The translations under genes and the position numbers were made by a program. A stretch of DNA of 64,000 bases from Psychrobacillus sp. FSL K6-4046 (GTDB taxonomy: Bacteria > Bacillota > Bacilli > Bacillales_A > Planococcaceae). The notes beneath the pieces were generated by a model. That model was not told where the DNA came from and did not search any database. It saw only the letters and a program-made list of their open reading frames with translations. Positions 1 through 64,000 of the stretch are shown piece by piece. The number at the start of each line of letters is the position of its first letter. Position 1 is the stretch's first letter. The stretch lies in assembly GCF_038624605.1 (NCBI RefSeq), contig NZ_CP152020.1:1295312-1359311 (forward strand), given 5' to 3'.

Positions 1-1
1 G

Positions 2-148
2 CTTCAAAGAAAATTCCATTTAGGCTATAACCGAGCTGCTAGACTAATCGATGCTATGCATGAGGCTGGATTCATTTCGGAGCAAAGAGGCAGTAAGGCG
101 AGAGAAGTGTTACTGAAAAACGACACTTTAGACCAAATTTTTAGTTAA
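2..148 (+). CDS. sftA: C-terminal end of FtsK/SpoIIIE-type DNA translocase (SftA), partial
   Basis: Only the last 48 codons are present; the gene enters from the left edge and stops with TAA. The visible residues contain [19 protein letters not shown] and a following [13 protein letters not shown], the signature of the FtsK gamma winged-helix domain that reads orientation sequences on the chromosome. In B. subtilis the FtsK-like translocase immediately upstream of murC is SftA, which clears DNA from the closing division septum, and the same neighbour is found here. The SftA rather than SpoIIIE assignment rests on this synteny. Confidence 0.85.
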
Positions 149-157
149 ATATATTTA

Positions 158-187
158 TTAATATTACGTACTAAAAAGTGATATAAT
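158..187 (+). promoter_or_regulatory. Possible sigma-A promoter of murC
   Basis: A perfect TATAAT (182-187) lies 18 bases after a weak TTAATA (158-163), between the sftA stop and murC. An imperfect inverted repeat (GTCTA/TAGAC) follows in the leader. The -10 is convincing and the -35 is poor. Confidence 0.45.
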
Positions 188-260
188 GGGGAATACGTCT
201 AATAGACGAACGTTTAGACAATGTATATAAGTGGGAATAATCCCAGGAGGTTTACAACGT

Positions 261-1562
261 ATGACAAAGTATCATTTTACAGGGATTAAAGGATCGGGTA
301 TGAGCCCGTTGGCACAAATCCTTCATGATGAAGGTCATGAAGTGCAAGGATCAGATATTGAAAAGTACTTTTTTACAGAAAAACCATTACATGAACGCAA
401 TATAAATGTGTTGCTTTTTGATGAGAATAACATTTCAGAAGATATGACAATCATCGCTGGGAACGCATTCCCTGATACTCACCCAGAAATCGTCAAAGCG
501 AAGGAATTAGGATTGGAAGTAGTCCGTTATCATAAATTCTTAGGGGAATATATGAACCAGTTTACATCCATAGCTGTCACTGGTGCTCATGGGAAAACAT
601 CAACTACAGGGCTTTTGGCGCATGTTTTAAGTGGATATAGTCCAACAGCGTATCTAATTGGTGATGGTACAGGTAAAGGGATTGAAAACGCCTCTAATTT
701 TGTATTTGAAGCTTGTGAGTATCGCAGACATTTCTTGGCATATAGCCCAGACTATGCGATTATGACCAATATCGATTTTGATCATCCAGATTATTTTAGC
801 GATATTGAAGACGTATTTAATGCTTTTCAGGAAATGGCTATGCAGGTTAAAAAATGTATTATAGCGTGTGGGGATGATGCTCATCTTCAACGTATTAAAG
901 CATCTGTGCCAGTAGTCTACTACGGATTTGGCGAACACAATGATTTTGCTGCTCGTAATATTGAAAAGACGACAGAGGGAACTTCCTTTGACGTATTTGT
1001 AAGAAACGAGTTCTATCATCGCTTCACCATCCCAATGTACGGAGATCATGTTATTTTAAATACACTTTCAGTTATTTCTCTATGTCATTATGAAGGAGTA
1101 CCTGCAGAGGTAATTCAGAGTGGCTTGGAGTCATTTGAAGGTGTAAAACGCCGTTTCACTGAGACTGTTATAGAAAATCGTGTGATAATTGATGACTATG
1201 CTCATCATCCTACAGAAATTTCAGTAACGATCCAAGGAGCTCGTCAAAAGTATCCAGACCGAGAGCTTGTAGTAATATTCCAGCCTCATACGTACACTAG
1301 AACACAAAAGTTCTTAAATGAATTTAAGGAAAGCTTAAGCCTGGCTGATGAAGTATACCTATGTGACATATTTGGCTCTGCTAGAGAAAATACTGGTACA
1401 TTAACGATTGAAACGCTGGGTGATCTTATAGAAGGTAGTCATATCCTTCAGGAAGACAACGTGGAGCAATTACTTAATCATGAAAATGCGGTGTATATGT
1501 TTATGGGCGCAGGAGATGTCCAAAAATATCAACAAGCATTTGAAAAAAAACTAAATAATTAA
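261..1562 (+). CDS. murC: UDP-N-acetylmuramate--L-alanine ligase
   Basis: This cytoplasmic ATP-dependent ligase adds L-alanine to UDP-MurNAc, the first amino acid of the peptidoglycan stem peptide. The 433-residue product has the N-terminal UDP-binding motif [11 protein letters not shown] (residues 8-18), the Mur ligase P-loop TGAHGKTST (107-115), and the conserved [10 protein letters not shown] segment near residue 310. I chose ATG 261 because CCAGGAGG lies 10 bases upstream; the longer frame back to 231 has no ribosome site and adds non-family residues. It follows sftA as in B. subtilis and is closed by a strong terminator. Confidence 0.97.
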
Positions 1563-1563
1563 T

Positions 1564-1601
1564 AAAAATGCTTAATCTCTTATGTAGATTAAGCATTTTT
1601 T
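1564..1601 (+). terminator. Rho-independent terminator of murC
   Basis: An 11-bp perfect stem (AATGCTTAATC / GATTAAGCATT) with a 9-base loop is followed by a T run directly after the murC stop. Confidence 0.9.
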
Positions 1602-1645
1602 AGAGGAGTTTTCAAAAAAAAGTAGTATAGTATATAGAGTAAGAA

Positions 1646-1670
1646 GTTTAGTTTGATTCATTTGGGGTAA
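1646..1670 (+). promoter_or_regulatory. Sigma-B-type promoter of ytxGH
   Basis: GTTTAG (1646-1651), a 13-base spacer and GGGTAA (1665-1670) match the general-stress consensus GTTTAA-N12-14-GGGTAT at five of six positions in each half. The predicted start lies about 30 bases before the ytxG start codon. In B. subtilis ytxGHJ is a sigma-B operon. Confidence 0.65.
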
Positions 1671-1704
1671 AAATATTACATAACAAGAAATGGGGAGTGT
1701 CCAC

Positions 1705-2163
1705 ATGGAAAATCTTTTATACATAGCGGCAATTGTAGCAGCCATTGCTTTTTTAATCTTATGTATAAGCCTGGCGGTAACTTTGTCTTCCGTGAAAAAG
1801 ACCTTAAACAATGTTGCAGAAACATTGGATGGCTTAGAAACGCATTTACAAAATGTGACAAAAGAAACAGCAGAGCTTTTGCATAAAACGAATGAATTAG
1901 CTGTAGATATTCAAGATAAATCTGAAAAGCTAAATACTGTGGTAGACGCAGTTAAGAACGTAGGAGTATCTGTTAATGGCTTCAACAATTCGATTCAACG
2001 TTTATCTACTTCTGTTACAACAGAGGTAGAAAAAAACGAAGATAAAATCGCTCAGGTTGTTCAGTGGAGTAGTATTTTCTTAGGTATCCGCGACAAATGG
2101 AAAGAGCGAAAAGCAATGGAGCAAGCAGGCTTTTATACATTTGAAAAAGATAATGTAAAATAA
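1705..2163 (+). CDS. ytxG: DUF948 general-stress membrane protein YtxG
   Basis: This 152-residue protein opens with one hydrophobic segment (about residues 4-26) and then a helical, coiled-coil-like stretch rich in heptad-spaced hydrophobics (KKTLNNVAETLDGLETHLQ), the pattern of DUF948/YtxG proteins. Its biochemical role is not established; it is a stress-induced envelope-associated protein. I prefer ATG 1705, with GGGGAGTG 6-12 bases upstream, over ATG 1690, which would put that ribosome site inside the gene. ytxH follows after 20 bases, so the two genes form an operon behind a sigma-B-like promoter. Confidence 0.88.
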   Translation: MENLLYIAAIVAAIAFLILCISLAVTLSSVKKTLNNVAETLDGLETHLQNVTKETAELLHKTNELAVDIQDKSEKLNTVVDAVKNVGVSVNGFNNSIQRLSTSVTTEVEKNEDKIAQVVQWSSIFLGIRDKWKERKAMEQAGFYTFEKDNVK

Positions 2164-2183
2164 TCTTACTGGAGGAATGGAAT

Positions 2184-2777
2184 ATGACAAATTACGAATC
2201 AAACAAACCAAATTACAATGATGCAAAATTTAATCAAGAGTACTATGCAAACCAATCTTCGTATGATCGACAAGGACAGCCTAGCTATCCACCAATGCCT
2301 TCCTATAACGAGAGTCGTCACAATGTGTATAAGGACGAGGAAGTAAACGGTAAAGACTTTATCATGGGTGTAGTGATCGGTGGTATTATCGGTGCTACAA
2401 CTGCTCTATTATTAGCACCAAAGACTGGGACTGAGCTTCGTGGTACGTTAAGCACACAAGCAGGTCAGTTGAAGGATAAAACAATGGATCTTTCTTCCAC
2501 TGCTAAAGAGAAAACAACTCAGCTATCTAAACAGCTACAGGAGCAATCTGGACAGCTTGTAGAAAAAGTGAAAAACATTAAAGGTTCTCCTGCTTCTCCG
2601 TTAGATGATGGCACTGCTTCTTCCGAGGGCGAAGAGCCAATGGAATTCATGGAAACCATTTCTAAAACGACAGAAGAGCTAACAGATGAGGAAGAAAATG
2701 CGACAGCAGTAGCGGAAGCTATTAAAGAAGCAATTGCAGAAGAAACTTCAGATTCTAAAACTAATACAACAAAATAA
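2184..2777 (+). CDS. ytxH: YtxH-like general-stress protein
   Basis: The 197-residue product has a polar Asn/Tyr-rich N-terminus (1-50), then the YtxH hallmark: a glycine-rich membrane segment (FIMGVVIGGIIGATTALLL, about 58-76) followed by APKTG and an amphipathic helical region with repeated KDKTMDLSS/KEKTTQLSK-type blocks. The tail is acidic. The family is usually about 150 residues, and the extra length lies in the polar N-terminus and acidic C-terminus. GGAGG precedes the ATG. The function is unknown beyond membership of the general stress regulon, and it is probably co-expressed with ytxG. B. subtilis ytxJ is missing here. Confidence 0.88.
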   Translation: MTNYESNKPNYNDAKFNQEYYANQSSYDRQGQPSYPPMPSYNESRHNVYKDEEVNGKDFIMGVVIGGIIGATTALLLAPKTGTELRGTLSTQAGQLKDKTMDLSSTAKEKTTQLSKQLQEQSGQLVEKVKNIKGSPASPLDDGTASSEGEEPMEFMETISKTTEELTDEEENATAVAEAIKEAIAEETSDSKTNTTK

Positions 2778-2811
2778 AGATAGGCCGGAGATTTTTAATC
2801 TCATGCCATAC

Positions 2812-2850
2812 AAAAAGTGAAATTGCATATCGCAATTTCACTTTTGTGTT
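2812..2850 (+). terminator. Terminator of ytxGH, likely also serving the convergent FtsA-like gene
   Basis: A 14-bp perfect stem (AAAAGTGAAATTGC / GCAATTTCACTTTT, loop ATATC) has A/T runs on both sides, so it can act in both directions between convergent genes. Confidence 0.85.
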
Positions 2851-2888
2851 TTTATAGGGATTTAAGTTAAACCATAATATTTTCTCCA

Positions 2889-5024
2889 CTAATTAAAGAG
2901 TATTTCTAAATGATCCCCACCGAAAATTTCTTCATCAAATCGAGAGGGGTGTCCATTTCTTAAGATTTGAAAAGAACCGGCATTCTCGGGAAGGGTCCAC
3001 TCCGAGAATCGAAAAACGTCCTGGAAAATCCATGGTGTAGTATTTATTTCTTCCCATACAAGTATTGAACCCGTACGCACAACCTCGTTTGCATGAATTG
3101 TAACTTCACCGATCTTAACAACTGAGCACTCCTTATAAAGTTTTACTGTTTCGTTTTGAAAGGTGATTTCTATTTGAGCATCTAATTTTTTATCTAATGC
3201 ATTAGCAAGCATTTCTAAAGTCGGAGCTTCACTAGAGCTAATTGTGATTACATCATTGTCCTTTATGGGACTTTCCAGTTTTCCTTTTACTCCGTTAATG
3301 AGAAGTGTAGGAGTTAAAGTGGGGATATAATGATTCTTTTCATTTATCGTTATGGTGTATGGTTTTAACTTATGAATAGACATTTCTTTGCCAATAGAAT
3401 GTAAAAGCTGTTCGACTGTTTGAACAGTCTCTATAGTAATTTTGTCTCTTTCCCTCAATTCAGTGTCAGCGGAAGATGGTACCCCGTTGATAAAAATCCT
3501 TGGCTCTACTATATGAGTTTCACCTTCAAAGCTAAAGGATTGAGCTACTGCCTCATCCAGTAGGTCTCGTACCGTTGCAGTTCCTGGAGTTCCATCCTTA
3601 CCTTCCATTAACTCTATGATGTCCAAATTTTTAATAATTGTTTTCGTATTAGCTTCCATGCCATTCACTTTGACTATTGCAGCCTGACCATGACCACCAG
3701 GAATATGGATTGTTTGGTTGTTCAGTTGAATGGATAAGGCCACCCCTGGTCTCCCATAAAGCTTTCTCGTAGAGATATTAGCGGCTAAAAGTGCATCACC
3801 CACTGTCATTTCCTTCAGTTCAAATAAACGAACAACCTGCTCGTTCACTTTTACTGACATATACTGAATAGGAGACTTTTTGGCAGCAATAGCAATTCCA
3901 ATAGGTGTAACTAGCTCAGGAGAGACAGGGATATGTTCTTCCTTCGTTAAATTTTGTATCGCATCAATACCTCTTACAGCCACTCGGTTAGTTGGTAGAC
4001 TCAAAGCCTGTTCCAGCGAAGTGGTAATGGTAGGTGTTAAGCTACCACCCCCTACAAGCATGACAGCCTTTGGTGATCGATTATTATTTAACCTTAAAAT
4101 TTCTTTTGATATTTCACTAGCAAGTTCTGTGATCGTTGGTTTTAAGGCTGCAATTACCTCATCTTTTGCTACGTCCTGTTCAAAGCCAAGTATGTCCTGA
4201 ATTTGTATGTATTCATTATTATTAATCGCTCGTTTAGCTTTTTCAGCAAGAGGGAAGTCTAACAAATAATGCTCACTTAATGCTTCCGTGATTTCATCTC
4301 CAGCATACGGAACCATGCCGTAAGCAACGACAGTTCCAAAATCAGTTATAGCGATATCTGATGTTCCTGCCCCAATATCCACTAGTGCTACGTTCAGTCG
4401 TCGCATAGAAGGGGGGATTAAAACATTAATAGCAGCAATTGGCTCGAGTGTTAATGCTTCCATCTCAAGATTTGCACGCTTTAAAGCTGATATAAGGGAC
4501 TCTACAACTACTCTGGGTAGGAAGGTAGCAATTACTTCTACTGAAGCCTCATCACCTTGCTGGTCTACGAGGCTGCCAATTTCATCACCATCTAACCTGT
4601 AATAAAGTACACTGTAGCCAACACAATAGTAATGGCTGGATTGTTTATCGATATCAGGATGCACCAAACTATTCTGTGCATGCTGCACTGCAGAGAGTTC
4701 CAGCCTGCTCACGTCCTCTTCAGAGAAAATTGGACGATTTTTTATATCCATTTTCACTTCAGCTTGTTCTGTTTTTAGAGCACGTCCAGCAGCGGCCACA
4801 CTTACCTTCTCTAGAGGACCATGCTTTTCTTCTAGCTTTTCTTTTATAGATTGTATAACTTCAGCAACTTTGAGCACATTATGTATTTGACCATCCAGCA
4901 TCGCACGATCCTTATGTTCTTCTACGAGGATGTCTACCACATGGAAAGACCCATCTCGTTCCTCTAAAATAATACCTACTACCGAACGGGTTCCAATATC
5001 TAATGCAAATAGGGTTGATGACAA
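2889..5024 (-). CDS. FtsA/PilM-like actin-family ATPase with long repetitive C-terminal region
   Basis: This 711-residue protein has an actin/Hsp70-fold ATPase at residues 1-382: phosphate-1 loop LFALDIGTRSVVGII (5-19), phosphate-2 loop ALVDIGAGTSDIAI (213-226) and adenosine motif VMLVGGGSLTPTI (321-333). The arrangement matches FtsA, MreB-type and PilM proteins. Residues 383-711 are not part of FtsA. They contain repeated blocks of the form T-V/L-x-x-L-L, then I-N-G, then D-x-I-x-I (for example 484-532 and 536-596), suggesting tandem small beta-rich modules. No FtsA-type membrane-targeting helix is obvious at the end. The start is TTG 5024 with AAAGGAAGTGAG upstream; no ATG fits better. It is a single-gene unit divergent from aroA, where B. 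subtilis has ytxJ. A division or cytoskeletal role is inference. Confidence 0.8.
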   Translation of the reverse strand: MSSTLFALDIGTRSVVGIILEERDGSFHVVDILVEEHKDRAMLDGQIHNVLKVAEVIQSIKEKLEEKHGPLEKVSVAAAGRALKTEQAEVKMDIKNRPIFSEEDVSRLELSAVQHAQNSLVHPDIDKQSSHYYCVGYSVLYYRLDGDEIGSLVDQQGDEASVEVIATFLPRVVVESLISALKRANLEMEALTLEPIAAINVLIPPSMRRLNVALVDIGAGTSDIAITDFGTVVAYGMVPYAGDEITEALSEHYLLDFPLAEKAKRAINNNEYIQIQDILGFEQDVAKDEVIAALKPTITELASEISKEILRLNNNRSPKAVMLVGGGSLTPTITTSLEQALSLPTNRVAVRGIDAIQNLTKEEHIPVSPELVTPIGIAIAAKKSPIQYMSVKVNEQVVRLFELKEMTVGDALLAANISTRKLYGRPGVALSIQLNNQTIHIPGGHGQAAIVKVNGMEANTKTIIKNLDIIELMEGKDGTPGTATVRDLLDEAVAQSFSFEGETHIVEPRIFINGVPSSADTELRERDKITIETVQTVEQLLHSIGKEMSIHKLKPYTITINEKNHYIPTLTPTLLINGVKGKLESPIKDNDVITISSSEAPTLEMLANALDKKLDAQIEITFQNETVKLYKECSVVKIGEVTIHANEVVRTGSILVWEEINTTPWIFQDVFRFSEWTLPENAGSFQILRNGHPSRFDEEIFGGDHLEILFN

Positions 5025-5084
5025 GTTCTCACTTCCTTTGTTGGATAAAACACTTTAGCGAGTTGAATCGCTAAAATAAAAAGC

Positions 5085-5113
5085 GTGACATTCTTAGATT
5101 AATTGATTATAAT
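5085..5113 (+). promoter_or_regulatory. Sigma-A promoter of aroA with upstream inverted repeat
   Basis: GTGACA (5085-5090), exactly 17 bases, then TATAAT (5108-5113). Ten bases upstream of the -35 is a perfect 7-bp inverted repeat, TTTAGCG-8-CGCTAAA (5054-5075), which could be an operator for aroA or for the divergent gene. Confidence 0.7.
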
Positions 5114-5190
5114 ATATTTTATATCTTAAAATGTATCACAATTTTCAGGCGATAGAAAGAGTCGTAGCTGAAACGAAAGGAGAAATATCT

Positions 5191-6276
5191 ATGAATCAAA
5201 TGGATTTAGAGGCTTTACGAAGCCGAGTTGATGAGGTCAATGTAGAAATTTTACGTTTGATCAATGAAAGAGCTGGAGTAGTACAAGAAATAGGTAGAGT
5301 AAAAGAAAAGCAAGGTGTTAATAGATATGATCCTCTTCGTGAAAGACATATGCTAGATCATCTTAAAGAACATAATGATGGTCCTTTACCACAATCTACT
5401 GTGGAGCATATTTTTAAAGAAATTTTTAAAACGGCTCTAGAATTACAAGTCGATGATCAGAAAAAAGCGCTTCTTGTTTCTCGTAAAAAGAAATCAGAGG
5501 ACACGATCGTAACGATTAACGGTGAACAAATTGGTACAGGAGCACCATCATTTGTATTTGGTCCATGTGCTGTAGAATCATATACACAGGTTGCAGAGGT
5601 TGCTGCTGCAATCCAATCTAAAGGTCTAAAGCTAATTCGCGGTGGAGCATACAAACCACGTACATCTCCTTACGACTTCCAAGGGCTTGGATTAGAAGGA
5701 TTAAAGATCTTAAAACAAATTTCTGAAGAATTTGGTTTAGCGGTTGTTTCTGAAATTGTGACTCCAAGTCATTTAGATGAGGCACTTGACTATGTAGATG
5801 TCGTACAGGTCGGAGCACGTAATATGCAAAACTTTGAGCTATTAAAGGCAGTTGGACAAATTAATAAGCCAATCCTTTTAAAACGAGGAATTGCAGCTAC
5901 GTTAGATGAGTTTATCCATGCTGCAGAATATATTATGTCACAAGGAAACGATCAAATCATCCTATGTGAACGTGGTATCCGCACATATGAAAGAGCTACT
6001 AGAAACACCTTAGATATCTCAGCAGTGCCAATCTTAAAACAAGAAACGCACTTGCCAGTATTTGTAGATGTAACACATTCCACTGGACGTCGTGATATTC
6101 TTTTACCAGCCGCTAAAGCAGCAATTGCCATTGGTGCAGACGGGGTAATGGCTGAAGTACATCCAGATCCAGCGGTAGCATTATCTGATGCTGCTCAACA
6201 GATGAACTTAAAACAATTTGATGAGTTTTACGATTCCATCCAAAAATTCATGAAAAATCATGAGATTCACGCATAA
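5191..6276 (+). CDS. aroA: Bifunctional DAHP synthase / chorismate mutase
   Basis: It catalyses entry into the shikimate pathway (phosphoenolpyruvate plus erythrose 4-phosphate to DAHP), with a fused chorismate mutase as regulatory sensor. Residues 1-90 are an AroQ-type mutase ([19 protein letters not shown], then GRVKEKQG) and about 100-355 are a type I-beta DAHP synthase barrel with [24 protein letters not shown] and [10 protein letters not shown]. The 361-residue length fits B. subtilis AroA. ATG 5191 has AAAGGAGAAA upstream; the frame extends back to 5131 without a ribosome site. It sits between the FtsA-like gene and ccpA, as aroA does in B. subtilis. Confidence 0.97.
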
Positions 6277-6284
6277 ATTGACAC

Positions 6285-6317
6285 AAAACCGACTCTAAAT
6301 TAGAGTCGGTTTTATTA
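6285..6317 (+). terminator. Terminator of aroA
   Basis: A 13-bp perfect stem (AAAACCGACTCTA / TAGAGTCGGTTTT) with a 3-base loop follows the stop by 8 bases; the downstream tract is T-rich. Confidence 0.85.
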
Positions 6318-6395
6318 TATAATTGAAAGTTATTAAGGATATAAAGTATTATTTACATATATACTATAAATTAGATAAGTAAAGGAGGGAATACA

Positions 6396-7394
6396 ATGAC
6401 TATCACTATTTATGATGTAGCCAGAGAAGCAAACGTATCGATGGCCACTGTTTCCCGTGTAGTTAATGGCAATCAAAACGTAAAACCAGTAACTCGACAA
6501 AAGGTGTTGGCTGTGATTGAACGATTAGATTACCGACCAAACGCAGTGGCAAGAGGCTTGGCAAGTAAAAAAACAAAAACGGTAGGGGTTATTATTCCTG
6601 ATATATCAAACGTGTTCTATGCCGAGCTTGTTCGAGGGATAGAAGATATTGCTACGATGTATCGCTATAATATTATCTTAACCAATTCGGATCAACAGGA
6701 AGAAAAAGAAGTTCAGTTATTGACGACCCTCTTAAGTAAACAGGTAGATGGTGTCGTTATGATGAGTGACTATATTTCAGAGGAAATGCTACATGAGATG
6801 AACCGTTCCAATGTGCCAGTTGTTTTGGCAGGCACCGTGGAGCATTCTAATTCTTTCCCTTCTGTAAATATAGAGTATCGTGAGGCAGCTATCGATGCAG
6901 TAAACCGACTAATCCAAAATGGACACAATAGGATCGCTTTTATATCGGGTTCCATTTCTTCTCCTATTAATCGTGACTTTAAGCTAGCAGGGTATGAAGA
7001 GGCGTTAGAAAATGCAGGTATCGATGTAGATGAGGATTTAATAGTAGGTGTCGATAACACGTATGACGATGGTTTAATAGCGTGGGAGCAGCTAAGAAAA
7101 TTAGAGAATCCACCAACAGCATTTTTTGCTGGAAGTGACGAACTCGCAATCGGGCTTATTCACGGAGCGCAGGATAGTGGGTTAAATGTTCCTAATGATA
7201 TCGAAATTATTAGCTTTGAGAATTCTAAGCTTGCTCGAATGGTTCGTCCACAACTAACTAGCGTTGTGCTTCCTTTGTATGATATAGGAGCAGTTTCTAT
7301 GAGACTCCTTACGAAGTTTATGAATAAGGAAAAAATCGAGGAACAAAATGTAGTGCTTCCTTATCGGATTGAAGAAAGAAAAACAGTAAAATAA
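6396..7394 (+). CDS. ccpA: Catabolite control protein A, LacI-family regulator
   Basis: CcpA, with HPr-Ser46-P, binds cre sites to control carbon metabolism globally. The 332-residue product begins with the LacI helix-turn-helix ([18 protein letters not shown], residues 4-21) and the hinge helix region ([18 protein letters not shown]), followed by a two-lobed periplasmic-binding-type core that starts at [16 protein letters not shown]. Length and the aroA-ccpA order match B. subtilis. AAAGGAGG precedes ATG 6396. Candidate targets in this window are the cre-like sites before acsA (13645) and the methionine gamma-lyase gene (32964). Confidence 0.96.
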
Positions 7395-7406
7395 ATATAA
7401 GGAGGA

Positions 7407-7438
7407 AGAGTCATGAATTTCATGGCTCTTTTTTTTGT
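7407..7438 (+). terminator. Terminator of ccpA
   Basis: AGAG-T-CATG / CATG-G-CTCT forms a stem with a 5-base loop and is followed by eight T. The same bases also begin a ribosome-site-preceded micro-ORF at 7413. Confidence 0.7.
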
Positions 7439-7478
7439 GGGAATAATTAGTTTGTTTTTTAAAAAAATGATACACTAA
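7413..7478 (+). CDS. Possible 21-residue hydrophobic micropeptide downstream of ccpA
   Basis: A perfect AAGGAGG (7399-7405) lies 7 bases before ATG 7413, which opens a 21-codon frame of very hydrophobic residues (FMALFFVGIISLFF) ending KKMIH: one short membrane span with a basic C-terminal flank. Its first codons form the ccpA terminator stem, so it could be translated only from read-through, or the ribosome site could be chance. The function is unknown. Confidence 0.3.
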   Translation: MNFMALFFVGIISLFFKKMIH

Positions 7479-7628
7479 AGGTAAAATAATACTAGTTTAG
7501 GATAATATATTTTAAGTTAAAAGCTTTGTTAAAGCAAGGGCAGTTTTATACGGAATGTTTTGGAAAAAGGACTAATATTTTTTGTATTAATCTTAAACAA
7601 TTAATGGAGAGAAATGAGGTATTAGCAA

Positions 7629-8102
7629 ATGAGTATTAAAGAAATAACGATAGAAAATAGAGAAAAGGTTGTTTCATTTTTTAAGGAAAATTGGGGAAGT
7701 ACTGAGATGGTAGTTTCAACAGGTATCTATCTATGTGATCAATTGGATGGCTTCATTTTCGAGGACAATAATCAGATTGTTGGTTTAGTTACCTATGTTT
7801 TGAAAGATAATGAAATTGAGGTTATTTCATTAGATAGTCTCCAAGAAGGAAAGGGCATTGGCTCTTCATTAATGGAAAAGGTCGAATACATAGCAATGCA
7901 AAAGAAGCTACATGTAGTAAGTCTAGTAACGACAAATGATAATTTGAACGCTTTGAGATTTTACCAAAAAAGAAATTATAGAATTACATCTATTATTCCT
8001 AATGGTGTAAACAAGGCACGAAATTTAAAACCTTCCATACCTTTAATTGGACATGATGGGATCCCATTGAATGATGAGTTAGTATTAAAGAAAATATTGT
8101 AG
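7629..8102 (+). CDS. GNAT-family N-acetyltransferase
   Basis: The 157-residue product has GNAT architecture: beta strands around IVGLVTYVLKDNEIEVISLDSL (about 54-75), then the acetyl-CoA pyrophosphate loop in the form LQEGKGIGSSLMEKVE (about 76-91), and a later NLNALRFYQKRNYR element (about 112-125). The acceptor substrate cannot be told. GAGG lies 8 bases before ATG 7629. It stands alone in an accessory stretch after ccpA with no B. subtilis counterpart at this position. It is AT-rich like the small membrane genes that follow. Confidence 0.85.
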   Translation: MSIKEITIENREKVVSFFKENWGSTEMVVSTGIYLCDQLDGFIFEDNNQIVGLVTYVLKDNEIEVISLDSLQEGKGIGSSLMEKVEYIAMQKKLHVVSLVTTNDNLNALRFYQKRNYRITSIIPNGVNKARNLKPSIPLIGHDGIPLNDELVLKKIL

Positions 8103-8227
8103 TACATAAAAATTGGCTTTTTGGACTATTCCAGCCCAATCATGGTCTGGATAATCCTCAATTATAGTGCCAGCTCTGTCAAAGAATGCAACTCTAAATT
8201 TCTATGCCCCTTACAGGTTGATACTAA

Positions 8228-8259
8228 TTAAACTAAACTAAACTACACCCTTAGTTGAA
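8228..8259. repeat. Family C small palindromic repeat (degenerate copy)
   Basis: TTAAACTAA (8228-8236) and TTAGTTGAA (8251-8259) are inverted partners around a 14-base centre that itself repeats AACTA. A half-site, GTTAGTTGAAG, lies at about 8649-8660, so the pair brackets the gene at 8275. Better copies are at 53075 and 54011. Confidence 0.5.
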
Positions 8260-8274
8260 AAACAATATACTTAT

Positions 8275-8631
8275 TTATTTCTTATAAAAAATATATCGAT
8301 TTGTGAATTTTTTATTGTTATAGAAAATTAATATTATTGGAATCAGACTAAGAGAGAGAAAGATTGTTAAAAAAAGTAGTGTTGGTATATTTAATGTATT
8401 TTCAATCATTCCCATACAAATCATAATCGTACCTAATAATAAAAATGGAAAAACCAAACCTCTTTGATAGGATTGGAATTTTTCGTCACCTAAAAAAGTC
8501 CTTATATCCTCCCCTATGAAATAGTCACTTTTCTTTAGATGACTTATCCCTTGAATTATCATAAAAATCCCCCAAGCTATAATCACCTTGATATTTATGA
8601 TATAAAAATAAACAACCGAAATGATGGCCAT
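8275..8631 (-). CDS. Small membrane protein of unknown function
   Basis: The 118-residue frame holds about four hydrophobic segments: residues 2-30, then a polar stretch with SHLKKSDYFIGEDIRTFLGDEKFQSYQRG, then 59-77 and 83-104, with a basic C-terminus. I do not recognise the family. ATG 8631 lacks a ribosome site; an internal ATG at 8562 is preceded by GGGGGA but would cut the first membrane segment. It is transcribed toward the GNAT gene and follows the membrane gene at 8682-8963 in the same direction. The start is uncertain. Confidence 0.5.
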   Translation of the reverse strand: MAIISVVYFYIINIKVIIAWGIFMIIQGISHLKKSDYFIGEDIRTFLGDEKFQSYQRGLVFPFLLLGTIMICMGMIENTLNIPTLLFLTIFLSLSLIPIILIFYNNKKFTNRYIFYKK

Positions 8632-8681
8632 ATTTTGATAAAGGACGCGTTAGTTGAAGAACAAATATTTTAGTTGGATAG

Positions 8682-8963
8682 TTATACATTTGATTTTTGA
8701 TTATTACTTTTAGATTTTATAAACTTAATAATGAATAGAATTATAACTAAAACCATAAGAAACTGACCTAAAAGGAGCAGCCCTGTTCCTAAGGGATAGT
8801 TGATTGCATATTCTTTTTGATATTCCAAAAGTTCTTTATCACTTATAAGATCGATATCTTGTAAAGGGATAAGGATGGTTTGTAATATAAATCCAATTAC
8901 TATTAAACAAATTGATATAAAGCTTATGCTAAAAAGTGTTATCTTATTGAACATAAATACCAT
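8682..8963 (-). CDS. Two-span membrane protein of unknown function
   Basis: This 93-residue protein has an N-terminal hydrophobic segment (about 7-32), a polar loop (ISDKELLEYQKEYAINYPLG) and a second hydrophobic segment (about 59-82) followed by a basic tail (KFIKSKSNNQKS). GGGGTGAT stands 5 bases before ATG 8963. It could be co-transcribed with the gene at 8275-8631, 50 bases downstream. No function is suggested beyond membrane location. Confidence 0.6.
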   Translation of the reverse strand: MVFMFNKITLFSISFISICLIVIGFILQTILIPLQDIDLISDKELLEYQKEYAINYPLGTGLLLLGQFLMVLVIILFIIKFIKSKSNNQKSNV

Positions 8964-9069
8964 AATATCACCCCATTTTTTTGTTACTTCTTACACAGAC
9001 GTTTTCACATAATAAAAGTTGTACGATATAACGCAGTCGTGAAAATCCAAGTAGTCAAAAAATTGGTTA

Positions 9070-9456
9070 TTGGTTTTACACTTCCTAGTCTTCATATTAT
9101 TGGACTCCTTAAATAAAGAATCATTAACAAATAAAATATGGTATTATTTAGGTAAAAAGGAGCTGGTTCAGATAGGAATTATAATTCTTTTAATATTCTT
9201 CATTGTCTTGGGTATAACAAACTTGATGGCATTCAAAATTACTGGAAAAAATAAAAGGAAAAGAATCTGGGCTGGAATAATTGTCTTACTTTTAACGCCT
9301 TTAGTTTTTTTTGTTACTTATGCAAGTGTGAGTCCCTTTGACCCTGGTGGGTTTGCAACTGGGATGCTTATGGTATTTTTCAGTTTTTTGTTTGCGCTTA
9401 ATGGTACGATTATCATAGTTATCGGTATATTTACGCAGAGGTCTAGAAACATCTAA
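9070..9456 (+). CDS. Hydrophobic membrane protein of unknown function (start uncertain)
   Basis: The frame opens after a TAG at 9052-9054 and contains no ATG in its first part; TTG 9070 is the first possible start and lacks a ribosome site. The product would have a hydrophobic N-terminus and three further membrane segments (about residues 34-57, 66-86 and 95-122) with a positive loop KITGKNKRKR. The missing start signal means it may be a 5'-truncated remnant. I do not recognise the family. Confidence 0.4.
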   Translation: MVLHFLVFILLDSLNKESLTNKIWYYLGKKELVQIGIIILLIFFIVLGITNLMAFKITGKNKRKRIWAGIIVLLLTPLVFFVTYASVSPFDPGGFATGMLMVFFSFLFALNGTIIIVIGIFTQRSRNI

Positions 9457-9543
9457 GTATGGGCAAAGTACAAGAAGGTGATCAGGTAAGATGCTCTTAT
9501 TTGCTTGGGTGCAAAAGAGTGATAGTAAAAGTCTTTGTAAAAT

Positions 9544-9645
9544 TTAAAATTTATTTCCTCTATCACTAAACCAATAGAAAGCACCTACGATAAAACAGAA
9601 AACAAAGAATAACAAACCAATAAACATTAAAATGGTAAAACCCAA
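9544..9645 (-). CDS. Small single-span membrane protein (33 residues)
   Basis: TTG 9645 is preceded by AAAAGAGG at a 5-base spacing and opens 33 codons with one long hydrophobic run (FTILMFIGLLFFVFCFIVG) and a polar end DRGNKF. It lies alone in the 390-base gap before the AlkD-like gene; nothing else was seen there. No homologue is recognised. Confidence 0.4.
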   Translation of the reverse strand: MGFTILMFIGLLFFVFCFIVGAFYWFSDRGNKF

Positions 9646-9849
9646 ATGTATACCTCTTTTCTCGGCAATCTTTAATAGTATTAGCTATAAATCTTACGAA
9701 ATTATATCTAACACAGTAGTTAAAAATTACTTTTTCTTACAGTTTATTATAATTTAATCTCTATAAATTAGAAATCTATTATGTTTAAGATGAAATGAAT
9801 GTTAGAAATAAGCGTATGTCAAAAATATAAAGTGGGGGGAAGCAATATC

Positions 9850-10557
9850 ATGAATATGGAAATGGTAATGCAGGAGCTCGAAGCGTTAGGAAAGGAACGA
9901 ACTAAAAAAAATTACCTTTCTAACGGTGCCCGGGAACCGCTTTTTGGGGTAGCTACAGGGGCAATGAAGCCAATTGCAAAGAAGATTAAAATTAATCAGC
10001 AGTTAGCGGAGGAGCTTTATGCGACAGGCAATTACGATGCGATGTACTTCGCAGGAATTATTGCAGATCCTAAAGCGATGAAGGTGTCTGATTTTGAGCG
10101 TTGGATAAAGGGGGCATATTTTTATATGCTGTCTGATTACGTTGTAGCCGTTACATTGTCCGAGTCTGATCTTGCACAAGACGTTGCCGATCAATGGATT
10201 GCAAGTGATGAAGAGTTAACAAGCTCAGCTGGTTGGAGCTGTTATTGTTGGCTATTAGGAAATAGAAAAGATGAGGAATTTTCTAAGAGTAAGATATCTA
10301 ATATGTTGGATATGGTGAGTAAAAGCATACATGATTCGCCCGAGCGAGTTAAATCCTCTATGAATAATTTTATTTACACCGTGGGGGTTTCCTATTTGCC
10401 GCTTCATGAAAAGGCTATAGAAACTGCTAAATCAATAGGAACAATAGAAATAAATCAGCATAAGAAAAAAAGTAGCCTTCTGGATGCATATAGCAATATA
10501 CAAAAAGAAATAGATAGGGATAGACTTGGTTTTAAAAGAAAATATGTAAGATGCTAA
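9850..10557 (+). CDS. AlkD-like DNA alkylation repair protein (HEAT-like repeat)
   Basis: The 235-residue product has the layout of small AlkD-superfamily proteins: VMQELEALGKERTKKNYLSNG at the start, the REPLFGV...MKPIAKKIK motif that precedes the helical repeats, then LYATGNYDAMYFAGIIADP, and helix pairs to the end. AlkD-type glycosylases excise bulky or cationic alkylpurines by wrapping DNA in HEAT-like repeats. Many members of this short subgroup are uncharacterised, so glycosylase activity is inference. ATG 9850 is chosen because GTGGGGGGAAG lies 7-17 bases upstream; the longer frame to 9799 has no ribosome site. It is an accessory gene with no operon partner. Confidence 0.75.
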   Translation: MNMEMVMQELEALGKERTKKNYLSNGAREPLFGVATGAMKPIAKKIKINQQLAEELYATGNYDAMYFAGIIADPKAMKVSDFERWIKGAYFYMLSDYVVAVTLSESDLAQDVADQWIASDEELTSSAGWSCYCWLLGNRKDEEFSKSKISNMLDMVSKSIHDSPERVKSSMNNFIYTVGVSYLPLHEKAIETAKSIGTIEINQHKKKSSLLDAYSNIQKEIDRDRLGFKRKYVRC

Positions 10558-10629
10558 TTTATAAAAATCCTTCTTGAGTATTCATTAATAAGATGATGAC
10601 TTCTAAAAAGTATAGAGAGAAGGCGTTCT

Positions 10630-11049
10630 GTGAAGAAAATTGCATGGATAGCGGTTATTGTCGTAACTATAGGTATAATTCTTATGAGATTTGGAATGGG
10701 CAACCAGGAGTACTCTGCGACAGACATATTAGAAAATGCAAACTTTAATGTAGATAACCAATTCTTAAATGTTCATAGTATTGATATAGAAAGAGAAAAT
10801 ATATTTGAAGAAGTTGAAATTCCATTAGAAAGACAGCACGATCTCATAAAGATTTTTAAGAATGCAAAATTTATACCAGCCGAATCAACTGCTGATCATG
10901 ATTATCGAATTAATATCACACTAAATACAGGCTATGCGATGTTCCTTGATTCAAAGAGGAGTTCCCTTTATGTTATCAGTTCAGAGAAAAACTATGAGAT
11001 GAAGGGTGGGGAAGAGTTCTTTGCCATTTTAAATAATGCAGAGAAATAA
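10630..11049 (+). CDS. Membrane-anchored extracytoplasmic protein of unknown function
   Basis: GTG 10630 follows AGAGAGAAGGCG. The 139-residue product starts KKIAWIAVIVVTIGIILM, an uncleaved signal anchor, then a soluble domain of about 115 residues with alternating strands (YRINITLNTGYAMFLDSKRSSLYVIS) and no cysteines. It resembles small secreted or anchored Bacillaceae proteins of unknown role. It is a single gene with its own terminator, convergent with acuC. Confidence 0.6.
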   Translation: MKKIAWIAVIVVTIGIILMRFGMGNQEYSATDILENANFNVDNQFLNVHSIDIERENIFEEVEIPLERQHDLIKIFKNAKFIPAESTADHDYRINITLNTGYAMFLDSKRSSLYVISSEKNYEMKGGEEFFAILNNAEK

Positions 11050-11085
11050 AAACAGAGTGGAGTTAATAACCACCCTGTTTTTTTA
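11049..11085 (+). terminator. Terminator between the anchored-protein gene and acuC
   Basis: AAACAG-A-GTGG pairs with CCAC-C-CTGTTT around a 9-base loop and is followed by seven T. Confidence 0.65.
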
Positions 11086-11096
11086 TGATTAAATTA

Positions 11097-12272
11097 TTAG
11101 TCTAGCTTTTTGTATGACTTTTGGCTTCGCAGCTGATACAAAGCTTTATCTAGCATTTGCTTGTTCTTTTCCGTTATCTCTAGCTTTCTAGGTATAGGCT
11201 CATATAGTGGATTTGGATCCATCCACGTTGGGATAAAGGGAATAGGTGACTCTGCGCTCCATCTATCGAGCCAGGCCTTTGGAAGATTCCCAGTTGGCGA
11301 TGGAATGTCATTCATCTCCATCCAAAGTAAAGACCAAGCCCTTGGGACGACTCTCCAAATATCATATCCACCACCACCAACCGCTATCCAACGACCTTCA
11401 CAATACTTATGTGCTAGCTCGTGGGCAAGTTTAGGTATTTCTCTATAGATATTCATCGTTCCATACAAGTGCGTGAGGGGGTCAAAAAAATGAGCATCGG
11501 CACCATTTTGACTTAAAATAACATCAGGCTTAAACCATTCGACAATCTCCGTTAAGCTTGTCCGATAAATATCCAGAAAAGAATCATCCTCTGTAAAGGC
11601 ATCGATGGGGAAATTAAAAGAAGTTCCATAGCCTTCACCAGTTCCTCTTTCGGTAATATTTCCGGTTCCAGGGAAAAGGTATCTTCCGGTTTCGTGAATA
11701 GAAACAGTACAAACATTAGGGTCGTCATAGAAGCTCCATTGCACGCCATCACCGTGATGAGCATCCGTGTCTATGTAAAGTACACGAGCATTATACTTTT
11801 CCTGCATATATTTAATCGCCACGGAACTGTCATTATAGACACAAAATCCAGAGGCTCTGCCTTTAAAACCATGATGCAGTCCCCCACCTAAATTTATCGC
11901 ATGGTTCGATTTTCCCTCCATTACATAATCTACAGCAGTCAGTGTGCCTCCAACTAAGCTGGCACTTGCTTCATGCATTTGGGGGAAAATTGGGGTATCT
12001 TCCGTTCCAATCCCATAACTCTCATATTTGGAGGTGCTCTCTGTCTCTTGACTAGCTTTTTTAACAATATCAATGTAACTAGGGTCATGCACTAAACATA
12101 GTTCTTCATCCGTTGCTATACGGGGTGCCACAATATCCGAAGGTGATAGTGAATTCATTTCCATTAAAAGGTCAACAGTAAGTGTCAGGCGTTTTTGGTT
12201 AAAGGGATGAGTTTCTGAAAATTTATAACCAAGCTGATTTTCTGAGAAGATAAAAACAGCATTCTTTTTCAT
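11097..12272 (-). CDS. acuC: Protein deacetylase AcuC (acetoin utilisation family, class I HDAC fold)
   Basis: AcuC removes acetyl groups from acetyl-CoA synthetase, reversing AcuA. The 391-residue product carries the histone-deacetylase catalytic set: HHGFKGRASGFCVYND, then YIDTDAHHGDGVQ with the metal-binding Asp and His, and a later LSQNGADAH metal site, ending with VGGGGYD. I chose ATG 12272 because it forms an ATGA overlap with the acuB stop, implying translational coupling; the longer frame to 12299 would run back into acuB. It is the last gene of acuABC. Confidence 0.95.
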   Translation of the reverse strand: MKKNAVFIFSENQLGYKFSETHPFNQKRLTLTVDLLMEMNSLSPSDIVAPRIATDEELCLVHDPSYIDIVKKASQETESTSKYESYGIGTEDTPIFPQMHEASASLVGGTLTAVDYVMEGKSNHAINLGGGLHHGFKGRASGFCVYNDSSVAIKYMQEKYNARVLYIDTDAHHGDGVQWSFYDDPNVCTVSIHETGRYLFPGTGNITERGTGEGYGTSFNFPIDAFTEDDSFLDIYRTSLTEIVEWFKPDVILSQNGADAHFFDPLTHLYGTMNIYREIPKLAHELAHKYCEGRWIAVGGGGYDIWRVVPRAWSLLWMEMNDIPSPTGNLPKAWLDRWSAESPIPFIPTWMDPNPLYEPIPRKLEITEKNKQMLDKALYQLRSQKSYKKLD

Positions 12273-12916
12273 ACATTCAATCCCGGCTGGCTTGGCCATA
12301 AAACCTCAAAGCCGGCATCTCTTACTGCTTGAACCAATTTCAGAGGATTCATCGTTTTGACACGTAAAACGAGAATTTTGTATTCACTATCATTTTTATC
12401 GGGATATACTAAGACGCTAAGTAAATTCACTTTTTGCTCATAAATTACTTTAGATATTTCAAATAAGACGCCTGGTCGGTTGGGTACACGTATTTCCATC
12501 TGAGATCCCGGCTGATGCACACCTGTCAGCTCGATAAATTTATAGAGAAGATCCGATTCTGTAATCATGCCGACTAGCTTTCCTTGACTCACTATAGGTA
12601 GGCAACCTATACGATTATCGTAGAAAATACTAGCTGTTTCTTCGACAAAATCAAGCGGGTGCCCAGTAATAGGGTTCTTAGTCATAATTTTTTCTAATGG
12701 CAAATCTAAAATTTCCGCATCCTTTCTATCCTGTAGAGAGGAGGGGGTTGCTTCCTTTAAGTCACGGTCTGTTACCACCCCTAAAACTTCACGTTCCTCA
12801 TTAACAATTGGTATGTGCCTAATACGTTTCTCCTTTAAGACTTTTAAAGCATCATTTATAGTATGTGACGGTGTTAAAGTAGGTACTGATGTATTCATGA
12901 TTTCTTCTACAAGCAT
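12269..12916 (-). CDS. acuB: Acetoin utilisation protein AcuB (CBS pair plus ACT domain)
   Basis: The 215-residue protein has two CBS motifs (residues about 5-62 and 75-130), each with the typical VTDRDL or ITESDL ending, followed by a C-terminal ACT-like domain beginning around IRVPNRPGVLFEISKVIYEQ. CBS pairs bind adenine nucleotides and ACT domains bind small metabolites, so a regulatory role in the acetyl-CoA synthetase acetylation switch is inferred; its molecular function is not settled. ATG 12916 has AAAGGGG upstream. It lies 39 bases after acuA and overlaps acuC by 4. Confidence 0.94.
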   Translation of the reverse strand: MLVEEIMNTSVPTLTPSHTINDALKVLKEKRIRHIPIVNEEREVLGVVTDRDLKEATPSSLQDRKDAEILDLPLEKIMTKNPITGHPLDFVEETASIFYDNRIGCLPIVSQGKLVGMITESDLLYKFIELTGVHQPGSQMEIRVPNRPGVLFEISKVIYEQKVNLLSVLVYPDKNDSEYKILVLRVKTMNPLKLVQAVRDAGFEVLWPSQPGLNV

Positions 12917-12955
12917 AAAACCAAACCCCTTTGTGAGAAATTTAAAACATCTTCC

Positions 12956-13588
12956 TTAATACATGAAGCGATTCATAAAACGTAATTGATCAAATTGCTG
13001 GATGGATTCATTGTCCACACGACTACCGATTTTGGCCATCAAGCAATTGGCTGGATGAGAGCTAATCTCTGGATCATCTGTTGCAAAATATTCAAGGCCA
13101 CCAGCCATCATCATTTTTTCCATCATCTTTCGGTACTCCCATACATTTAAACCAGTTCCTTTTAAATCCCAATGCCAGTAGTATTCAGTTGTTATCGTTA
13201 TATAATCTTCCATCGCATCGTCCATCATAGAGACTCTGAGTAATTCTTTTCCGACTCCAGTTCCACGGTATTTTGGAATAACTTCAATAGCCCCTAATTC
13301 TATTAAGTTTTCCATGTTCCCTTGGGACCAACGTTCTAGTGGGTCTGGGTGAAGAAATGTACAGTACCCAACAATCATGTCCTTTTCTCTAACAATGATA
13401 ATCCGACCCTCTGGTAACTTTGCAATTTCGATAATTGCTTTCTGTTGTTGTTGAGGATTTCGAAATGCTATTAAATCCTCATGGAAAGTCAACTTGGCTA
13501 ATTCTTCAGATGCTACGGGTCCTTCAATAGTAATTGGACCATGCTTTGTCTCTTTCTCTATCGAATAAAATACTTTTTTATGTTCCAC
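12956..13588 (-). CDS. acuA: Protein acetyltransferase AcuA (GNAT), acetylates AcsA
   Basis: AcuA acetylates the active-site lysine of acetyl-CoA synthetase and switches it off. The 210-residue product has a GNAT core with AIEVIPKYRGTGVGKELL (about 99-116), the acetyl-CoA-binding loop, and the family-specific tyrosine-rich region ITTEYYWHWDLKG. The start is GTG 13588 with AGGTGG upstream. It is divergent from acsA across 172 bases holding a cre-like site, the B. subtilis arrangement. Together AcuA, AcuC and AcsA form a closed acetylation/deacetylation loop. Confidence 0.95.
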   Translation of the reverse strand: MEHKKVFYSIEKETKHGPITIEGPVASEELAKLTFHEDLIAFRNPQQQQKAIIEIAKLPEGRIIIVREKDMIVGYCTFLHPDPLERWSQGNMENLIELGAIEVIPKYRGTGVGKELLRVSMMDDAMEDYITITTEYYWHWDLKGTGLNVWEYRKMMEKMMMAGGLEYFATDDPEISSHPANCLMAKIGSRVDNESIQQFDQLRFMNRFMY

Positions 13589-13644
13589 ATATTCACCACC
13601 TATAATTTAGTTACAGTTGCCACTATTATACATGATTTTTTAAG

Positions 13645-13660
13645 AAGAAAGCGATTACTT
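13645..13660. promoter_or_regulatory. Candidate cre (CcpA) site between acuA and acsA
   Basis: AAGAAAGCGATTACTT matches the 16-base consensus WTGNAARCGNWWWCAW at all but two constrained positions. It lies in the divergent intergenic region, where B. subtilis also uses CcpA to repress acsA and acuABC. Confidence 0.5.
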
Positions 13661-13760
13661 CAGTTATGTAACAAAACATTCAAAAAAGTTAAAACATTAG
13701 CATTACTTTGTGAGAGTATTGTAGAATATAAGAGAGTATATTTAGAAAGGGTGAATTGGG

Positions 13761-15479
13761 ATGAAAATCGAAGCGTTACCAGTAGTACAAGAGGAGTATC
13801 AATTAAAGGACTATGAGAAAACTGCTCAGGATTTTCAATGGGAGGAAGCTGAAAAGTCTTTTTCCTGGTATGAGACAGGCAAGGTGAATATGGCATACGA
13901 AGCGATTGACCGTCATGCAGCATCAGATATTAAGGACAAGGTAGCCTTATATTATCAAGATGTTGATCGCAAGGAGTCATATACATTTGCTAACATGAAA
14001 ACCTGGACAGACAAAGCTGCAAACGTTTACAAAGAGCACTCTAATTTAGCAAAAGGGGACCGCCTATTTATTTTTATGCCAAGATCTCCGGAATTATATT
14101 TTGCTTTGCTAGGGGCAGTAAAAATGGGCGCAATTGTTGGTCCATTGTTTGAAGCCTTTATGGAAGGGGCAGTATATGATCGTTTACTAGATAGCGAAGC
14201 GAAGGCAATTGTCACTACACCTGAATTGCTAGGAAGAATACCTTTAGATCGTCTACCAGATTTGGAAACTGTTTTTCTAGTGGGAGACAATATTCAAGAG
14301 GATGATAAATTTGTAGATTTTAATAAGGCGTTAAACAATGCCTCTGATGAATTTGAAATAGAATGGGTAGATAAAGAAGATGGACTTATACTGCATTATA
14401 CTTCTGGCTCTACTGGTAAGCCTAAAGGAATATTACATGTTCATTATGCGATGGTTCAACACTATCAGTCCATGAAATGGGTTATGGATATAAGAGAAGA
14501 TGATATCTATTGGTGTACGGCAGACCCAGGTTGGGTTACTGGAACTTCCTATGGAATATTTGGACCTTGGCTTGCTGGAACAACTTCCTTAATCTTAGGT
14601 GGACGTTTCTCACCAGATGCTTGGTATAAAGCAATAGAAGAATATAAGGTTACGGTTTGGTACAGTGCTCCAACTGCTTTTCGTATGCTAATGGGAGCCG
14701 GGGATGGCATCGTGAAGAAATATGATCTAACCTCCCTGCGTCATGTATTATCAGTTGGTGAGCCACTTAACCCTGAGGTTATTAAGTGGGGAATGCAGGT
14801 ATTCAATAAACGAATTCATGATACTTGGTGGATGACTGAAACAGGCGCTCAAATGATTTGTAACTATGGCTGCCTACCTATTAAGCCAGGCTCCATGGGG
14901 AAACCATTGCCAGGCGTTAAGGCTGCAATTATTGATAACAATGGAGTAGAGGTCCCACCATTCACAATGGGTAACCTTGCCATTAAAAAAGGATGGCCAT
15001 CTATGATGCGTCAGGTTTGGAAAAACCAAGAAAAGTTTGAATCCTATTTTATTAATGATGAATGGTACTTCTCAGGAGATTCCGCATATATGGATGATGA
15101 TGGTTATTTCTGGTTTCAAGGAAGAGTAGACGACGTAATTATGACCTCAGGTGAGCGTGTAGGTCCATTCGAAGTGGAAAGTAAATTGTTAGAGCATCCT
15201 GCAATTCTTGAGGCAGGAGTAATAGGGAAGCCAGATCCAGTCCGTGGAGAGATTATTAAAGCATTTGTTGCTTTAAATGAAGGGTATGAGCCTTCTGATG
15301 AGCTCATTGCAGATATTCAGCAATTTGTGAAGAAGGGTCTTGCCGCTCATGCTGCTCCTAGAGAAATTGAGTTTAAGGATAAGCTACCTAAAACCAGAAG
15401 CGGTAAGATTATGCGCCGAGTATTAAAGGCATGGGAATTACAGCTTCCAACTGGTGATTTATCTACGATGGAAGACTAG
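13761..15479 (+). CDS. acsA: Acetyl-CoA synthetase (AMP-forming)
   Basis: It converts acetate, ATP and CoA to acetyl-CoA through acetyl-AMP. The 572-residue product shows the adenylate-forming motifs in order: YTSGSTGKPKGILH (about residues 213-226), WWMTETGAQM (about 356-365), YFSGDSAYMDDDGYFWFQGR (435-454) and the C-terminal PKTRSGKIMRR, whose lysine is the AcuA acetylation target. Length and sequence fit B. subtilis AcsA, which is shorter than proteobacterial Acs. GAAAGGGTG precedes ATG 13761. It is controlled with acuABC through the shared divergent region. Confidence 0.97.
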   Translation: MKIEALPVVQEEYQLKDYEKTAQDFQWEEAEKSFSWYETGKVNMAYEAIDRHAASDIKDKVALYYQDVDRKESYTFANMKTWTDKAANVYKEHSNLAKGDRLFIFMPRSPELYFALLGAVKMGAIVGPLFEAFMEGAVYDRLLDSEAKAIVTTPELLGRIPLDRLPDLETVFLVGDNIQEDDKFVDFNKALNNASDEFEIEWVDKEDGLILHYTSGSTGKPKGILHVHYAMVQHYQSMKWVMDIREDDIYWCTADPGWVTGTSYGIFGPWLAGTTSLILGGRFSPDAWYKAIEEYKVTVWYSAPTAFRMLMGAGDGIVKKYDLTSLRHVLSVGEPLNPEVIKWGMQVFNKRIHDTWWMTETGAQMICNYGCLPIKPGSMGKPLPGVKAAIIDNNGVEVPPFTMGNLAIKKGWPSMMRQVWKNQEKFESYFINDEWYFSGDSAYMDDDGYFWFQGRVDDVIMTSGERVGPFEVESKLLEHPAILEAGVIGKPDPVRGEIIKAFVALNEGYEPSDELIADIQQFVKKGLAAHAAPREIEFKDKLPKTRSGKIMRRVLKAWELQLPTGDLSTMED

Positions 15480-15537
15480 TTTTTTCACAAAAGCACATTG
15501 GAATATTGTTAGGAAATTTTAATTGTTATTCAAATTA

Positions 15538-15575
15538 GGGGCACTAATTCGCATATGAATTAGTGCTCCTTTTTT
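15538..15575 (+). terminator. Terminator of acsA
   Basis: GGGGCACTAATTC pairs with GAATTAGTGCTCC (one G:U) around GCATAT and is followed by seven T. Confidence 0.85.
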
Positions 15576-15707
15576 ATTTAGTTTTATTGGTGGTCACGCA
15601 AAAAATATATTGGAAGGGGAAAAATGGAAATCACACTATTTTTATTCTGCATGTATTATTTTTTTCAATTACTAGTTGTGGTGTCTGAAGTTCTTTTTTA
15701 TCGAAAC

Positions 15708-15743
15708 AAAAAAGCGATGACTATTAGTCACCGCTTTTTCTCT
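15708..15743 (-). terminator. Second hairpin terminator, probably for the convergent PBP gene
   Basis: AAAAAGCG-A-TGACTA / TAGTCA-C-CGCTTTTT is flanked by A and T runs, so it can act on both strands. The remaining bases between here and the acsA terminator show no gene. Confidence 0.65.
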
Positions 15744-15746
15744 TTA

Positions 15747-15907
15747 TTTAGGAAATTATAAAATTCTGAACCTGTGGATAAATTAATGTCTAGCTCCAGC
15801 GCCTTGCCCCTCGGGTCAAATGGATAAAAGCTCCGGTGGCTGAGGAACTGCCTCCTCGCTTTTCTCCATTTGCCTGTCGGGGCAGAGACAGGCGCCTGCG
15901 CTTTTCT
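15747..15907 (-). repeat. Dispersed repeat family A, copy 1
   Basis: Reverse complement of the tandem copies at 60871-61159. It shares GCCCCGACAGGCAAATGG, GAGGAGGCAGTTCCTCAG, TTTGACCCGAGGGGCAAGG and the tail GACATTAATTTATCC...CAGGTTCA...TATAATTTCCTAAA. Internal inverted repeats (GCCTGTC / GACAGGC) predict a structured RNA. It ends 3 bases before the stop codon of the PBP gene. It encodes nothing recognisable. Confidence 0.85.
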
Positions 15908-15909
15908 TG

Positions 15910-18831
15910 TTATGGTGTAGATTCTTCTTCCGGTGGTGGGGTAGGCTCGACTGGAGGTGTAATGATTACCTCACCGCCACCGCCATTACCATCACCTGGG
16001 ACAGGCTGTTCAGGCACTTCTTCTACTGGTTCCTCCGGGGGAAGAACTGGTATCACAGGCTCTGGAGCATTAATAGTAGCTATGTTAGATGCACCAGATT
16101 GTAATCCGGTAATATCAACTGTTACTACTACATATTGACCTGGAGAGGTGATTTGATAGCTATAATTTTCTGCCTCTTTCTTAGTTGCCATTAGAACTCT
16201 GTTACCATTAACGACTTGGTATACACGATATCCGACTACATCACTAGAAGCCGATTTCGTCCATGTCATTGTATTACCTGTCAGAGAGGTAGTTACTGGA
16301 GCAGGGGGAGTTCCGTCTGCCTCAAATACCTTTTCTGAAACTACATTGCTAGCAAATGATGAATCATTCGGGAATAGCTTACTAGCGTCTCCACCAAATC
16401 GACCTAGCATTCGTTTTATAAAGTCCTCACTTACTCCGTGACCACCTGCAGTAACAAATTCGCTTGGAGTAGAATCCAATGATCGGTATTTACTACCGTC
16501 GATGACTACATAAGATGAGGATACTAGACTATCGTCTGCCTGCGTAGGAAGCATAACCTTCGCATTAAATAAATCCGATTTTACAAGACCTGCCTGCTCA
16601 CAAGCAGTAGAAGGTGCTAGACCGGAAATACCACAGAAAGATCTGGAAACGACTCCTTCAGGTGCTTGGAAAGCATTTGGTGCATCCATTAGCTCGGGAT
16701 TGATGTCATACATCGCATTCATCATGTTCGACCAAAGTGTATTGATACGAACACTTGGGTGCCCATAACGATTGTTCATATGGAATAATGTAAGCTTTTG
16801 CTCGTCATAACCAAGCCAAACACCCAATGAAACATTTGGATTGTACCCTACTAACCATGAATCACTATGACCTTGTGTTGTACCAGTTTTCGCACCAAAG
16901 TCAGATTGGAATTTTAAACGAGAGCTTGCCAGCTTAGCAGTACCTTGTGTCATAACATCTCTTAAAATATCAGTCATAATATATGCTGTTTGAGGACTAA
17001 AAACATCGACAGGCTCTACTTTATGCTGGTAAACAACATTGCCTTCCACGTCTACAATTTTCTCAATCATATATGCATCAACAAATTGACCATTATTCGC
17101 AAAAGTTCCGTATGCATTTGTATTTTCTTCTAAAGAAGCACCTTTTCTCATGCCTCCAATAGAAAGGGCAAGATTAGCATATTCATCTTCTTCAATGCTT
17201 TCAAAGCCCATTTTCATCATGAAATCAGTTGGCTTTTTATCTTTTATTTGATCATAAAGTCTAATGGTAGATAAGTTTTGGGAAGTTGTTACTGCTTGTC
17301 GAGCGGAAATAATTCCAAGCTCTTGTTCCGTTGTATAGTTAGAAGGCGACCACTTATTTCCATTGTCATTTATATTAAATTTAACGTCTGCAAGAGGACT
17401 TCCTGCTCCAATTACACCGTATTCAATAGCTGGTGCATAAACTACCAATGGCTTAATCGTAGAACCCATGGAGCGTACTGCCTGAGTAGCATGATTATAT
17501 TGCTCTACATTATAATCTCGACCACCTAAGAACGAGAGAATACGGCCAGTTCCATTTTCTATTAGCATACTTCCAACTTGTACAGGGAAATCCTTTGTGA
17601 CTGTTTCTCCAGTAATAGGATCCTTAACACTAATATTCGTATACGTATGTCCATAAGACTCAAACGCATCTCTTACCTGCAGCATTTTTTCATACATGTC
17701 CTTGTTAATAGTAGTATGGATACGATACCCACCCGTACTAGCAGCACGCTGTGCCATAATATTATACTTTTCAATTAGAGGATCATCTTTTTCTAGAGCT
17801 TCTAAATCCACTCCGTCTTTTTCAGCTAGCTGAACACTTAAAATATCTCTAACTCTCTTTTCAATTTCAAAGGTAAGCCATGGATACTTTTCCTCTGGCA
17901 ACGTTTCCTTTTGTCTAAAGTCTTTTGTAATATCATAGTTAACTGCTGCTTGGTATTCCGCTTCTGTTATATATCCGGTTTCTTTCATCCGATATAGTAC
18001 GACTTTCATGCGATCTATACCATGCTTTAACGATTCGCCTTCCTTTAATACTCCACCATTACTAAAAGGGGTGTATTTAAAAGGGGCTTGTGGAATACCT
18101 GCAATGTAAGCAGCCTGTGGGAGAGTCAGGTCTTTAGCCTTCACATTAAAAATTCCTTGTGCTGCAGTTTCGATTCCAGCGATATTACGACCGTTTGCAT
18201 TTCTACCATACGGTATAATATTAAGATAAGCCTCTAATATTTCGTCCTTGCTCATAAACTCTTCTAGTCGCATTGCTAAAAGAATTTCCTTAGCTTTTCG
18301 TTCATAAGAAACTTCATTTGTAAGGATTTGATTTTTAATCAGCTGTTGGGTTAATGTAGAACCGCCCGTTTGAGTATCTGAGTTCGTCATATCCTGTAAT
18401 AGACCTCTGAAGATGGCTTTAGGAACAATCCCGTTATGGACTTTAAAGTATTCGTCCTCCGTAGCTAACACTGCATCAATGACATAAGGGGAGACATTTG
18501 CAAGATCTGTTTCAGTTCTTTCCAAATCTGTTCTTAGCTTCCCAAGGTAGACATCCCCTGCAAAGTAAATTTCAGAAGTCTCTTCATAATTAAACACGGC
18601 TGCTCGCATTTCTTCTTTCTTTCTTAAAGGTTCATCCTTTATTAAAGAAGTGAAATAGCCTGCTCCCACAGCTGTAGCAAATGCTCCAAGTATGAGGCCG
18701 ACTACTAAAAATATTAAGCATAAATTCCATACGACACTTGAAGATATACGTAACCTTCTTGCCCACTTGGTTGATTGCCAGGCATCTACTTTCTCTTTAT
18801 ATAAGTGGAATTTCTCCATCCATTTATTCAT
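15910..18831 (-). CDS. Class A penicillin-binding protein (glycosyltransferase/transpeptidase)
   Basis: This bifunctional peptidoglycan synthase polymerises lipid II and cross-links stem peptides outside the membrane. The 973 residues run: cytoplasmic tail, membrane anchor (about 34-60), GT51 domain with catalytic E125 in TEDEYFKVHNG and TGGSTLTQQLIKN (155-167), transpeptidase with S457-TIK, SQN (517-519) and KTGT (648-651), then a fibronectin type III-like domain (about 845-930) and a Pro/Glu/Gly-rich tail. FN3 plus low-complexity tail resembles B. subtilis PBP1 (PonA), but ponA is not expected here, so I give no symbol. GGAGG lies 11 bases before ATG 18831. Confidence 0.93.
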   Translation of the reverse strand: MNKWMEKFHLYKEKVDAWQSTKWARRLRISSSVVWNLCLIFLVVGLILGAFATAVGAGYFTSLIKDEPLRKKEEMRAAVFNYEETSEIYFAGDVYLGKLRTDLERTETDLANVSPYVIDAVLATEDEYFKVHNGIVPKAIFRGLLQDMTNSDTQTGGSTLTQQLIKNQILTNEVSYERKAKEILLAMRLEEFMSKDEILEAYLNIIPYGRNANGRNIAGIETAAQGIFNVKAKDLTLPQAAYIAGIPQAPFKYTPFSNGGVLKEGESLKHGIDRMKVVLYRMKETGYITEAEYQAAVNYDITKDFRQKETLPEEKYPWLTFEIEKRVRDILSVQLAEKDGVDLEALEKDDPLIEKYNIMAQRAASTGGYRIHTTINKDMYEKMLQVRDAFESYGHTYTNISVKDPITGETVTKDFPVQVGSMLIENGTGRILSFLGGRDYNVEQYNHATQAVRSMGSTIKPLVVYAPAIEYGVIGAGSPLADVKFNINDNGNKWSPSNYTTEQELGIISARQAVTTSQNLSTIRLYDQIKDKKPTDFMMKMGFESIEEDEYANLALSIGGMRKGASLEENTNAYGTFANNGQFVDAYMIEKIVDVEGNVVYQHKVEPVDVFSPQTAYIMTDILRDVMTQGTAKLASSRLKFQSDFGAKTGTTQGHSDSWLVGYNPNVSLGVWLGYDEQKLTLFHMNNRYGHPSVRINTLWSNMMNAMYDINPELMDAPNAFQAPEGVVSRSFCGISGLAPSTACEQAGLVKSDLFNAKVMLPTQADDSLVSSSYVVIDGSKYRSLDSTPSEFVTAGGHGVSEDFIKRMLGRFGGDASKLFPNDSSFASNVVSEKVFEADGTPPAPVTTSLTGNTMTWTKSASSDVVGYRVYQVVNGNRVLMATKKEAENYSYQITSPGQYVVVTVDITGLQSGASNIATINAPEPVIPVLPPEEPVEEVPEQPVPGDGNGGGGEVIITPPVEPTPPPEEESTP

Positions 18832-18893
18832 TTATTTCTCGACCTCCAAATCATGAATATTATATCATAGTCCAATATGTTAGACGATACTTA

Positions 18894-18921
18894 TTGACAT
18901 CCGAAACAAATTAGGTAAAAT
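18894..18921 (+). promoter_or_regulatory. Sigma-A promoter of the tyrS T-box leader
   Basis: A perfect TTGACA (18894-18899), 16 bases, then TAAAAT (18916-18921). Transcription would start near 18928, giving a leader of about 275 bases. Confidence 0.8.
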
Positions 18922-18927
18922 AGGTAT

Positions 18928-19152
18928 ATCATTTAACGAAGAAAAGTCCGAAGTAGTGATTATACATACTGTTTAGAGAGCTAACGGTCGGTGAAAGTTA
19001 GTCAGTGTATAAAAGCGAATTACAGGCTTGGAGTTATACGTTTTCACAACGTTACATGTGAAAAAGCGGAAGGATTGATCCTTCAAGCTGGGTGGTACCG
19101 CGCTAATGACTAAGCGTCCCTGCATGATTTTTATCATGTAGGGACTTTTTTG
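18928..19152 (+). promoter_or_regulatory. Tyrosine-specific T-box riboswitch with terminator
   Basis: The core T-box sequence GGGTGGTACCGCG lies at about 19090-19102. The specifier is TAC (19021-19023) in the AGCGAATTACAGG loop, a tyrosine codon, matching the downstream gene. A 13-bp terminator stem (19116-19128 with 19133-19145) followed by TTTTTT competes with the antiterminator. Uncharged tRNA-Tyr pairs with specifier and T-box and permits tyrS transcription. Confidence 0.95.
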
Positions 19153-19159
19153 TTTATAG

Positions 19160-20470
<1,311 letters not shown>

Positions 20471-20475
20471 TTTTT

Positions 20476-20513
20476 AAGTTACTTCTCATACTATTGAGAA
20501 GTAACTTTTTTTG
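20476..20513 (+). terminator. Terminator of tyrS
   Basis: A 13-bp perfect stem (AAGTTACTTCTCA / TGAGAAGTAACTT) is followed by TTTTTTT. The following 270 bases to the next gene are AT-rich; only a 9-codon frame at 20621 with AAGGTGG upstream was noticed. Confidence 0.9.
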
Positions 20514-20782
20514 TCAAAAAACGTCTAATTTATAATGTCTTAGTCAACTTTTTATAAAAGATAACAAATACTTAAGGAAAATAGAAAAAATTTCTTCTGT
20601 TTCATTAAAAAGGTGGAATTATGAACGTTTTAAAAAGTTTATATAAATAGTAGACAAAATAGGTGAAAATAAGTAAGTATATAGTATAGAATAAGATTTA
20701 GGAACTTTACTCTGAAAATAAATAAAATAAATTCTTATTATTTTTAAATACATAAGCTTTTTAAAAAAGGGGGTTAGAATAC

Positions 20783-21031
20783 ATGGAAGCGAAAAAATAT
20801 ATACTTGATCATTTCGACGATTTTTTTGTTATTCTTTTTGGTAAGAATGATAAATCGGACAAGCTAGTTATTTTAAAAGAAAAGTTTACAATTGACGCTA
20901 AAGAAGGAGATCTTCTAGAGATTTCAATTAATGAAGAAAAGACTGGCTATGAATTTAAAATCATTCATGAAGAAGCCGATGACAAAAGACAAAGATTATT
21001 AGACTTAATCGAGAATATGGAAAAGAACTAA
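20783..21031 (+). CDS. DUF3006-like small protein
   Basis: This 82-residue protein has an N-terminal strand-rich half (ILDHFDDFFVILFGKNDKSD, then LVILKEKFTIDAKEGDLLEISI) and a helical basic C-terminus (DDKRQRLLDLIENMEK). The 'EGDLLEI' step followed by a charged helix is the usual form of DUF3006 proteins, whose function is unknown. AAAGGGGG precedes ATG 20783. It is a single-gene unit with its own terminator and no link to its neighbours. Confidence 0.65.
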   Translation: MEAKKYILDHFDDFFVILFGKNDKSDKLVILKEKFTIDAKEGDLLEISINEEKTGYEFKIIHEEADDKRQRLLDLIENMEKN

Positions 21032-21071
21032 AAAACTTGAAGCTGATATTTAACAGCTTCAAGTTTTTTTC
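21032..21071 (+). terminator. Terminator of the DUF3006-like gene
   Basis: A 14-bp stem (AAAACTTGAAGCTG / CAGCTTCAAGTTTT) starts right at the stop codon and ends in T7. Confidence 0.9.
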
Positions 21072-21155
21072 TTTCACGAAAGGTTATCAAATAAAGAAGG
21101 AAAATCCAGTGAGCCACCGAATAGTTATACAGAAGAAGAGAGAGGAGGATACAAC

Positions 21156-21533
21156 TTGAACAAGTCATTACTTAAGGGTGTAGAGGGGATTTTTATCCCT
21201 GTAAGGGACTCTAAGGTTTCAGCACGCTGGTACGAGGAGGTACTAGGTTTCCAGCTAAACTATATAGAGGAAGAAGCTGCAGTCATGAAAATATCAAGTG
21301 ATTCACCGACTGTCGTTTGTTTAGTCAAGGTAGAATATCATATTCCTATGAAATTTCCTTCGAACCATTTTGGCGTAGGGAAATATATTAACTTTATACC
21401 CGAGGATATAGAGACGCTTTATGATGAGTTAAAGTCTAAAGGAATTGCGGTAAACTCACTAGACGGAGATGGTGATAAGAAGTACTTTACGTTTTTTGAT
21501 CCGGATGGTAATCCACTTGGCGCTTGTCAGTAA
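21156..21533 (+). CDS. VOC (glyoxalase/bleomycin resistance) superfamily protein
   Basis: The 125-residue product has the paired beta-alpha-beta-beta-beta layout of single-domain VOC proteins: GIFIPVRDSKVSARWYEEVLGF at the start and YFTFFDPDGNPLGAC at the end. Such proteins bind metal and act on varied small molecules; the substrate cannot be read from sequence. The start is TTG 21156 with AGAGGAGG at ideal spacing; there is no in-frame ATG nearby. An alpha/beta hydrolase gene begins 17 bases after its stop, so the two are probably one transcript. Confidence 0.8.
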   Translation: MNKSLLKGVEGIFIPVRDSKVSARWYEEVLGFQLNYIEEEAAVMKISSDSPTVVCLVKVEYHIPMKFPSNHFGVGKYINFIPEDIETLYDELKSKGIAVNSLDGDGDKKYFTFFDPDGNPLGACQ

Positions 21534-21550
21534 TGGAGGAGAACAATAGT

Positions 21551-22372
21551 ATGTACGCATCAATAAAGGACGTAGAAATCTATTATGAAGTATACGGAGA
21601 AGGAACCCCTATTTTAATGCTTCATGGGTTTTCGCCTGATATGGAGCTGATGAAGGGATGTATGGAGCCTTTCTTTCAAAAGTCAGGAGCTTCCTATAAA
21701 AGAATATACATAGACTTACCTGGAATGGGTAAATCCAAGCAATTCGCTCATCTAAACAATACCGATGATATGTTAGATATAGTCATTGGTTTTATAGAAA
21801 AGGAAATCCAAAATGAGCCATTTTTAATAGCAGCAGAGTCATATGGAGGTTATTTGGCACGCGGAGTAATCGCTAAGGAAAGTTTTTCTATTCTAGGTGC
21901 TTTCTTTATTTGCCCCGTTATTTATGCCGCTCGTGATAAAAGAACACTTCCTGTTAAACAAACAGCAGCAAAGGATGAGCTATTCTTACAAACCTTGGGA
22001 AGCGATATAAAAGTGGCATTCGAGGAGAACTGCGTCGTATTAAATGAATACACCTACAATCGTTGGATGAAAGAAATTGTCAGTGGAATGAATCGAGCAA
22101 ATCAACCATTTTTAGAGAAAATTGCGGGTAACTATTCTTTTAGTAGCTGGTTTGAAGAACCAAACTTTGAACAACCGTCCGTTTTCTTACTTGGGAGGCA
22201 GGATGATGTAGTAGGATTTGAGGATGCGTTCCATTTAAAAGACAATTTCCCTCAGGCAACCTACGCCATTCTAGATGGTGCTGGACATAACCTACAGATT
22301 GAAAGGCCGATTTTGTTTGATGCCTATTTAGATGATTGGTTAAAACGCATTCACGATAGAAAGCTTAGATGA
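21551..22372 (+). CDS. Alpha/beta hydrolase
   Basis: The 273-residue product shows LHGFSPDMELM (oxyanion region), the nucleophile elbow AESYGG with serine in GxSxG-like context (about residue 97), an acid in FLLGRQDDVVGFED and the catalytic His in DGAGHNLQIE near the end. Substrate unknown. ATG 21551 has GGAGG 13 bases upstream; an upstream ATG at 21533 overlaps the VOC gene stop and has no ribosome site. It forms a pair with the VOC gene. Confidence 0.85.
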   Translation: MYASIKDVEIYYEVYGEGTPILMLHGFSPDMELMKGCMEPFFQKSGASYKRIYIDLPGMGKSKQFAHLNNTDDMLDIVIGFIEKEIQNEPFLIAAESYGGYLARGVIAKESFSILGAFFICPVIYAARDKRTLPVKQTAAKDELFLQTLGSDIKVAFEENCVVLNEYTYNRWMKEIVSGMNRANQPFLEKIAGNYSFSSWFEEPNFEQPSVFLLGRQDDVVGFEDAFHLKDNFPQATYAILDGAGHNLQIERPILFDAYLDDWLKRIHDRKLR

Positions 22373-22432
22373 AAAGACAAGCAATGAACCATTTCGGAGA
22401 TGTTCGAGATGGTTCATTACTTGTCTTTTTTT
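22373..22432 (+). terminator. Terminator of the VOC/hydrolase pair
   Basis: A long stem (AAGACAAG and AATGAACCAT pairing with ATGGTTCATT and CTTGTCTT) is followed by seven T. Confidence 0.88.
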
Positions 22433-22553
22433 GATTAGTTATGACAAGTGTCATCTTATACTTCTGACTGCTGTGAATGTTAGCATCCGTGATTTCTCTT
22501 TATTATTTTATATAAGGGAATGAGTTTTTACAGAAGAAAGAGGGGGTTATTTG

Positions 22554-23678
22554 ATGACAAATGAAAGATTGCGCTTAATAGATATTCTTCGTGGTTTTGC
22601 TGTGCTTGGAACATTAGGGACTAATATTTGGATTTTTGCTTATTTGGGAGACCTGGCTTATACAACAACTTTTAACTATACCGGGTGGTGGTCATTAGAC
22701 GATTTTCTGAGGATGCTCGTTCTTTTTTTCGTAAACGGTAAGTTTCTAGGGTTATTAACTATTATGTTTGGAGTAGGTCTAGAGATAAAATACCAGCAGG
22801 CGAAACGTAAAGGGAATGCATGGCCTGGCGTGTATGTATGGACATTATTATTCTTACTTGTCGAGGGCTTTATTCATTTTTCCCTAGTAATGGAATATGA
22901 CATCCTGATGAGCTATGCAATCACTGGTTTAATCGTTGCTTTTGTGCTTAAACGAGGAGATTCCTTTATGAAAAAAATAATGATTGGGTTAGGTGGCTTT
23001 CATGCTGTCACTATTCTATTAGTTTTAGTAGCTTCTCTACTAGGGGGATTAAACATGTCATTGGGGACTTATGAGGGAGCTGCCCTCTATGAAAGCGGTA
23101 CATGGCTCGAGCAGGTTAAAAACCGTTTGGTCAATTTTATTTATTATAGATTAGAAGTGATTTTAATCGTACCAATGAATATATGCTTGTTTTTACTAGG
23201 TGTTTTTCTTATGCGATCTGGTACTTTTTCTAAAACAGAGATTGGTAAAAAGAAGCGTAAAAAACTATTTAAATTAGGTATGTATATAGGTGTTCCATTA
23301 AATCTTCTTATATTTATACCAGGTGGTGCATTTGATTTGCCTGTTCGTTATTTATTTGCACCTATTATGTCTCTTGGATATATAGGATTATTTGGTATAT
23401 TAGTAGAATATAGAAAGGTAGAGTGGCTTTGGTCTCGATTAGAAGAAGTCGGGAAAATGTCACTAAGCTGCTACGTCTCACAAAACCTTTTAGCTTCTAT
23501 TATATTTTATGGCTGGGGTCTAGGATTAGGTGAGAAAATAGGTAGCTTTACTATAGTCGCTATATGGCTCTGCATTACTTTATTTCAATTCTTATTTGCC
23601 TATGTTTGTATACGGACATTGCAGACTGGACCATTGGAGTGGGTTAGGAGAAGAGCTGTAGCAGCTGTCTCCAAATAA
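22554..23678 (+). CDS. DUF418 multispan membrane protein
   Basis: The 374-residue protein begins NERLRLIDILRGFAVLGTL, the N-terminal signature of DUF418/YeiB-type proteins, and has about nine or ten hydrophobic segments spread to the end. Transport or acyl-transfer roles have been suggested for related families; the function is not known. ATG 22554 is chosen over the adjacent TTG 22551 because GGGGG lies 7 bases upstream. A histidine kinase gene starts 13 bases after the stop, so it belongs to a three-gene operon with the two-component pair. Confidence 0.82.
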   Translation: MTNERLRLIDILRGFAVLGTLGTNIWIFAYLGDLAYTTTFNYTGWWSLDDFLRMLVLFFVNGKFLGLLTIMFGVGLEIKYQQAKRKGNAWPGVYVWTLLFLLVEGFIHFSLVMEYDILMSYAITGLIVAFVLKRGDSFMKKIMIGLGGFHAVTILLVLVASLLGGLNMSLGTYEGAALYESGTWLEQVKNRLVNFIYYRLEVILIVPMNICLFLLGVFLMRSGTFSKTEIGKKKRKKLFKLGMYIGVPLNLLIFIPGGAFDLPVRYLFAPIMSLGYIGLFGILVEYRKVEWLWSRLEEVGKMSLSCYVSQNLLASIIFYGWGLGLGEKIGSFTIVAIWLCITLFQFLFAYVCIRTLQTGPLEWVRRRAVAAVSK

Positions 23679-23691
23679 TTCGTGAATAGAG

Positions 23692-24777
23692 GTGACAAAT
23701 ATAAAATTTTATCCCGAAGATCAGGCGACCAAATACTTGATCATTGATGTAGCCTCCATCATTTTTCTTTTTACCTTAGTAATGCTATCTGATTCAGCCT
23801 TGCATCCCGGAATACAGATCATCCTTCTATTACTCATTGTTATTTCCTATTATATTGCATTGTGGAATAAGGATTGGATCCTTCTATGTGCTGTACTTGT
23901 TGGTTACTCGCTTCTTATAATATTAAGCTTTTTCGAGGGCTCTGTAATTATTACTTTTGGTTTTTTGTTTGCAGATTTGTTAGGGAGAGCTAAGTCTAAG
24001 TTTCATATAGGGCTTGGAATAGCAGGAGTTGCCTGCCTTTTTATCCTTTTTCTTTGGAAGGAGCAGCTCCATGGTTTAGATTTTTCTGTCTTAGTAGCCT
24101 TCATGATTATTCAGCTTGCATTGCCCATACTAAGGTATTTTCTTTTAAAAACATCTAATCTGCAAACAAAATTAAATGAAGTGAATAAACAGCTTGTTCA
24201 GCAAGAAGAAAGACAGAGAATTGCGAGAGATCTACATGATACAATTGGCCATACTTTAACGATTATTAAGCTGAAGACAGAGCTTGCTTCCAAATTAGTA
24301 GGCACGGAACAAGCTAAGGTTAAGAGGGAGTTAGACGATATTTTAGCAACTACAAGAACTGCTATGAAGCAGGTAAGTGAACTGGTGACGGATATGAAAT
24401 TTATATCTCTCGAAAGTGAGCTAGAACGTTCGGGGCAAGTACTAAAATCTGCGGGAATTAATGTTCAATCTAATCATGATTGTCGCCAACCATTATCTAA
24501 TGTAGAGGAAACCATGATCTCTCTTTGTGTGAGAGAGGCGACAACAAACATACTTAGACATAGTCAGGCGAAATGTTGTGAAATCTATACAGAGTTTAAA
24601 GATAAGGTATTCTACGTACATATCAAGGACGATGGAATTGGTTTAGAGATGAAGCGATTTGGAAATGGTCTAGTCTCGATGAAGGAGCGGATGCATTCTT
24701 TACAAGGCGACGTACTTGTAAAAGAGGGTTCCTCTGGAGGCACTATCATAACGATTACATTACCAATTCATTCGTAA
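23692..24777 (+). CDS. Sensor histidine kinase, HisKA_3 (DesK/LiaS/NarX) type
   Basis: The 361-residue product has five or six membrane helices without a large external domain (about residues 15-155), a short coiled linker (LQTKLNEVNKQLVQQEERQRIARD), the phosphoacceptor motif DLHDTIGHTLTIIK with His about residue 181, and a C-terminal HATPase (NILRHSQAKCCEIY, DDGIGL, GNGLVSMKERM, GGTIITITLP). An intramembrane or membrane-state signal is inferred from the helix-only sensor. GTG 23692 lies within AGAGGTGAC, so its ribosome site is unusually close; coupling to the DUF418 gene is likely. Its cognate regulator follows. Confidence 0.9.
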   Translation: MTNIKFYPEDQATKYLIIDVASIIFLFTLVMLSDSALHPGIQIILLLLIVISYYIALWNKDWILLCAVLVGYSLLIILSFFEGSVIITFGFLFADLLGRAKSKFHIGLGIAGVACLFILFLWKEQLHGLDFSVLVAFMIIQLALPILRYFLLKTSNLQTKLNEVNKQLVQQEERQRIARDLHDTIGHTLTIIKLKTELASKLVGTEQAKVKRELDDILATTRTAMKQVSELVTDMKFISLESELERSGQVLKSAGINVQSNHDCRQPLSNVEETMISLCVREATTNILRHSQAKCCEIYTEFKDKVFYVHIKDDGIGLEMKRFGNGLVSMKERMHSLQGDVLVKEGSSGGTIITITLPIHS

Positions 24778-24789
24778 GGAGGATACATC

Positions 24790-25398
24790 GTGATAAGAGT
24801 AGTAATTGCTGAGGATCAGAAAATGCTTCTAGGTGCATTTTCTTCTTTATTATCCTTTGAAGCAGATATAGAAGTCGTTGGTGAGGCACAGGATGGTCAG
24901 ACAGCCTGGGAACTAATTGTGAAGGAAACACCTGATGTATGTATTTTAGATATTGAAATGCCACATATGACGGGACTGGAGCTCGCTCGAAAAATAGAAG
25001 AGGAACAGATTCCAAGCAAAGTTATGATTGTCACTACTTTTTCACGAGTGGGATATTTACAAAAAGCGATTGACAGTAACGTAACTGGATATTTACTGAA
25101 GGACGAGCCAATTGATTTGTTAATAGAGTCTATTCGAAAGGTGGCTGCTGGCGAAAGGGTTGTGAGCAGAGATTTAGCAGCCACTCTTTTCATGAAAGTA
25201 GAGAATCCTCTGAATGATCGAGAAAGGGACGTCCTCCGTCTTGTTAAAGAAGGGTTAACTACTTCAGAAATCACAAAGCGATTATTTTTAACGAAGGGTA
25301 CTGTCCGAAATTATTTATCCTCGTCTATCCAAAAGCTTCACGTGGAAAGCAGACAACAAGCAGTAAACAAAGCAAATGAAAACGGTTGGTTGGAGTGA
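24790..25398 (+). CDS. Response regulator, NarL/LuxR family
   Basis: The 202-residue protein has a receiver domain with acidic AED (7-9), phosphoacceptor D54 in CILDIEMP and the conserved Lys in GYLLKDEP, and a C-terminal LuxR helix-turn-helix (LNDRERDVLRLVKEGLTTSE then TKGTVRNYLSSSIQKL). GTG 24790 follows GGAGG. It is the partner of the upstream HisKA_3 kinase and resembles DesR/LiaR-type regulators. The target is unknown; the DUF418 gene of the same operon is the obvious candidate. Confidence 0.92.
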   Translation: MIRVVIAEDQKMLLGAFSSLLSFEADIEVVGEAQDGQTAWELIVKETPDVCILDIEMPHMTGLELARKIEEEQIPSKVMIVTTFSRVGYLQKAIDSNVTGYLLKDEPIDLLIESIRKVAAGERVVSRDLAATLFMKVENPLNDRERDVLRLVKEGLTTSEITKRLFLTKGTVRNYLSSSIQKLHVESRQQAVNKANENGWLE

Positions 25399-25487
25399 AA
25401 TAGAGTTTAAATGAGATAGAAATGTGGTAAGGAATAATGGTATGAAATGTCGTTAAGTAAGTAAAAACGTAGAAGGGGGATGGGAAC

Positions 25488-26234
25488 GTGAATTATGAAG
25501 TGCTAGAGGGTGCAGAGGAATTTTTCTATGAGGGAAATCATGTAGGGGTGTTAGTGATACATGGATTTACAGGATCCACTCAAAGTATGCATTATTTAGG
25601 GGAAAGGTTTGCCGAAGCTGGTTTTACGGTTTTTGGACCAAGACTCACCGGCCATGGTACAGATCCAGAGGATATGGAGCGTGCAAGCTATGAGGATTGG
25701 ATGAAAGACGTAGAAAAAGGATTGACCAAGCTTCAAGAAACATGCTCAGACATATTTGTTTGTGGACTATCAATGGGTGGTACGCTTACTTTATACTTGG
25801 CTGAAAACTACCCTGAAATTAAAGGCATTATGCCGATTAATGCTGCCGTCTATATGCCGGACATGATTGAAAATTATGAAACTCTTTCTCAAAGTGAGAC
25901 TCGATTTGTAGAGGGGATTGGTTCTGACATTAAGCAGGCAGGGATAAAGGAGTTAGCTTATTCAAAAACCCCTGTAAAGTCTATGTCTGATATTCTTCTG
26001 CTATCTAGGCTAGTACGTGATAATCTGTCTAAAATTACTGCACCTGCTCTAATATTTAAATCTACAGAGGATCATGTAGTTCCACCAGAGAATTCCTTTC
26101 AAATATATGAAGCAATTTCCTCTGTTGGGAAGGAAATTGTGGAGTTAGAAAATAGCTACCATGTTGCTACGTTAGACGCCGATAAGGAGCTAATCGCAGA
26201 TAGAAGTATACAGTTTATAAATGCAAGAATATAA
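25488..26234 (+). CDS. Carboxylesterase / monoacylglycerol lipase-like (Est30 type)
   Basis: The 248-residue alpha/beta hydrolase has HGFTGSTQSMHYLGERFAEAG (oxyanion loop, 25-45), the nucleophile S95 in CGLSMGG, an Asp in STEDHVVPP (about 193) and catalytic His in SYHVATLD (about 223). This is the length and motif set of Geobacillus Est30-type carboxylesterases acting on short- to medium-chain esters. GTG 25488 is preceded by GAAGGGGGATGG. It has its own terminator. Confidence 0.9.
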   Translation: MNYEVLEGAEEFFYEGNHVGVLVIHGFTGSTQSMHYLGERFAEAGFTVFGPRLTGHGTDPEDMERASYEDWMKDVEKGLTKLQETCSDIFVCGLSMGGTLTLYLAENYPEIKGIMPINAAVYMPDMIENYETLSQSETRFVEGIGSDIKQAGIKELAYSKTPVKSMSDILLLSRLVRDNLSKITAPALIFKSTEDHVVPPENSFQIYEAISSVGKEIVELENSYHVATLDADKELIADRSIQFINARI

Positions 26235-26240
26235 CTTGCT

Positions 26241-26272
26241 AGTCTCGGAGCCATTGGTTTCGAGACTTTTTT
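26241..26272 (+). terminator. Terminator of the carboxylesterase gene
   Basis: AGTCTCG / CGAGACT around a 13-base loop, followed by TTTTTT. Confidence 0.7.
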
Positions 26273-26391
26273 CATTTAGGCATAGTATAAATGAAGTAGA
26301 TTAAATGATTTTAAATCTCCAATACAACCATTTAAAGGTATTAATATCCACTTTATGGTCAATAATTTATTGTAATTGGAGGGGACGTATA

Positions 26392-26619
26392 ATGCTATTA
26401 GATGAAAAAGAAATTTATTGCTATAATTGCCGTAAAAAAACGTTATTTACATGTAGGGATTTGCGCAATAATAAAGGTGTCGAAAGCCATTGCAGCGAGT
26501 GCCCGACCTTTTGGTTCGAATGGCAAAATAAAGCGGTAGAGCGAGAAATGAAGAAATGGGTAGAATATAATCAAGGATTGTTAAGTACACTAAATAGCAC
26601 AACAAATATGTGGACATAG
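26392..26619 (+). CDS. Small zinc-ribbon-like protein
   Basis: The 75-residue product has two CxxC knuckles, CYNC (about residues 9-12) and CSEC (about 34-37, just after a His), joined by a short basic strand-turn region, followed by a charged helix (KAVEREMKKWVEYNQG). This is the layout of a treble-clef or zinc-ribbon nucleic-acid or protein-binding module. GGAGGGG precedes ATG 26392; the longer frame to 26305 has no ribosome site. Function unknown; it lies at the left edge of a mobile region. Confidence 0.65.
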   Translation: MLLDEKEIYCYNCRKKTLFTCRDLRNNKGVESHCSECPTFWFEWQNKAVEREMKKWVEYNQGLLSTLNSTTNMWT

Positions 26620-26657
26620 AAATGCCTACTAAATAATGATATTTAGCATATATAAAA

Positions 26658-26693
26658 ATGAAGATTACTCAAATGAGTGATCTTCATTTTTTG
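26658..26693 (+). terminator. Terminator of the zinc-ribbon gene
   Basis: AATGAAGATTACTC / GAGTGATCTTCATT around AAAT, followed by T-rich sequence. Confidence 0.85.
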
Positions 26694-26746
26694 TTTTTGT
26701 TATTTGTGTAGTTAGAAATTTTCGTAAGTTCTACAATCTGGCAAAG

Positions 26747-26925
26747 AAGTTGTTTTCCGTTGCGGCGAACGCTTTCCGCGGGCACGGCTTAGGCCAACAG
26801 GATGTTGGTCAGGAAAACGTTGTCACACGATGTGACGTCCTTAGTTTTCTCTCCTTGAAACTCCCTCGCTGTGCTCGGTCCAGGGTCTTCAGCTCGCGCT
26901 ATTCCCGCTGGAGCATTCCTGTATT
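26747..26925 (+). repeat. Dispersed repeat family B, copy 1 (left part, interrupted)
   Basis: It shares TTGTTTTCCG, GCGGACGCTTTCCG-type, GGGCACGGCTT and TTCAGCTCGCGCT blocks with the copy at 41950. Between the arms is a variable centre with its own hairpin (GGCCAACA/TGTTGGTC). It stops at CCCGCTGGAG. The expected continuation AGTCGTCGCCTGCTCTCCAAAC is found at about 28673-28695, beyond the transposase gene. Confidence 0.75.
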
Positions 26926-28672
26926 ATAACTTTAAAGGCACTTGAAAAAAAAAGAACCCTCTTATATGATGCTAGAGTAACAACCAATGAATACTCAAAA
27001 CATATATAGGAGGGCCCCTTATGAATAATAGTACGAATCATAAAATTAATCAAGTGACTGAAAAGACGTTGGTCATCGGAATCGATATCGCCAAACGCAA
27101 ACATTACGCATGTGCTGTAGACGACCGTGGACGAGTATTGCATAAGTCCTTTCCCATCAGACAGTCGGCAGAAGGATTTACGACCTTCTATGAACAGCTA
27201 CTTGTATTACAAAACAAACATGAGAAATCAGAAATCCTTGTTGGGTTCGAACCAACAGGACACTACTGGATGAACCTAGCGGCCCATTTAACCGCGCATG
27301 ACATCCGCTATGTGTTCGTGAATCCTAGTCACGTGAAGAAATCCAAAGAATTGGATGACAATCTGCAGACAAAGAACGATGTGAAGGATGCGATGGTCAT
27401 CGCCAAGTTGATCCGCGATGGACGGTTCAGCTTCCCACGCATTTTAGAAGGCATCGAAGCGGAACTGCGCAATGGTGCATCCCATCGCGCCTCGCTTCAG
27501 AAAGAGCTTGGCATCATTACAAATCGAATCATTCGATGGACAGATCGGTTCTTCCCAGAATTCCAACATGTCTTTAAAGACATCGGGAAAACCGCCCTGG
27601 CTGTGCTGGAGAAAACACCATTACCAGAGGACCTTCGAGAAAAAGAAGTGGCGGAGCTACTCCCTTTCTACAAAGAGGTTGAAGGGTTAAAGTGTGTCTC
27701 TTCTCCCAAAATAATAAAACTCAAGGAAGCTGCCGAAATCTCGATTGGGTTGACCGAAGGCCTGGAAATGGCTCGATTTGAGATTCATTCCTTGGTGATG
27801 CAATATAGGCTCGTGGAACAACAGTATGAATTACTGGCAGAACGGTTACAAGAAATCGCTCAAGATATGCCCGATTATATATTTTTGTTATCTATCGAGG
27901 GGATCGGCTCCAATACAGCCATCGAGCTGTTATCAGAGGTAGGGCCCTTCACAAACTTTCGTAGTCCACGCCAAATCATCAAACTAGCGGGACTAACATT
28001 ACGTGAAAACTCCTCGGGTGAGCAAAAAGGACAAAAGAAGATTTCTAAACGAGGTCGCAAAAGATTGCGTGCAGCCCTCTTCCGAGCCATCTTGCCTATG
28101 ATTCGTTACAACCCTGCCTTTAAGGCACTATATCATTATTATATTGAACGCCCAGTAAACCCTTTAAGAAAGAAAGAAGCCATGGTGGTCTTATGTGGAA
28201 AACTATTAAAAATCGCACATGGCCTCTGTACAAAAAAACAGATGTTTCAATCAGAACGCATGATACAAGACCTGACCGTTCTTCAAACGGCAGCGTGAAC
28301 ACTTTCATTAGCTTTTAACTTAGTTGGATGACATAGAGAGCTGGCACAACCGCGACATTCGACTTCAAGTCCCTGCTGGAGCATAGCCGGCCTCTGCCTT
28401 ATGACTAGACCGAACGAAGGAATGTATGCGCGCGACGCAAAGAGATATGGGAGGGTACGTCATCATAAGTTCTGCAGAGAAACAGAGTGCATCCAAGAAT
28501 AACATATTTATGGGATTTTTAACCAAATTATTTAGCGGAGCACAGCCTTTGTTTCCAATATTTTTAATAAGTGGTTTATTGAGGTATCGAAAGTCAATTA
28601 GATGAACTCAGAAAAAATTTTTTCACTTTAAAAATACGTAATGAACCATTGGTATGACTACATTTTAAGAGG
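26926..28672 (+). mobile_element. IS110-family insertion sequence (approximate limits)
   Basis: Limits are inferred from the interrupted family B repeat: left arm ending CTGGAG near 26925, right arm resuming GGGAGTCG near 28671. IS110 elements normally lack terminal inverted repeats, and none was seen. The segment holds one transposase gene, a short left flank (about 95 bases) and a long right flank (28299-28672). The first 200 bases of that flank are GC-rich and structured-looking (CCTGCTGGAGCATAGCCGG, GCGCGCGACGC). The remainder to dnaN is AT-rich; the true right end may be nearer 28480. Confidence 0.55.
27021..28298 (+). CDS. IS110-family transposase (DEDD recombinase)
   Basis: The 425-residue product has the N-terminal RuvC-like DEDD domain: D22 in VIGIDIAKRKH, E77 in GFEPTGHYW, D120 and D123 in KNDVKDAMVIA. 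A coiled middle follows, then the C-terminal transposase_20 domain with LLSIEGIGSNTAIELLSEVG, IKLAGLT and the ENSSGEQKG segment containing the serine cluster. It appears intact. IS110 recombinases act with an element-encoded guide (bridge/seek) RNA. GGAGG lies about 10 bases before ATG 27021. Its GC content is higher than that of its neighbours, consistent with transfer. Confidence 0.93.
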   Translation: MNNSTNHKINQVTEKTLVIGIDIAKRKHYACAVDDRGRVLHKSFPIRQSAEGFTTFYEQLLVLQNKHEKSEILVGFEPTGHYWMNLAAHLTAHDIRYVFVNPSHVKKSKELDDNLQTKNDVKDAMVIAKLIRDGRFSFPRILEGIEAELRNGASHRASLQKELGIITNRIIRWTDRFFPEFQHVFKDIGKTALAVLEKTPLPEDLREKEVAELLPFYKEVEGLKCVSSPKIIKLKEAAEISIGLTEGLEMARFEIHSLVMQYRLVEQQYELLAERLQEIAQDMPDYIFLLSIEGIGSNTAIELLSEVGPFTNFRSPRQIIKLAGLTLRENSSGEQKGQKKISKRGRKRLRAALFRAILPMIRYNPAFKALYHYYIERPVNPLRKKEAMVVLCGKLLKIAHGLCTKKQMFQSERMIQDLTVLQTAA

Positions 28673-28695
28673 GAGTCGTCGCCTGCTCTCCAAAC
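28671..28695 (+). repeat. Dispersed repeat family B, copy 1 (right remnant)
   Basis: GGGAGTCGTCGCCTGCTCTCC followed by AAAC matches the right arm of family B (42050-42075). It would restore a complete copy if joined to the left part ending at 26925. From here to the next gene at 28817 only a possible 11-codon frame (28747) is seen. Confidence 0.6.
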
Positions 28696-28816
28696 GCCAC
28701 CACATGTAAATCACAAAGACATTTATACATAAAAGGGGAGAAAAGTATGAAGGAGGTATTGGGAAGGAGTTTGTCGAATTAGGAATACTTATGATTAAAA
28801 CGAGGTGGACCTTTAG

Positions 28817-29947
28817 ATGGAATTTATAATTGATAATGATTTCTTTAGTAAAGCAATTTCAGATGTTAATAGAGCCGTGACTTTCAAAACGCCTTTTCCA
28901 ATTCTTACAGGTATTAAGATTACTGCTGATAAAAATAGCTTAACGCTAGTCGGAAGTAATTCTGATATTGTTATTGAGACAATTATCCCTTTAATGAATG
29001 ATGGAGTAAAAGTGCTGGAAGTTTATAGACCAGGGAGTGTTGTAATTTCAGCAAAATACTTAAGTGAAATTGTTAAGAAGCTACCTGGAAAAATACATAT
29101 AAATGTAGATGAGAAACAAGTAGTAACCATTCAATCCGATGAAATTGTAACGAAATTATACGGGTTTCATGCAGATGATTACCCTAGTCTGCCTAAAATC
29201 GATGAGGCTAAATATATTAAAATTCCAAGTATTGAATTACTGGAGATTATTAAACAAACTGTGTTTGCGGTTTCAAAGAGTGAGTCTAGGCCTGTCTTAA
29301 CCGGAGTGAATATGTCGTTTAAAGATCAGCGATTAAAGTGTGTGGCAACCAATTCCCAACGTTTGGCTTTAAGAGATATTGAAATAAAATCAAATATAGA
29401 GGGGTCTTTCAACGTACCAGGAACAAGTTTGAATGAACTAGCCAAAATAATAAGTAATGAAGATAGTGTAATACATATTTTTATATCAGACCGGTATATG
29501 ACATTTAAATCAAATACAATCTCCCTATTTTCTAGATTGATCGATGGCAATTATCCTAACGTCAGCGGATTGTTCCCAAGTAATTCGAACACAATAATCA
29601 CCCTTAATACCAATCAGCTATTAAAGGGGATAGATAGAGCTTGCCTTTTTGCAAGCGAATGGAAGAATAACAATGTTCATCTTGAAATAATGAATGGTTC
29701 AAAAATAAAAATTTCCTCCAACTCCTCAGAGATAGGAAAAATTGAAGAAACCTTACCCATTAAGGAGATTTCTGGTGAGACAAGCTTAAATATTTCGCTA
29801 GATGGTAGTTTTTTAATGGACGCTTTAAAAGCTATCAAGGAAGAAGAGGTTAGAATACGTTTTACTGGCTCCATGAGACCGATCATAATGGAACCAATCG
29901 GCAATATTTCTTATTTACATCTGATTTCACCCGTACGTACATACTAA
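28817..29947 (+). CDS. dnaN: DNA polymerase III beta subunit paralogue (sliding clamp)
   Basis: The 376-residue product is collinear with DnaN: N-terminal domain with FPILTGIKI, domain 2 with SESRPVLTGVNMSF and VATNSQRLAL, domain 3 with GNYPNVSGLFPS, and the invariant clamp C-terminus ending SPVRTY. All three clamp domains are present without frameshift. The normal dnaN lies next to dnaA at oriC; here it stands alone between an IS110 element and rpsD, so this is most likely a second clamp. Its upstream region carries insertion-sequence debris, suggesting acquisition. Whether it serves replication, repair or a mobile element is unknown. A weak ribosome site (CGAGGTGG) precedes ATG 28817. Confidence 0.9.
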   Translation: MEFIIDNDFFSKAISDVNRAVTFKTPFPILTGIKITADKNSLTLVGSNSDIVIETIIPLMNDGVKVLEVYRPGSVVISAKYLSEIVKKLPGKIHINVDEKQVVTIQSDEIVTKLYGFHADDYPSLPKIDEAKYIKIPSIELLEIIKQTVFAVSKSESRPVLTGVNMSFKDQRLKCVATNSQRLALRDIEIKSNIEGSFNVPGTSLNELAKIISNEDSVIHIFISDRYMTFKSNTISLFSRLIDGNYPNVSGLFPSNSNTIITLNTNQLLKGIDRACLFASEWKNNNVHLEIMNGSKIKISSNSSEIGKIEETLPIKEISGETSLNISLDGSFLMDALKAIKEEEVRIRFTGSMRPIIMEPIGNISYLHLISPVRTY

Positions 29948-30021
29948 GATGTTAAGACCGTCTAGTAAGAGGGACCCGATTTTCTCTCTTCGGATATATG
30001 GAGAAGGATAAACATAAGAAA

Positions 30022-30066
30022 AAACCCTAGGGAGGTTGAATTAACAACATTCCTAGGGTTTTGCTT
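30022..30066. terminator. Shared terminator of the dnaN paralogue and rpsD
   Basis: AAACCCTAGG...GGTTG pairs with CAAC...CCTAGGGTTT around AATTAA, with A and T runs on both sides, between convergent genes. Confidence 0.8.
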
Positions 30067-30087
30067 GTCGGTTACTAAGCGACAGAA

Positions 30088-30690
30088 TTAACGAGAGTAG
30101 AACTCAACGATTAGAGATTCGTTGATTTCAGCTGATAATTCGCTACGCTCTGGAAGGCGAACGAAAGTACCAACTTTGTTGTCTGCGTCAAATGTAAGGT
30201 ATTCTGGTACGAAGTTATTAACTTCCATAGATTCGTTTACAACATCTAGGTTTTGAGATTTTTCACGAAGTGAAATTTCTTGACCTGGTTTTAAACGGTA
30301 TGAAGGAATATCAACGCGTTTACCGTCAACCATAATATGACCATGGTTAACTAATTGACGAGCTCCACGACGAGTGCGAGCAAGACCTAAACGGTATACA
30401 ATGTTATCAAGGCGAGTTTCAAGAAGGATCATGAAGTTTTCACCATGTTTACCTTGCATTTTACCAGCTTTATCAAACAAAGTACGGAATTGACGTTCGT
30501 TAACACCATAAGTGTGACGAAGTTTTTGTTTTTCTTGTAATTGAAGACCGTACTCAGTTAATTTTTTACGTTGGTTAGGACCGTGTTGTCCTGGTGCGTA
30601 TGGGCGTTTTTCTAATTCTTTACCAGTACCACTTAGTGAGATACCAAGACGACGTGATAATTTCCATGCTGGACCTGTATAGCGAGCCAT
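30088..30690 (-). CDS. rpsD: 30S ribosomal protein S4
   Basis: The 200-residue product starts [16 protein letters not shown] and contains the S4 domain ([30 protein letters not shown]), typical of the zinc-free Bacillus S4. S4 nucleates 30S assembly on 16S rRNA and represses its own mRNA. ATG 30690 has AAAGGAGG upstream; the frame extends to 30747 but those codons are leader. rpsD is monocistronic, as in B. subtilis. Confidence 0.98.
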
Positions 30691-30880
30691 GAATGACTCC
30701 TCCTTTGTATTGGTTTTATTTTGTTGTAAAATAAGAACCAGATGCATTCAGACTAGCAGCCATTTCGTTTTCATGTATCATCGCCCTAGCAGCCGAGGGT
30801 TACGGGATACACCATCTATTTAAATAGAGGAACAAAATGAACAATCTAATCCATACAACTGCTGCATTTATTTTACACAA
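30691..30880 (-). promoter_or_regulatory. rpsD leader, candidate S4 autoregulatory RNA
   Basis: The roughly 190-base untranslated leader on the minus strand contains two GGCTGCTAG repeats and complementary segments able to form nested stems before the ribosome site. Firmicutes rpsD leaders bind S4 and block translation, so the same role is inferred. I did not fold it. Confidence 0.5.
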
Positions 30881-30885
30881 AGACT

Positions 30886-30914
30886 ATTGTATCTCGTGCA
30901 CTGTTGAAAGTCAA
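30886..30914 (-). promoter_or_regulatory. Sigma-A promoter of rpsD
   Basis: On the minus strand TTGACT (30914-30909), exactly 17 bases, then TACAAT (30891-30886). Confidence 0.75.
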
Positions 30915-31059
30915 TCATATACATTAGTTAATTAATATTATAGCTATTTTGGTAAATTGAATATATTGACAAGACGGTAATTTTATAGTCAAATTGAATT
31001 ATAAGGGTATTGGGATAAAAGTATCATAACTTCTCTCCGAAAGCTAAGAGGTGTAATAG

Positions 31060-32919
31060 ATGGCAAACGATATAGACTTAACAAAATTTAAAGGTAGAGT
31101 TTTTGACTTATGGACCGATTATACTTTCAGTCAAGACAGTGAGATTAATTGGTTTGAAGAACTCAAAGTATTGTTGGCTGAGTTTTTTGACGTTAGGTTT
31201 GCCACCTATTATAAACAGGATGCCCATACTTTCATTCAACTGAATTGGAATCACTCACTCATTAAAAAAAGAGAAGCCATTAGATGGATAGAAATAGAAG
31301 GTTTCTTCTATGAAAAAGACTATGCAGAGATTCCTTTTATAAGAAAAGGAGAAAAACAGTGTGGTGAAGTTTCTATTTTGTTTAGAAGTGAGGATCATGA
31401 GATTCTAGGGATGTTAGTAATGGAAGCAACAGAGAAATGGGAAAAATTCGCGAAGACATCTGAAGTAAATGAATTTATACTAATCATTAGCAAATTAGTA
31501 AGAATGGTTAGAAAATCTATCTTCTTAACAGAACAGGAGCACCAATACAGAAATCTTTTTAACGTGACAAAAATGTTCCATTCTACACTTGAGGTAGATC
31601 AAATCTTAAAAGGAACATTATTGGCTGTTCAGGATGCTTTTCCTGACTTTGAAAATACATTGATTCTCTCTAACGATCAAGATCGTAAAACTTCTGTTCC
31701 ATATAAATTATTTGATTATACCTCGGAGAGACCTAGTACTGTGGAAGCGTACGTATCCGGAGAAATAACTTCAGATTTAGTAGAAAATTCGAAGATGAAA
31801 CTATTAAATATACCAATAAAGGGGAAGCAGGGGATCTACGGTATCCTACAAGTATCTACCCCGATGGATTATCTGTTTTCAATCAGGCAGAAGGAATTTA
31901 TGAAGATGCTTGCTGCTACTGCTGGAAACGCCCTAGAAAATGCTAAGTTGTTTATTCAATCTCACCGTTTAGTTGGTGACTTACAATTAATCAATGAGAC
32001 GACTCATAAATTGAATATGAATTTATCGCAAGAAGACATGGTCATATTCTTAAAAAATCAATTAATGAAATCATTTCAGCCAGAGCATGTTTGTTTTGTA
32101 TTTATAGAGGATGATGAATACTCGATCAGTGTAGCTAGCTCTGATTATTTTTACACATTAGAAGGCCAAATGTATATTCAACATGTAGGAAACCAATTTA
32201 AAAAGCTTAAGGATTCACTGTTTGTGGCTGATTTCAATCGACTAAGTAATACGAACGTTGCATATCGATCTCTTGTGGCAATTCCTTTAAGAGAACAAGA
32301 AAAGATTACTGGGTTTAGCATAGTATTGCACAGCGATCCGTACTATTTTTCCTTCGATAGCTTCAAATTGATGCAATCCTTAATACAGCATTCCTCCTTG
32401 GCCCTTACTAATTCCGCGCTGCGCAATAAATTACAAGAAATGGTTGATCGTGACCACCTGACCAATCTCTATGCAAGAAGCTATTTAGATAGATACGTAG
32501 AGGAGTCTATGATTAATGATACTAGTGGGATATTCGTACTAATGGATATCGACAACTTTAAACAAGTGAATGATACTCATGGCCATCAGGTCGGAGACAG
32601 TATTCTTAAACAAATTGCAACGGTTATTGATAAAAAAGTAGAACAAGTAGGAATAGGTGCAAGATGGGGTGGAGAAGAGCTAGCTCTCTATTTTCCCCAG
32701 ATGTCTGTGGAGGATGGTAAGAGAATTTGTGCCGACCTCTTAGAAATAATCCCTATTTATACAAATCCAAGTGTGACCGTTTCTGTTGGTTTATCTGGGT
32801 GGAGTAAAAGAGGGAATGCTGACTTTCATAATTTGTTTCATCATGCAGATATTGCACTATATGAAGCGAAAAATAATGGAAAAAACCAGCTATGTATTTA
32901 CGAGGTAACTTGTCATTAA
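31060..32919 (+). CDS. ytrP: GAF-GGDEF protein (YtrP-like diguanylate cyclase)
   Basis: The 619-residue protein has no signal or membrane segment. Two GAF-like sensory regions (about residues 165-300 and 310-440) precede a GGDEF domain (about 455-615) with DHLTNLYARSYLDR, FVLMDIDNFKQVNDTHGHQVGD and the active-site motif RWGGEELALYF. GGEEL is catalytically competent in other cyclases, so cyclic-di-GMP synthesis is plausible. The product-inhibition site RxxD is absent upstream of GGEEL. GAGGTG precedes ATG 31060. B. subtilis ytrP lies next to rpsD in the same way. Confidence 0.88.
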   Translation: MANDIDLTKFKGRVFDLWTDYTFSQDSEINWFEELKVLLAEFFDVRFATYYKQDAHTFIQLNWNHSLIKKREAIRWIEIEGFFYEKDYAEIPFIRKGEKQCGEVSILFRSEDHEILGMLVMEATEKWEKFAKTSEVNEFILIISKLVRMVRKSIFLTEQEHQYRNLFNVTKMFHSTLEVDQILKGTLLAVQDAFPDFENTLILSNDQDRKTSVPYKLFDYTSERPSTVEAYVSGEITSDLVENSKMKLLNIPIKGKQGIYGILQVSTPMDYLFSIRQKEFMKMLAATAGNALENAKLFIQSHRLVGDLQLINETTHKLNMNLSQEDMVIFLKNQLMKSFQPEHVCFVFIEDDEYSISVASSDYFYTLEGQMYIQHVGNQFKKLKDSLFVADFNRLSNTNVAYRSLVAIPLREQEKITGFSIVLHSDPYYFSFDSFKLMQSLIQHSSLALTNSALRNKLQEMVDRDHLTNLYARSYLDRYVEESMINDTSGIFVLMDIDNFKQVNDTHGHQVGDSILKQIATVIDKKVEQVGIGARWGGEELALYFPQMSVEDGKRICADLLEIIPIYTNPSVTVSVGLSGWSKRGNADFHNLFHHADIALYEAKNNGKNQLCIYEVTCH

Positions 32920-32963
32920 GATGAGTTGCCTTTTCTTTTTTTGGAAATATGTGTACACTATAT

Positions 32964-32979
32964 TTGAAAGCGTTTACAA
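32964..32979 (+). promoter_or_regulatory. Consensus cre (CcpA-binding) site before the methionine gamma-lyase gene
   Basis: TTGAAAGCGTTTACAA satisfies every position of WTGNAARCGNWWWCAW. It ends where the ribosome site AAGGGGTG begins, 16 bases before the start codon, and overlaps or directly follows possible -10 sequences (TACACT, TATATT), so repression or roadblock is expected. Confidence 0.85.
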
Positions 32980-32994
32980 AAGGGGTGCACGATT

Positions 32995-34182
32995 TTGGGA
33001 AAATCATCAATGGAAAAAGAAACATCACTTATTCATCAAGGATACGCCACAGAGGACCATCGTGACAGTTTAGCGGTTCCACTCTATCAAACTTCTACAT
33101 TTGCATTTGAAAATGCAGAGCAAGGTGCGAAACGGTTTGCAGGAGAGGAAGCAGGCGGTATTTATTCCCGGTTGGGTAATCCGACTGTCCAAGTGCTAGA
33201 GCAAAGAATGGCAGCAATAGAAAATGGAGAGGGTGCACTTGCTTTTGGGTCGGGGATGGCCGCAGTAAGTACAATCCTAGTATATTTGACTAAAGCGGGT
33301 GACCATATCTTATGCACAAGAGGAATTTATGGTTGTACATTTGGGTTACTGAACATAATGGAGGAAAAATATAATATTTCGCATAGCTTGGAAAAGTTGT
33401 CAACCGAAGAAGAAATTGAGGCAGCTATTAAACCAAATACGACATGTATTTACGTGGAAACACCGATCAATCCAACGATGGAAATCGTGGATATCGCATT
33501 AATCGTCAAGATTGCACAGAAACACAATATTCCGGTAGTAGTGGATAACACTTTCTGTTCTCCATATCTACAAAATCCGTTAGACTTAGGAGCAAACTTC
33601 GTGCTGCATAGTGCAACGAAGTATATTAACGGCCATGGTGATGTGATAGCTGGGATTCTAGTAGGTAAGGAAAAAGAGCAAATGGACATCATTCGTTCGA
33701 CTGTTCAGAAGGACTTTGGAGGCATCATATCACCATTTGATGCGTGGCTGTTAATTAGAGGGTTAAAAACGTTACATGTCAGAATGGATAGACATTCTAG
33801 TAACGCTGAAAAAGTATTTACATTTTTAGAGTCCCATCCTTCTATTCAGTCCATTTATTATCCTTTCGATCAAAAAAATCCTCAGTATGAGGTAGCAAAA
33901 AGGCAAATGAAAAACGGGGGAGGACTAATTTCATTTGCTATTAAGGGTGGTAAGGAAAAAGCCCAGCAGTTTATGAATGCTCTTTCGCTCATTAAAATCG
34001 CAGTAAGCCTAGGAGATGCCGAGACACTAATCCAACATCCAGCAACTATGACCCACTCTGTTGTACCTAGCAAAGAGAGAATTGCTATGGGTATAACCGA
34101 TGGATTACTAAGACTGTCAGTTGGTCTTGAAAACTCAGAAGACATTATTAGAGATTTAGAGCAAGCCTTAGATAAATTGTAA
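32995..34182 (+). CDS. Methionine gamma-lyase-type PLP enzyme (Cys/Met metabolism family)
   Basis: The 395-residue fold-type I PLP enzyme has YSRLGNPTVQVLEQRMA, K209 in SATKYINGHGD as the PLP lysine, and VVVDNTFCSPYLQ. C114 in IYGCTFGL occupies the position of the cysteine characteristic of methionine gamma-lyases, which split methionine to methanethiol, ammonia and 2-oxobutyrate; cystathionine lyases usually differ there. TTG 32995 is preceded by AAGGGGTG at 8 bases; the next ATG (33010) lacks one. It is inserted between ytrP-like and ytsP genes, where B. subtilis has no such gene. Control by CcpA would link it to carbon supply. Confidence 0.85.
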   Translation: MGKSSMEKETSLIHQGYATEDHRDSLAVPLYQTSTFAFENAEQGAKRFAGEEAGGIYSRLGNPTVQVLEQRMAAIENGEGALAFGSGMAAVSTILVYLTKAGDHILCTRGIYGCTFGLLNIMEEKYNISHSLEKLSTEEEIEAAIKPNTTCIYVETPINPTMEIVDIALIVKIAQKHNIPVVVDNTFCSPYLQNPLDLGANFVLHSATKYINGHGDVIAGILVGKEKEQMDIIRSTVQKDFGGIISPFDAWLLIRGLKTLHVRMDRHSSNAEKVFTFLESHPSIQSIYYPFDQKNPQYEVAKRQMKNGGGLISFAIKGGKEKAQQFMNALSLIKIAVSLGDAETLIQHPATMTHSVVPSKERIAMGITDGLLRLSVGLENSEDIIRDLEQALDKL

Positions 34183-34188
34183 AAAAAC

Positions 34189-34228
34189 GAAAGAGGATGA
34201 AATGACAGAAGTCATCACATCCTCTTTC
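34189..34228. terminator. Terminator between the lyase gene and ytsP
   Basis: GAAAGAGGATG / CATCCTCTTTC with an inner ATGA/TCAT step. The minus-strand side is followed by a T run, and it lies between convergent genes. Confidence 0.8.
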
Positions 34229-34246
34229 AATCTAGTTAACTAGAAG

Positions 34247-34726
34247 TTATATATGCTTAATAAGGACCTCTACGAACTGCTCTAGTCCTTTTCCATCCTC
34301 AGCAGTAAATCGATCTTTTATAGGGCTATCAATATCTAAAACTCCGAGAAGTTTACCCTCTCTTACAATAGGAACAACAATTTCTGATTGCGAAGCGGCA
34401 TCACAAGCTATATGACCAGGAAATGCATGAACATCAGGTACGATAATTGTTTCCTGTGTTTCCGCTGCTGTACCACATACGCCTTTACCAAGTGAAATAC
34501 GAACACAAGCAGGTAGACCTTGGAATGGTCCGAGCACAAGTCCACCATCTTCGACTAGGTAAAACCCAACCCAATTAATTTTGTCGAAGAACTGGTTTAA
34601 AAGAGCAGAGGCGTTACTTAAGTTGGCAATTTCATTAGTTTCGCCCTCTAAAAGAGCATCTAGCTGTTTACACAATAATGAATAGCTAGCGGACAAGTCA
34701 GTTGAATAGTTAGTTGTTTGAAACAT
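34247..34726 (-). CDS. ytsP: Free methionine-(R)-sulfoxide reductase (GAF domain)
   Basis: It reduces free methionine-R-sulfoxide. The 159-residue GAF protein has INWVGFYLVEDGGLVLGPFQG, three cysteines in the positions used by fRMsr (PACVRI, GVCGTA and HIACD) and the ending VLDIDSP. ATG 34726 is preferred over ATG 34732 because GGAGA sits 7 bases before it. It follows hisJ by 14 bases in the same operon, the order known from B. subtilis. The methionine gamma-lyase gene beside it is convergent and separately controlled. Confidence 0.93.
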   Translation of the reverse strand: MFQTTNYSTDLSASYSLLCKQLDALLEGETNEIANLSNASALLNQFFDKINWVGFYLVEDGGLVLGPFQGLPACVRISLGKGVCGTAAETQETIIVPDVHAFPGHIACDAASQSEIVVPIVREGKLLGVLDIDSPIKDRFTAEDGKGLEQFVEVLIKHI

Positions 34727-34740
34727 ATACATTCTCCAAT

Positions 34741-35538
34741 CTACAAGATATTATTAAAACATTTATAATACTGGTGTAAATCTTTTGCTTGGTGCGCATC
34801 TGATCCAAAAACTATAGGTATACCTAATTCCTTTGCCAGAGAAATATAGGGAATTGGAGGATAGCTCTCTTTGCAAAAAGGCTTAGCAAGACCCGCACTA
34901 TTTGCATCTAACTCTAACAATCTATTCCTCATTTCTACTAATATACCTAAGATGTCTTCATGATCATCAACAATTTCAGAAAGTGCATGCTGAAACTTAT
35001 GTACAAGTGTAATATGTCCGATCCGTTTTGGCTTATATATTCCTAAGTCGCTCGTTATTGAATCCATCAACGTTTTGTAATACAATTTATAGACAGACAT
35101 AGGACTACCAAGTTTTTCGACGAATCTCAGGTAAACTTCCTTAGAATAATCGATACATACATATTGATTTTGATCGAGTAAAAAATGTACGGATAGAATG
35201 GAATCGTCTAAATAACTTCCATAATTGTTTAAAAACTCCGTAGTTTCTGATTCAAAACCTGAAATATAATCAATCTCTAAGCCTGTAGATATAACAATAT
35301 CTCGTTTATACTGTTTTTTCAACTGATTTAGTTCCGTTAAATAGGCCTCTAAGCGATGAAAATCCATACCACTATCTTTATCTGGCGTGGGATCTATAAA
35401 GCTGGAAGGCAACGGAGCATGCTCGGTAAAAGTGATTTCTTGAAAACCATTTAGAATAGCCTTTTCAATATACTGGTTAAAACTATCCAGTGTTCCATGA
35501 GGACAGTAAGGGGTATGTATATGTCCATCTTTTTTCAT
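34741..35538 (-). CDS. hisJ: Histidinol-phosphatase, PHP family
   Basis: It hydrolyses histidinol phosphate in histidine biosynthesis. The 265-residue PHP-fold enzyme has DGHIHTPYCPHG (metal ligands, residues 4-15), TEHAPLP, a central GLEIDYI, and C-terminal GSDAHQAKDL. ATG 35538 is preceded by AAAGGAGC; the upstream frame to 35583 has no ribosome site. It is the first gene of the hisJ-ytsP operon and is away from other his genes, as in B. subtilis. Confidence 0.92.
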   Translation of the reverse strand: MKKDGHIHTPYCPHGTLDSFNQYIEKAILNGFQEITFTEHAPLPSSFIDPTPDKDSGMDFHRLEAYLTELNQLKKQYKRDIVISTGLEIDYISGFESETTEFLNNYGSYLDDSILSVHFLLDQNQYVCIDYSKEVYLRFVEKLGSPMSVYKLYYKTLMDSITSDLGIYKPKRIGHITLVHKFQHALSEIVDDHEDILGILVEMRNRLLELDANSAGLAKPFCKESYPPIPYISLAKELGIPIVFGSDAHQAKDLHQYYKCFNNIL

Positions 35539-35694
35539 AGCAGTTGGGCTCCTTTTGTAGAAAGTTACATTATTTTTTAACATTTCTTAGGTTTATTCTT
35601 ATTTAATGAAACAATAACATAAAAAGCATGGTAATATATATAGTAAGATACAATTCGCACTTTTTGATTTTGGAACAGGAACAGGGGGCTTACG

Positions 35695-37395
35695 ATGAGG
35701 TATATCATCCCAGCAGTCATTGTACTTTTAGTAATTGCAATCATTGCATTTATCATACGAAAGAAACACCAAACAGAAATAGCTCGCTTAGAGCATGAAA
35801 AGCACCAAATTCAAAACAAGCCTATTTTAGAGGAAATGACTAAAGTTAAACAGCTAAATATGAATGGACAAACAGAAGAAATGTTTGAAAGATGGCGCAA
35901 TAATTGGACCGAAGTAATGGATGTACATATGCCTAAGATTGACGTTCTTTTGTTTGATGCGGAAGAATATGTAGATAAGTTCCTTTTTATGAAGGCCACC
36001 AAAATCGAAAAAGAACTTCAAACTTTGATATCTACTTGTGATGAGAAAATGTCAGGTATTATCAAAGAGTTAGAGGAACTAATCGGTAGCGAGGAAAAAA
36101 ACCGCATAGAAATAGAACAGCTTAAGGACCAACATCGTTCAGCAAGAAAAACATTGTTAGCCCATCAATATTCTTTTGGCGAAGCAGCTCCTGCTCTAGA
36201 GGCTAAATTAGAATCCTTCTTACCACTCTTTGAGGAATTTGACCAGCTAACGGATACTGGGAACTACTTAAGCGCTAGAGAAATAGTGATCAACATACAA
36301 GATGAAGGACAAAAGTTCTTTCATAAAATACATGAAATTCCAACTTTACTTACTGAGATTCAGCATAAAATCCCTGCTACGATACATGAGCTGCGAAACG
36401 GTCAAAAGGAAATGGAAGCTAGTTCTTATTACTTGCAGCATTTAGAAATGACTAAAAAGCTAGATGATTTAGAAGCAGAGCTTGCAGAGTTAAAGACCTC
36501 TATTATTAGTCTGGATGTTGCTAAGCCATTGATTCGTGTGGGAGAGATAAAAGAAGAAATTGAAACGTTCTATGATCTATTGGAAAAAGAAGTCATAGCT
36601 AAAAAGTACGTGGATAGCTATAAGGATCAGACAGCTATTCGTTTGAGAGAAGTAACTACAGCTACTAGAGCGATCAATGAAGAAGCGACATATGTACAGC
36701 AAAGTTATCGTTTACCTGAAAAAGAAGCTGAAATACCTCAGAGCTGTCTAAAAGAGCTAGAGGAGCTAGATAAAAAATTTAGCATGCTTGCTCTCCGAGT
36801 AGAGGAAGAAAAATCTGCCTATTCAAGTCTTCAGGAAGAACTGAACGAAATTGCGGAAGAGATTGATCGATTATACGAAGAGCAGGATCGCTTCGCAAAC
36901 CGTCTAAAAAATCTGCGCATTGACGAAAACAAGGCTCGAGAAAAGCTAGATGACTTAAAAATATTATTGCATGATACGGATCGTATGATTCAAAAAGCCA
37001 ATATTCCAGGTATCCCAGAAGAAATGGATGTCCGATTAGAAGAAGCGGAAGAGCATATTTATGTTGCTATGCAAAGCTTGCAGGAAGTTCCTTTAAATAT
37101 GACATTGGTCGATGGTTATTTGGAAAAGGCAGAGGCATGCATGGAAGATGTACATCATAAAGCAAAAGAAATGTTAGAAAATGTAGAGCTAACTGAAAAA
37201 ATTATTCAGTATGGAAATCGTTATCGTGCGTCGCATCCAAATGTTCATGCACGTTTACTCGAAGCAGAGGAAGCATTCAGACAATTGCGCTATGCTAAGG
37301 CATTGGAAGATGCGGCAACTGCAGTAGAAGAAGTGGAACCAGGAGCTTTAAAGAAAATCGAAATGATGATTAAAGAAGCAGCTTGGCGTACATAA
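35695..37395 (+). CDS. ezrA: Septation ring formation regulator EzrA
   Basis: EzrA is a membrane-anchored spectrin-like protein that limits FtsZ ring assembly and recruits PBP1. The 566-residue product has one N-terminal membrane segment (about 3-21) followed by basic residues and then almost entirely long alpha-helical coiled-coil repeats. AGGGGGCTTACG precedes ATG 35695. Length and position between hisJ/ytsP and nifZ match B. subtilis. A class A PBP gene, whose product type is an EzrA partner, is present at 15.9-18.8 kb. Confidence 0.95.
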   Translation: MRYIIPAVIVLLVIAIIAFIIRKKHQTEIARLEHEKHQIQNKPILEEMTKVKQLNMNGQTEEMFERWRNNWTEVMDVHMPKIDVLLFDAEEYVDKFLFMKATKIEKELQTLISTCDEKMSGIIKELEELIGSEEKNRIEIEQLKDQHRSARKTLLAHQYSFGEAAPALEAKLESFLPLFEEFDQLTDTGNYLSAREIVINIQDEGQKFFHKIHEIPTLLTEIQHKIPATIHELRNGQKEMEASSYYLQHLEMTKKLDDLEAELAELKTSIISLDVAKPLIRVGEIKEEIETFYDLLEKEVIAKKYVDSYKDQTAIRLREVTTATRAINEEATYVQQSYRLPEKEAEIPQSCLKELEELDKKFSMLALRVEEEKSAYSSLQEELNEIAEEIDRLYEEQDRFANRLKNLRIDENKAREKLDDLKILLHDTDRMIQKANIPGIPEEMDVRLEEAEEHIYVAMQSLQEVPLNMTLVDGYLEKAEACMEDVHHKAKEMLENVELTEKIIQYGNRYRASHPNVHARLLEAEEAFRQLRYAKALEDAATAVEEVEPGALKKIEMMIKEAAWRT

Positions 37396-37424
37396 CATGG
37401 TATCTTAAAAACAGATAGAAATGT

Positions 37425-37458
37425 AGACCACCTCACTATTTGTGATGGTGGTCTTTTT
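37425..37458 (+). terminator. Terminator of ezrA
   Basis: AGACCACC-TCAC / GTGA-T-GGTGGTCT around TATTT with a following TTTTT; it ends 20 bases before the nifZ start. Confidence 0.85.
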
Positions 37459-37480
37459 CCTAAGAAGGAGAGAGAATACT

Positions 37481-38614
37481 TTGATTTATTTGGATAATAG
37501 CGCAACAACAAAAGTATTACCGGAAATAATGGATACTTTTGTCGCTGTGAACGAAACATATTGGGCAAATCCATCCTCTATACATGAATTTGGTCATAAA
37601 ACGAACCAGTTATTACAATCAGCGCGAGAACAAATAGCAGAAATTCTGCACACTGCTAGTGCTAAAATATACTTTACGTCTGGTGGTACGGAGTCCAATA
37701 ATTTAGCGATATTTGGACTTGCAAACAAATATAAATTTAGAGGAAAGCACGTACTTATTTCTCAAATTGAACATCCTTCTATTATAGAAGCTGCTAAACA
37801 ACTGGTTGTTATGGGCTTTGAGGTGGAATGGATTCCGGTCGATGCTAGCGGAATAATAGATTTAAATGAGTTTTCCAAACTGATTCGCGCAGAAACGATG
37901 CTAGTGAGTGTTATGCATGTTAACAATGAAACGGGTGCTGTGCAGCCACTTAAAGCATTGAGCACAATTGTGAGAAGAGAAAGTAAGGCAGTCATTCATG
38001 TCGATGCAGTACAAAGCTTTGGTAAATTATCGATAGACTTTAAACGGTATGATATAGATGCAATAACTATTTCATCTCATAAAATTCACGGTATAAAAGG
38101 CTCCGGTTTACTTGCACTTTCAAAAACAAGAGAGATAGAGCCTATATTGTTCGGCGGAGGACAAGAATCGGGTATTAGAAGTGGCACAACTCCAGTTCCA
38201 TTGGCAGTAAGCACAGCAAAGGCAATGAGAATTGCTAGTACTGGCTTGGAGAAAAATTCAACACACATGAAAAATCTAACTGACGAGCTTGTTCAGTTTC
38301 TCCATGGCTTCGAACGCATTAAAATGATTTCTCCAGAGAATCGTGCTCCCCATATCGTTACTTTTTCTGTGCGAAAAATCAAGGGAGAGGTTATAATCAA
38401 TGCATTACAAAAAAAAGATGTCATTGTCTCTACTAGTAGTGCTTGTTCTTCTAGACAAACAAAAACAAGCCACGTGTTAAAGGCGATGCATATATCAGAT
38501 GACTATATAAAGGGTGTTATCCGTTTAAGTATCAGTCCTCTAACGACCGAGGAAGAAATAGAGACATTTAAAAAAATATTCACCGAAGTGATGAATGTTA
38601 TAAAAGGAGATTAA
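37481..38614 (+). CDS. nifZ: Cysteine desulfurase (NifS/IscS family), sulfur donor to ThiI
   Basis: The PLP enzyme takes sulfur from cysteine and passes persulfide onward. The 377-residue product starts IYLDNSATTKVLPEIM, has the PLP lysine in SSHKIHGIKGSG (about 200-211) and the catalytic cysteine in STSSACSSRQ (about 325). TTG 37481 has AAGGAGAG upstream; the frame back to 37442 includes terminator bases. thiI starts 5 bases after its stop. In B. subtilis NifZ is the dedicated partner of ThiI in 4-thiouridine formation, and the same pairing is seen here. Confidence 0.94.
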   Translation: MIYLDNSATTKVLPEIMDTFVAVNETYWANPSSIHEFGHKTNQLLQSAREQIAEILHTASAKIYFTSGGTESNNLAIFGLANKYKFRGKHVLISQIEHPSIIEAAKQLVVMGFEVEWIPVDASGIIDLNEFSKLIRAETMLVSVMHVNNETGAVQPLKALSTIVRRESKAVIHVDAVQSFGKLSIDFKRYDIDAITISSHKIHGIKGSGLLALSKTREIEPILFGGGQESGIRSGTTPVPLAVSTAKAMRIASTGLEKNSTHMKNLTDELVQFLHGFERIKMISPENRAPHIVTFSVRKIKGEVIINALQKKDVIVSTSSACSSRQTKTSHVLKAMHISDDYIKGVIRLSISPLTTEEEIETFKKIFTEVMNVIKGD

Positions 38615-38619
38615 ATGCA

Positions 38620-39822
38620 ATGAAATGGGAGAAAATTTTAGTTAGGTACGGAGAACTTTCAACTAAGGGTAAGAACAGAAAACAGTTTATTAATCATTTA
38701 CGAAATAATATTAAGTTTTCCTTTGTGGACTTACCAAATATAAAGGTACATGCTGAGCGAGATCGCATGTTTTTAACTTCTACGGATGATGAAGAAATTC
38801 AAGAGCTAATCAAACGTTTACCTAAAATTTTTGGTATTCAATCGTTTAGTCCGGTTGCTTCCTGTTCACAAGATATAGAAGATATTAAAAAAACAGCATT
38901 AGAGATCATGGAAAGTCTTGAGACGGAAGATAAAACATTCCGAGTTACAGTAAAACGTACTGACAAGCGCTTTCCAATGGATACGTATGAGCTACAAACT
39001 ACTATCGCTAGCCATGTGTTAAGACAATATCCAGCCTTAAAGGTTCAAATGAAAAAGCCTGAAATCGATTTACGTATTGAAGTCTTGACCGATGCTGTAT
39101 ATATGATGGCTCAAGTAATTCCCGGAGCAGGTGGAATGCCATTAGGATCTAATGGTCGTTCCTTACTGATGCTTTCAGGTGGAATTGATAGTCCTGTGGC
39201 TGGTTATATGCTAATGAAGCGTGGCGTAAGATTAGATGCGATTCATTTTCATAGTCCGCCATTTACAAGCGAACGATCAAAAGAAAAGGTAATGGATCTT
39301 GCCAATCAGTTAAGCCATTTTGGAGCAACTGTGCGTCTTCATGTCATACCTTTCACTGATATACAACAAAGTATTCAGGCTCAAATTCCCGAAAATGTTT
39401 CCATGACTACGACTAGAAGAATTATGATGAAAATTGCAGATCTAGTTCGCGAAGAAATTGGAGCACTAGGAATTGTGACTGGTGAAAGCTTAGGCCAAGT
39501 AGCTAGCCAAACGCTTGAAAGCCTAACAGCTATAAATGCAGTGACATCTACACCTATTTTTAGACCATTAATATCAATGGATAAACTAGATATTATAGAT
39601 ATTGCCCGGGAAATCGGGACTTATGACACATCAATTCTTCCATATGAGGATTGCTGTACTATTTTCACTCCTTCTTGTCCAAAGACTAAACCGAAGCTAG
39701 AGAAAGTGGAATACTATGAAAGCTTCAAGGATTTTGATGAATTGATAAAAGAAGCAGTTGAAAATAGAGAGACGATTTCATTCCCAAAGAAAAAAGAAAA
39801 TGTCTTTGAAGATCTATTGTAA
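38620..39822 (+). CDS. thiI: tRNA 4-thiouridine synthetase ThiI
   Basis: ThiI makes s4U at position 8 of tRNA. The 400-residue product has an N-terminal ferredoxin-like and THUMP RNA-binding region (about 60-165) and the PP-loop ATPase motif LSGGIDSPVAGYM (about 184-196). It lacks the C-terminal rhodanese domain of E. coli ThiI, as usual in Bacillus, so the desulfurase donates sulfur through ThiI's own core cysteines (DCCTIFTPSCPKTKP). AAAAGGAG lies 10 bases before ATG 38620, inside the end of nifZ. It forms an operon with nifZ. Confidence 0.96.
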   Translation: MKWEKILVRYGELSTKGKNRKQFINHLRNNIKFSFVDLPNIKVHAERDRMFLTSTDDEEIQELIKRLPKIFGIQSFSPVASCSQDIEDIKKTALEIMESLETEDKTFRVTVKRTDKRFPMDTYELQTTIASHVLRQYPALKVQMKKPEIDLRIEVLTDAVYMMAQVIPGAGGMPLGSNGRSLLMLSGGIDSPVAGYMLMKRGVRLDAIHFHSPPFTSERSKEKVMDLANQLSHFGATVRLHVIPFTDIQQSIQAQIPENVSMTTTRRIMMKIADLVREEIGALGIVTGESLGQVASQTLESLTAINAVTSTPIFRPLISMDKLDIIDIAREIGTYDTSILPYEDCCTIFTPSCPKTKPKLEKVEYYESFKDFDELIKEAVENRETISFPKKKENVFEDLL

Positions 39823-39853
39823 AAAATAACAAAATATACCTCATATCTTGTGT

Positions 39854-39882
39854 ACATAAAAAGAATGAAATCGACCATTCTA
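39854..39882 (+). promoter_or_regulatory. Sigma-G-type promoter of the SASP gene
   Basis: CATTCTA (39876-39882) fits the forespore -10 CATNHTA; ACATA (39854-39858) fits GHATR at four of five positions with a 17-base spacer. The start codon is 22 bases downstream of the -10. Confidence 0.6.
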
Positions 39883-39904
39883 ATTTCACAAGGAGGTGAT
39901 TACA

Positions 39905-40108
39905 ATGTCTTCAAACAACAACAGCAACCAACTTTTAGTTCCTGGTGTAAAGCAAGCTCTTGATCAAATGAAATATGAAATCGCTCAAGAATTTGGTGTG
40001 AATTTAGGAGCAGACGCATCAGCGCGTGCCAACGGATCCGTAGGCGGAGAAATTACTAAGCGTTTAGTGCAAAGAGCTCAACAACAAATGAACGGTTCAA
40101 ACAGCTAA
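39905..40108 (+). CDS. sspA: Alpha/beta-type small acid-soluble spore protein
   Basis: The 67-residue protein has the family core [20 protein letters not shown], the germination-protease site region [13 protein letters not shown], and [12 protein letters not shown]. SASPs coat and protect spore DNA in the forespore. AAGGAGGTG precedes ATG 39905. It follows thiI as sspA does in B. subtilis, which supports the symbol, although alpha/beta SASPs are close paralogues. Confidence 0.95.
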
Positions 40109-40120
40109 TCATATAAAAAA

Positions 40121-40148
40121 GAAGTCGGCAGGAAACTGCCGGCTTTTT
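40121..40148 (+). terminator. Terminator of the SASP gene
   Basis: GTCGGCAG / CTGCCGGC with a GAAA loop, followed by TTTTT. Confidence 0.88.
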
Positions 40149-40272
40149 CCTATTTTATGCATCATTTTTCGTGGTACATATATTACAAAATTTCTAAAAA
40201 TTAAATTTATTATATAAAAAAGTAAAAAAATCCCCTATACTTTAAATTAGAACAAGAAGGGGGAAATGATTC

Positions 40273-41853
40273 ATGAACAAAATGGATTTAATCGCACCAT
40301 CACACTATAACCTAGTAAGCGAGTTCGAAAAGTATAGTACCGATGAAAGTAGGTTAGCTCTTATTTGGGAATCTGATAAAGGGGAAAAGAAACAAATCAC
40401 CTATAAAAATTTACTCCTCCGAGCAAATAAAATTGCCAATTTATTTACAAGCAAAGGTCTTAAAAAAGGCGATGTCGTTCTTATTATGGTTCCTAGACTG
40501 ATCGAAGCATATGAAGTATATATTGCAGCGCTAAAAGCAGGATTAGTTGTAATCCCAAGCTCCGAGATGCTTAGAGCTAAGGATATTGAATATCGATTAA
40601 CCCATAGTGAAGCAAAAGCAATCATAGCTTTTGAACCGTTCCTATCCCAATACGACGATGTAAGCAATTTAGAGAACAAACTACTATTTGTCATTGGACA
40701 AAGTCAAAATCAATGGATATCTCTTACAGATGAAATGGAAAAGGAAAGCGAGGATTTTTCTACAATTGAAACCTTAAAATATGACATGGCTTTCTTATCT
40801 TATACAAGTGGAACAACCGGTAATCCTAAAGGTGTTGTACATACACACGGTTGGGCTTTTGCGCACCTACGGACATCAGCTCCCAACTGGTTAGGGATTG
40901 AAGATGGTGACGTTGTATGGGCTACAGCAAGTCCAGGCTGGCAGAAATGGATCTGGAGTCCTTTCTTAGCTACGCTTGGAAGCGGTGCAACCGGATACGT
41001 TTATAACGGCAAATTCGATGCAAAAGTATATCTTCGTAATATCCAAGAACAACAGGTAAATGTTCTATGTTGCACGCCTACGGAATATCGAATCATGGCA
41101 AAGGTAGATGGGTTAGCTGATTATAACTTATCTAGTCTCCATAGTGCTGTTTCTGCTGGTGAGCCATTGAATAGAGAGGTTATAGAAACGTTTGGAAAAT
41201 TATTTGACCTAGAAGTGAGAGACGGATATGGCCAAACTGAAAATACATTGCTAGTCGGTACGATGAAAGGGATGGAGGCTAAGCCAGGTTCTATGGGTAA
41301 ACCTACTCCAGGAAACAAAGTAGAAATCGTCAACGACCAAGGAGAGCCATGTGACGTAGAAGAAGTAGGAGACATTGCTGTTCATGTAGAAACTCCTGCA
41401 TTGTTTAAGGAATATTTAAAAGATCCGGAAAGAACCTCGATGCAGTTTAGAGGGGATTATTATATTACCGGAGACAGAGCTAGGAAGGACAAAGACGGCT
41501 ATTTCTGGTTTGAAGGTAGAGGTGACGATATAATCATTAGCTCTGGATATACCATTGGACCGTTCGAGGTTGAGGACGCTTTAACAAAGCATCCACTAGT
41601 ACAAGAATGTGCAGTCATCGGTAGTCCAGATGAAATAAGAGGGACTATTGTTAAAGCATTTGTGGTGCTACGAGATCCTTCGCTGCAAGTAACGGATGAT
41701 TTAGTTAAGGAGCTTCAAGACCACGTAAAAGCGCTAACTGCACCTTACAAGTACCCTAGAGAAATAGAATTTATATCTGAGCTTCCAAAGACAACCTCTG
41801 GAAAAATTAGAAGAATTGAGCTTAGACAAAAGGAATTGTTAAAGACTAAATAG
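40273..41853 (+). CDS. ytcI: AMP-forming acyl-CoA synthetase (YtcI type)
   Basis: The 526-residue adenylate-forming enzyme has YTSGTTGNPKGVVHTHG (about residues 176-192), GYGQTENTL, YYITGDRARKDKDGYFWFEGR and PKTTSGKIRR near the end. It resembles the acetate/medium-chain acyl-CoA ligase group that includes B. subtilis YtcI, which occupies the same interval between sspA and nadK. It is a paralogue of AcsA at 13.8 kb and keeps the TSGK lysine motif. The acyl chain used cannot be told from sequence. AAGGGGGAA precedes ATG 40273. Confidence 0.88.
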   Translation: MNKMDLIAPSHYNLVSEFEKYSTDESRLALIWESDKGEKKQITYKNLLLRANKIANLFTSKGLKKGDVVLIMVPRLIEAYEVYIAALKAGLVVIPSSEMLRAKDIEYRLTHSEAKAIIAFEPFLSQYDDVSNLENKLLFVIGQSQNQWISLTDEMEKESEDFSTIETLKYDMAFLSYTSGTTGNPKGVVHTHGWAFAHLRTSAPNWLGIEDGDVVWATASPGWQKWIWSPFLATLGSGATGYVYNGKFDAKVYLRNIQEQQVNVLCCTPTEYRIMAKVDGLADYNLSSLHSAVSAGEPLNREVIETFGKLFDLEVRDGYGQTENTLLVGTMKGMEAKPGSMGKPTPGNKVEIVNDQGEPCDVEEVGDIAVHVETPALFKEYLKDPERTSMQFRGDYYITGDRARKDKDGYFWFEGRGDDIIISSGYTIGPFEVEDALTKHPLVQECAVIGSPDEIRGTIVKAFVVLRDPSLQVTDDLVKELQDHVKALTAPYKYPREIEFISELPKTTSGKIRRIELRQKELLKTK

Positions 41854-41898
41854 AGTGGTTTGACTATTAATGAAGGAAAATGTAATAGAAAAAATAAA

Positions 41899-41941
41899 AA
41901 GCCTCGAAATTTTACGACCTGGTAAATTTTTCGGGGCTTCT
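41899..41941. terminator. Hairpin after ytcI
   Basis: AAGCC-T-CGAAA...TTTTAC pairs with GTAAA...TTTCG-G-GGCTT. The T tract is weak on the plus strand and stronger on the minus strand. Confidence 0.55.
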
Positions 41942-41949
41942 ATTTAAAT

Positions 41950-42170
41950 TCCGGTAGTTGTTTTCCGCTCCAGCGGACGCTTTCCGGGGGCACGGCTTCA
42001 ATCTCCTCGTCGCTTTGCTCCTGCGGGGCTTTCAGCTCGCGCTGTTCCCCCAGGAGTCGCCGCCTCCTCTCCAAACAACTAGAATGGGGAGGTCTCTTAC
42101 AAGAGATAAGCTAGCTTTAAAAAGTAGTGAATACGTGAAATCAAGTTTATTGATTTCACGTTTTTTAATT
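41950..42170 (+). repeat. Dispersed repeat family B, copy 2 (most complete)
   Basis: It runs from TTGTTTTCCGCTCCAGCGG through GGGCACGGCTTCAATCTCC and CAGCTCGCGCTG to GGAGTCGCCGCCTCC, then CAACTAGAATGG, GAGGTCTCT and a final hairpin ACGTGAAATCAA / TTGATTTCACGT followed by TTTTTT (42133-42167). The second half is shared with the copy at 57462. A 77-codon frame in it is chance. Bases 42171-42356 show nothing else. Confidence 0.8.
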
Positions 42171-42356
42171 TATTACCTATTTATGCCCTAGCTACTTTTT
42201 AAAATTTTCACCATTCATATTATTACTTGGAGTATTAAAGTACATGGGCTTGAAGATAGAGTTTATTGTTTATTTACAACTTCCATGAATATCAATCTGG
42301 AAGGCTAAAAATATTTAGCTATAATTATGTGAGCTGAAAAAAAGGGGTGTAGAAGA

Positions 42357-42914
42357 ATGAAAGTAGAGTATTTCATAGGAATTGTCCCTCCAGAAGAATA
42401 TTTATTGCGAATTAAGCAGTTTCAAAGTAGATGGATTCACAAATTAGGCGTCGAACCACATATAACTTTGAAGGCACAAGGGGGATTAAATCCAGATAAG
42501 AAGTGGATAGACAAAGTACAGAGAGTATGTGACAATTTCAAGCCTTTTCAAGTTTCAATAAATAGACCAAAGTATTTTGGAGATAACATTTTATATTTGA
42601 GCATTAACTCAAGTAATCTACACGATTTACATCAAAAAATAGTACAAGAAATTTCACCCTCAGAATACTTAATAAAAAAGTACTTTGAACTTAATGCATT
42701 TGTTCCCCACTTAACATTGGGGAAAGAATACTTCGATGGAAGCATATCTACTGGACTGTCAAAAAAAGAAGTAAAAGAAATGGAACAATTAGCAAATATA
42801 GAATTGACGCCTTATCCTAATTTTGAAGTGAAATTTATAAGAATTTATGAACTAAATATTGAAGAGCAAAGATATGAAAAATATTTAGATGTTCCTTTAA
42901 GCAAGGGATCTTAA
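42357..42914 (+). CDS. 2'-5' RNA ligase-like 2H phosphoesterase
   Basis: The 185-residue product has the two H-x-T/S-hydrophobic motifs that define the 2H superfamily, PHITLKAQGG (about residues 34-43) and PHLTLGKEYF (about 118-127), in the usual spacing. Members hydrolyse cyclic phosphates or 2'-5' linked oligonucleotides; the substrate here is unknown. GGGGTGTAG precedes ATG 42357. It stands alone beside a family B repeat. Confidence 0.82.
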   Translation: MKVEYFIGIVPPEEYLLRIKQFQSRWIHKLGVEPHITLKAQGGLNPDKKWIDKVQRVCDNFKPFQVSINRPKYFGDNILYLSINSSNLHDLHQKIVQEISPSEYLIKKYFELNAFVPHLTLGKEYFDGSISTGLSKKEVKEMEQLANIELTPYPNFEVKFIRIYELNIEEQRYEKYLDVPLSKGS

Positions 42915-43031
42915 ATCTGAGGTCTGTGAATTATACCTTCAAATACTTATCCAGACATTTACTTTAGTAAGATAAAGTAATATAATGATTTTATTATTTC
43001 GAGTGTCAAAGTATGTAAAGAAGGTGTCATT

Positions 43032-43940
43032 TTGAACGCAGAAGAAAAGCAAGGAATTATTGTAGTTGTGTTGGCATATGCTTGGTGGGGGTTCATGCCC
43101 ATCTATTGGAAGCTCCTCGATCATGTTGCTAGCGGTGAAATATTATCTGGACGAGTAATATGGTCATTTGTCTTTACGCTAATGTTAGTACTAATAGGTC
43201 GAAAATTTTCTGTTTTAAGAGAAGACCTAAAAAATTTATGGAAGGACAAAAAGTCATTTTGGAGTCTTGTTTTAGCCTCTTATTTAGTGACAGGTAACTG
43301 GTTTTTATACATATTTGCAGTAAATGAAGGTTATATCGTACAAGCAAGCCTCGGGTATTATATCAACCCATTACTATCGGTTCTACTTGGCATAATCTTT
43401 TTGAAGGAAAAGCTTTCTTTGGCACAAAAGATTTCCGTTCTAATAGCCGCTACAGGGGTAGTCTTACTAACAATCTCCTACGGAGTGGTTCCATGGATTG
43501 CCATGTTATTAGCAAGCACCTTTGCATTTTATGGGTTGATCAAGAAAAGAATCACAATCGATCCTTTAAGAGGGCTGACAATTGAGACATTATTTGTGCT
43601 CCCTGTTGCATTAGCTTACTTTAGCTACCTGGTTGTATCAGATCAAGCAGTATTCTTCTCAAGTAGTTTCACGACAACCATACTCCTTGTACTTACTGGA
43701 GTCGCTACTGCCGTACCGCTTGTGCTTTTTGCAAAGGGAACAAAAACGATGCCTCTATATATGTCAGGTTTTATTCAATATATAGCACCAACACTAATGT
43801 TATTAATAGGTATCTTTGTTTACGGTGAGAAATTTAGCAAAATAGAGTTTATTTCATTTTCATTCATATGGGCTGCTCTATTACTATTTACTTTTTCAAA
43901 AATAATCGAATTAAGAAGAAAGAAAATGTTAATAGTATAA
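43032..43940 (+). CDS. rarD: EamA-family transporter, RarD type
   Basis: The 302-residue integral membrane protein has about ten hydrophobic helices in two EamA halves, with the RarD signature AYAWWGFMPIYWKLL near the N-terminus and GYYINPLLSVLLG in the first half. RarD proteins are drug/metabolite exporters of unassigned substrate. TTG 43032 is preceded by AAGGTG at 5 bases; no ATG is available nearby. It is convergent with nadK, with 7 bases between stops. Confidence 0.9.
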   Translation: MNAEEKQGIIVVVLAYAWWGFMPIYWKLLDHVASGEILSGRVIWSFVFTLMLVLIGRKFSVLREDLKNLWKDKKSFWSLVLASYLVTGNWFLYIFAVNEGYIVQASLGYYINPLLSVLLGIIFLKEKLSLAQKISVLIAATGVVLLTISYGVVPWIAMLLASTFAFYGLIKKRITIDPLRGLTIETLFVLPVALAYFSYLVVSDQAVFFSSSFTTTILLVLTGVATAVPLVLFAKGTKTMPLYMSGFIQYIAPTLMLLIGIFVYGEKFSKIEFISFSFIWAALLLFTFSKIIELRRKKMLIV

Positions 43941-43947
43941 GTAGGAA

Positions 43948-44748
43948 TTATAGGAACGAACGTTTTACCTTATCCCAATAGCTATTATTTTTTAATTTAA
44001 CCGTCTTTACTACCTTATCGCTTAAGGAAAGGGCCACAGTATCTACATGCTGAATACTTAGCGCCTCGTTATCTGTACTCATGGATGGATAATCATTCCA
44101 ATCCTGTTGAAGGCGAAGTTCAAGTGTTCGATCGCTGCTTAATATGAAGGGAGACCCAAGAGTTCGGTATTCATTACTATTCATGGATGCAATCTCGGCA
44201 ACTTGGATGCAGCGTAAGAGTGGATCTACGACAGCTCCGTTTAATGACTTATTATAGGCGGAGCTTCCAGTCGGCGTGGAAATAACCATTCCATCCCCAC
44301 GAAAGGTTTCAAAATGCTTGTGATCAATAAAAATATCCAAAACAAAAGATTTAATGATATTGGAACGAATGGTAAACTCATTAAGACAATAGAATTTTGG
44401 GTTGCTATTAACAGATACCTCTAAAACAGGGTATTTACGTACAACAATCTTATCTTTTAATACCGCTTCAGCCATTTTCTCTATGTCATCAACGAAAAAA
44501 TCACAGTACATATTTAAAGAGTCAGTAGTCGAGATACCCGCGTACAACGTATCTTGTCTAAATCCAGTTTTTCTTACCGCCTGTAAAAAGGTCGCGTCGG
44601 AACCGATACTAACGATAATAGAAGCCTCTTCAAAATTTTCCACTGCTACAAAACCATGCTGATGAATAACTTTTTGTATCGATTCTTTACGTTTTAGAGA
44701 GTGTGCGTCATTCTTTGTGTATAGGTAGATATTATTTCTTGAAGTCAT
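43948..44748 (-). CDS. nadK: NAD kinase (YtdI/NadK2 type)
   Basis: It phosphorylates NAD to NADP. The 266-residue product has the diacylglycerol-kinase-like fold with FRGDGMVISTPTGSSAYNKSLNGAVVDP as the second nucleotide motif. The usual first motif GGDGT reads GSDAT (VSIGSDATFLQAV, about residues 51-63), a deviation in the ATP-site loop. I chose ATG 44748 with AAAAGGAGC upstream; the frame extends to 44988 with foreign residues and no ribosome site. Length equals B. subtilis YtdI, and the nadK/sppA divergence is conserved. Confidence 0.92.
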   Translation of the reverse strand: MTSRNNIYLYTKNDAHSLKRKESIQKVIHQHGFVAVENFEEASIIVSIGSDATFLQAVRKTGFRQDTLYAGISTTDSLNMYCDFFVDDIEKMAEAVLKDKIVVRKYPVLEVSVNSNPKFYCLNEFTIRSNIIKSFVLDIFIDHKHFETFRGDGMVISTPTGSSAYNKSLNGAVVDPLLRCIQVAEIASMNSNEYRTLGSPFILSSDRTLELRLQQDWNDYPSMSTDNEALSIQHVDTVALSLSDKVVKTVKLKNNSYWDKVKRSFL

Positions 44749-44905
44749 AAGCATGCTCCTTTTTATAGGGCTTAGACTGCGAAGCACAGAATCTATTAAG
44801 TTTACATGTACTTTTAGTCTATGTATTATTATTTTATCATTTAGTGAAACATTTAGACATTTATAACGTATGTAAGAAGGAAAGAAAAAGGAGGAAATTA
44901 GTAAT

Positions 44906-45919
44906 ATGAATATGAAACGTTGGTTGGCCATTGTAGGAGCTGCAATTTTGTTAGCCATATCCTTGGTTGTTAATACTGCATCATCCATATTCTCAACAGA
45001 TTGGTCTACATTTATGGAAGATGTAAGCTCTACAGCTAATACAGAGTTCTATGAAACAGTCCTACAGCCAGGAAGTATGAATAAACGAGTGGCTGTACTT
45101 ACAGTAGATGGTACCATTCAAGATACCGGTGGAACTACTAGCTTGTTTGGAACAGAAGGATATAATCATCAGTTTTTCCTTCAACAATTAGATCAAGTGA
45201 GAAATGACGACTCTGTTAAGGCAGTCGTTCTTCAAGTAAACTCCCCAGGTGGAGGGGTAGTGGAATCAGCACAGATCTATAAGGAAATAGTAGAAATTCA
45301 AGAAGAGACCGGCAAACCATTTTATGTTTCGATGGGAAGCATGGCAGCTTCAGGAGGATATTACATATCTGCACCAGCCGATAAAATCTTTGTTAACAAA
45401 GAAACACTGACAGGTTCTATCGGGGTGATTATGCAAAGCATAAACTATGGCGGCCTTGCTGAAAAGTACGGCGTGGAATTTGTGACGATCAAATCAGGAC
45501 CATATAAAGACATTATGAGTCCAACGAGAGACATGACAGAAGAAGAGCGAGCAATGCTACAAGATATGCTAAATGATTCTTATGAGGACTTTGTTGATAT
45601 TATTGAACAAGGAAGAAATATGACAGAGGCTGAAGTTAAGAAAGTAGCAGATGGAAGAATATTAAACGGAAGACAGGCCGTGGAGTCGGGTCTTGCGGAT
45701 GAGCTTGGTTTCTTAGAGGATGCTATAGCGTCCATTCAAACTGACTATGACCTAGAAGGCGCAGAAGTGTTTGAGTATGGTTTTTCTCCTAGCTTCTCTT
45801 CATTATTTGCGATGAAGGCACAATCATTTTTTGGAGTAGACATTGAATCTAAATTGATTGCTAAGCTAATTGCAGATAATTCTGCACCAAAAATGATGTA
45901 TCTTTATGGAAATGAATAA
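44906..45919 (+). CDS. sppA: Signal peptide peptidase SppA
   Basis: This membrane-anchored Ser/Lys protease degrades leftover signal peptides and is linked to antimicrobial peptide resistance in B. subtilis. The 337-residue product has an N-terminal anchor (about 5-27), catalytic S149 in SMAASGG and general-base K201 in SGPYKDIMSP, matching the short Gram-positive form. GGAGG precedes ATG 44906. yteJ begins 12 bases after its stop, so they are co-transcribed. Confidence 0.95.
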   Translation: MNMKRWLAIVGAAILLAISLVVNTASSIFSTDWSTFMEDVSSTANTEFYETVLQPGSMNKRVAVLTVDGTIQDTGGTTSLFGTEGYNHQFFLQQLDQVRNDDSVKAVVLQVNSPGGGVVESAQIYKEIVEIQEETGKPFYVSMGSMAASGGYYISAPADKIFVNKETLTGSIGVIMQSINYGGLAEKYGVEFVTIKSGPYKDIMSPTRDMTEEERAMLQDMLNDSYEDFVDIIEQGRNMTEAEVKKVADGRILNGRQAVESGLADELGFLEDAIASIQTDYDLEGAEVFEYGFSPSFSSLFAMKAQSFFGVDIESKLIAKLIADNSAPKMMYLYGNE

Positions 45920-45931
45920 GGAGGGAATACA

Positions 45932-46513
45932 ATGAGTGAGTTAGAACCAAATAACCATGAGCTTGTAAAAGAAAGCCCGCCTGTTCGTCAAACAATGGCC
46001 GTTTCGAAAACAGAAAGCTACGTACAAAAGGCTGCTGGTTTTTGGATACGCTTTTGGGCTTATATAGTAGATTTGCTCGTGCTATCTTCTGTGGGCATGC
46101 TGTTAATCAAACCAGTTTTCCGCTTGTTCTCATTGGATGTAAGCAGTTCAAGCTGGTATGCACCGATATCACTTGTAACAGCAATTCTTTTCTATTTGTA
46201 CTTTGTTCTTATGACGAAGTTCTTTTCACAAACAATAGGTAAAATGATTTTTGGCATTCGTGTTGTATCTAAAGGAGAAGGAAAGCTAACATGGGGTACG
46301 GTTTTATTCAGAGAATGGGTAGGACGTCTAATATCAGTGATACCATTTAACCTTCCGTATGTAGTTGCGGCCTTTACACCACAAAAGCAAGCAATCCATG
46401 ATTTTATCGCAGATACACTCGTCATACACGAATCTTCCTATGACAAAAAGGAAATTGTTGAATATAAGCGCACTCCTGTTGCAAATGAGTTGCAAGAGAC
46501 AAACGAATTCTAG
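45932..46513 (+). CDS. yteJ: RDD-family membrane protein YteJ
   Basis: The 193-residue product has a cytoplasmic start, then the RDD signature region GFWIRFWAYIVDLLVLSSVGMLL (about 36-58) with Arg and Asp in the first helix, and two more helices (about 80-100 and 125-150). In B. subtilis YteJ restrains SppA; the sppA-yteJ operon is conserved here, so the same role is inferred. GGAGGG precedes ATG 45932. tpx follows after 35 bases. Confidence 0.92.
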   Translation: MSELEPNNHELVKESPPVRQTMAVSKTESYVQKAAGFWIRFWAYIVDLLVLSSVGMLLIKPVFRLFSLDVSSSSWYAPISLVTAILFYLYFVLMTKFFSQTIGKMIFGIRVVSKGEGKLTWGTVLFREWVGRLISVIPFNLPYVVAAFTPQKQAIHDFIADTLVIHESSYDKKEIVEYKRTPVANELQETNEF

Positions 46514-46548
46514 TAAGATGAGAGTATCGAAAAGGAGGCTACATAATT

Positions 46549-47052
46549 ATGACACAAGTAACATTTAAAAATAATCCTGTAACATTATTAGGCAAAGAGG
46601 TAGAGGTTGGGGAAAAAGCTCCAAACTTTACAGTCTTGGCAAATAACCTATCGCCGGTTACTCTTGAGGATTCAGCTGGAAAAACTCGCCTGATTAGTGT
46701 AGTACCTTCCCTTGACACTGGTGTTTGTTCAGCACAAACTAACAAGTTTAACGAAAGTGCTGCAAGTCTTGGTGATGATGTTGTTATTTTAACAATCTCT
46801 GTTGACCTACCTTTTGCACAGTCTCGTTGGTGTGGAGCAAATGCAGCAGATTCTATTCAGACATTATCTGATCACCGCGACCTTTCTTTCGGGAAAGCAT
46901 TCGGAATAGTAATGGAAGAGTTACGCTTACTTGCTCGCTCGGTATTTGTAGTAGATAAGAATGGTGTAGTAACTTACAAGGAAATCGTAAGTGAAGGTAC
47001 TAACCATCCTGACTACGAAAAAGCGCTTGAGGCTGTTAAAGCAGCACAATAA
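46549..47052 (+). CDS. tpx: Thiol peroxidase Tpx
   Basis: This atypical 2-Cys peroxiredoxin reduces peroxides using thioredoxin. The 167-residue protein has peroxidatic C60 in [12 protein letters not shown] and resolving C95 in SRWCGANAA, with EVGEKAPNF at the start. AAAAGGAGG precedes ATG 46549. It lies between yteJ and ytxK as in B. subtilis and ends in a terminator. Confidence 0.97.
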
Positions 47053-47080
47053 ATAACACTAACACTATAAAAAATAAGTA

Positions 47081-47107
47081 AACCCACTCTATTTCGAGTG
47101 GGTTTTC
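47081..47107 (+). terminator. Terminator of tpx
   Basis: AACCCACTC / GAGTGGGTT around TATTTC with a short T run; ytxK starts 16 bases later. Confidence 0.75.
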
Positions 47108-47122
47108 ATTTGAGGGATCAGT

Positions 47123-48052
47123 ATGCAAACAAATGTAGAAAAAATCTTTTCATTTATCGATCAAGAAGCCACATTTATAGAAGAGCAGGAATCTGCTCCT
47201 TATTTAGAAGGAATCGTCTATGCACTTGAGCTATGGCTTGAAAATAAAAAAGCTCCTGACCTTGTGAATCCTAAAAAAGAAGAGATTCGTAAAGCTATCC
47301 AGCTCGCTATTTTAAAAGGGATGAGCAAGTCAACTCAAGCAAATCACCAAATGACACCGGACGCAATTGGCTTACTACTAAGCTATTTCGTAAAAGAAAT
47401 GAACAAGGAGAAAAAGGAGCTGTCCTTTTTAGATCCAGCATTAGGGACTGGAAACCTTCTATTCACCTTAATGAACGTCATTCCAAATACTTCCCATGCG
47501 TTTGGAGTGGAGATAGACGAGTTACTTATTCAGCTTGCTGCGCAGGTTGGGGAACTACTGGAGCAGGACATCCAGTTATTTAGACAGGATGCAATTCGTC
47601 CATTGATGATTGATCCTGTCGATATAGTTGTAAGTGACTTGCCAGTAGGATATTATCCAGACGAAGAGGCCTCGAAGGATTATTTCCTTCATAGCGAGGA
47701 TGAAATGCCTTATGCCCATCATTTGTTCATGGAACAAGCGATGAAGCATGTAAAACCGGGTGGATATCTATATTTTCTAGTCCCAGCTACAATCTTCGAG
47801 TCAAAACAAGCACCACAGCTGCATAAATTTATAAAAGAAAATGGCTGGATACAAGCAGTCATTCAACTTCCAGACTCTATCTTTAAGAACAAAGCGCAAG
47901 AAAAGAGTCTCCTTATTTTACAAAAGAAAAGCGAAGACTTAAAGGCTCCACGAGAGGTCTTGCTTGCGAAGGTACCAAGTATGACAAATCGAGAAGCAAT
48001 GGAGCTATTCTTCAAAAAGATCGACATATGGCAAGAAGAAAATAATAGGTAA
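47123..48052 (+). CDS. ytxK: YtxK, class I SAM-dependent methyltransferase-like protein
   Basis: The 309-residue protein looks like the catalytic half of an N6-adenine methylase: motif [13 protein letters not shown] (about 109-120) and a motif IV variant SDLPVGYYP in place of NPPY, with no target-recognition domain. YtxK is kept beside ackA across Bacillaceae, but its substrate is not known. The altered NPPY motif argues against an ordinary DNA methylase, although DLPVGYY may still bind a base. GAGGGATC precedes ATG 47123. Confidence 0.9.
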
Positions 48053-48117
48053 AATTTGCCCGCCCCTTTTATGCAAGGTACAATTATTGTATCAGTATAA
48101 AGAAGGGGCGTTTTCTT

Positions 48118-49308
48118 ATGCCAAATATTTTAGCGGTTAATGCAGGTAGTTCTTCTTTAAAATTTCAGTTGTACTCAATGCCCGAAGAGAGAGTAATAGC
48201 AAAAGGATTAATCGAAAGGATAGGGTTATCAAATCCTGTGTTTACGATGAACTTTGACGATGAACGTATCCACTTAATAGAGCAAGTAGATAATCACGAA
48301 CAGGCGGTTAAATTGCTCATTAAAATGCTGATTGATCGCAAAGTAATTCAATCGTTAGAAGATATACAAGGAATTGGCCACCGTGTCGTACATGGAGGAG
48401 AAACATACAATGACTCCATTTTAATAAACGAGGACGTAACCAAAAATATTGAAAGATTAGCAGAGTTTGCTCCACTTCATAACCCGGCAAACGTTACAGG
48501 AATCATAGAATTTCAAAAAGTTTTGCCCAATATACCAGCTGTCGCTGTGTTTGATACTGCTTTCCACCAAACGATGCCTGAAAGTTCTTATTTATACTCG
48601 ATTCCGTATGACTATTACGAAAAGTATAGTATTAGAAAATATGGCTTTCACGGAACCTCTCATAAATATGTCGCTCACCGAGCAGCAGAATTATTAAATA
48701 GACCACTAGAAATAACTCGTCTCATCTCCTGCCATCTCGGAAATGGGGCAAGCATTGCTGCTATTCACAAAGGGAAATCTATAGACACCTCCATGGGCTT
48801 CACTCCACTTGCAGGAGTAACAATGGGCACAAGATCAGGAAACATTGACCCGGCACTGATACCCTACTTAATGGAGAAGACAGGGAAAAGTGCAGAAGGC
48901 ATCCTAGATATATTAAACAAGAAATCAGGAATGCTCGGAGTATCAGGCTTTTCTAGTGATCTACGAGATATTGTAACAGAAGCAACCAAAGGTAATGACC
49001 GTGCCCAACTAGCACTAGACGTCTTTGCCAACCGAATACACAAGTACATCGGATCCTACGCTGCCCGTATGAATGGAGTAGACGCTATTATCTTCACAGC
49101 AGGCATAGGAGAAAACAGCGAGGTTATCCGCGAAAAGGTACTCTCCGGCCTCCAATTCATGGGCGTCTACATGGATCCGGACCTAAACAAGCTGCACGGC
49201 AAAGAAGGCTTCATCAACTACCCACACTCACCCGTAAAAGTCATCGTCATCCCAACGAATGAGGAGATCATGATTGCGAGAGATGTGATACGGGTGGCGG
49301 AGATGTAG
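48118..49308 (+). CDS. ackA: Acetate kinase
   Basis: It interconverts acetate plus ATP with acetyl phosphate in overflow metabolism. The 396-residue product has [12 protein letters not shown] (residues 6-17), [22 protein letters not shown] and HLGNGASI with [30 protein letters not shown] precedes ATG 48118. The last 270 bases use many more C-ending codons (GTC, TAC, GAC, ATC, AAC) than the first 900. No cre was found in its short upstream region, unlike B. subtilis ackA. Its stop is 6 bases from the convergent GIY-YIG gene. Confidence 0.97.
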
Positions 49309-49314
49309 TTAATA

Positions 49315-50067
49315 TTATGTCTTCTTTAACACACCTTTTTTAACAAGGTTGTTTAAAGCACCAATGTTTTTAAATCTAAAATAAACACTTAATCTACTCA
49401 AATCTTCATTCGTTAAAGATGAATAATCAATCATTAACTCATACTCTTGATCTAATTTTTGAATCATTGTTTTAGCATATTCTATTTGTTTTTTAGTTAA
49501 TGGTTTTTCTTTTTTTAAATGTTCTTCAGCGATTTTTTCTTTATCATTTTCATCTATTTCTTTCTTGTTATTAATAGTGTAGTTAATTTCATCTGTATAT
49601 TTACCTGACTTAATCCAATTCATATCTTCTCTGTTCAGGCTAAACCATTCTCCTTCTAATCGTTTAGAAGCAAAATGCTTATGAAACACCACCTCTGTCT
49701 GGTGGTGATTTCCAGTCTTAATCAGGTAGATAAGTTTGTTCTCAAATGGAAGCTTAATGTTAAAAAGATTCATTCGTTTTTCGATGTGCTTTGTTTTTCC
49801 AATTTTAAAAGTGCCATTCATATATTCTTGTACGAAGTAAACATAACCTGGGGCATCGCCTTCTGGAAAAGGAAATTTTTGAACTGCTTCTAATTCTTCT
49901 TGATTTGAATCGAAAAGATATATCTTTTGGGGTTGAGTATAAGTGGGTATATCTGTTGTTTCTTTTGTGTAAGAGTTTTTCATAAATATTCGTTCTACAA
50001 GTTGTTTGATCAAAAAACTCACGTCTCTTTCTATATGGATAGTATAAAATATAGTATTATTTTCCAT
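49315..50067 (-). CDS. GIY-YIG-like (T5orf172-type) nuclease-domain protein
   Basis: The 250-residue frame contains a GIY-YIG-like core: GYVYFVQEYMNGTFKIGKT (about residues 73-91), HIEKRMNLFN, then TEVVFHKHFASKRLEGEWFSL with the conserved Glu, as in T5orf172/Mug113 proteins from phages. The rest is lysine-rich helix. Such proteins are typically phage or mobile-element associated nucleases, so a DNA-binding or cleaving role is inferred. No good ribosome site precedes ATG 50067; ATG 49983 or GTG 50022 are alternatives. It is AT-rich and interrupts the core order between ackA and uspA. Confidence 0.65.
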   Translation of the reverse strand: MENNTIFYTIHIERDVSFLIKQLVERIFMKNSYTKETTDIPTYTQPQKIYLFDSNQEELEAVQKFPFPEGDAPGYVYFVQEYMNGTFKIGKTKHIEKRMNLFNIKLPFENKLIYLIKTGNHHQTEVVFHKHFASKRLEGEWFSLNREDMNWIKSGKYTDEINYTINNKKEIDENDKEKIAEEHLKKEKPLTKKQIEYAKTMIQKLDQEYELMIDYSSLTNEDLSRLSVYFRFKNIGALNNLVKKGVLKKT

Positions 50068-50160
50068 TATAGTGTATTGATGAATATTTTTATAGTTGAA
50101 AAGTAATAATTGGTTTTATCTTTAACTGTTTAGATACGATCAGCTATTAACTGCTAAGCA

Positions 50161-50312
50161 AGGATAACTCCTTGTTGATTGGAGCGACAGGTTGCGACTC
50201 CAGTGGGATGAGTGAGACAGATAAGACATCACAACCACGCGCGTTAGCGATGGGTGATGGCTTATCGCTCACCCCACGGAAAGCGTCCGCCGATAGCGGA
50301 AATCAACTTCTA
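50161..50312 (-). repeat. Dispersed repeat family B, copy 3
   Basis: On the minus strand it reads TTTCCGCTATCGGCGGACGC, TTTCCGTGGGG, then a variable centre, then CACTGGAGTCGC and TCGCTCCAATCAACAAGG. The arms match copies 1 and 2; the centre (GATAAGCCATCACCCATCGC) is different. It lies in the 368-base gap between the GIY-YIG gene and uspA, which otherwise holds only the uspA terminator. Confidence 0.7.
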
Positions 50313-50382
50313 CATTATTCTACGTAAGGCATTAACGCTTTCCGTCTACTTTCCTCTGGTCTCTCATTCAAATTGTTCAAAA

Positions 50383-50418
50383 TTAAAAAGAGAACCAAGG
50401 CAAAAGCCATGATTCTCT
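50383..50418 (-). terminator. Terminator of the universal stress protein gene
   Basis: On the minus strand AGAGAATCATGGC / GCCTTGGTTCTCT with TTTT loop, followed by TTTTTAATTTT. Confidence 0.85.
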
Positions 50419-50435
50419 ACATCTTAATATCTAAT

Positions 50436-50891
50436 TTAAGCTTCTAGCACTTCATCTGTACGTACTACTAGTACATCACAAGTTGAAGAACGTACAATAT
50501 ATTCAGACACACTACCAATTAAAAATCTTTCCATTGCATTTAGGCCAGTTGCTCCACAAATGATTAAATCTGCTTCTACCTTATTAGCTAGATCCTTCGA
50601 AATCATTGTCTTAGGTGAGCCATACTCAACAATAATATTTACATTTGCCACGCCTGCAGCAAGAGCTTCTTTTTTATATCCACCAAGTAAATCTTCTGCA
50701 AATTTTTGAGCTCTTTCCGCGATAGAACGATCATACGCCTCAATAGCTGCAAAAGAACGAGTATCAATGATATTAACTAGATTTAAAGTTGCGTTATTTC
50801 TTTCAGCAATAGAAACAGACTTTTTAAAAGCAAATTCTGCTTCCTTTGAACCGTCTACTGCTACTAAGATTTGATTGTATTTTAATGTCAT
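50436..50891 (-). CDS. Universal stress protein UspA family
   Basis: The 151-residue alpha/beta protein has the N-terminal ILVAVDGSKEAEFAFKKSV and the C-terminal ATP-binding loop GATGLNAMERFLIGSVSEYIV (about 114-134), so it is the nucleotide-binding subtype. The exact stress role is not known. CAGGAGGG precedes ATG 50891. It is divergent from ald, a neighbour pair also seen in B. subtilis relatives. Confidence 0.92.
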   Translation of the reverse strand: MTLKYNQILVAVDGSKEAEFAFKKSVSIAERNNATLNLVNIIDTRSFAAIEAYDRSIAERAQKFAEDLLGGYKKEALAAGVANVNIIVEYGSPKTMISKDLANKVEADLIICGATGLNAMERFLIGSVSEYIVRSSTCDVLVVRTDEVLEA

Positions 50892-51090
50892 TCTAAATCC
50901 CTCCTGGGTTTGTTATACTATTATATTTCTATACTTAATCTCTAATTCCTGCTATCTTTTAATAGTTATTTAGTCTAATTTGTGAACAAAGGCTAATTAT
51001 AAGAACGAATTGATGAGCAATTTAGAATTATTAATGCTAAAATATACTTGTTTCACTAATCTATTTAATCTTGTTAAAGGGGATATAGAC

Positions 51091-52206
51091 ATGCGTATAG
51101 GAGTTCCAAAGGAAATTAAAAATAATGAAAACCGTGTCGCAATGACACCAGCGGGAGTTGTAAGCTTAACTCTACATAATCATCAAGTGTTTATTGAAAC
51201 AGGAGCAGGATTAGGTTCTAGCTTTACCGATGAAGATTATATTGCAGCAGGAGCAACGATTGTTCAAACTGCTCACGAAGCATGGAATCAAGAAATGGTA
51301 ATGAAAGTAAAAGAACCAACACATCAGGAGTTTGACTTAATTCAAGAAGGAACGGTCCTGTTCACTTATCTACATTTAGCACCTGAAGAAGCATTAACAA
51401 AAGTGTTATTAGAGAAGAAAGTGACAGCGATTGCTTATGAAACAGTTCAATTACCAAACAATTCTTTACCTCTTCTTTCACCAATGAGTGAGGTTGCAGG
51501 TCGTATGGCTACCCAAATTGGCGCTCAATTCCTAGAGCAAATCCATGGAGGTAAAGGAATTTTACTTGGTGGAGTTCCAGGGGTTCCACGTGCTAATGTA
51601 GCAATTATTGGTGGTGGGATCGCAGGTACAAATGCTGCAAAAGTGGCAATAGGAATGGGTGCGAAAGTAACTATCATCGACTTAAACGTGGATCGTCTAC
51701 GTCAATTAGAAGATATTTTTGGAAGCAATGTTCAAACTCTAATCTCTAACCCTTACAATATTGGAGAAGCGGTGAAGGAAGCAGACTTAGTAATAGGTGC
51801 TGTATTAATACCTGGTGCCAAAGCTCCTAAGCTGGTATCAGAGGATATGATTAAATCAATGACTCCAGGCTCAGTTGTAATTGATATTGCCATTGACCAA
51901 GGAGGAATCTTTGAAACTTCTGACAGAATTACAACGCATGATAACCCTACCTATGAAAAGCACGGCGTAGTACATTATGCAGTTGCGAATATGCCAGGAG
52001 CTGTTCCAAGAACATCTACGATGGCATTGACGAACGCAACAGTACCTTATGCAGTGCAAATTGCAAACAAAGGGTACAAGCAAGCATGTCTGGATAATTT
52101 AGCTCTTCAAAAAGGGATTAATACATTAGGCGGTCATGTTACATTTGCAGCAGTTGCAGAAGCACAAGGCTTACCATATACAGATGTAACAACTCTTTTA
52201 AAATAA
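51091..52206 (+). CDS. ald: Alanine dehydrogenase
   Basis: It oxidatively deaminates L-alanine to pyruvate with NAD and is needed for alanine use and sporulation. The 371-residue product starts [20 protein letters not shown] and has AYETVQL, the NAD-binding [18 protein letters not shown] (about 172-189) and [11 protein letters not shown] 51091 has AAAGGGGA upstream; the frame back to 51010 lacks one. Confidence 0.97.
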
Positions 52207-52214
52207 CATTACTC

Positions 52215-52248
52215 AATCACCCAGCTCTAAAGAGTTTGGGTGATTTCT
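52215..52248 (+). terminator. Terminator of ald
   Basis: AATCACCCA / TGGGTGATT around a 13-base loop, with a short T run. Confidence 0.75.
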
Positions 52249-52274
52249 AAATTTCTAGACAGTGGGGTGGAATA

Positions 52275-52631
52275 GTGAGTTATCTATACGTTGGCCTCGC
52301 AGGTGGACTAGGTGCAATATGTCGGTATGTGATTGGATTTTATATAGCTCCTTCATCTTCTTTCCCTTTTTCCACGTTACTTGTAAATTTAATTGGGTGT
52401 TTTGCTCTTGCTTTTATTTTGTCTCGTACAGAGAGGTTCTCCTACAAATTACGCCTCGCCTTAGGCACCGGGTTCCTCGGTTCCTTTACTACCTTTTCAG
52501 CCTTTAGTGTGGAAACTATACTTTTAGTAGAACAATCCGAATATGCTTTGGCACTGATTTATCTAATATGCAGTATAATTGGCGGCATGATTAGTAGTAA
52601 TCTTGGATGGAAAAAAGAGGTGAAAGAATGA
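52275..52631 (+). CDS. crcB: Fluoride exporter CrcB/Fluc, subunit 1
   Basis: The 118-residue four-helix membrane protein has GLAGGLGAICRYVIG at the start, TLLVNLIGCFALAF, and GFLGSFTTFSAFSVE, the Fluc pore motif with the Thr/Phe track. Fluc channels export fluoride as antiparallel dimers; Bacillus species often encode heterodimers from adjacent genes. GTG 52275 follows GGGGTGG. It overlaps crcB2 by 4 bases (ATGA), implying coupled translation. Confidence 0.95.
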   Translation: MSYLYVGLAGGLGAICRYVIGFYIAPSSSFPFSTLLVNLIGCFALAFILSRTERFSYKLRLALGTGFLGSFTTFSAFSVETILLVEQSEYALALIYLICSIIGGMISSNLGWKKEVKE

Positions 52632-52981
52632 CTCTAATTTCTTTAATAGCAGTAGGAGGAGCGGGATTCCTTGGTGCAATACTGAGATTTTATACTGCTG
52701 AAAAACTAAATAAGCATAGCCAGTTTCCTTATGGAACGCTTTTTGTGAATTTAATAGGATCTTTTCTACTTGGGTTACTGTGTGGGGTGAACGTGGAAGG
52801 AATTTATTATCTGCTCATTGGTATTGGGCTATTAGGAGCACTGACAACCTTTTCAACGTTGAACGCTGAATTGATAAAACTAAAGGAAAAACGAAAACAA
52901 TACCTTTTTTATTTGATTTCTACTTATGTAGGTGGGTTGTTCGTAGCTTTTATAGGTTACTTTTTTGGAACTATATTTTAG
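52628..52981 (+). CDS. crcB: Fluoride exporter CrcB/Fluc, subunit 2
   Basis: The 117-residue partner has GGAGFLGAILRFYTAE, TLFVNLIGSFLLGLLCG and GLLGALTTFSTLNAE, so both halves keep pore residues. ATG 52628 is preceded by GAGGTGAAAG inside the end of crcB1; the frame back to 52607 lies within that gene. A heterodimeric channel is the likely product. Confidence 0.95.
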   Translation: MTLISLIAVGGAGFLGAILRFYTAEKLNKHSQFPYGTLFVNLIGSFLLGLLCGVNVEGIYYLLIGIGLLGALTTFSTLNAELIKLKEKRKQYLFYLISTYVGGLFVAFIGYFFGTIF

Positions 52982-53007
52982 CTCTCTAATTTTTGGGGTT
53001 GCCTGTA

Positions 53008-53038
53008 TTGTTTGGAGCAGCAGACGGCGAATCCACCG
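53008..53038 (-). repeat. Dispersed repeat family B, short fragment
   Basis: On the minus strand ATTCGCCGTCTGCTGCTCC followed by AAACAA matches the GGAGTCGCCGCCTCCTCTCC-AAACAA arm of copy 2. It is isolated, directly after crcB2. Confidence 0.5.
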
Positions 53039-53074
53039 GAAAACTATCAAATGAGGCTGACACACAACTAGTTA

Positions 53075-53103
53075 CTTAAACTAAACGCACAAATTAGTTG
53101 AAG
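53075..53103. repeat. Family C small palindromic repeat
   Basis: CTTAAACTAA and TTAGTTGAAG are inverted partners (one mismatch) around ACGCACAAA, in the gap between crcB2 and the HicB-like gene. Confidence 0.65.
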
Positions 53104-53159
53104 AAGGATACTTTTAATTTCTAGATTTTTCCTATAAATAAAGGGCAGGTATAGATGAT

Positions 53160-53714
53160 ATGGCATTTGAGAATGTAGTATATCCAGCTTTTATTAAGCA
53201 AGAAGAAAGTTTCAGTATTCATTTCCCAACTTTGCTTCCAAAGTACGGGTGGGAGACTCCGTTAAGCTATGGTCCCACGAAAAAGGAAGCAATTCAAAAT
53301 GCAAAGAAGGCCTTAGCTTATTTGCTAGCCGGTGCTTTATATGATAATGAAGATTTACCAAGTCAGGAACAGATTCCTACTAATCTTGTGACGGAAGAGA
53401 TGGAACTTGTTTTTATTAAAACATCATATAGTGATTATGCAAAAGAAATTGAAGAGCATTTACCATTCCGTCATTGGCATATCTATTTTAACAGAGATGA
53501 GAGAAGTGATTTTCAAGCTGTTGCATATAAGAATAGAGAAGGACTTTGGGATGTAAAGGTAGATGGTAATTTACCAATTGAAATAGCAAAGGAGAAGTTG
53601 ATCCAAGTTTGTCCTACATATCCTGTTATTTGTACTGTACGACGTCGAGTTGAAGCGGAAGAAGCTTTCGATAGTCTAGTACTCAGAGTAGAAGAGATAA
53701 AAAAGAAATTGTGA
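53160..53714 (+). CDS. HicB-like antitoxin-fold protein (orphan)
   Basis: The 184-residue product begins with a HicB-type partial RNase H fold: VYPAFIKQEESFSIHFPTLL, then TPLSYGPTKKEAIQNAKKALAYLLAGALYDNEDLPSQ, the usual strand-strand-strand-helix pattern. The C-terminal 100 residues do not show the ribbon-helix-helix or HTH of classical HicB. No hicA-like toxin gene adjoins it. A GGCAGG-type site precedes ATG 53160. It is probably a stand-alone HicB-related protein with unknown role, at the edge of the accessory stretch. Confidence 0.65.
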   Translation: MAFENVVYPAFIKQEESFSIHFPTLLPKYGWETPLSYGPTKKEAIQNAKKALAYLLAGALYDNEDLPSQEQIPTNLVTEEMELVFIKTSYSDYAKEIEEHLPFRHWHIYFNRDERSDFQAVAYKNREGLWDVKVDGNLPIEIAKEKLIQVCPTYPVICTVRRRVEAEEAFDSLVLRVEEIKKKL

Positions 53715-54010
53715 TTTTTAAATATTGCTCCTATAGCAATAAAATTACAGGCGATTTATTTTAGCATGTAATAATAATTTGTAATTACATGTATTAATTT
53801 TCTACTAAATTTTTATTGAAAATAATTATAATTTTCGATAAATAAACAGGGCGATTTTGTTTCAGTTTTTTACTTAAGGAATTTAATAAAGTTTGTGAAT
53901 TACTATACTTAAACAAGCCGATGCTTTTGCCAAATATGGCCATCCTTTCGATGATCTATTTTTATGTCCCAAATATCAAGTTGATTCTAAATATACTTTG
54001 TGAAATGTCA

Positions 54011-54042
54011 CTCTTAAACTAAGTAGCCGGTTAGTTTAAGAG
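54011..54042. repeat. Family C small palindromic repeat (perfect copy)
   Basis: CTCTTAAACTAA / TTAGTTTAAGAG is a 12-bp perfect stem with loop GTAGCCGG. Twenty bases on, AACAATC-GGGCCA-GATTGTT (54062-54081) is another small hairpin, echoed at 56725-56740. The AT-rich 580 bases 53715-54294 hold nothing else recognisable. Confidence 0.7.
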
Positions 54043-54294
54043 AGTTGTTTAACTTGTATTCAACAATCGGGCCAGATTGTTATATAACCATCTGAATAAA
54101 CAAGTGATTAGTCTAAAGATAAAGCCCAGTGGTAATATGTCAAGCGAAAAAAAGAAATGAATTGGAAATTACTTAAGTGATACTTTCCAAATGAACACTT
54201 TTTGCGCATACCAAATAAACCTCTCATTTTTCTGCTTTTAAAAAAGAAAAAAATGGAAGTTATTTAACGGGTGAAAGGTTGTGAGTTGGTTAAC

Positions 54295-55530
54295 TCAGTC
54301 TCTCCTTTCTGGTGGTATGTACAGCTGATTCGTGCGTAGTAGCGAATGCACGAGGCGTACTAGTTTTCTAGCGGTTAAGACGAGAGCGCGTTTATGTTGG
54401 TGCTTGGTTACTTCTTGGTATTTCTTTTGATAAAAGGCTTTATATTCAGTGTCATATTTACGTACCGCATCTGCTGCTTGTACAAGATAATACCGTAGGT
54501 ATTTATTGCCGGTTCGCATCCGGCTAGTATTTTCGGCTTCAAATTCGCCAGATTGATACTGTGTCCAAACGAGTCCAGCATATTTCGCTAATGCGTGGTG
54601 GTCATCAAAACGCTTGATATCTCCAATTTCGGCGAGCAAGCCGGCTGCGTACACGGGTCCAATGCCTTTTACGGAAGTTAATGTTTGGGTGAAACCTTTC
54701 ATCATACGCTCGATTTCCTTATCCAAACGTTTGACTTGGGATTCCATATGGCGAATCGTACTTAAAATCACGGATAGTGAGATGTTAACGGGATCAGCCA
54801 TGGCCTTGTCTAATCGAAAGGAATTACGTGCAAGCTTTTGAAGATATTTAGCGATTTCTTCTGGCTCGGCAAAACGTTTTTTGCCTTTCTCCTGTAAGAA
54901 CTCAACCAGTTCTTCTAAAGGCATCTCGGCAATGGTTTCCGGATCTAGCTCTTCAATGACAGCGAGACTGGTCGTACCGAATGTATTCGAGAACGGGTTA
55001 TCTTGGCGTAGGCCACTAAACTTTAAAAACAGTTGGTTCATCATGTAGGTTTTATTACGTGCAACTTCATGCATTAGATGGAATCGGGTACGTGTTAAAC
55101 GACGAAGTGCTTCATATTGTAAGGTTTCTTGCATTTCATGTGGCAGACGTCCAAAGCGTAAATGATCCGCAATTACCCAGGCGTCAATTCGATCGTTTTT
55201 CGGTAACGTATCGTACCCCTTTTTAAAGCGAGATACTTTACGTGCATTTAACATATAAACCGCTGTTTGAAACGTTGGTTCATAATTGTGCAATTGATTC
55301 TTTAAATAATGAGCAACGTGCCAGCTATACTGGTCTGTCGCTTCTAATCCAATTTTAATATGTTCGCACTGATTTTTTTCCGCTGTTCCTAAAAGCTTTT
55401 GAATTAAGGTGTTCGCACCTTCTGTATCATTGGAAACAGAAAAATCAGCGAGCGTATGTCCCTCTCCATGCATGAAATGGACATGATGGGAGCGCAAACT
55501 CACGTCGATACCGACTAGCATTTGTGACAT
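54295..55530 (-). CDS. IS110-family transposase (DEDD recombinase)
   Basis: The 411-residue product has D9 in LVGIDVSLRSHHVHF, a Glu in IGLEATDQYSWHV (about 64), two Asp in PKNDRIDAWVIADHL (about 114-118), a coiled middle, and the transposase_20 part with LTSVKGIGPVYAAGLLAEIGD, LAKYAGLVW and the AENTSRMRTGNK segment. ATG 55530 has AGGAGGTG upstream. It appears full-length. It shares only family features with the transposase at 27021, so these are two separate acquisitions. Confidence 0.93.
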   Translation of the reverse strand: MSQMLVGIDVSLRSHHVHFMHGEGHTLADFSVSNDTEGANTLIQKLLGTAEKNQCEHIKIGLEATDQYSWHVAHYLKNQLHNYEPTFQTAVYMLNARKVSRFKKGYDTLPKNDRIDAWVIADHLRFGRLPHEMQETLQYEALRRLTRTRFHLMHEVARNKTYMMNQLFLKFSGLRQDNPFSNTFGTTSLAVIEELDPETIAEMPLEELVEFLQEKGKKRFAEPEEIAKYLQKLARNSFRLDKAMADPVNISLSVILSTIRHMESQVKRLDKEIERMMKGFTQTLTSVKGIGPVYAAGLLAEIGDIKRFDDHHALAKYAGLVWTQYQSGEFEAENTSRMRTGNKYLRYYLVQAADAVRKYDTEYKAFYQKKYQEVTKHQHKRALVLTARKLVRLVHSLLRTNQLYIPPERRD

Positions 55531-55567
55531 GCCAATCACCTCCTAAGGTGGGATTAATCAAGATTGT

Positions 55568-55810
55568 CTCAGACCTGGGTGCCCATCAGAATCATCGATG
55601 TCTGCCTCGTTATTAGCAATCAAAGTGAAAGAAGACCAAAATGAGCGCTACACTCTCTTCTTCCTCAGCGTCGCAGCCAGTGGTTAGACCTTCCATAATG
55701 AACGATGGGTAGCAGGCTTATTAAGCAGTGCACTAAGTGCCCGCAAGGGGGAAAAGCTATTTCCTGTGTCAACCTTGTCCGTTCCATTGTCTCATGGGCA
55801 CGGTCTGAGA
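55568..55810 (-). ncRNA. Candidate IS110 bridge/seek RNA in the transposase 5' leader
   Basis: TCTCAGACC-tgg-GTGCCCAT (55568-55587) and ATGGGCACGGTCTGAGA (55794-55810) are perfect inverted partners of 17 bp apart from a 3-base bulge, enclosing 206 bases. On the minus strand this closes a roughly 243-nt RNA domain just upstream of the transposase gene, the place where IS110-group elements encode their guide RNA. Internal loops were not modelled. Confidence 0.55.
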
Positions 55811-55833
55811 GAAAAGTAGATTGAAATAAAAAA

Positions 55834-55873
55834 GGACGAAGTACTGAAATGGAGCATCCTCCAATCTTCGTCC
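55834..55873 (-). terminator. Hairpin with minus-strand T run upstream of the IS110 leader
   Basis: GGACGAAG / CTTCGTCC with a 24-base loop is followed on the minus strand by TTTTTTATTTC. It would insulate the element from upstream minus-strand transcription. Confidence 0.5.
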
Positions 55874-55958
55874 AAACGATATGAAGTTAGGCAACTCAAA
55901 TAAGCAGGTAAGCACCTGTCAGCTTTATTTAGTCATGTTAAAAATAGACTTTTCCTTT

Positions 55959-56019
55959 TTGGCTCCCTCGGTAAAGCAGGGGTCAAACAGGTAAAACATA
56001 AAAAGGGTGAGGGAGCCAA
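55959..56019. repeat. Isolated long inverted repeat
   Basis: TTGGCTCCCTC (55959-55969) and GAGGGAGCCAA (56009-56019) are perfect 11-bp partners around a 39-base centre containing GCAGGGGTCAAACAGG. No T tract fits a terminator. It lies between the IS110 leader and the gene at 56127; nature unknown. Confidence 0.5.
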
Positions 56020-56126
56020 GAGGCGACCACTTCCTATAGGAAATCCAACAGATCCTCCAGCTGTCCGGATCAACTGGAAATTCTATCGGAAAGAGCTCTT
56101 ATTACTAATATACGAGGGGGATTTAT

Positions 56127-56714
56127 ATGAATACAAAACGTAAAAGGAAGGTCATAGGTTCAGGAGTATTTATTGTACTTGTTATAGCTTTCATATCTTG
56201 GTATTATCCATTATCGCTTTTTAGCGTCCATCAAAGCTTTACATATCATCCTGGTTCGAATACTCATAATGGCAAAACCTACGAAGAAGAGATTGGCGAG
56301 TTTAAAGCTACCTATGAGGAGGATCTAAAAAAGGATTTAAAAAGTGATAATTACAATCCTACGGTAAATAGAACTCAATTTATTCTTCCGATTTTTGAAC
56401 AAGAATGGCTGATCGGCACGGACTCCAAAACAATTGACAAAGATAAACTGGATAGAATGCTTTTCGATGTACAACAGGCAAGAAATACCCTGTTAGACCT
56501 TGTTTCTGAAGGAGATTATTCCAGAGAAGAAAGGGGATACCTGGTTGATAGTATAAATAATTTCCTGCACTTGGAAGAGCGTATTAGATTTATAAGAAAC
56601 GGAAAATATTTTTCGAGAAGTGATTTGCAAAGGATGTTAGGTAATTTACACGGAGATTTCTGGACAGGTTTTAATTACTATACCACCGTTTTTTATGATG
56701 TGTCTCACAAATAA
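56127..56714 (+). CDS. Membrane-anchored protein of unknown function
   Basis: The 195-residue product has a basic N-terminus (NTKRKRK), one hydrophobic segment (about 9-33, ending SWYYPLSLF), then a polar, largely helical extracytoplasmic domain (DKDKLDRMLFDVQQARNTL, LVDSINNFLHLEERI). GAGGGGGA precedes ATG 56127. I do not recognise the family. It follows the IS110 element in a segment with no B. subtilis counterpart and may have come in with accessory DNA. Confidence 0.65.
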   Translation: MNTKRKRKVIGSGVFIVLVIAFISWYYPLSLFSVHQSFTYHPGSNTHNGKTYEEEIGEFKATYEEDLKKDLKSDNYNPTVNRTQFILPIFEQEWLIGTDSKTIDKDKLDRMLFDVQQARNTLLDLVSEGDYSREERGYLVDSINNFLHLEERIRFIRNGKYFSRSDLQRMLGNLHGDFWTGFNYYTTVFYDVSHK

Positions 56715-56872
56715 GAGTTTGAAGCAATCGGGCGCGATTGTTAATAAGCGTCTCTGTTCTTCTTAAATGTAGTGTAGTGCTTTAGCTAAGATGGATGTTT
56801 CTTAACTAATACCTATTTTCTATTGTATAAAAATTGGGGTTAGCTACAAAACGGTATAGGAGGAAGGAATGT

Positions 56873-57328
56873 ATGCAATATAATGTAGCTTTTAATATAC
56901 CAACCTTTACAGATGATGAATCAACCTTTCCAAAGCCAGTAATCGGAAATTACGATTATTGGACTGCATTATTCGAACACTTTTTAAAAAGTTCAAATAC
57001 AATTGAAATTCATTGTTGGAATAAAGAGATTGAAACTATTTCAGAGATTAAATCTCTCTATAAAAATGAATTAGAAATTGTTAAAGGAGAAAATCTCACT
57101 ATATTTAGGTGGCGAAAACACTTTATCGTTTCAGATTATTTATTGAATGACTATTTAAATAAAATAGGAGAATTCAAGTGGTTCACAGTTAATTTAGAGA
57201 AGGATATGATGTCTGTGTTTCATTCGGGACACTGGGGGACGGAATTCTTTGTACCTAATGCATTAAAAAGTGATGTTGCATTAATCAAAAGTATAATTCC
57301 CGGTGAAACAAGTTTTCATCAAAATTAA
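56873..57328 (+). CDS. Soluble protein of unknown function
   Basis: The 151-residue product has no signal or membrane segment. It mixes strands and aromatic residues (YDYWTALFEHFLKSS, IHCWNKEIETISEIK, FRWRKHFIVSDYLL, FHSGHWGTEFFVPN). No catalytic motif is evident. The size and style resemble bacterial immunity or SUKH-like accessory proteins, but I cannot assign one. AGGAGGAAGG precedes ATG 56873; the frame to 56834 has no ribosome site. A CAATC-GGGCGC-GATTG hairpin (56725-56740) lies upstream. Confidence 0.6.
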   Translation: MQYNVAFNIPTFTDDESTFPKPVIGNYDYWTALFEHFLKSSNTIEIHCWNKEIETISEIKSLYKNELEIVKGENLTIFRWRKHFIVSDYLLNDYLNKIGEFKWFTVNLEKDMMSVFHSGHWGTEFFVPNALKSDVALIKSIIPGETSFHQN

Positions 57329-57461
57329 CAATTCCTTATTCAAGTAACGTTGCGTTATTTGAAGATGAAAAGTGAAGAAAAATAATCCAGGAGAAAATAT
57401 CATCGCTCATTGTTTATATGTATTTAAAATCATCCTTTACCTTTAACAAAGCAAATAAAAA

Positions 57462-57600
57462 AACGTGAAATCATCAGTTGATTTCACGTTTTCACTAATT
57501 TTTAAAGCTAGTTGCTTTCTTGTAGAGACCTCTCCATTCTAGTTGATTGGAGAGAAGGCTACGACTCCTGGGGCACAGCGAGAGAAGTCATAGTTTCCTG
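57462..57600 (-). repeat. Dispersed repeat family B, copy 4 (right half)
   Basis: Reverse complement of 42050-42170: CCCAGGAGTCG, CAACTAGAATGG, GAGGTCTCT, AAAGC.AGCTTTAAAAA and the hairpin ACGTGAAATCA / TGATTTCACGT with T run. The left half is missing. It ends 6 bases before the stop of the X-Pro peptidase gene, whose transcripts would run into it. Confidence 0.75.
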
Positions 57601-57606
57601 CTTATT

Positions 57607-58698
57607 TTAAAGTATTTGCAGCTCTTTCGGGAATTTAGTTAACACTTCCACTCCGTCAGCAGTAACCACTACATCATCCTCAATACGTACGCCCGTAATA
57701 TCTGGGTGGTAAATACCAGGCTCGATCGTAAATACCATTCCTTCTTCTAATACCATTTCATTAACACCTGTAATCGAAGGGAATTCATGAACTGAAATTC
57801 CTAAGCCATGACCAAGGCGATGCGTAAAGTATTCACCATAGCCAGCCTCCGTAATAACATCACGAGCCGTTTTGTCTAATTCCATAGCAGTGACACCTGG
57901 CTTCACTGCATTTACAGCTGCCATTTCTGCCTTAAGCACTGTTTCGTATACTTCTCTTTTTTCCGGAGAAGGTTCACCGAAAGCTACCGTACGAGTTATA
58001 TCAGAACAATAGCCGTTATACACTACACCAAGATCAAACAGGATGAAATCACCCTTTTGAATTTTGCGATCTCCTGGAGTTCCGTGAGGAGAAGCAGTCT
58101 TCGGTCCACTTAATACCATCGTATCAAATGACATTTGAGCTGCGCCTTTTTCTTTCACGGCTAACTCGATAGCATTTAATATTTCTAGCTCCGTTTTACC
58201 TTCAGCAATCTCTTTACAACCGACTTCAATCGCATAATCTGCTAGCTCTGCTGCTTTACGCATATTAGCTAATTCTGCCTCGGATTTTATAACACGTAGC
58301 TCATTGATTTTTTCATCTAAACGATTAATTTGAAGGGAGGAAAATCTTTTCGTTATTGCTTCTAATCTTTCAACCGTCATATGAGATTTTTCAATTGCAA
58401 GGCTCTGAATTGATTGTCCGCTTTCTTTCACTGCTGACGCTAATACGTCCCATGCATTGTCTGTGTCCTGATGACCAATAATAGTCCCTGACCATCCAGC
58501 TGCTTTAGCGTCCGGCATCTCCATTTTAGGGCAAATGATAAACGGGGGAGCATCTTTGAAAATCATCACTCCAAGTAAACGTTCGTGCGGATTGCTTTTA
58601 AATCCGGTAAAATAGAAGACGTTATCAGGAGTAGTTACGAAAGCAGCGTCTATGCTGTTAATTTGTAGGTATGACTGAATTTTTTTTATAGATTCCAA
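57607..58698 (-). CDS. Xaa-Pro dipeptidase / aminopeptidase P-family peptidase
   Basis: The 363-residue M24 metallopeptidase has a creatinase-like N-terminal domain (with VFYFTGFKSNPHERL) and a pita-bread catalytic domain with metal ligands in FDLGVVYNGYCSDITRT, the His in HRLGHGLGISVHE, and Glu in TIEPGIY and RIEDDV. It removes N-terminal residues before proline or splits Xaa-Pro dipeptides. TTG 58698 is chosen for AAAGAGGTG upstream; the frame runs to 58812 with unrelated residues. It is divergent from ytkL. Confidence 0.9.
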   Translation of the reverse strand: MESIKKIQSYLQINSIDAAFVTTPDNVFYFTGFKSNPHERLLGVMIFKDAPPFIICPKMEMPDAKAAGWSGTIIGHQDTDNAWDVLASAVKESGQSIQSLAIEKSHMTVERLEAITKRFSSLQINRLDEKINELRVIKSEAELANMRKAAELADYAIEVGCKEIAEGKTELEILNAIELAVKEKGAAQMSFDTMVLSGPKTASPHGTPGDRKIQKGDFILFDLGVVYNGYCSDITRTVAFGEPSPEKREVYETVLKAEMAAVNAVKPGVTAMELDKTARDVITEAGYGEYFTHRLGHGLGISVHEFPSITGVNEMVLEEGMVFTIEPGIYHPDITGVRIEDDVVVTADGVEVLTKFPKELQIL

Positions 58699-58813
58699 GT
58701 AAAGCACCTCTTTTTTATTTATATTATAAGGATAGCAGAATAAAGGAATTCTTGCATTAGCGTTGAATGAACAATAAGTAGATTTAAAATAATTTTTAAG
58801 GAGAGATGTCAAA

Positions 58814-59497
58814 ATGAAAATTAGCTATCATGGACACTCAGTAGTAAAAATTCAAACAAATTCTCACACTATTTTAATTGACCCTTTTATAACGGGGAAT
58901 GAAAAAACAGACTTGAACGCAGCTGAACAACAAGTGGATGCTATTCTTTTAACACATGGTCATGACGACCATGTCGGAGATACAGTGGAGATTGCTAAAA
59001 AATGCAATGCCATTGTCGTAGCACCTTTTGAACTGGCAAATTATATACAATCTAAAGGGGTAGAAGTGCATCCTATGGGTATCGGAGGCGAGCGTGAATT
59101 TGAGTTTGGAAAAGTAAAATTTACTCAAGCTTTTCATAGCTCTTCTACTACAAATGAGGAAGGCCAGGTCATTTATTTAGGGATGCCTACTGGTATTCTC
59201 TTCAGTGCAGAGGGAACTACCCTATACCATGCTGGGGATACTGGTTTATTTGGTGATATGAAGCTTATAGGTGATCGACACGATATTGATGTTGCTTTCC
59301 TTCCTATAGGTAGCAATTTCACAATGGGACCAGAGGATGCGGCCTATGCTACAGAATTACTTCAGCCTAAAATTGTAGTTCCTATTCACTACAATACTTT
59401 TCCACCTATCAAACAAGATCCAAAGTACTTTGAAGGCTTAGTTAAAAAGGCAGAGGTACAAATACTTTCAGCTGGAGAATTTGTTGCACTCTCCTAG
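58814..59497 (+). CDS. ytkL: UPF0173 metallo-beta-lactamase-fold hydrolase YtkL
   Basis: The 227-residue MBL-fold protein starts [14 protein letters not shown] and has the metal motif [10 protein letters not shown] (47-56), [11 protein letters not shown] and IPIHYNTFP. The substrate is unknown for this family. AAGGAGAGATG precedes ATG 58814. ytoI follows after 61 bases, as in B. subtilis. Confidence 0.94.
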
Positions 59498-59558
59498 CAT
59501 AAGAAAATTATTAAAATGTGTTACAATAAGCGTATAACTAACGTTTGGATGTGACTAC

Positions 59559-60866
59559 ATGACAACAAAACATGAGCAGATTTTGGCTTACATTGAAAAC
59601 CTTCCCGTTGGTGATAAAATATCGGTTAGGCAAATTGCAAAAGATTTATCGGTAAGTGAAGGAACAGCTTATAGAGCCATTAAGGAAGCAGAAAATAGAA
59701 GAATAGTTAGTACTATTGAACGAGTGGGTACGATTCGTATAGAGCTTAAGAAAAAAGAGCACTTCGAACGCCTTACATTCGCAGAGGTAGTTAATATAGT
59801 AGATGGACAAGTACTTGGTGGTAAAGCTGGGTTATACAAGACATTGAACAAATTCGTTATTGGTGCCATGCAGCTGGATGATATGATGCGCTACGTAGAG
59901 CCAAGCAATCTATTGATCGTTGGTAATCGTTTGAAGGTACATGAGACTGCTTTAAAGGCTGGAGCTGCAGTATTAATCACGGGTGGCTTTGATGTTTTGG
60001 AGAACACTAAAAAATTAGCGGATGAGCTAGAACTTCCGGTTATATCCACGAGCTATGATACCTTTACAGTTGCCACGATGATTAATCGAGCGATTGACGA
60101 CCAGCTTATTAAGAAAGACGTTTTACTAATTGAGGATATATATGTACCACTAGAAGAGACGTCTTATTTATACGCAACAGACCTTGTAAAACAATACAGA
60201 GATTTAAATAATATGACCTCTCATGGGGGATTCCCTGTAGTAGATCGATCCAATAAGCTCGTTGGAATAGTGACGGCTCGTGATGTTATCGGAAGAAATA
60301 GCAATGAGATGATTGAAAAGGTTATGACGAAGAATCCTATTGCCATTACGATGAAAACGAGCGTTGCTTCTGCTAGCCATCGTATGATTTGGGAAGGAAT
60401 AGATCTTCTACCTGTTGTTAAAGAGAGCAATTATTTAGAAGGTGTCATCAGTAGGCAGGATGTATTAAAGGCCTTGCAGGCTGCTTCTCGACAGCCTCAA
60501 AACGGTGAAACGATTGATGATATAGTAAAGCAGCAGATTAAAGTAGTTTCATCTGAGGAGTTTATGTTTGAATTTGTCGTGACGCCTCAAATGACGGACC
60601 ATTACGGGGCAATGTCTTATGGCGCTTTTGCGATCCTTTTAACGGAAACAGGAGCACAAGCGTTAAAAATTAAAAAGCGTGGTGAATCTGTCGTTGAAAA
60701 CATGACGATTTATTTCACTAAGCCTATTCAATTAGAAAGTATCCTGCGCATCCAGGTGAGGGTATTAGAAATGAGTAGGAAAGTAGCGAAGATGGATATT
60801 GAGGTTTTCCACGATAAACAATTAGTTGGTAAGGCTATGGTCACTTATCAATTATTAGAAAGATAA
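59559..60866 (+). CDS. ytoI: YtoI, HTH-DRTGG-CBS-hotdog protein
   Basis: The 435-residue cytoplasmic protein has four modules: a winged HTH (about 1-65, SVRQIAKDLSVSEGTAYRAIKEAE), a DRTGG domain (about 75-185), a CBS pair (about 190-310, with GFPVVDRSNKLVGIVTARD and LEGVISRQDVL), and a C-terminal hotdog/thioesterase-like domain (about 330-430, DHYGAMSYGAFAILLTETGAQ). CBS domains would sense adenine nucleotides; target and ligand are unknown. ATG 59559 has only a weak upstream site (TGGATGTGAC). Conserved next to ytkL. Confidence 0.93.
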   Translation: MTTKHEQILAYIENLPVGDKISVRQIAKDLSVSEGTAYRAIKEAENRRIVSTIERVGTIRIELKKKEHFERLTFAEVVNIVDGQVLGGKAGLYKTLNKFVIGAMQLDDMMRYVEPSNLLIVGNRLKVHETALKAGAAVLITGGFDVLENTKKLADELELPVISTSYDTFTVATMINRAIDDQLIKKDVLLIEDIYVPLEETSYLYATDLVKQYRDLNNMTSHGGFPVVDRSNKLVGIVTARDVIGRNSNEMIEKVMTKNPIAITMKTSVASASHRMIWEGIDLLPVVKESNYLEGVISRQDVLKALQAASRQPQNGETIDDIVKQQIKVVSSEEFMFEFVVTPQMTDHYGAMSYGAFAILLTETGAQALKIKKRGESVVENMTIYFTKPIQLESILRIQVRVLEMSRKVAKMDIEVFHDKQLVGKAMVTYQLLER

Positions 60867-60870
60867 TGAC

Positions 60871-61159
60871 TAGAAAAGCGCAAGCGCCTATGTCTGCCCC
60901 GACAGGCAAATGGAGAAAAGCGAGGAGGCAGTTCCTCAGCCACCGGAGCTTTTATCCATTTGACCCCGAGGGGCAAGGCGGTGGAGCTAGACAACTAGAA
61001 AAGCGCAAGCGCCTATGTCTGCCCCGACAGGCAAATGGAGAATAGCGAGGAGGCAGTTCCTCAGCCACCGCAGTTTTTATCCATTTGACCCGAGGGGCAA
61101 GGCTGCTTGCGCTAGACATTAATTTATCCCCAGGTTCATCATTCTATAATTTCCTAAAC
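60871..61159 (+). repeat. Dispersed repeat family A, two tandem copies
   Basis: Two units begin CTAGAAAAGCGCAAGCGCC at about 60870 and 60994, a 124-base period, with few differences (GAGAAAAGCG against GAGAATAGCG; GGCGGTGGAGC against GGCTGCTTGCGC). After the second copy the tail ATTAATTTATCCCCAGG...TATAATTTCC is shared with copy 1 at 15747. They fill the gap between ytoI and ytpI; no gene is seen. Confidence 0.9.
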
Positions 61160-61162
61160 AAC

Positions 61163-61190
61163 AAAAAAAGATGCGGCATTTTGCCGCATC
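61163..61190 (-). terminator. Terminator of ytpI
   Basis: On the minus strand GATGCGGC / GCCGCATC around AAAAT, followed by TTTTTTT. The stem begins inside the ytpI stop codon. Confidence 0.9.
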
Positions 61191-61497
61191 ATTGATTTAA
61201 ACTAAGTTCTTCTTGTACAAACTGACCGTAGTGTTTGGCTGCTTTATAATGATGGTACATAAAATACCCACCGATTAATACAAAGATGATAGATACTACA
61301 TAAGTGAGTGTTGATTGATAAATCAACATAAAGTTAAAGCCGAAAAACAATATAAACGCTCCAAGACAAACGGAAGCCTTCGCAGTATACCATTTTTTGC
61401 GAATAGGAAGTGTTGCACGAAGCTGTTTTGTTTTAAAATAAAAATACCATACAAACGAGACGATTATACCTAAAACTAATATTCCATTTAATATCAT
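61189..61497 (-). CDS. ytpI: YtpI-like membrane protein
   Basis: The 102-residue protein has three hydrophobic segments (about 3-20, 39-57 and 62-82) separated by basic loops (KTKQLRATLPIRKKWYTAK) and a polar tail. Position between ytoI and nrnA and size match B. subtilis YtpI, of unknown function. GGAGGTACATC precedes ATG 61497. Confidence 0.88.
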   Translation of the reverse strand: MILNGILVLGIIVSFVWYFYFKTKQLRATLPIRKKWYTAKASVCLGAFILFFGFNFMLIYQSTLTYVVSIIFVLIGGYFMYHHYKAAKHYGQFVQEELSLNQ

Positions 61498-61588
61498 GAT
61501 GTACCTCCAATAAAAGTAATGCTATTTTTATTGTAAAGGTAAACTTAAAAAAAGGCGAATAGTAATGCGTCTCTATGGAGGAAAAATT

Positions 61589-62521
61589 ATGAAAAGACAA
61601 ATCATTGACACAATCGAGAGCTATGACAAGATTATTATACATCGCCATGTGAGGCCAGATCCTGATGCCTATGGCTCCCAAATTGGCTTAAAGGAATTAC
61701 TTGCTTTAAATTACCCGAACAAGAAGATATGGGCAACAGGCACGCATGATAGTACATTAGACTTCCTAGCAAAGCCTGATACTGTTACAGACGAGGACTT
61801 TAAGGATGCACTAGTTATTGTGACGGATACAGCCAATACAGAGAGAATAGATGACAGTAGATATAATTTAGGTAAATTTTTAATCAAAATAGATCACCAT
61901 CCGAACGAAGATGCATACGGAGACCTATTATGGGTAAATACAGAGGCGAGTTCTGTAAGTGAAATGATTTGTGAGCTCTTCTTCGATGGAGAGAAATATA
62001 AGGGATGGAAAATGGATTCGACTATTGCCCGCCTATTATACGCAGGAATTGTAGGGGACACTGGAAGATTTATGTTCCAAAGCACAACAGAACAAACAAT
62101 GCTTTATGCAGGTAAACTAATCTCCTACGGTTTTGATCGAACAGAACTATTTAATGGTATGTATGAAGTAGAGAGCAACATGCTTCAGTTAAAAGGCTAT
62201 ATTTACGCTAATTTTGAAATGGAAAATGGCGTAGGACATATGAAATTAACAAGAGAACTTCTGCAAAAATACCAAGTGTCAGAATCTGAGGCTTCCTTAT
62301 TGGTAAGTGCCTTGTCAGACGTGAAAGGGATGAAATGCTGGGTTTTCTTTATAGAAGACGAAAAGGAAATCCGCGTTCGATTACGTTCCAAGGGTCCAGT
62401 TATTAATGGAGTGGCTAAAAAGTATGGTGGCGGGGGACATCCTTTGGCTGCTGGAGCTACTGCTTATTCATGGGAGGAAGCAGACGAAGTATTAGTGGAC
62501 TTAAAAAAAGCTGTAAATTGA
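61589..62521 (+). CDS. nrnA: Oligoribonuclease / pAp phosphatase NrnA
   Basis: This DHH/DHHA1 phosphoesterase degrades nano-RNAs and dephosphorylates 3'-phosphoadenosine 5'-phosphate. The 310-residue product has HRHVRPDPDAYGSQ (18-31), VTDTANTERID, the DHH motif in IDHHPNEDAYGD and the DHHA1 signature YGGGGHPLAAGA. ATG 61589 follows TGGAGGAAAA; the frame to 61565 includes this ribosome site. dnaE begins 10 bases after the stop, so the two are co-transcribed as in B. subtilis. Confidence 0.96.
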   Translation: MKRQIIDTIESYDKIIIHRHVRPDPDAYGSQIGLKELLALNYPNKKIWATGTHDSTLDFLAKPDTVTDEDFKDALVIVTDTANTERIDDSRYNLGKFLIKIDHHPNEDAYGDLLWVNTEASSVSEMICELFFDGEKYKGWKMDSTIARLLYAGIVGDTGRFMFQSTTEQTMLYAGKLISYGFDRTELFNGMYEVESNMLQLKGYIYANFEMENGVGHMKLTRELLQKYQVSESEASLLVSALSDVKGMKCWVFFIEDEKEIRVRLRSKGPVINGVAKKYGGGGHPLAAGATAYSWEEADEVLVDLKKAVN

Positions 62522-62531
62522 GGTGTTATGA

Positions 62532-64000
62532 ATGCAAACAGTATATCCCCAAATTGTAACCTCAGCGGATATGCTGAAAAGTACAATTCAATTGGAGCAG
62601 CTCATTGAAAAGCTGAAAAAAAATAATACAAAGGTGGCAGCCATTACAAACAGTATGTTGTATGGTGTGTTGCCTTTTTGGCATACGCTTATTAAAAATG
62701 ACATACAGCCGGTCATTGGGCTAACCATCAAGGTGCAGCTAGACAATGGCCCGGTGTCTTTAGTAGTTTATGCGGAGAATAATAAAGGCTATGAAAACAT
62801 CTTAAAAATTTCAAGTGCAATGGAAACGAGAGAGCTAGATTTACTACCAAAGAAATGGCTGAGTGCTTATAAAGAAGGATTAATAGCAGTGTATAAAGCG
62901 GATCCCTTGCTCTCAAAAGATAATCTGATAGAACTAATGGCCATATTTAAACCGAGTTGCTTATTCATTGGGATAGAGCGTCCTAGTGGCAAGCCAACGG
63001 AGGAAGAGAGTTTAGTTAGAGAAACAGCTGAAGAACTAGACATTACGCTTACTGTTTATCACGAGTGTCGGTATGTAGATAAAGAGGATGCGTTTGCTTT
63101 TGAAGTACTGCATGCAATGGACCAGTCCGTAAAGATGACAGATTTTCAAAGAAAAAAACCAAAGCCAGACGCTCACGTACTTTCTTACGAGGAATGGAAG
63201 GAATGGTTTGCAGATGTCCCAGAGTGGATCTCTAATACAAAAACAATGTTAGAGCGTTGTATGGTTGTATTCGATAAGAAAAAGCATATAATGCCGAAAT
63301 ATCCTTTGCCAGTAGATGTGAATGCCAAGGATTATTTAGTATCTCTTTGCAAGGAAGGACTAAAAGAGCGAGTACCACATTATACCCAAGCTTATTTAGA
63401 TCGTTTGCAATATGAAATAGACGTTATAAGTCAGATGCAATATGAAGATTACTTCTTAATCGTCCAGGATTTCATGAAGTATGCAAAGCGTTCCAATATT
63501 TTAACAGGACCTGGAAGGGGTTCCTCTGCCAGCTCCCTTGTAGCTTATACTTTATATATTACAGATGTAGATCCTCTCCAATATGGACTCCTATTTGAAC
63601 GATTCTTAAACCCTGAACGTATCACGATGCCCGATATAGATATTGACTTTGCTGACTCAAAAAGAATGGAAGTAGTTCGCTATGTAGCGGAAAAGTATGG
63701 ACAAAATCATGTTTCTCAAATTATTACATTTGGTACCTTGTCAGCGAAAGCAGCTGCCCGTGAAGTAGCAAGAGTATTTGGATTTGAGGCTAGCACCATG
63801 AACGCCATTTCCTCGTTTATACCTTCCAAACTAGGAATTACTTTAAAAGAGGCTTACGACCAGTCACCTAAACTAAGAGAATTTATCCAAACAGAAGATA
63901 TGCGTAAAAAGTGGTTTGAAGTTGCTCTAAAATTAGAGGGACTACCAAGAAATGCATCTACCCATGCCGCAGGAATAGTGTTATCCCCACAACCTTTAGT
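62532..64000 (+). CDS. dnaE: DNA polymerase III alpha subunit DnaE (partial, degenerate PHP domain)
   Basis: About 490 residues are present before the window ends. The polymerase is identified by GPGRGSSASSLVAY and the catalytic acid motif PDIDIDFAD, followed by NHVSQIITFGTLSAKAAARE and THAAGIVLS. DnaE extends RNA primers early in replication in Firmicutes. The N-terminal PHP region keeps its fold pattern (VAAITNSMLYGVLPFWHTL, IQPVIGLTIKV), but where B. subtilis has HLQVHSGYSLL this protein reads YPQIVTSADML, with no histidine. ATG 62532 has GAGGTG at 8 bases; ATG 62528 is out of frame. Confidence 0.95.
   Translation, partial: MQTVYPQIVTSADMLKSTIQLEQLIEKLKKNNTKVAAITNSMLYGVLPFWHTLIKNDIQPVIGLTIKVQLDNGPVSLVVYAENNKGYENILKISSAMETRELDLLPKKWLSAYKEGLIAVYKADPLLSKDNLIELMAIFKPSCLFIGIERPSGKPTEEESLVRETAEELDITLTVYHECRYVDKEDAFAFEVLHAMDQSVKMTDFQRKKPKPDAHVLSYEEWKEWFADVPEWISNTKTMLERCMVVFDKKKHIMPKYPLPVDVNAKDYLVSLCKEGLKERVPHYTQAYLDRLQYEIDVISQMQYEDYFLIVQDFMKYAKRSNILTGPGRGSSASSLVAYTLYITDVDPLQYGLLFERFLNPERITMPDIDIDFADSKRMEVVRYVAEKYGQNHVSQIITFGTLSAKAAAREVARVFGFEASTMNAISSFIPSKLGITLKEAYDQSPKLREFIQTEDMRKKWFEVALKLEGLPRNASTHAAGIVLSPQPL

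What the first reader, a model, noticed from the sequence alone, without database searches (positions are those of the whole stretch)
55531..55830. Structured leader of the 54-kb IS110 element as a candidate bridge RNA
Seen: a 17-bp inverted repeat with one 3-base bulge (55568-55587 with 55794-55810) closes a 243-base domain directly 5' of the transposase. Known: IS110-group elements (IS621 work) encode a guide RNA in the left non-coding end, with separate target-binding and donor-binding loops. Inference: this domain is that RNA, in an apparently uncharacterised element.
Basis: partly seen in the sequence, partly recalled or inferred. Interest (0 to 1): 0.7.

Follow-up and report, generated by a model that had tools for sequence, protein, structure and literature searches.

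The report
Bridge RNA aimed at ribosome-binding sites
A jumping gene in a bacterium carries a folded RNA whose loops match both the jumping gene's own ends and the short ribosome-binding signal in front of host genes, which explains why its copies sit just upstream of start codons; it is a new, unusually well documented member of the recently discovered bridge-RNA family.

Summary
The element (54123-56114 with one CT core) has seven identical copies in the genome; a same-species genome holds the exact empty site. All four guide segments of an IS110-group bridge RNA were located in the domain. Across homologues 41-100% identical in transposase, the left target guide covaries with the insertion flank (28 elements, 51 sites, 0 of 5000 permutations), the left donor guide with the right end (29 elements, 21 exact, 0 of 5000), the right target guide with the base after the core (27 elements, 42 sites, 0 of 1500). 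The closing stem and four other helices show double-sided changes. Joined ends rebuild a promoter with 17-bp spacing in all 28 elements (of 31) where both ends were read. The guide is an anti-Shine-Dalgarno sequence: the element inserts into ribosome-binding sites and leaves AGGGGG in place. A Shine-Dalgarno-like target is known for IS900; my searches found no report of a guide explaining it. A conserved, strongly structured module and a terminator-like hairpin precede the bridge RNA; function unproven. No expression data.

The parts
54123..56114 (-). IS110-group insertion sequence with one copy of the CT core (AG on + at 54123-54124; second core copy at 56115-56116)
   Evidence: 7 identical copies in the genome with diverging flanks; exact empty site in a same-species genome, L123
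54295..55530 (-). DEDD/RuvC-Tnp recombinase (transposase), 411 aa from ATG at 55530
   Evidence: Pfam PF01548, PF02371; NCBIfam NF033542; C-terminal match to IS621 and ISCro4 chains in PDB; candidate D10, E64, D114, D117 and S328-G329 invariant in 7 aligned homologues (the row starts one residue before the ATG)
55567..55810 (-). Bridge RNA core domain closed by stem P1 (arms 55794-55810 and 55567-55586)
55745..55754 (-). Left target guide TTTCCCC-CT plus T (anti-Shine-Dalgarno)
   Evidence: matches and covaries with left target flanks, 28 elements / 51 sites
55717..55724 (-). Right target guide TTAATAAG, pairs with CTT at the right of the core
   Evidence: 27 elements / 42 sites; first base after core 0.985 vs 0.784 permuted
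55677..55684 (-). Left donor guide ACCACTGG
   Evidence: 29 elements, 21 exact 6-mers, 11 donor variants
55606..55613 (-). Right donor guide ATAACGAG, pairs CTCGTAT of the left end with one looped-out base
   Evidence: read by eye from the alignment; donor side nearly constant, so no covariation test
55834..55873 (-). Hairpin SL4 with following T-run (55828-55833): terminator-like, or 5' stem-loop of the bridge RNA
   Evidence: inner hairpin motif found in 13 of 18 near elements; T-run of four or more after it in 8 of these, read from the printed sequences
55831..56112 (-). Accessory structured left-end module (several hairpins incl. 55959-56019)
   Evidence: z -3.25, 0 of 200 shuffles; structured in 17 of 17 near elements tested
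54138..54143 (-). -35 box TTGACA in the right end
   Evidence: 17 bp from TATATT once ends are joined around CT
56107..56112 (-). -10 box TATATT in the left end
56115..56120 (+). Target: Shine-Dalgarno AGGGGG of the gene starting at 56127, retained next to the left end

Best explanation
The domain is the bridge RNA of an IS110-group element. On excision the element circularises; joining right and left ends around the CT core makes a TTGACA-17-TATATT promoter that transcribes the left end (inferred from sequence). The RNA folds into a domain closed by P1 that holds a target loop (LTG TTTCCCC-CT-T, distal hairpin P3, RTG UUAAUAAG) and a donor loop (LDG ACCACUGG, distal stem P5, RDG AUNACGAG). 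Bound to the DEDD recombinase it pairs with the joined ends (donor) and with CCCCCTT on the antisense strand of Shine-Dalgarno sequences (target); strand exchange at CT inserts the element with its left end facing the host start codon, keeping AGGGGG next to the ATG but cutting off the native upstream region. Shown here by comparison: ends, core, empty site, guide-target and guide-donor covariation, helix covariation. Inferred: transcription, RNP formation, chemistry (from IS621 work). Unproven: what the 5' structured module and the terminator-like hairpin do.
For: Seven identical copies and exact ends; exact empty site ...GATAAAGGGGGATTTATATG in L123, core AG/CT. LTG vs left target, positions -1 to -9: 0.652 vs 0.536 +/- 0.019 permuted, 0 of 5000, signal at -2, -4, -5, -7. 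LDG vs donor: 0.954 vs 0.770 +/- 0.020, 0 of 5000. RTG first base: 0.985 vs 0.784, 0 of 1500, including the CTA (L053, L093) and CTG (L103) cases. Helices: 41 hand-set pairs in 18 rows, 93% standard vs 84% shuffled (max 87%), 14 pairs with both sides changed. Junction promoter in 28 of 28 readable junctions. In-host control: the genome has 40 AGGGGG-N6-ATG (two of them at insertions) but 95 AGGAGG-N6-ATG, yet all 7 insertions took AGGGGG, as the CCCCCU guide predicts.
Against: No RNA or transposition data. LTG position -6 is weak (141 of 2000 permutations) and -8 and beyond show no covariation; six sites match at only 3 of 9 (L080, L092, L121, L101, L106, L118), and L104, left out by pattern, matches only at -1 to -4. 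RTG: L050 and L051 break the first base; third base on not significant. LDG differs from the donor in 8 of 29 elements, by one base each. A terminator-like hairpin lies between the junction promoter and this domain. MFE z of the leader is modest. LDG/donor and helix counts are not corrected for relatedness; target sites are independent insertions, so that test is less exposed.
Confidence: 0.95

Rival explanations
1. The domain is a cis-acting leader of the transposase mRNA (attenuator or riboswitch-like control), not a guide RNA; matches to the ends and targets are incidental.
For: It lies directly upstream of the transposase SD; a terminator-like hairpin precedes it; the LTG is an anti-SD and could pair with the transposase's own SD (inference, not tested).
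Against: Segments at fixed places match target and donor, and the target guides covary with independent insertion sites, which a cis leader does not predict.
Confidence: 0.03
2. Target choice is protein-driven (recognition of SD-like DNA), and host SD composition creates the apparent guide match.
For: Nearly all elements share CTCCT/CCCCT-type targets; SD is a common motif.
Against: The same host offers 95 AGGAGG-N6-ATG and 40 AGGGGG-N6-ATG sites but 7 of 7 insertions are at AGGGGG; covariation at -4, -5, -7 across elements.
Confidence: 0.02
3. The functional guide RNA is the more strongly structured 5' module 55831-56112, not this domain.
For: It follows the junction promoter directly and folds better than shuffles (z -3.25).
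Confidence: 0.03

Closest known systems
IS621 bridge RNA (IS110 group; PMC11208160, PMC11208158)
   Same: Left-end location, DEDD recombinase, CT core, junction promoter, LTG/RTG and LDG/RDG order, right donor guide pairing discontiguously.
   Different: IS621 RNA is about 177 nt starting at the junction promoter; here the domain is 244 nt, closed by a basal stem, and preceded by about 300 nt of extra structured left end. IS621 targets REP sequences (recalled).
IS900 (IS110 family, Mycobacterium avium subsp. paratuberculosis; PMC8141618)
   Same: Target motif CATGNNNNNNTCTCCTT, i.e. SD plus start codon on the opposite strand; 51 of its insertion sites reported outside coding sequence.
   Different: No guide RNA is mentioned in the passages and discussion I read; its sequence was not compared here.
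seekRNA of ISEc21 / IS1111 elements (PMC11187229)
   Same: Non-coding-region RNA naming the target, natural reprogramming between relatives.
   Different: Reported as 70-100 nt RNAs; IS1111 types keep the RNA downstream of tnp (passages).
TIGR-Tas (PMC12045711, search listing only)
   Same: NCBIfam hit (59.7 bits, cut-off 100) over residues 208-382.
   Different: Below cut-off; the full IS110 recombinase model scores 256 against a cut-off of 140. No search for a TIGR array was made.

Membership tests
IS110 group (IS110 family) | DEDD (RuvC-like) plus Tnp_20 recombinase | tested here: met
IS110 group (IS110 family) | Catalytic D-E-D-D and Ser-Gly | tested here: met
   D10, E64, D114, D117, S328-G329 invariant in 7 rows; placed by motif, not by structure; the row starts one residue before the ATG
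IS110 group (IS110 family) | Long non-coding end upstream of tnp, holding the RNA | tested here: met
   about 581 nt upstream vs about 170 nt from stop codon to right end (coordinates)
IS110 group (IS110 family) | CT core, exact empty site | tested here: met
   among relatives L044 shows TT at the right core
IS110 group (IS110 family) | Promoter rebuilt at the circle junction | tested here: met
   TTGAC[AT], 17 bases, then TATNNT (L112: TAATAT) in 28 of 31 elements listed; in the other 3 an end was not found
Bridge RNA | Target loop guide matching left target bottom strand | tested here: met
Bridge RNA | Right target guide matching right target top strand | tested here: met
   first base strong, second weak (38 of 1500), further none
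Bridge RNA | Left donor guide matching left donor | tested here: met
Bridge RNA | Right donor guide matching right donor | tested here: inconclusive
   match present with one looped-out base but donor side nearly constant, so no covariation
Bridge RNA | RNA expressed and bound by recombinase | not testable with these tools
   no RNA data
IS1111 group | Guide RNA in the right end | tested here: not met
   guides are in the left end
IS1111 group | Long sub-terminal inverted repeats | not tested
   no separate search made
Riboswitch or other Rfam family | Match to a curated RNA family | tested here: not met
   no match in the element at gathering score; only sub-threshold hits, E 4.6 or more

The most novel reading that the evidence does not exclude
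The left end is a two-part RNA device: the conserved 5' module plus the terminator-like hairpin gate transcription from the circle-junction promoter into the bridge RNA and transposase, so that transposition is controlled by an RNA switch; and the anti-Shine-Dalgarno guide doubles as an antisense brake on the transposase's own ribosome-binding site.
Probability: 0.15. Interest if true: 0.8.

Novelty: new variant of a known kind. Interest (0 to 1): 0.6.

Why it matters
A mobile element that reads the translation-start code through a guide resembling the anti-Shine-Dalgarno end of 16S rRNA (resemblance recalled) has a target that hosts must keep, present in front of many genes, and insertion spares coding sequence. 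It offers a bridge-RNA explanation to test for IS900-type targets, a natural series of 28 guide-target sets for learning mismatch rules, and a Bacilli clade of recombinases for programmable insertion. The added left-end module raises an open question on how bridge RNA supply is controlled.

Tried and rejected
Energy folding alone: the leader scores z -1.07, not decisive. A plain MAFFT/RNAalifold run on a first set gave a poor consensus (five rows lost to a bad pattern); redone with 18 rows and hand-set helices. Hand-set helices lean towards the structure seen; shuffles keep column make-up but not relatedness, and extra pair types did not exceed shuffles (374 of 500 reach). That the guide RNA is the 5' module was rejected. 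An outward promoter in the left end was looked for: the scan of 54100-56160 found one promoter-like site in all, the right-end -35 with host DNA, and none on the + strand. Rfam found nothing above gathering score in the element. First donor/RTG script returned nothing because of a pattern error, replaced; crashed.

Rows dropped before counts: 21 loci whose transposase match lacks its 5' end (some of them duplicates; L098 was recovered by hand for the counts, L061 only for display); L047, L070 and L024, without upstream sequence; L045, which one search counted in error and which I left out. L093, L096, L061 and L100 have no left end found by pattern. L104's guide was missed by pattern and, read by eye, matches its target only at -1 to -4. 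RTG of L110/L111 was set aside because the pattern hit the wrong place. Of the 51 site rows one (L026) repeats the site of L009; one search counts 50. The G011 copies (L026-L043) are contig ends, so their guide was assumed equal to the window's. The class search sampled 398 genomes and scored at most 4 candidates in each; the order search repeated the family set of 261. In one search the masked bases of L121 were read as A, and each z rests on 30 shuffles.

Full report
What is there. The window holds an IS110-family insertion sequence on the minus strand. Its transposase matches Pfam DEDD_Tnp_IS110 and Transposase_20, the NCBIfam model 'IS110 family RNA-guided transposase' and, over its C-terminal part, the solved IS621 and ISCro4 recombinases. 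The own genome (3,885,841 bases, one contig) has seven copies, identical over 1999 bases, with unrelated flanks. The genome is marked the same species as G011, whose contig 1 has the same length (336,475) as Contig_1 of Psychrobacillus sp. BL-248-WT-3 in the named collection.

Ends and target. The element runs from 54123 to 56114 counting one CT core. In the same-species genome (L123) the left flank runs straight into ...GATAAAGGGGGATTTATATG; in the window the same site reads ...GATAAAG[element]AGGGGGATTTATATG. The insertion therefore lies inside the Shine-Dalgarno sequence of the gene starting at 56127, and AGGGGG stays beside the start codon. Three other same-genus genomes have the gene with AAAGGGG or AAAGGGGG and no element there (L124-L126).

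The inverted repeat. It is real: 17 pairs, 9 + 8 with a 3-base bulge, arms 55567-55586 and 55794-55810; none of 200 shuffles exceeded 14.

Homologues. Searches brought in relatives at 41-100% transposase identity in Bacilli: 12 of 261 family genomes and 23 of 398 class genomes at E <= 1e-80, the own genome counted in both, 22 loci in the named collection, a few more from other families. One search sorted them into 32 groups by upstream sequence, one of which (L045) in fact lacks it.

Guides. The first matches the target strand of the window's insertion sites, the second the right end ACCACTGGG-CT. In relatives both change together with their partners: for example TATCACTC with TATCACTC (L073), TTCTCCTC with TTCTCCTC (L053), ATCGCTC with ATCGCTC (L105), ATCTCTC with ATCTCTC (L107); and for the donor CGCTAG, CGCTTG, CGCAGG, CACTAG, CACAAG each with itself. 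Statistics: left target guide, 28 elements and 51 sites, 0.652 against 0.536 +/- 0.019 (0 of 5000); left donor guide, 29 elements, 0.954 against 0.770 +/- 0.020 (0 of 5000), 21 exact; right target guide, 27 elements and 42 sites, first base after the core 0.985 against 0.784 (0 of 1500), second base 38 of 1500, further bases not significant. The right donor guide (AU-N-ACGAG in near relatives, AUACNCGAG-like in many far ones) pairs with CTCGTAT of the left end with looped-out bases (by eye); Durrant et al. describe nine RNA bases pairing discontiguously with seven donor bases in IS621 (PMC11208160). This side hardly varies, so it was not tested by covariation.

Against it: six site rows match at only 3 of 9 positions, positions beyond -7 carry no signal, the donor guide has one mismatch in 8 of 29 elements, and two of the five L048-type sites (L050, L051) break the right-target rule.

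Shine-Dalgarno targeting. 38 of 50 distinct insertion sites have an open frame of at least 50 codons starting 7-18 nt from the core in the expected direction; in the window the same test gives 9% for any position, 25% for AGG[AG]G and 54% (15 of 28) for AGGAGG. Twelve sites fail: three show no start codon in range, the others only a shorter frame. In the own genome AGGAGG-N6-ATG occurs 95 times and AGGGGG-N6-ATG 40 times, yet all seven insertions took AGGGGG, as the CCCCCU guide demands; so host composition is an unlikely cause. The distant relatives (41-49%) also sit in Shine-Dalgarno-like sites, so this address looks old in the clade.

Structure. Eighteen leaders were aligned. The number of extra pair types does not exceed shuffles, P5a does not vary, and relatedness is not corrected. 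P3 is the distal hairpin of the target loop.

Promoter. In 28 of the 31 elements listed both ends could be read; in all 28, joining them around the core gives TTGAC[AT], 17 bases, then TATNNT (TAATAT in L112). The core at the right end reads TT in L044.

Accessory left end. Between the left end and the bridge RNA lie about 280 nt (window 55831-56112) that fold far better than shuffles (z -3.25, 0 of 200). All 17 near elements tested, the window's included, have such a module of 304-451 nt (measured up to the bridge domain) with z -2.3 to -6.7; of 11 distant ones 5 have z of -3 or lower and 6 do not, and four have under 100 nt. A hairpin with arms like GGCTNCCNC/GNGGNAGCC folds out clearly in 12 of 18 near elements; L121 has both arms but masked bases between, L053, L054, L073 and L096 folded otherwise in that call, and L099 lacks the motif. 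The last hairpin, 55834-55873, is followed by a T-run in the window's element and the seven nearest of the relatives tested, but not in five others that keep the hairpin; in five it was not found by motif. Transcription from the junction promoter would have to pass it. It may be the 5' stem-loop known from IS621 RNA, a terminator, or a switch; I cannot tell.

Known and new. Bridge RNAs are known (PMC11208160: passages and two sections read; PMC11208158: passages; PMC11187229: passages). IS900, an IS110-family element, has the target motif CATGNNNNNNTCTCCTT (PMC8141618: passages and discussion read), which reads as a Shine-Dalgarno site and start codon on the other strand, so the address itself is not new. 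Passages of PMC7823733 and PMC11616780 did not bear on the point. Searches of the open library for IS110 with bridge RNA, IS110 with Shine-Dalgarno, IS900 with insertion-site terms, IS110 with ribosome-binding-site terms and bridge RNA or seekRNA with Shine-Dalgarno since 2024 listed no paper that by title, abstract start or term counts reports a bridge RNA programmed against Shine-Dalgarno sequences; most listed papers were not opened, and subscription papers, preprints and ISfinder were not searched. Hence: a new variant of a known kind, well supported by comparison, without bench data.

Noticed in passing
L018 (unnamed same-genus genome G015:C1:1920501-1920834): A miniature derivative of about 330 bp with left end (about 241 nt, accessory module only) and right end with -35, next to a CTCCT site, lacking bridge RNA and transposase: probably mobilised in trans.
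   Followed up: partly
55831-56112: Strongly structured module ahead of the bridge RNA, present in the near relatives tested, short or absent in several distant ones; function unknown.
   Followed up: partly
55828-55873: Terminator-like hairpin between junction promoter and bridge RNA in the nearest relatives; hairpin kept without T-run in others.
   Followed up: partly
55539-55544 and homologues: The transposase Shine-Dalgarno has no AAGGAG in 17 of 17 near elements but has it in 10 of 11 distant ones: possible avoidance of self-insertion, or mere descent.
   Followed up: no
L017 (G003:C1:2970794-2971263): Truncated copy: left end and about half of the bridge RNA, then unrelated DNA.
   Followed up: no
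L019, L020: About 50 bp of left-end-like sequence at a TCTCCT site, a few hundred bases ahead of what looks like a helix-turn-helix gene, in two same-genus genomes; no right end found by pattern.
   Followed up: no
L055, L121, L103 left ends: Shared GTAGCCGAACCCG...CCGAAGGGCGAGGA segment in the left end of otherwise distant elements, seen by eye: perhaps a mobile palindrome.
   Followed up: no
18930-19124 and 26794-26860: T-box leader and Bacillaceae-1 RNA.
   Followed up: no
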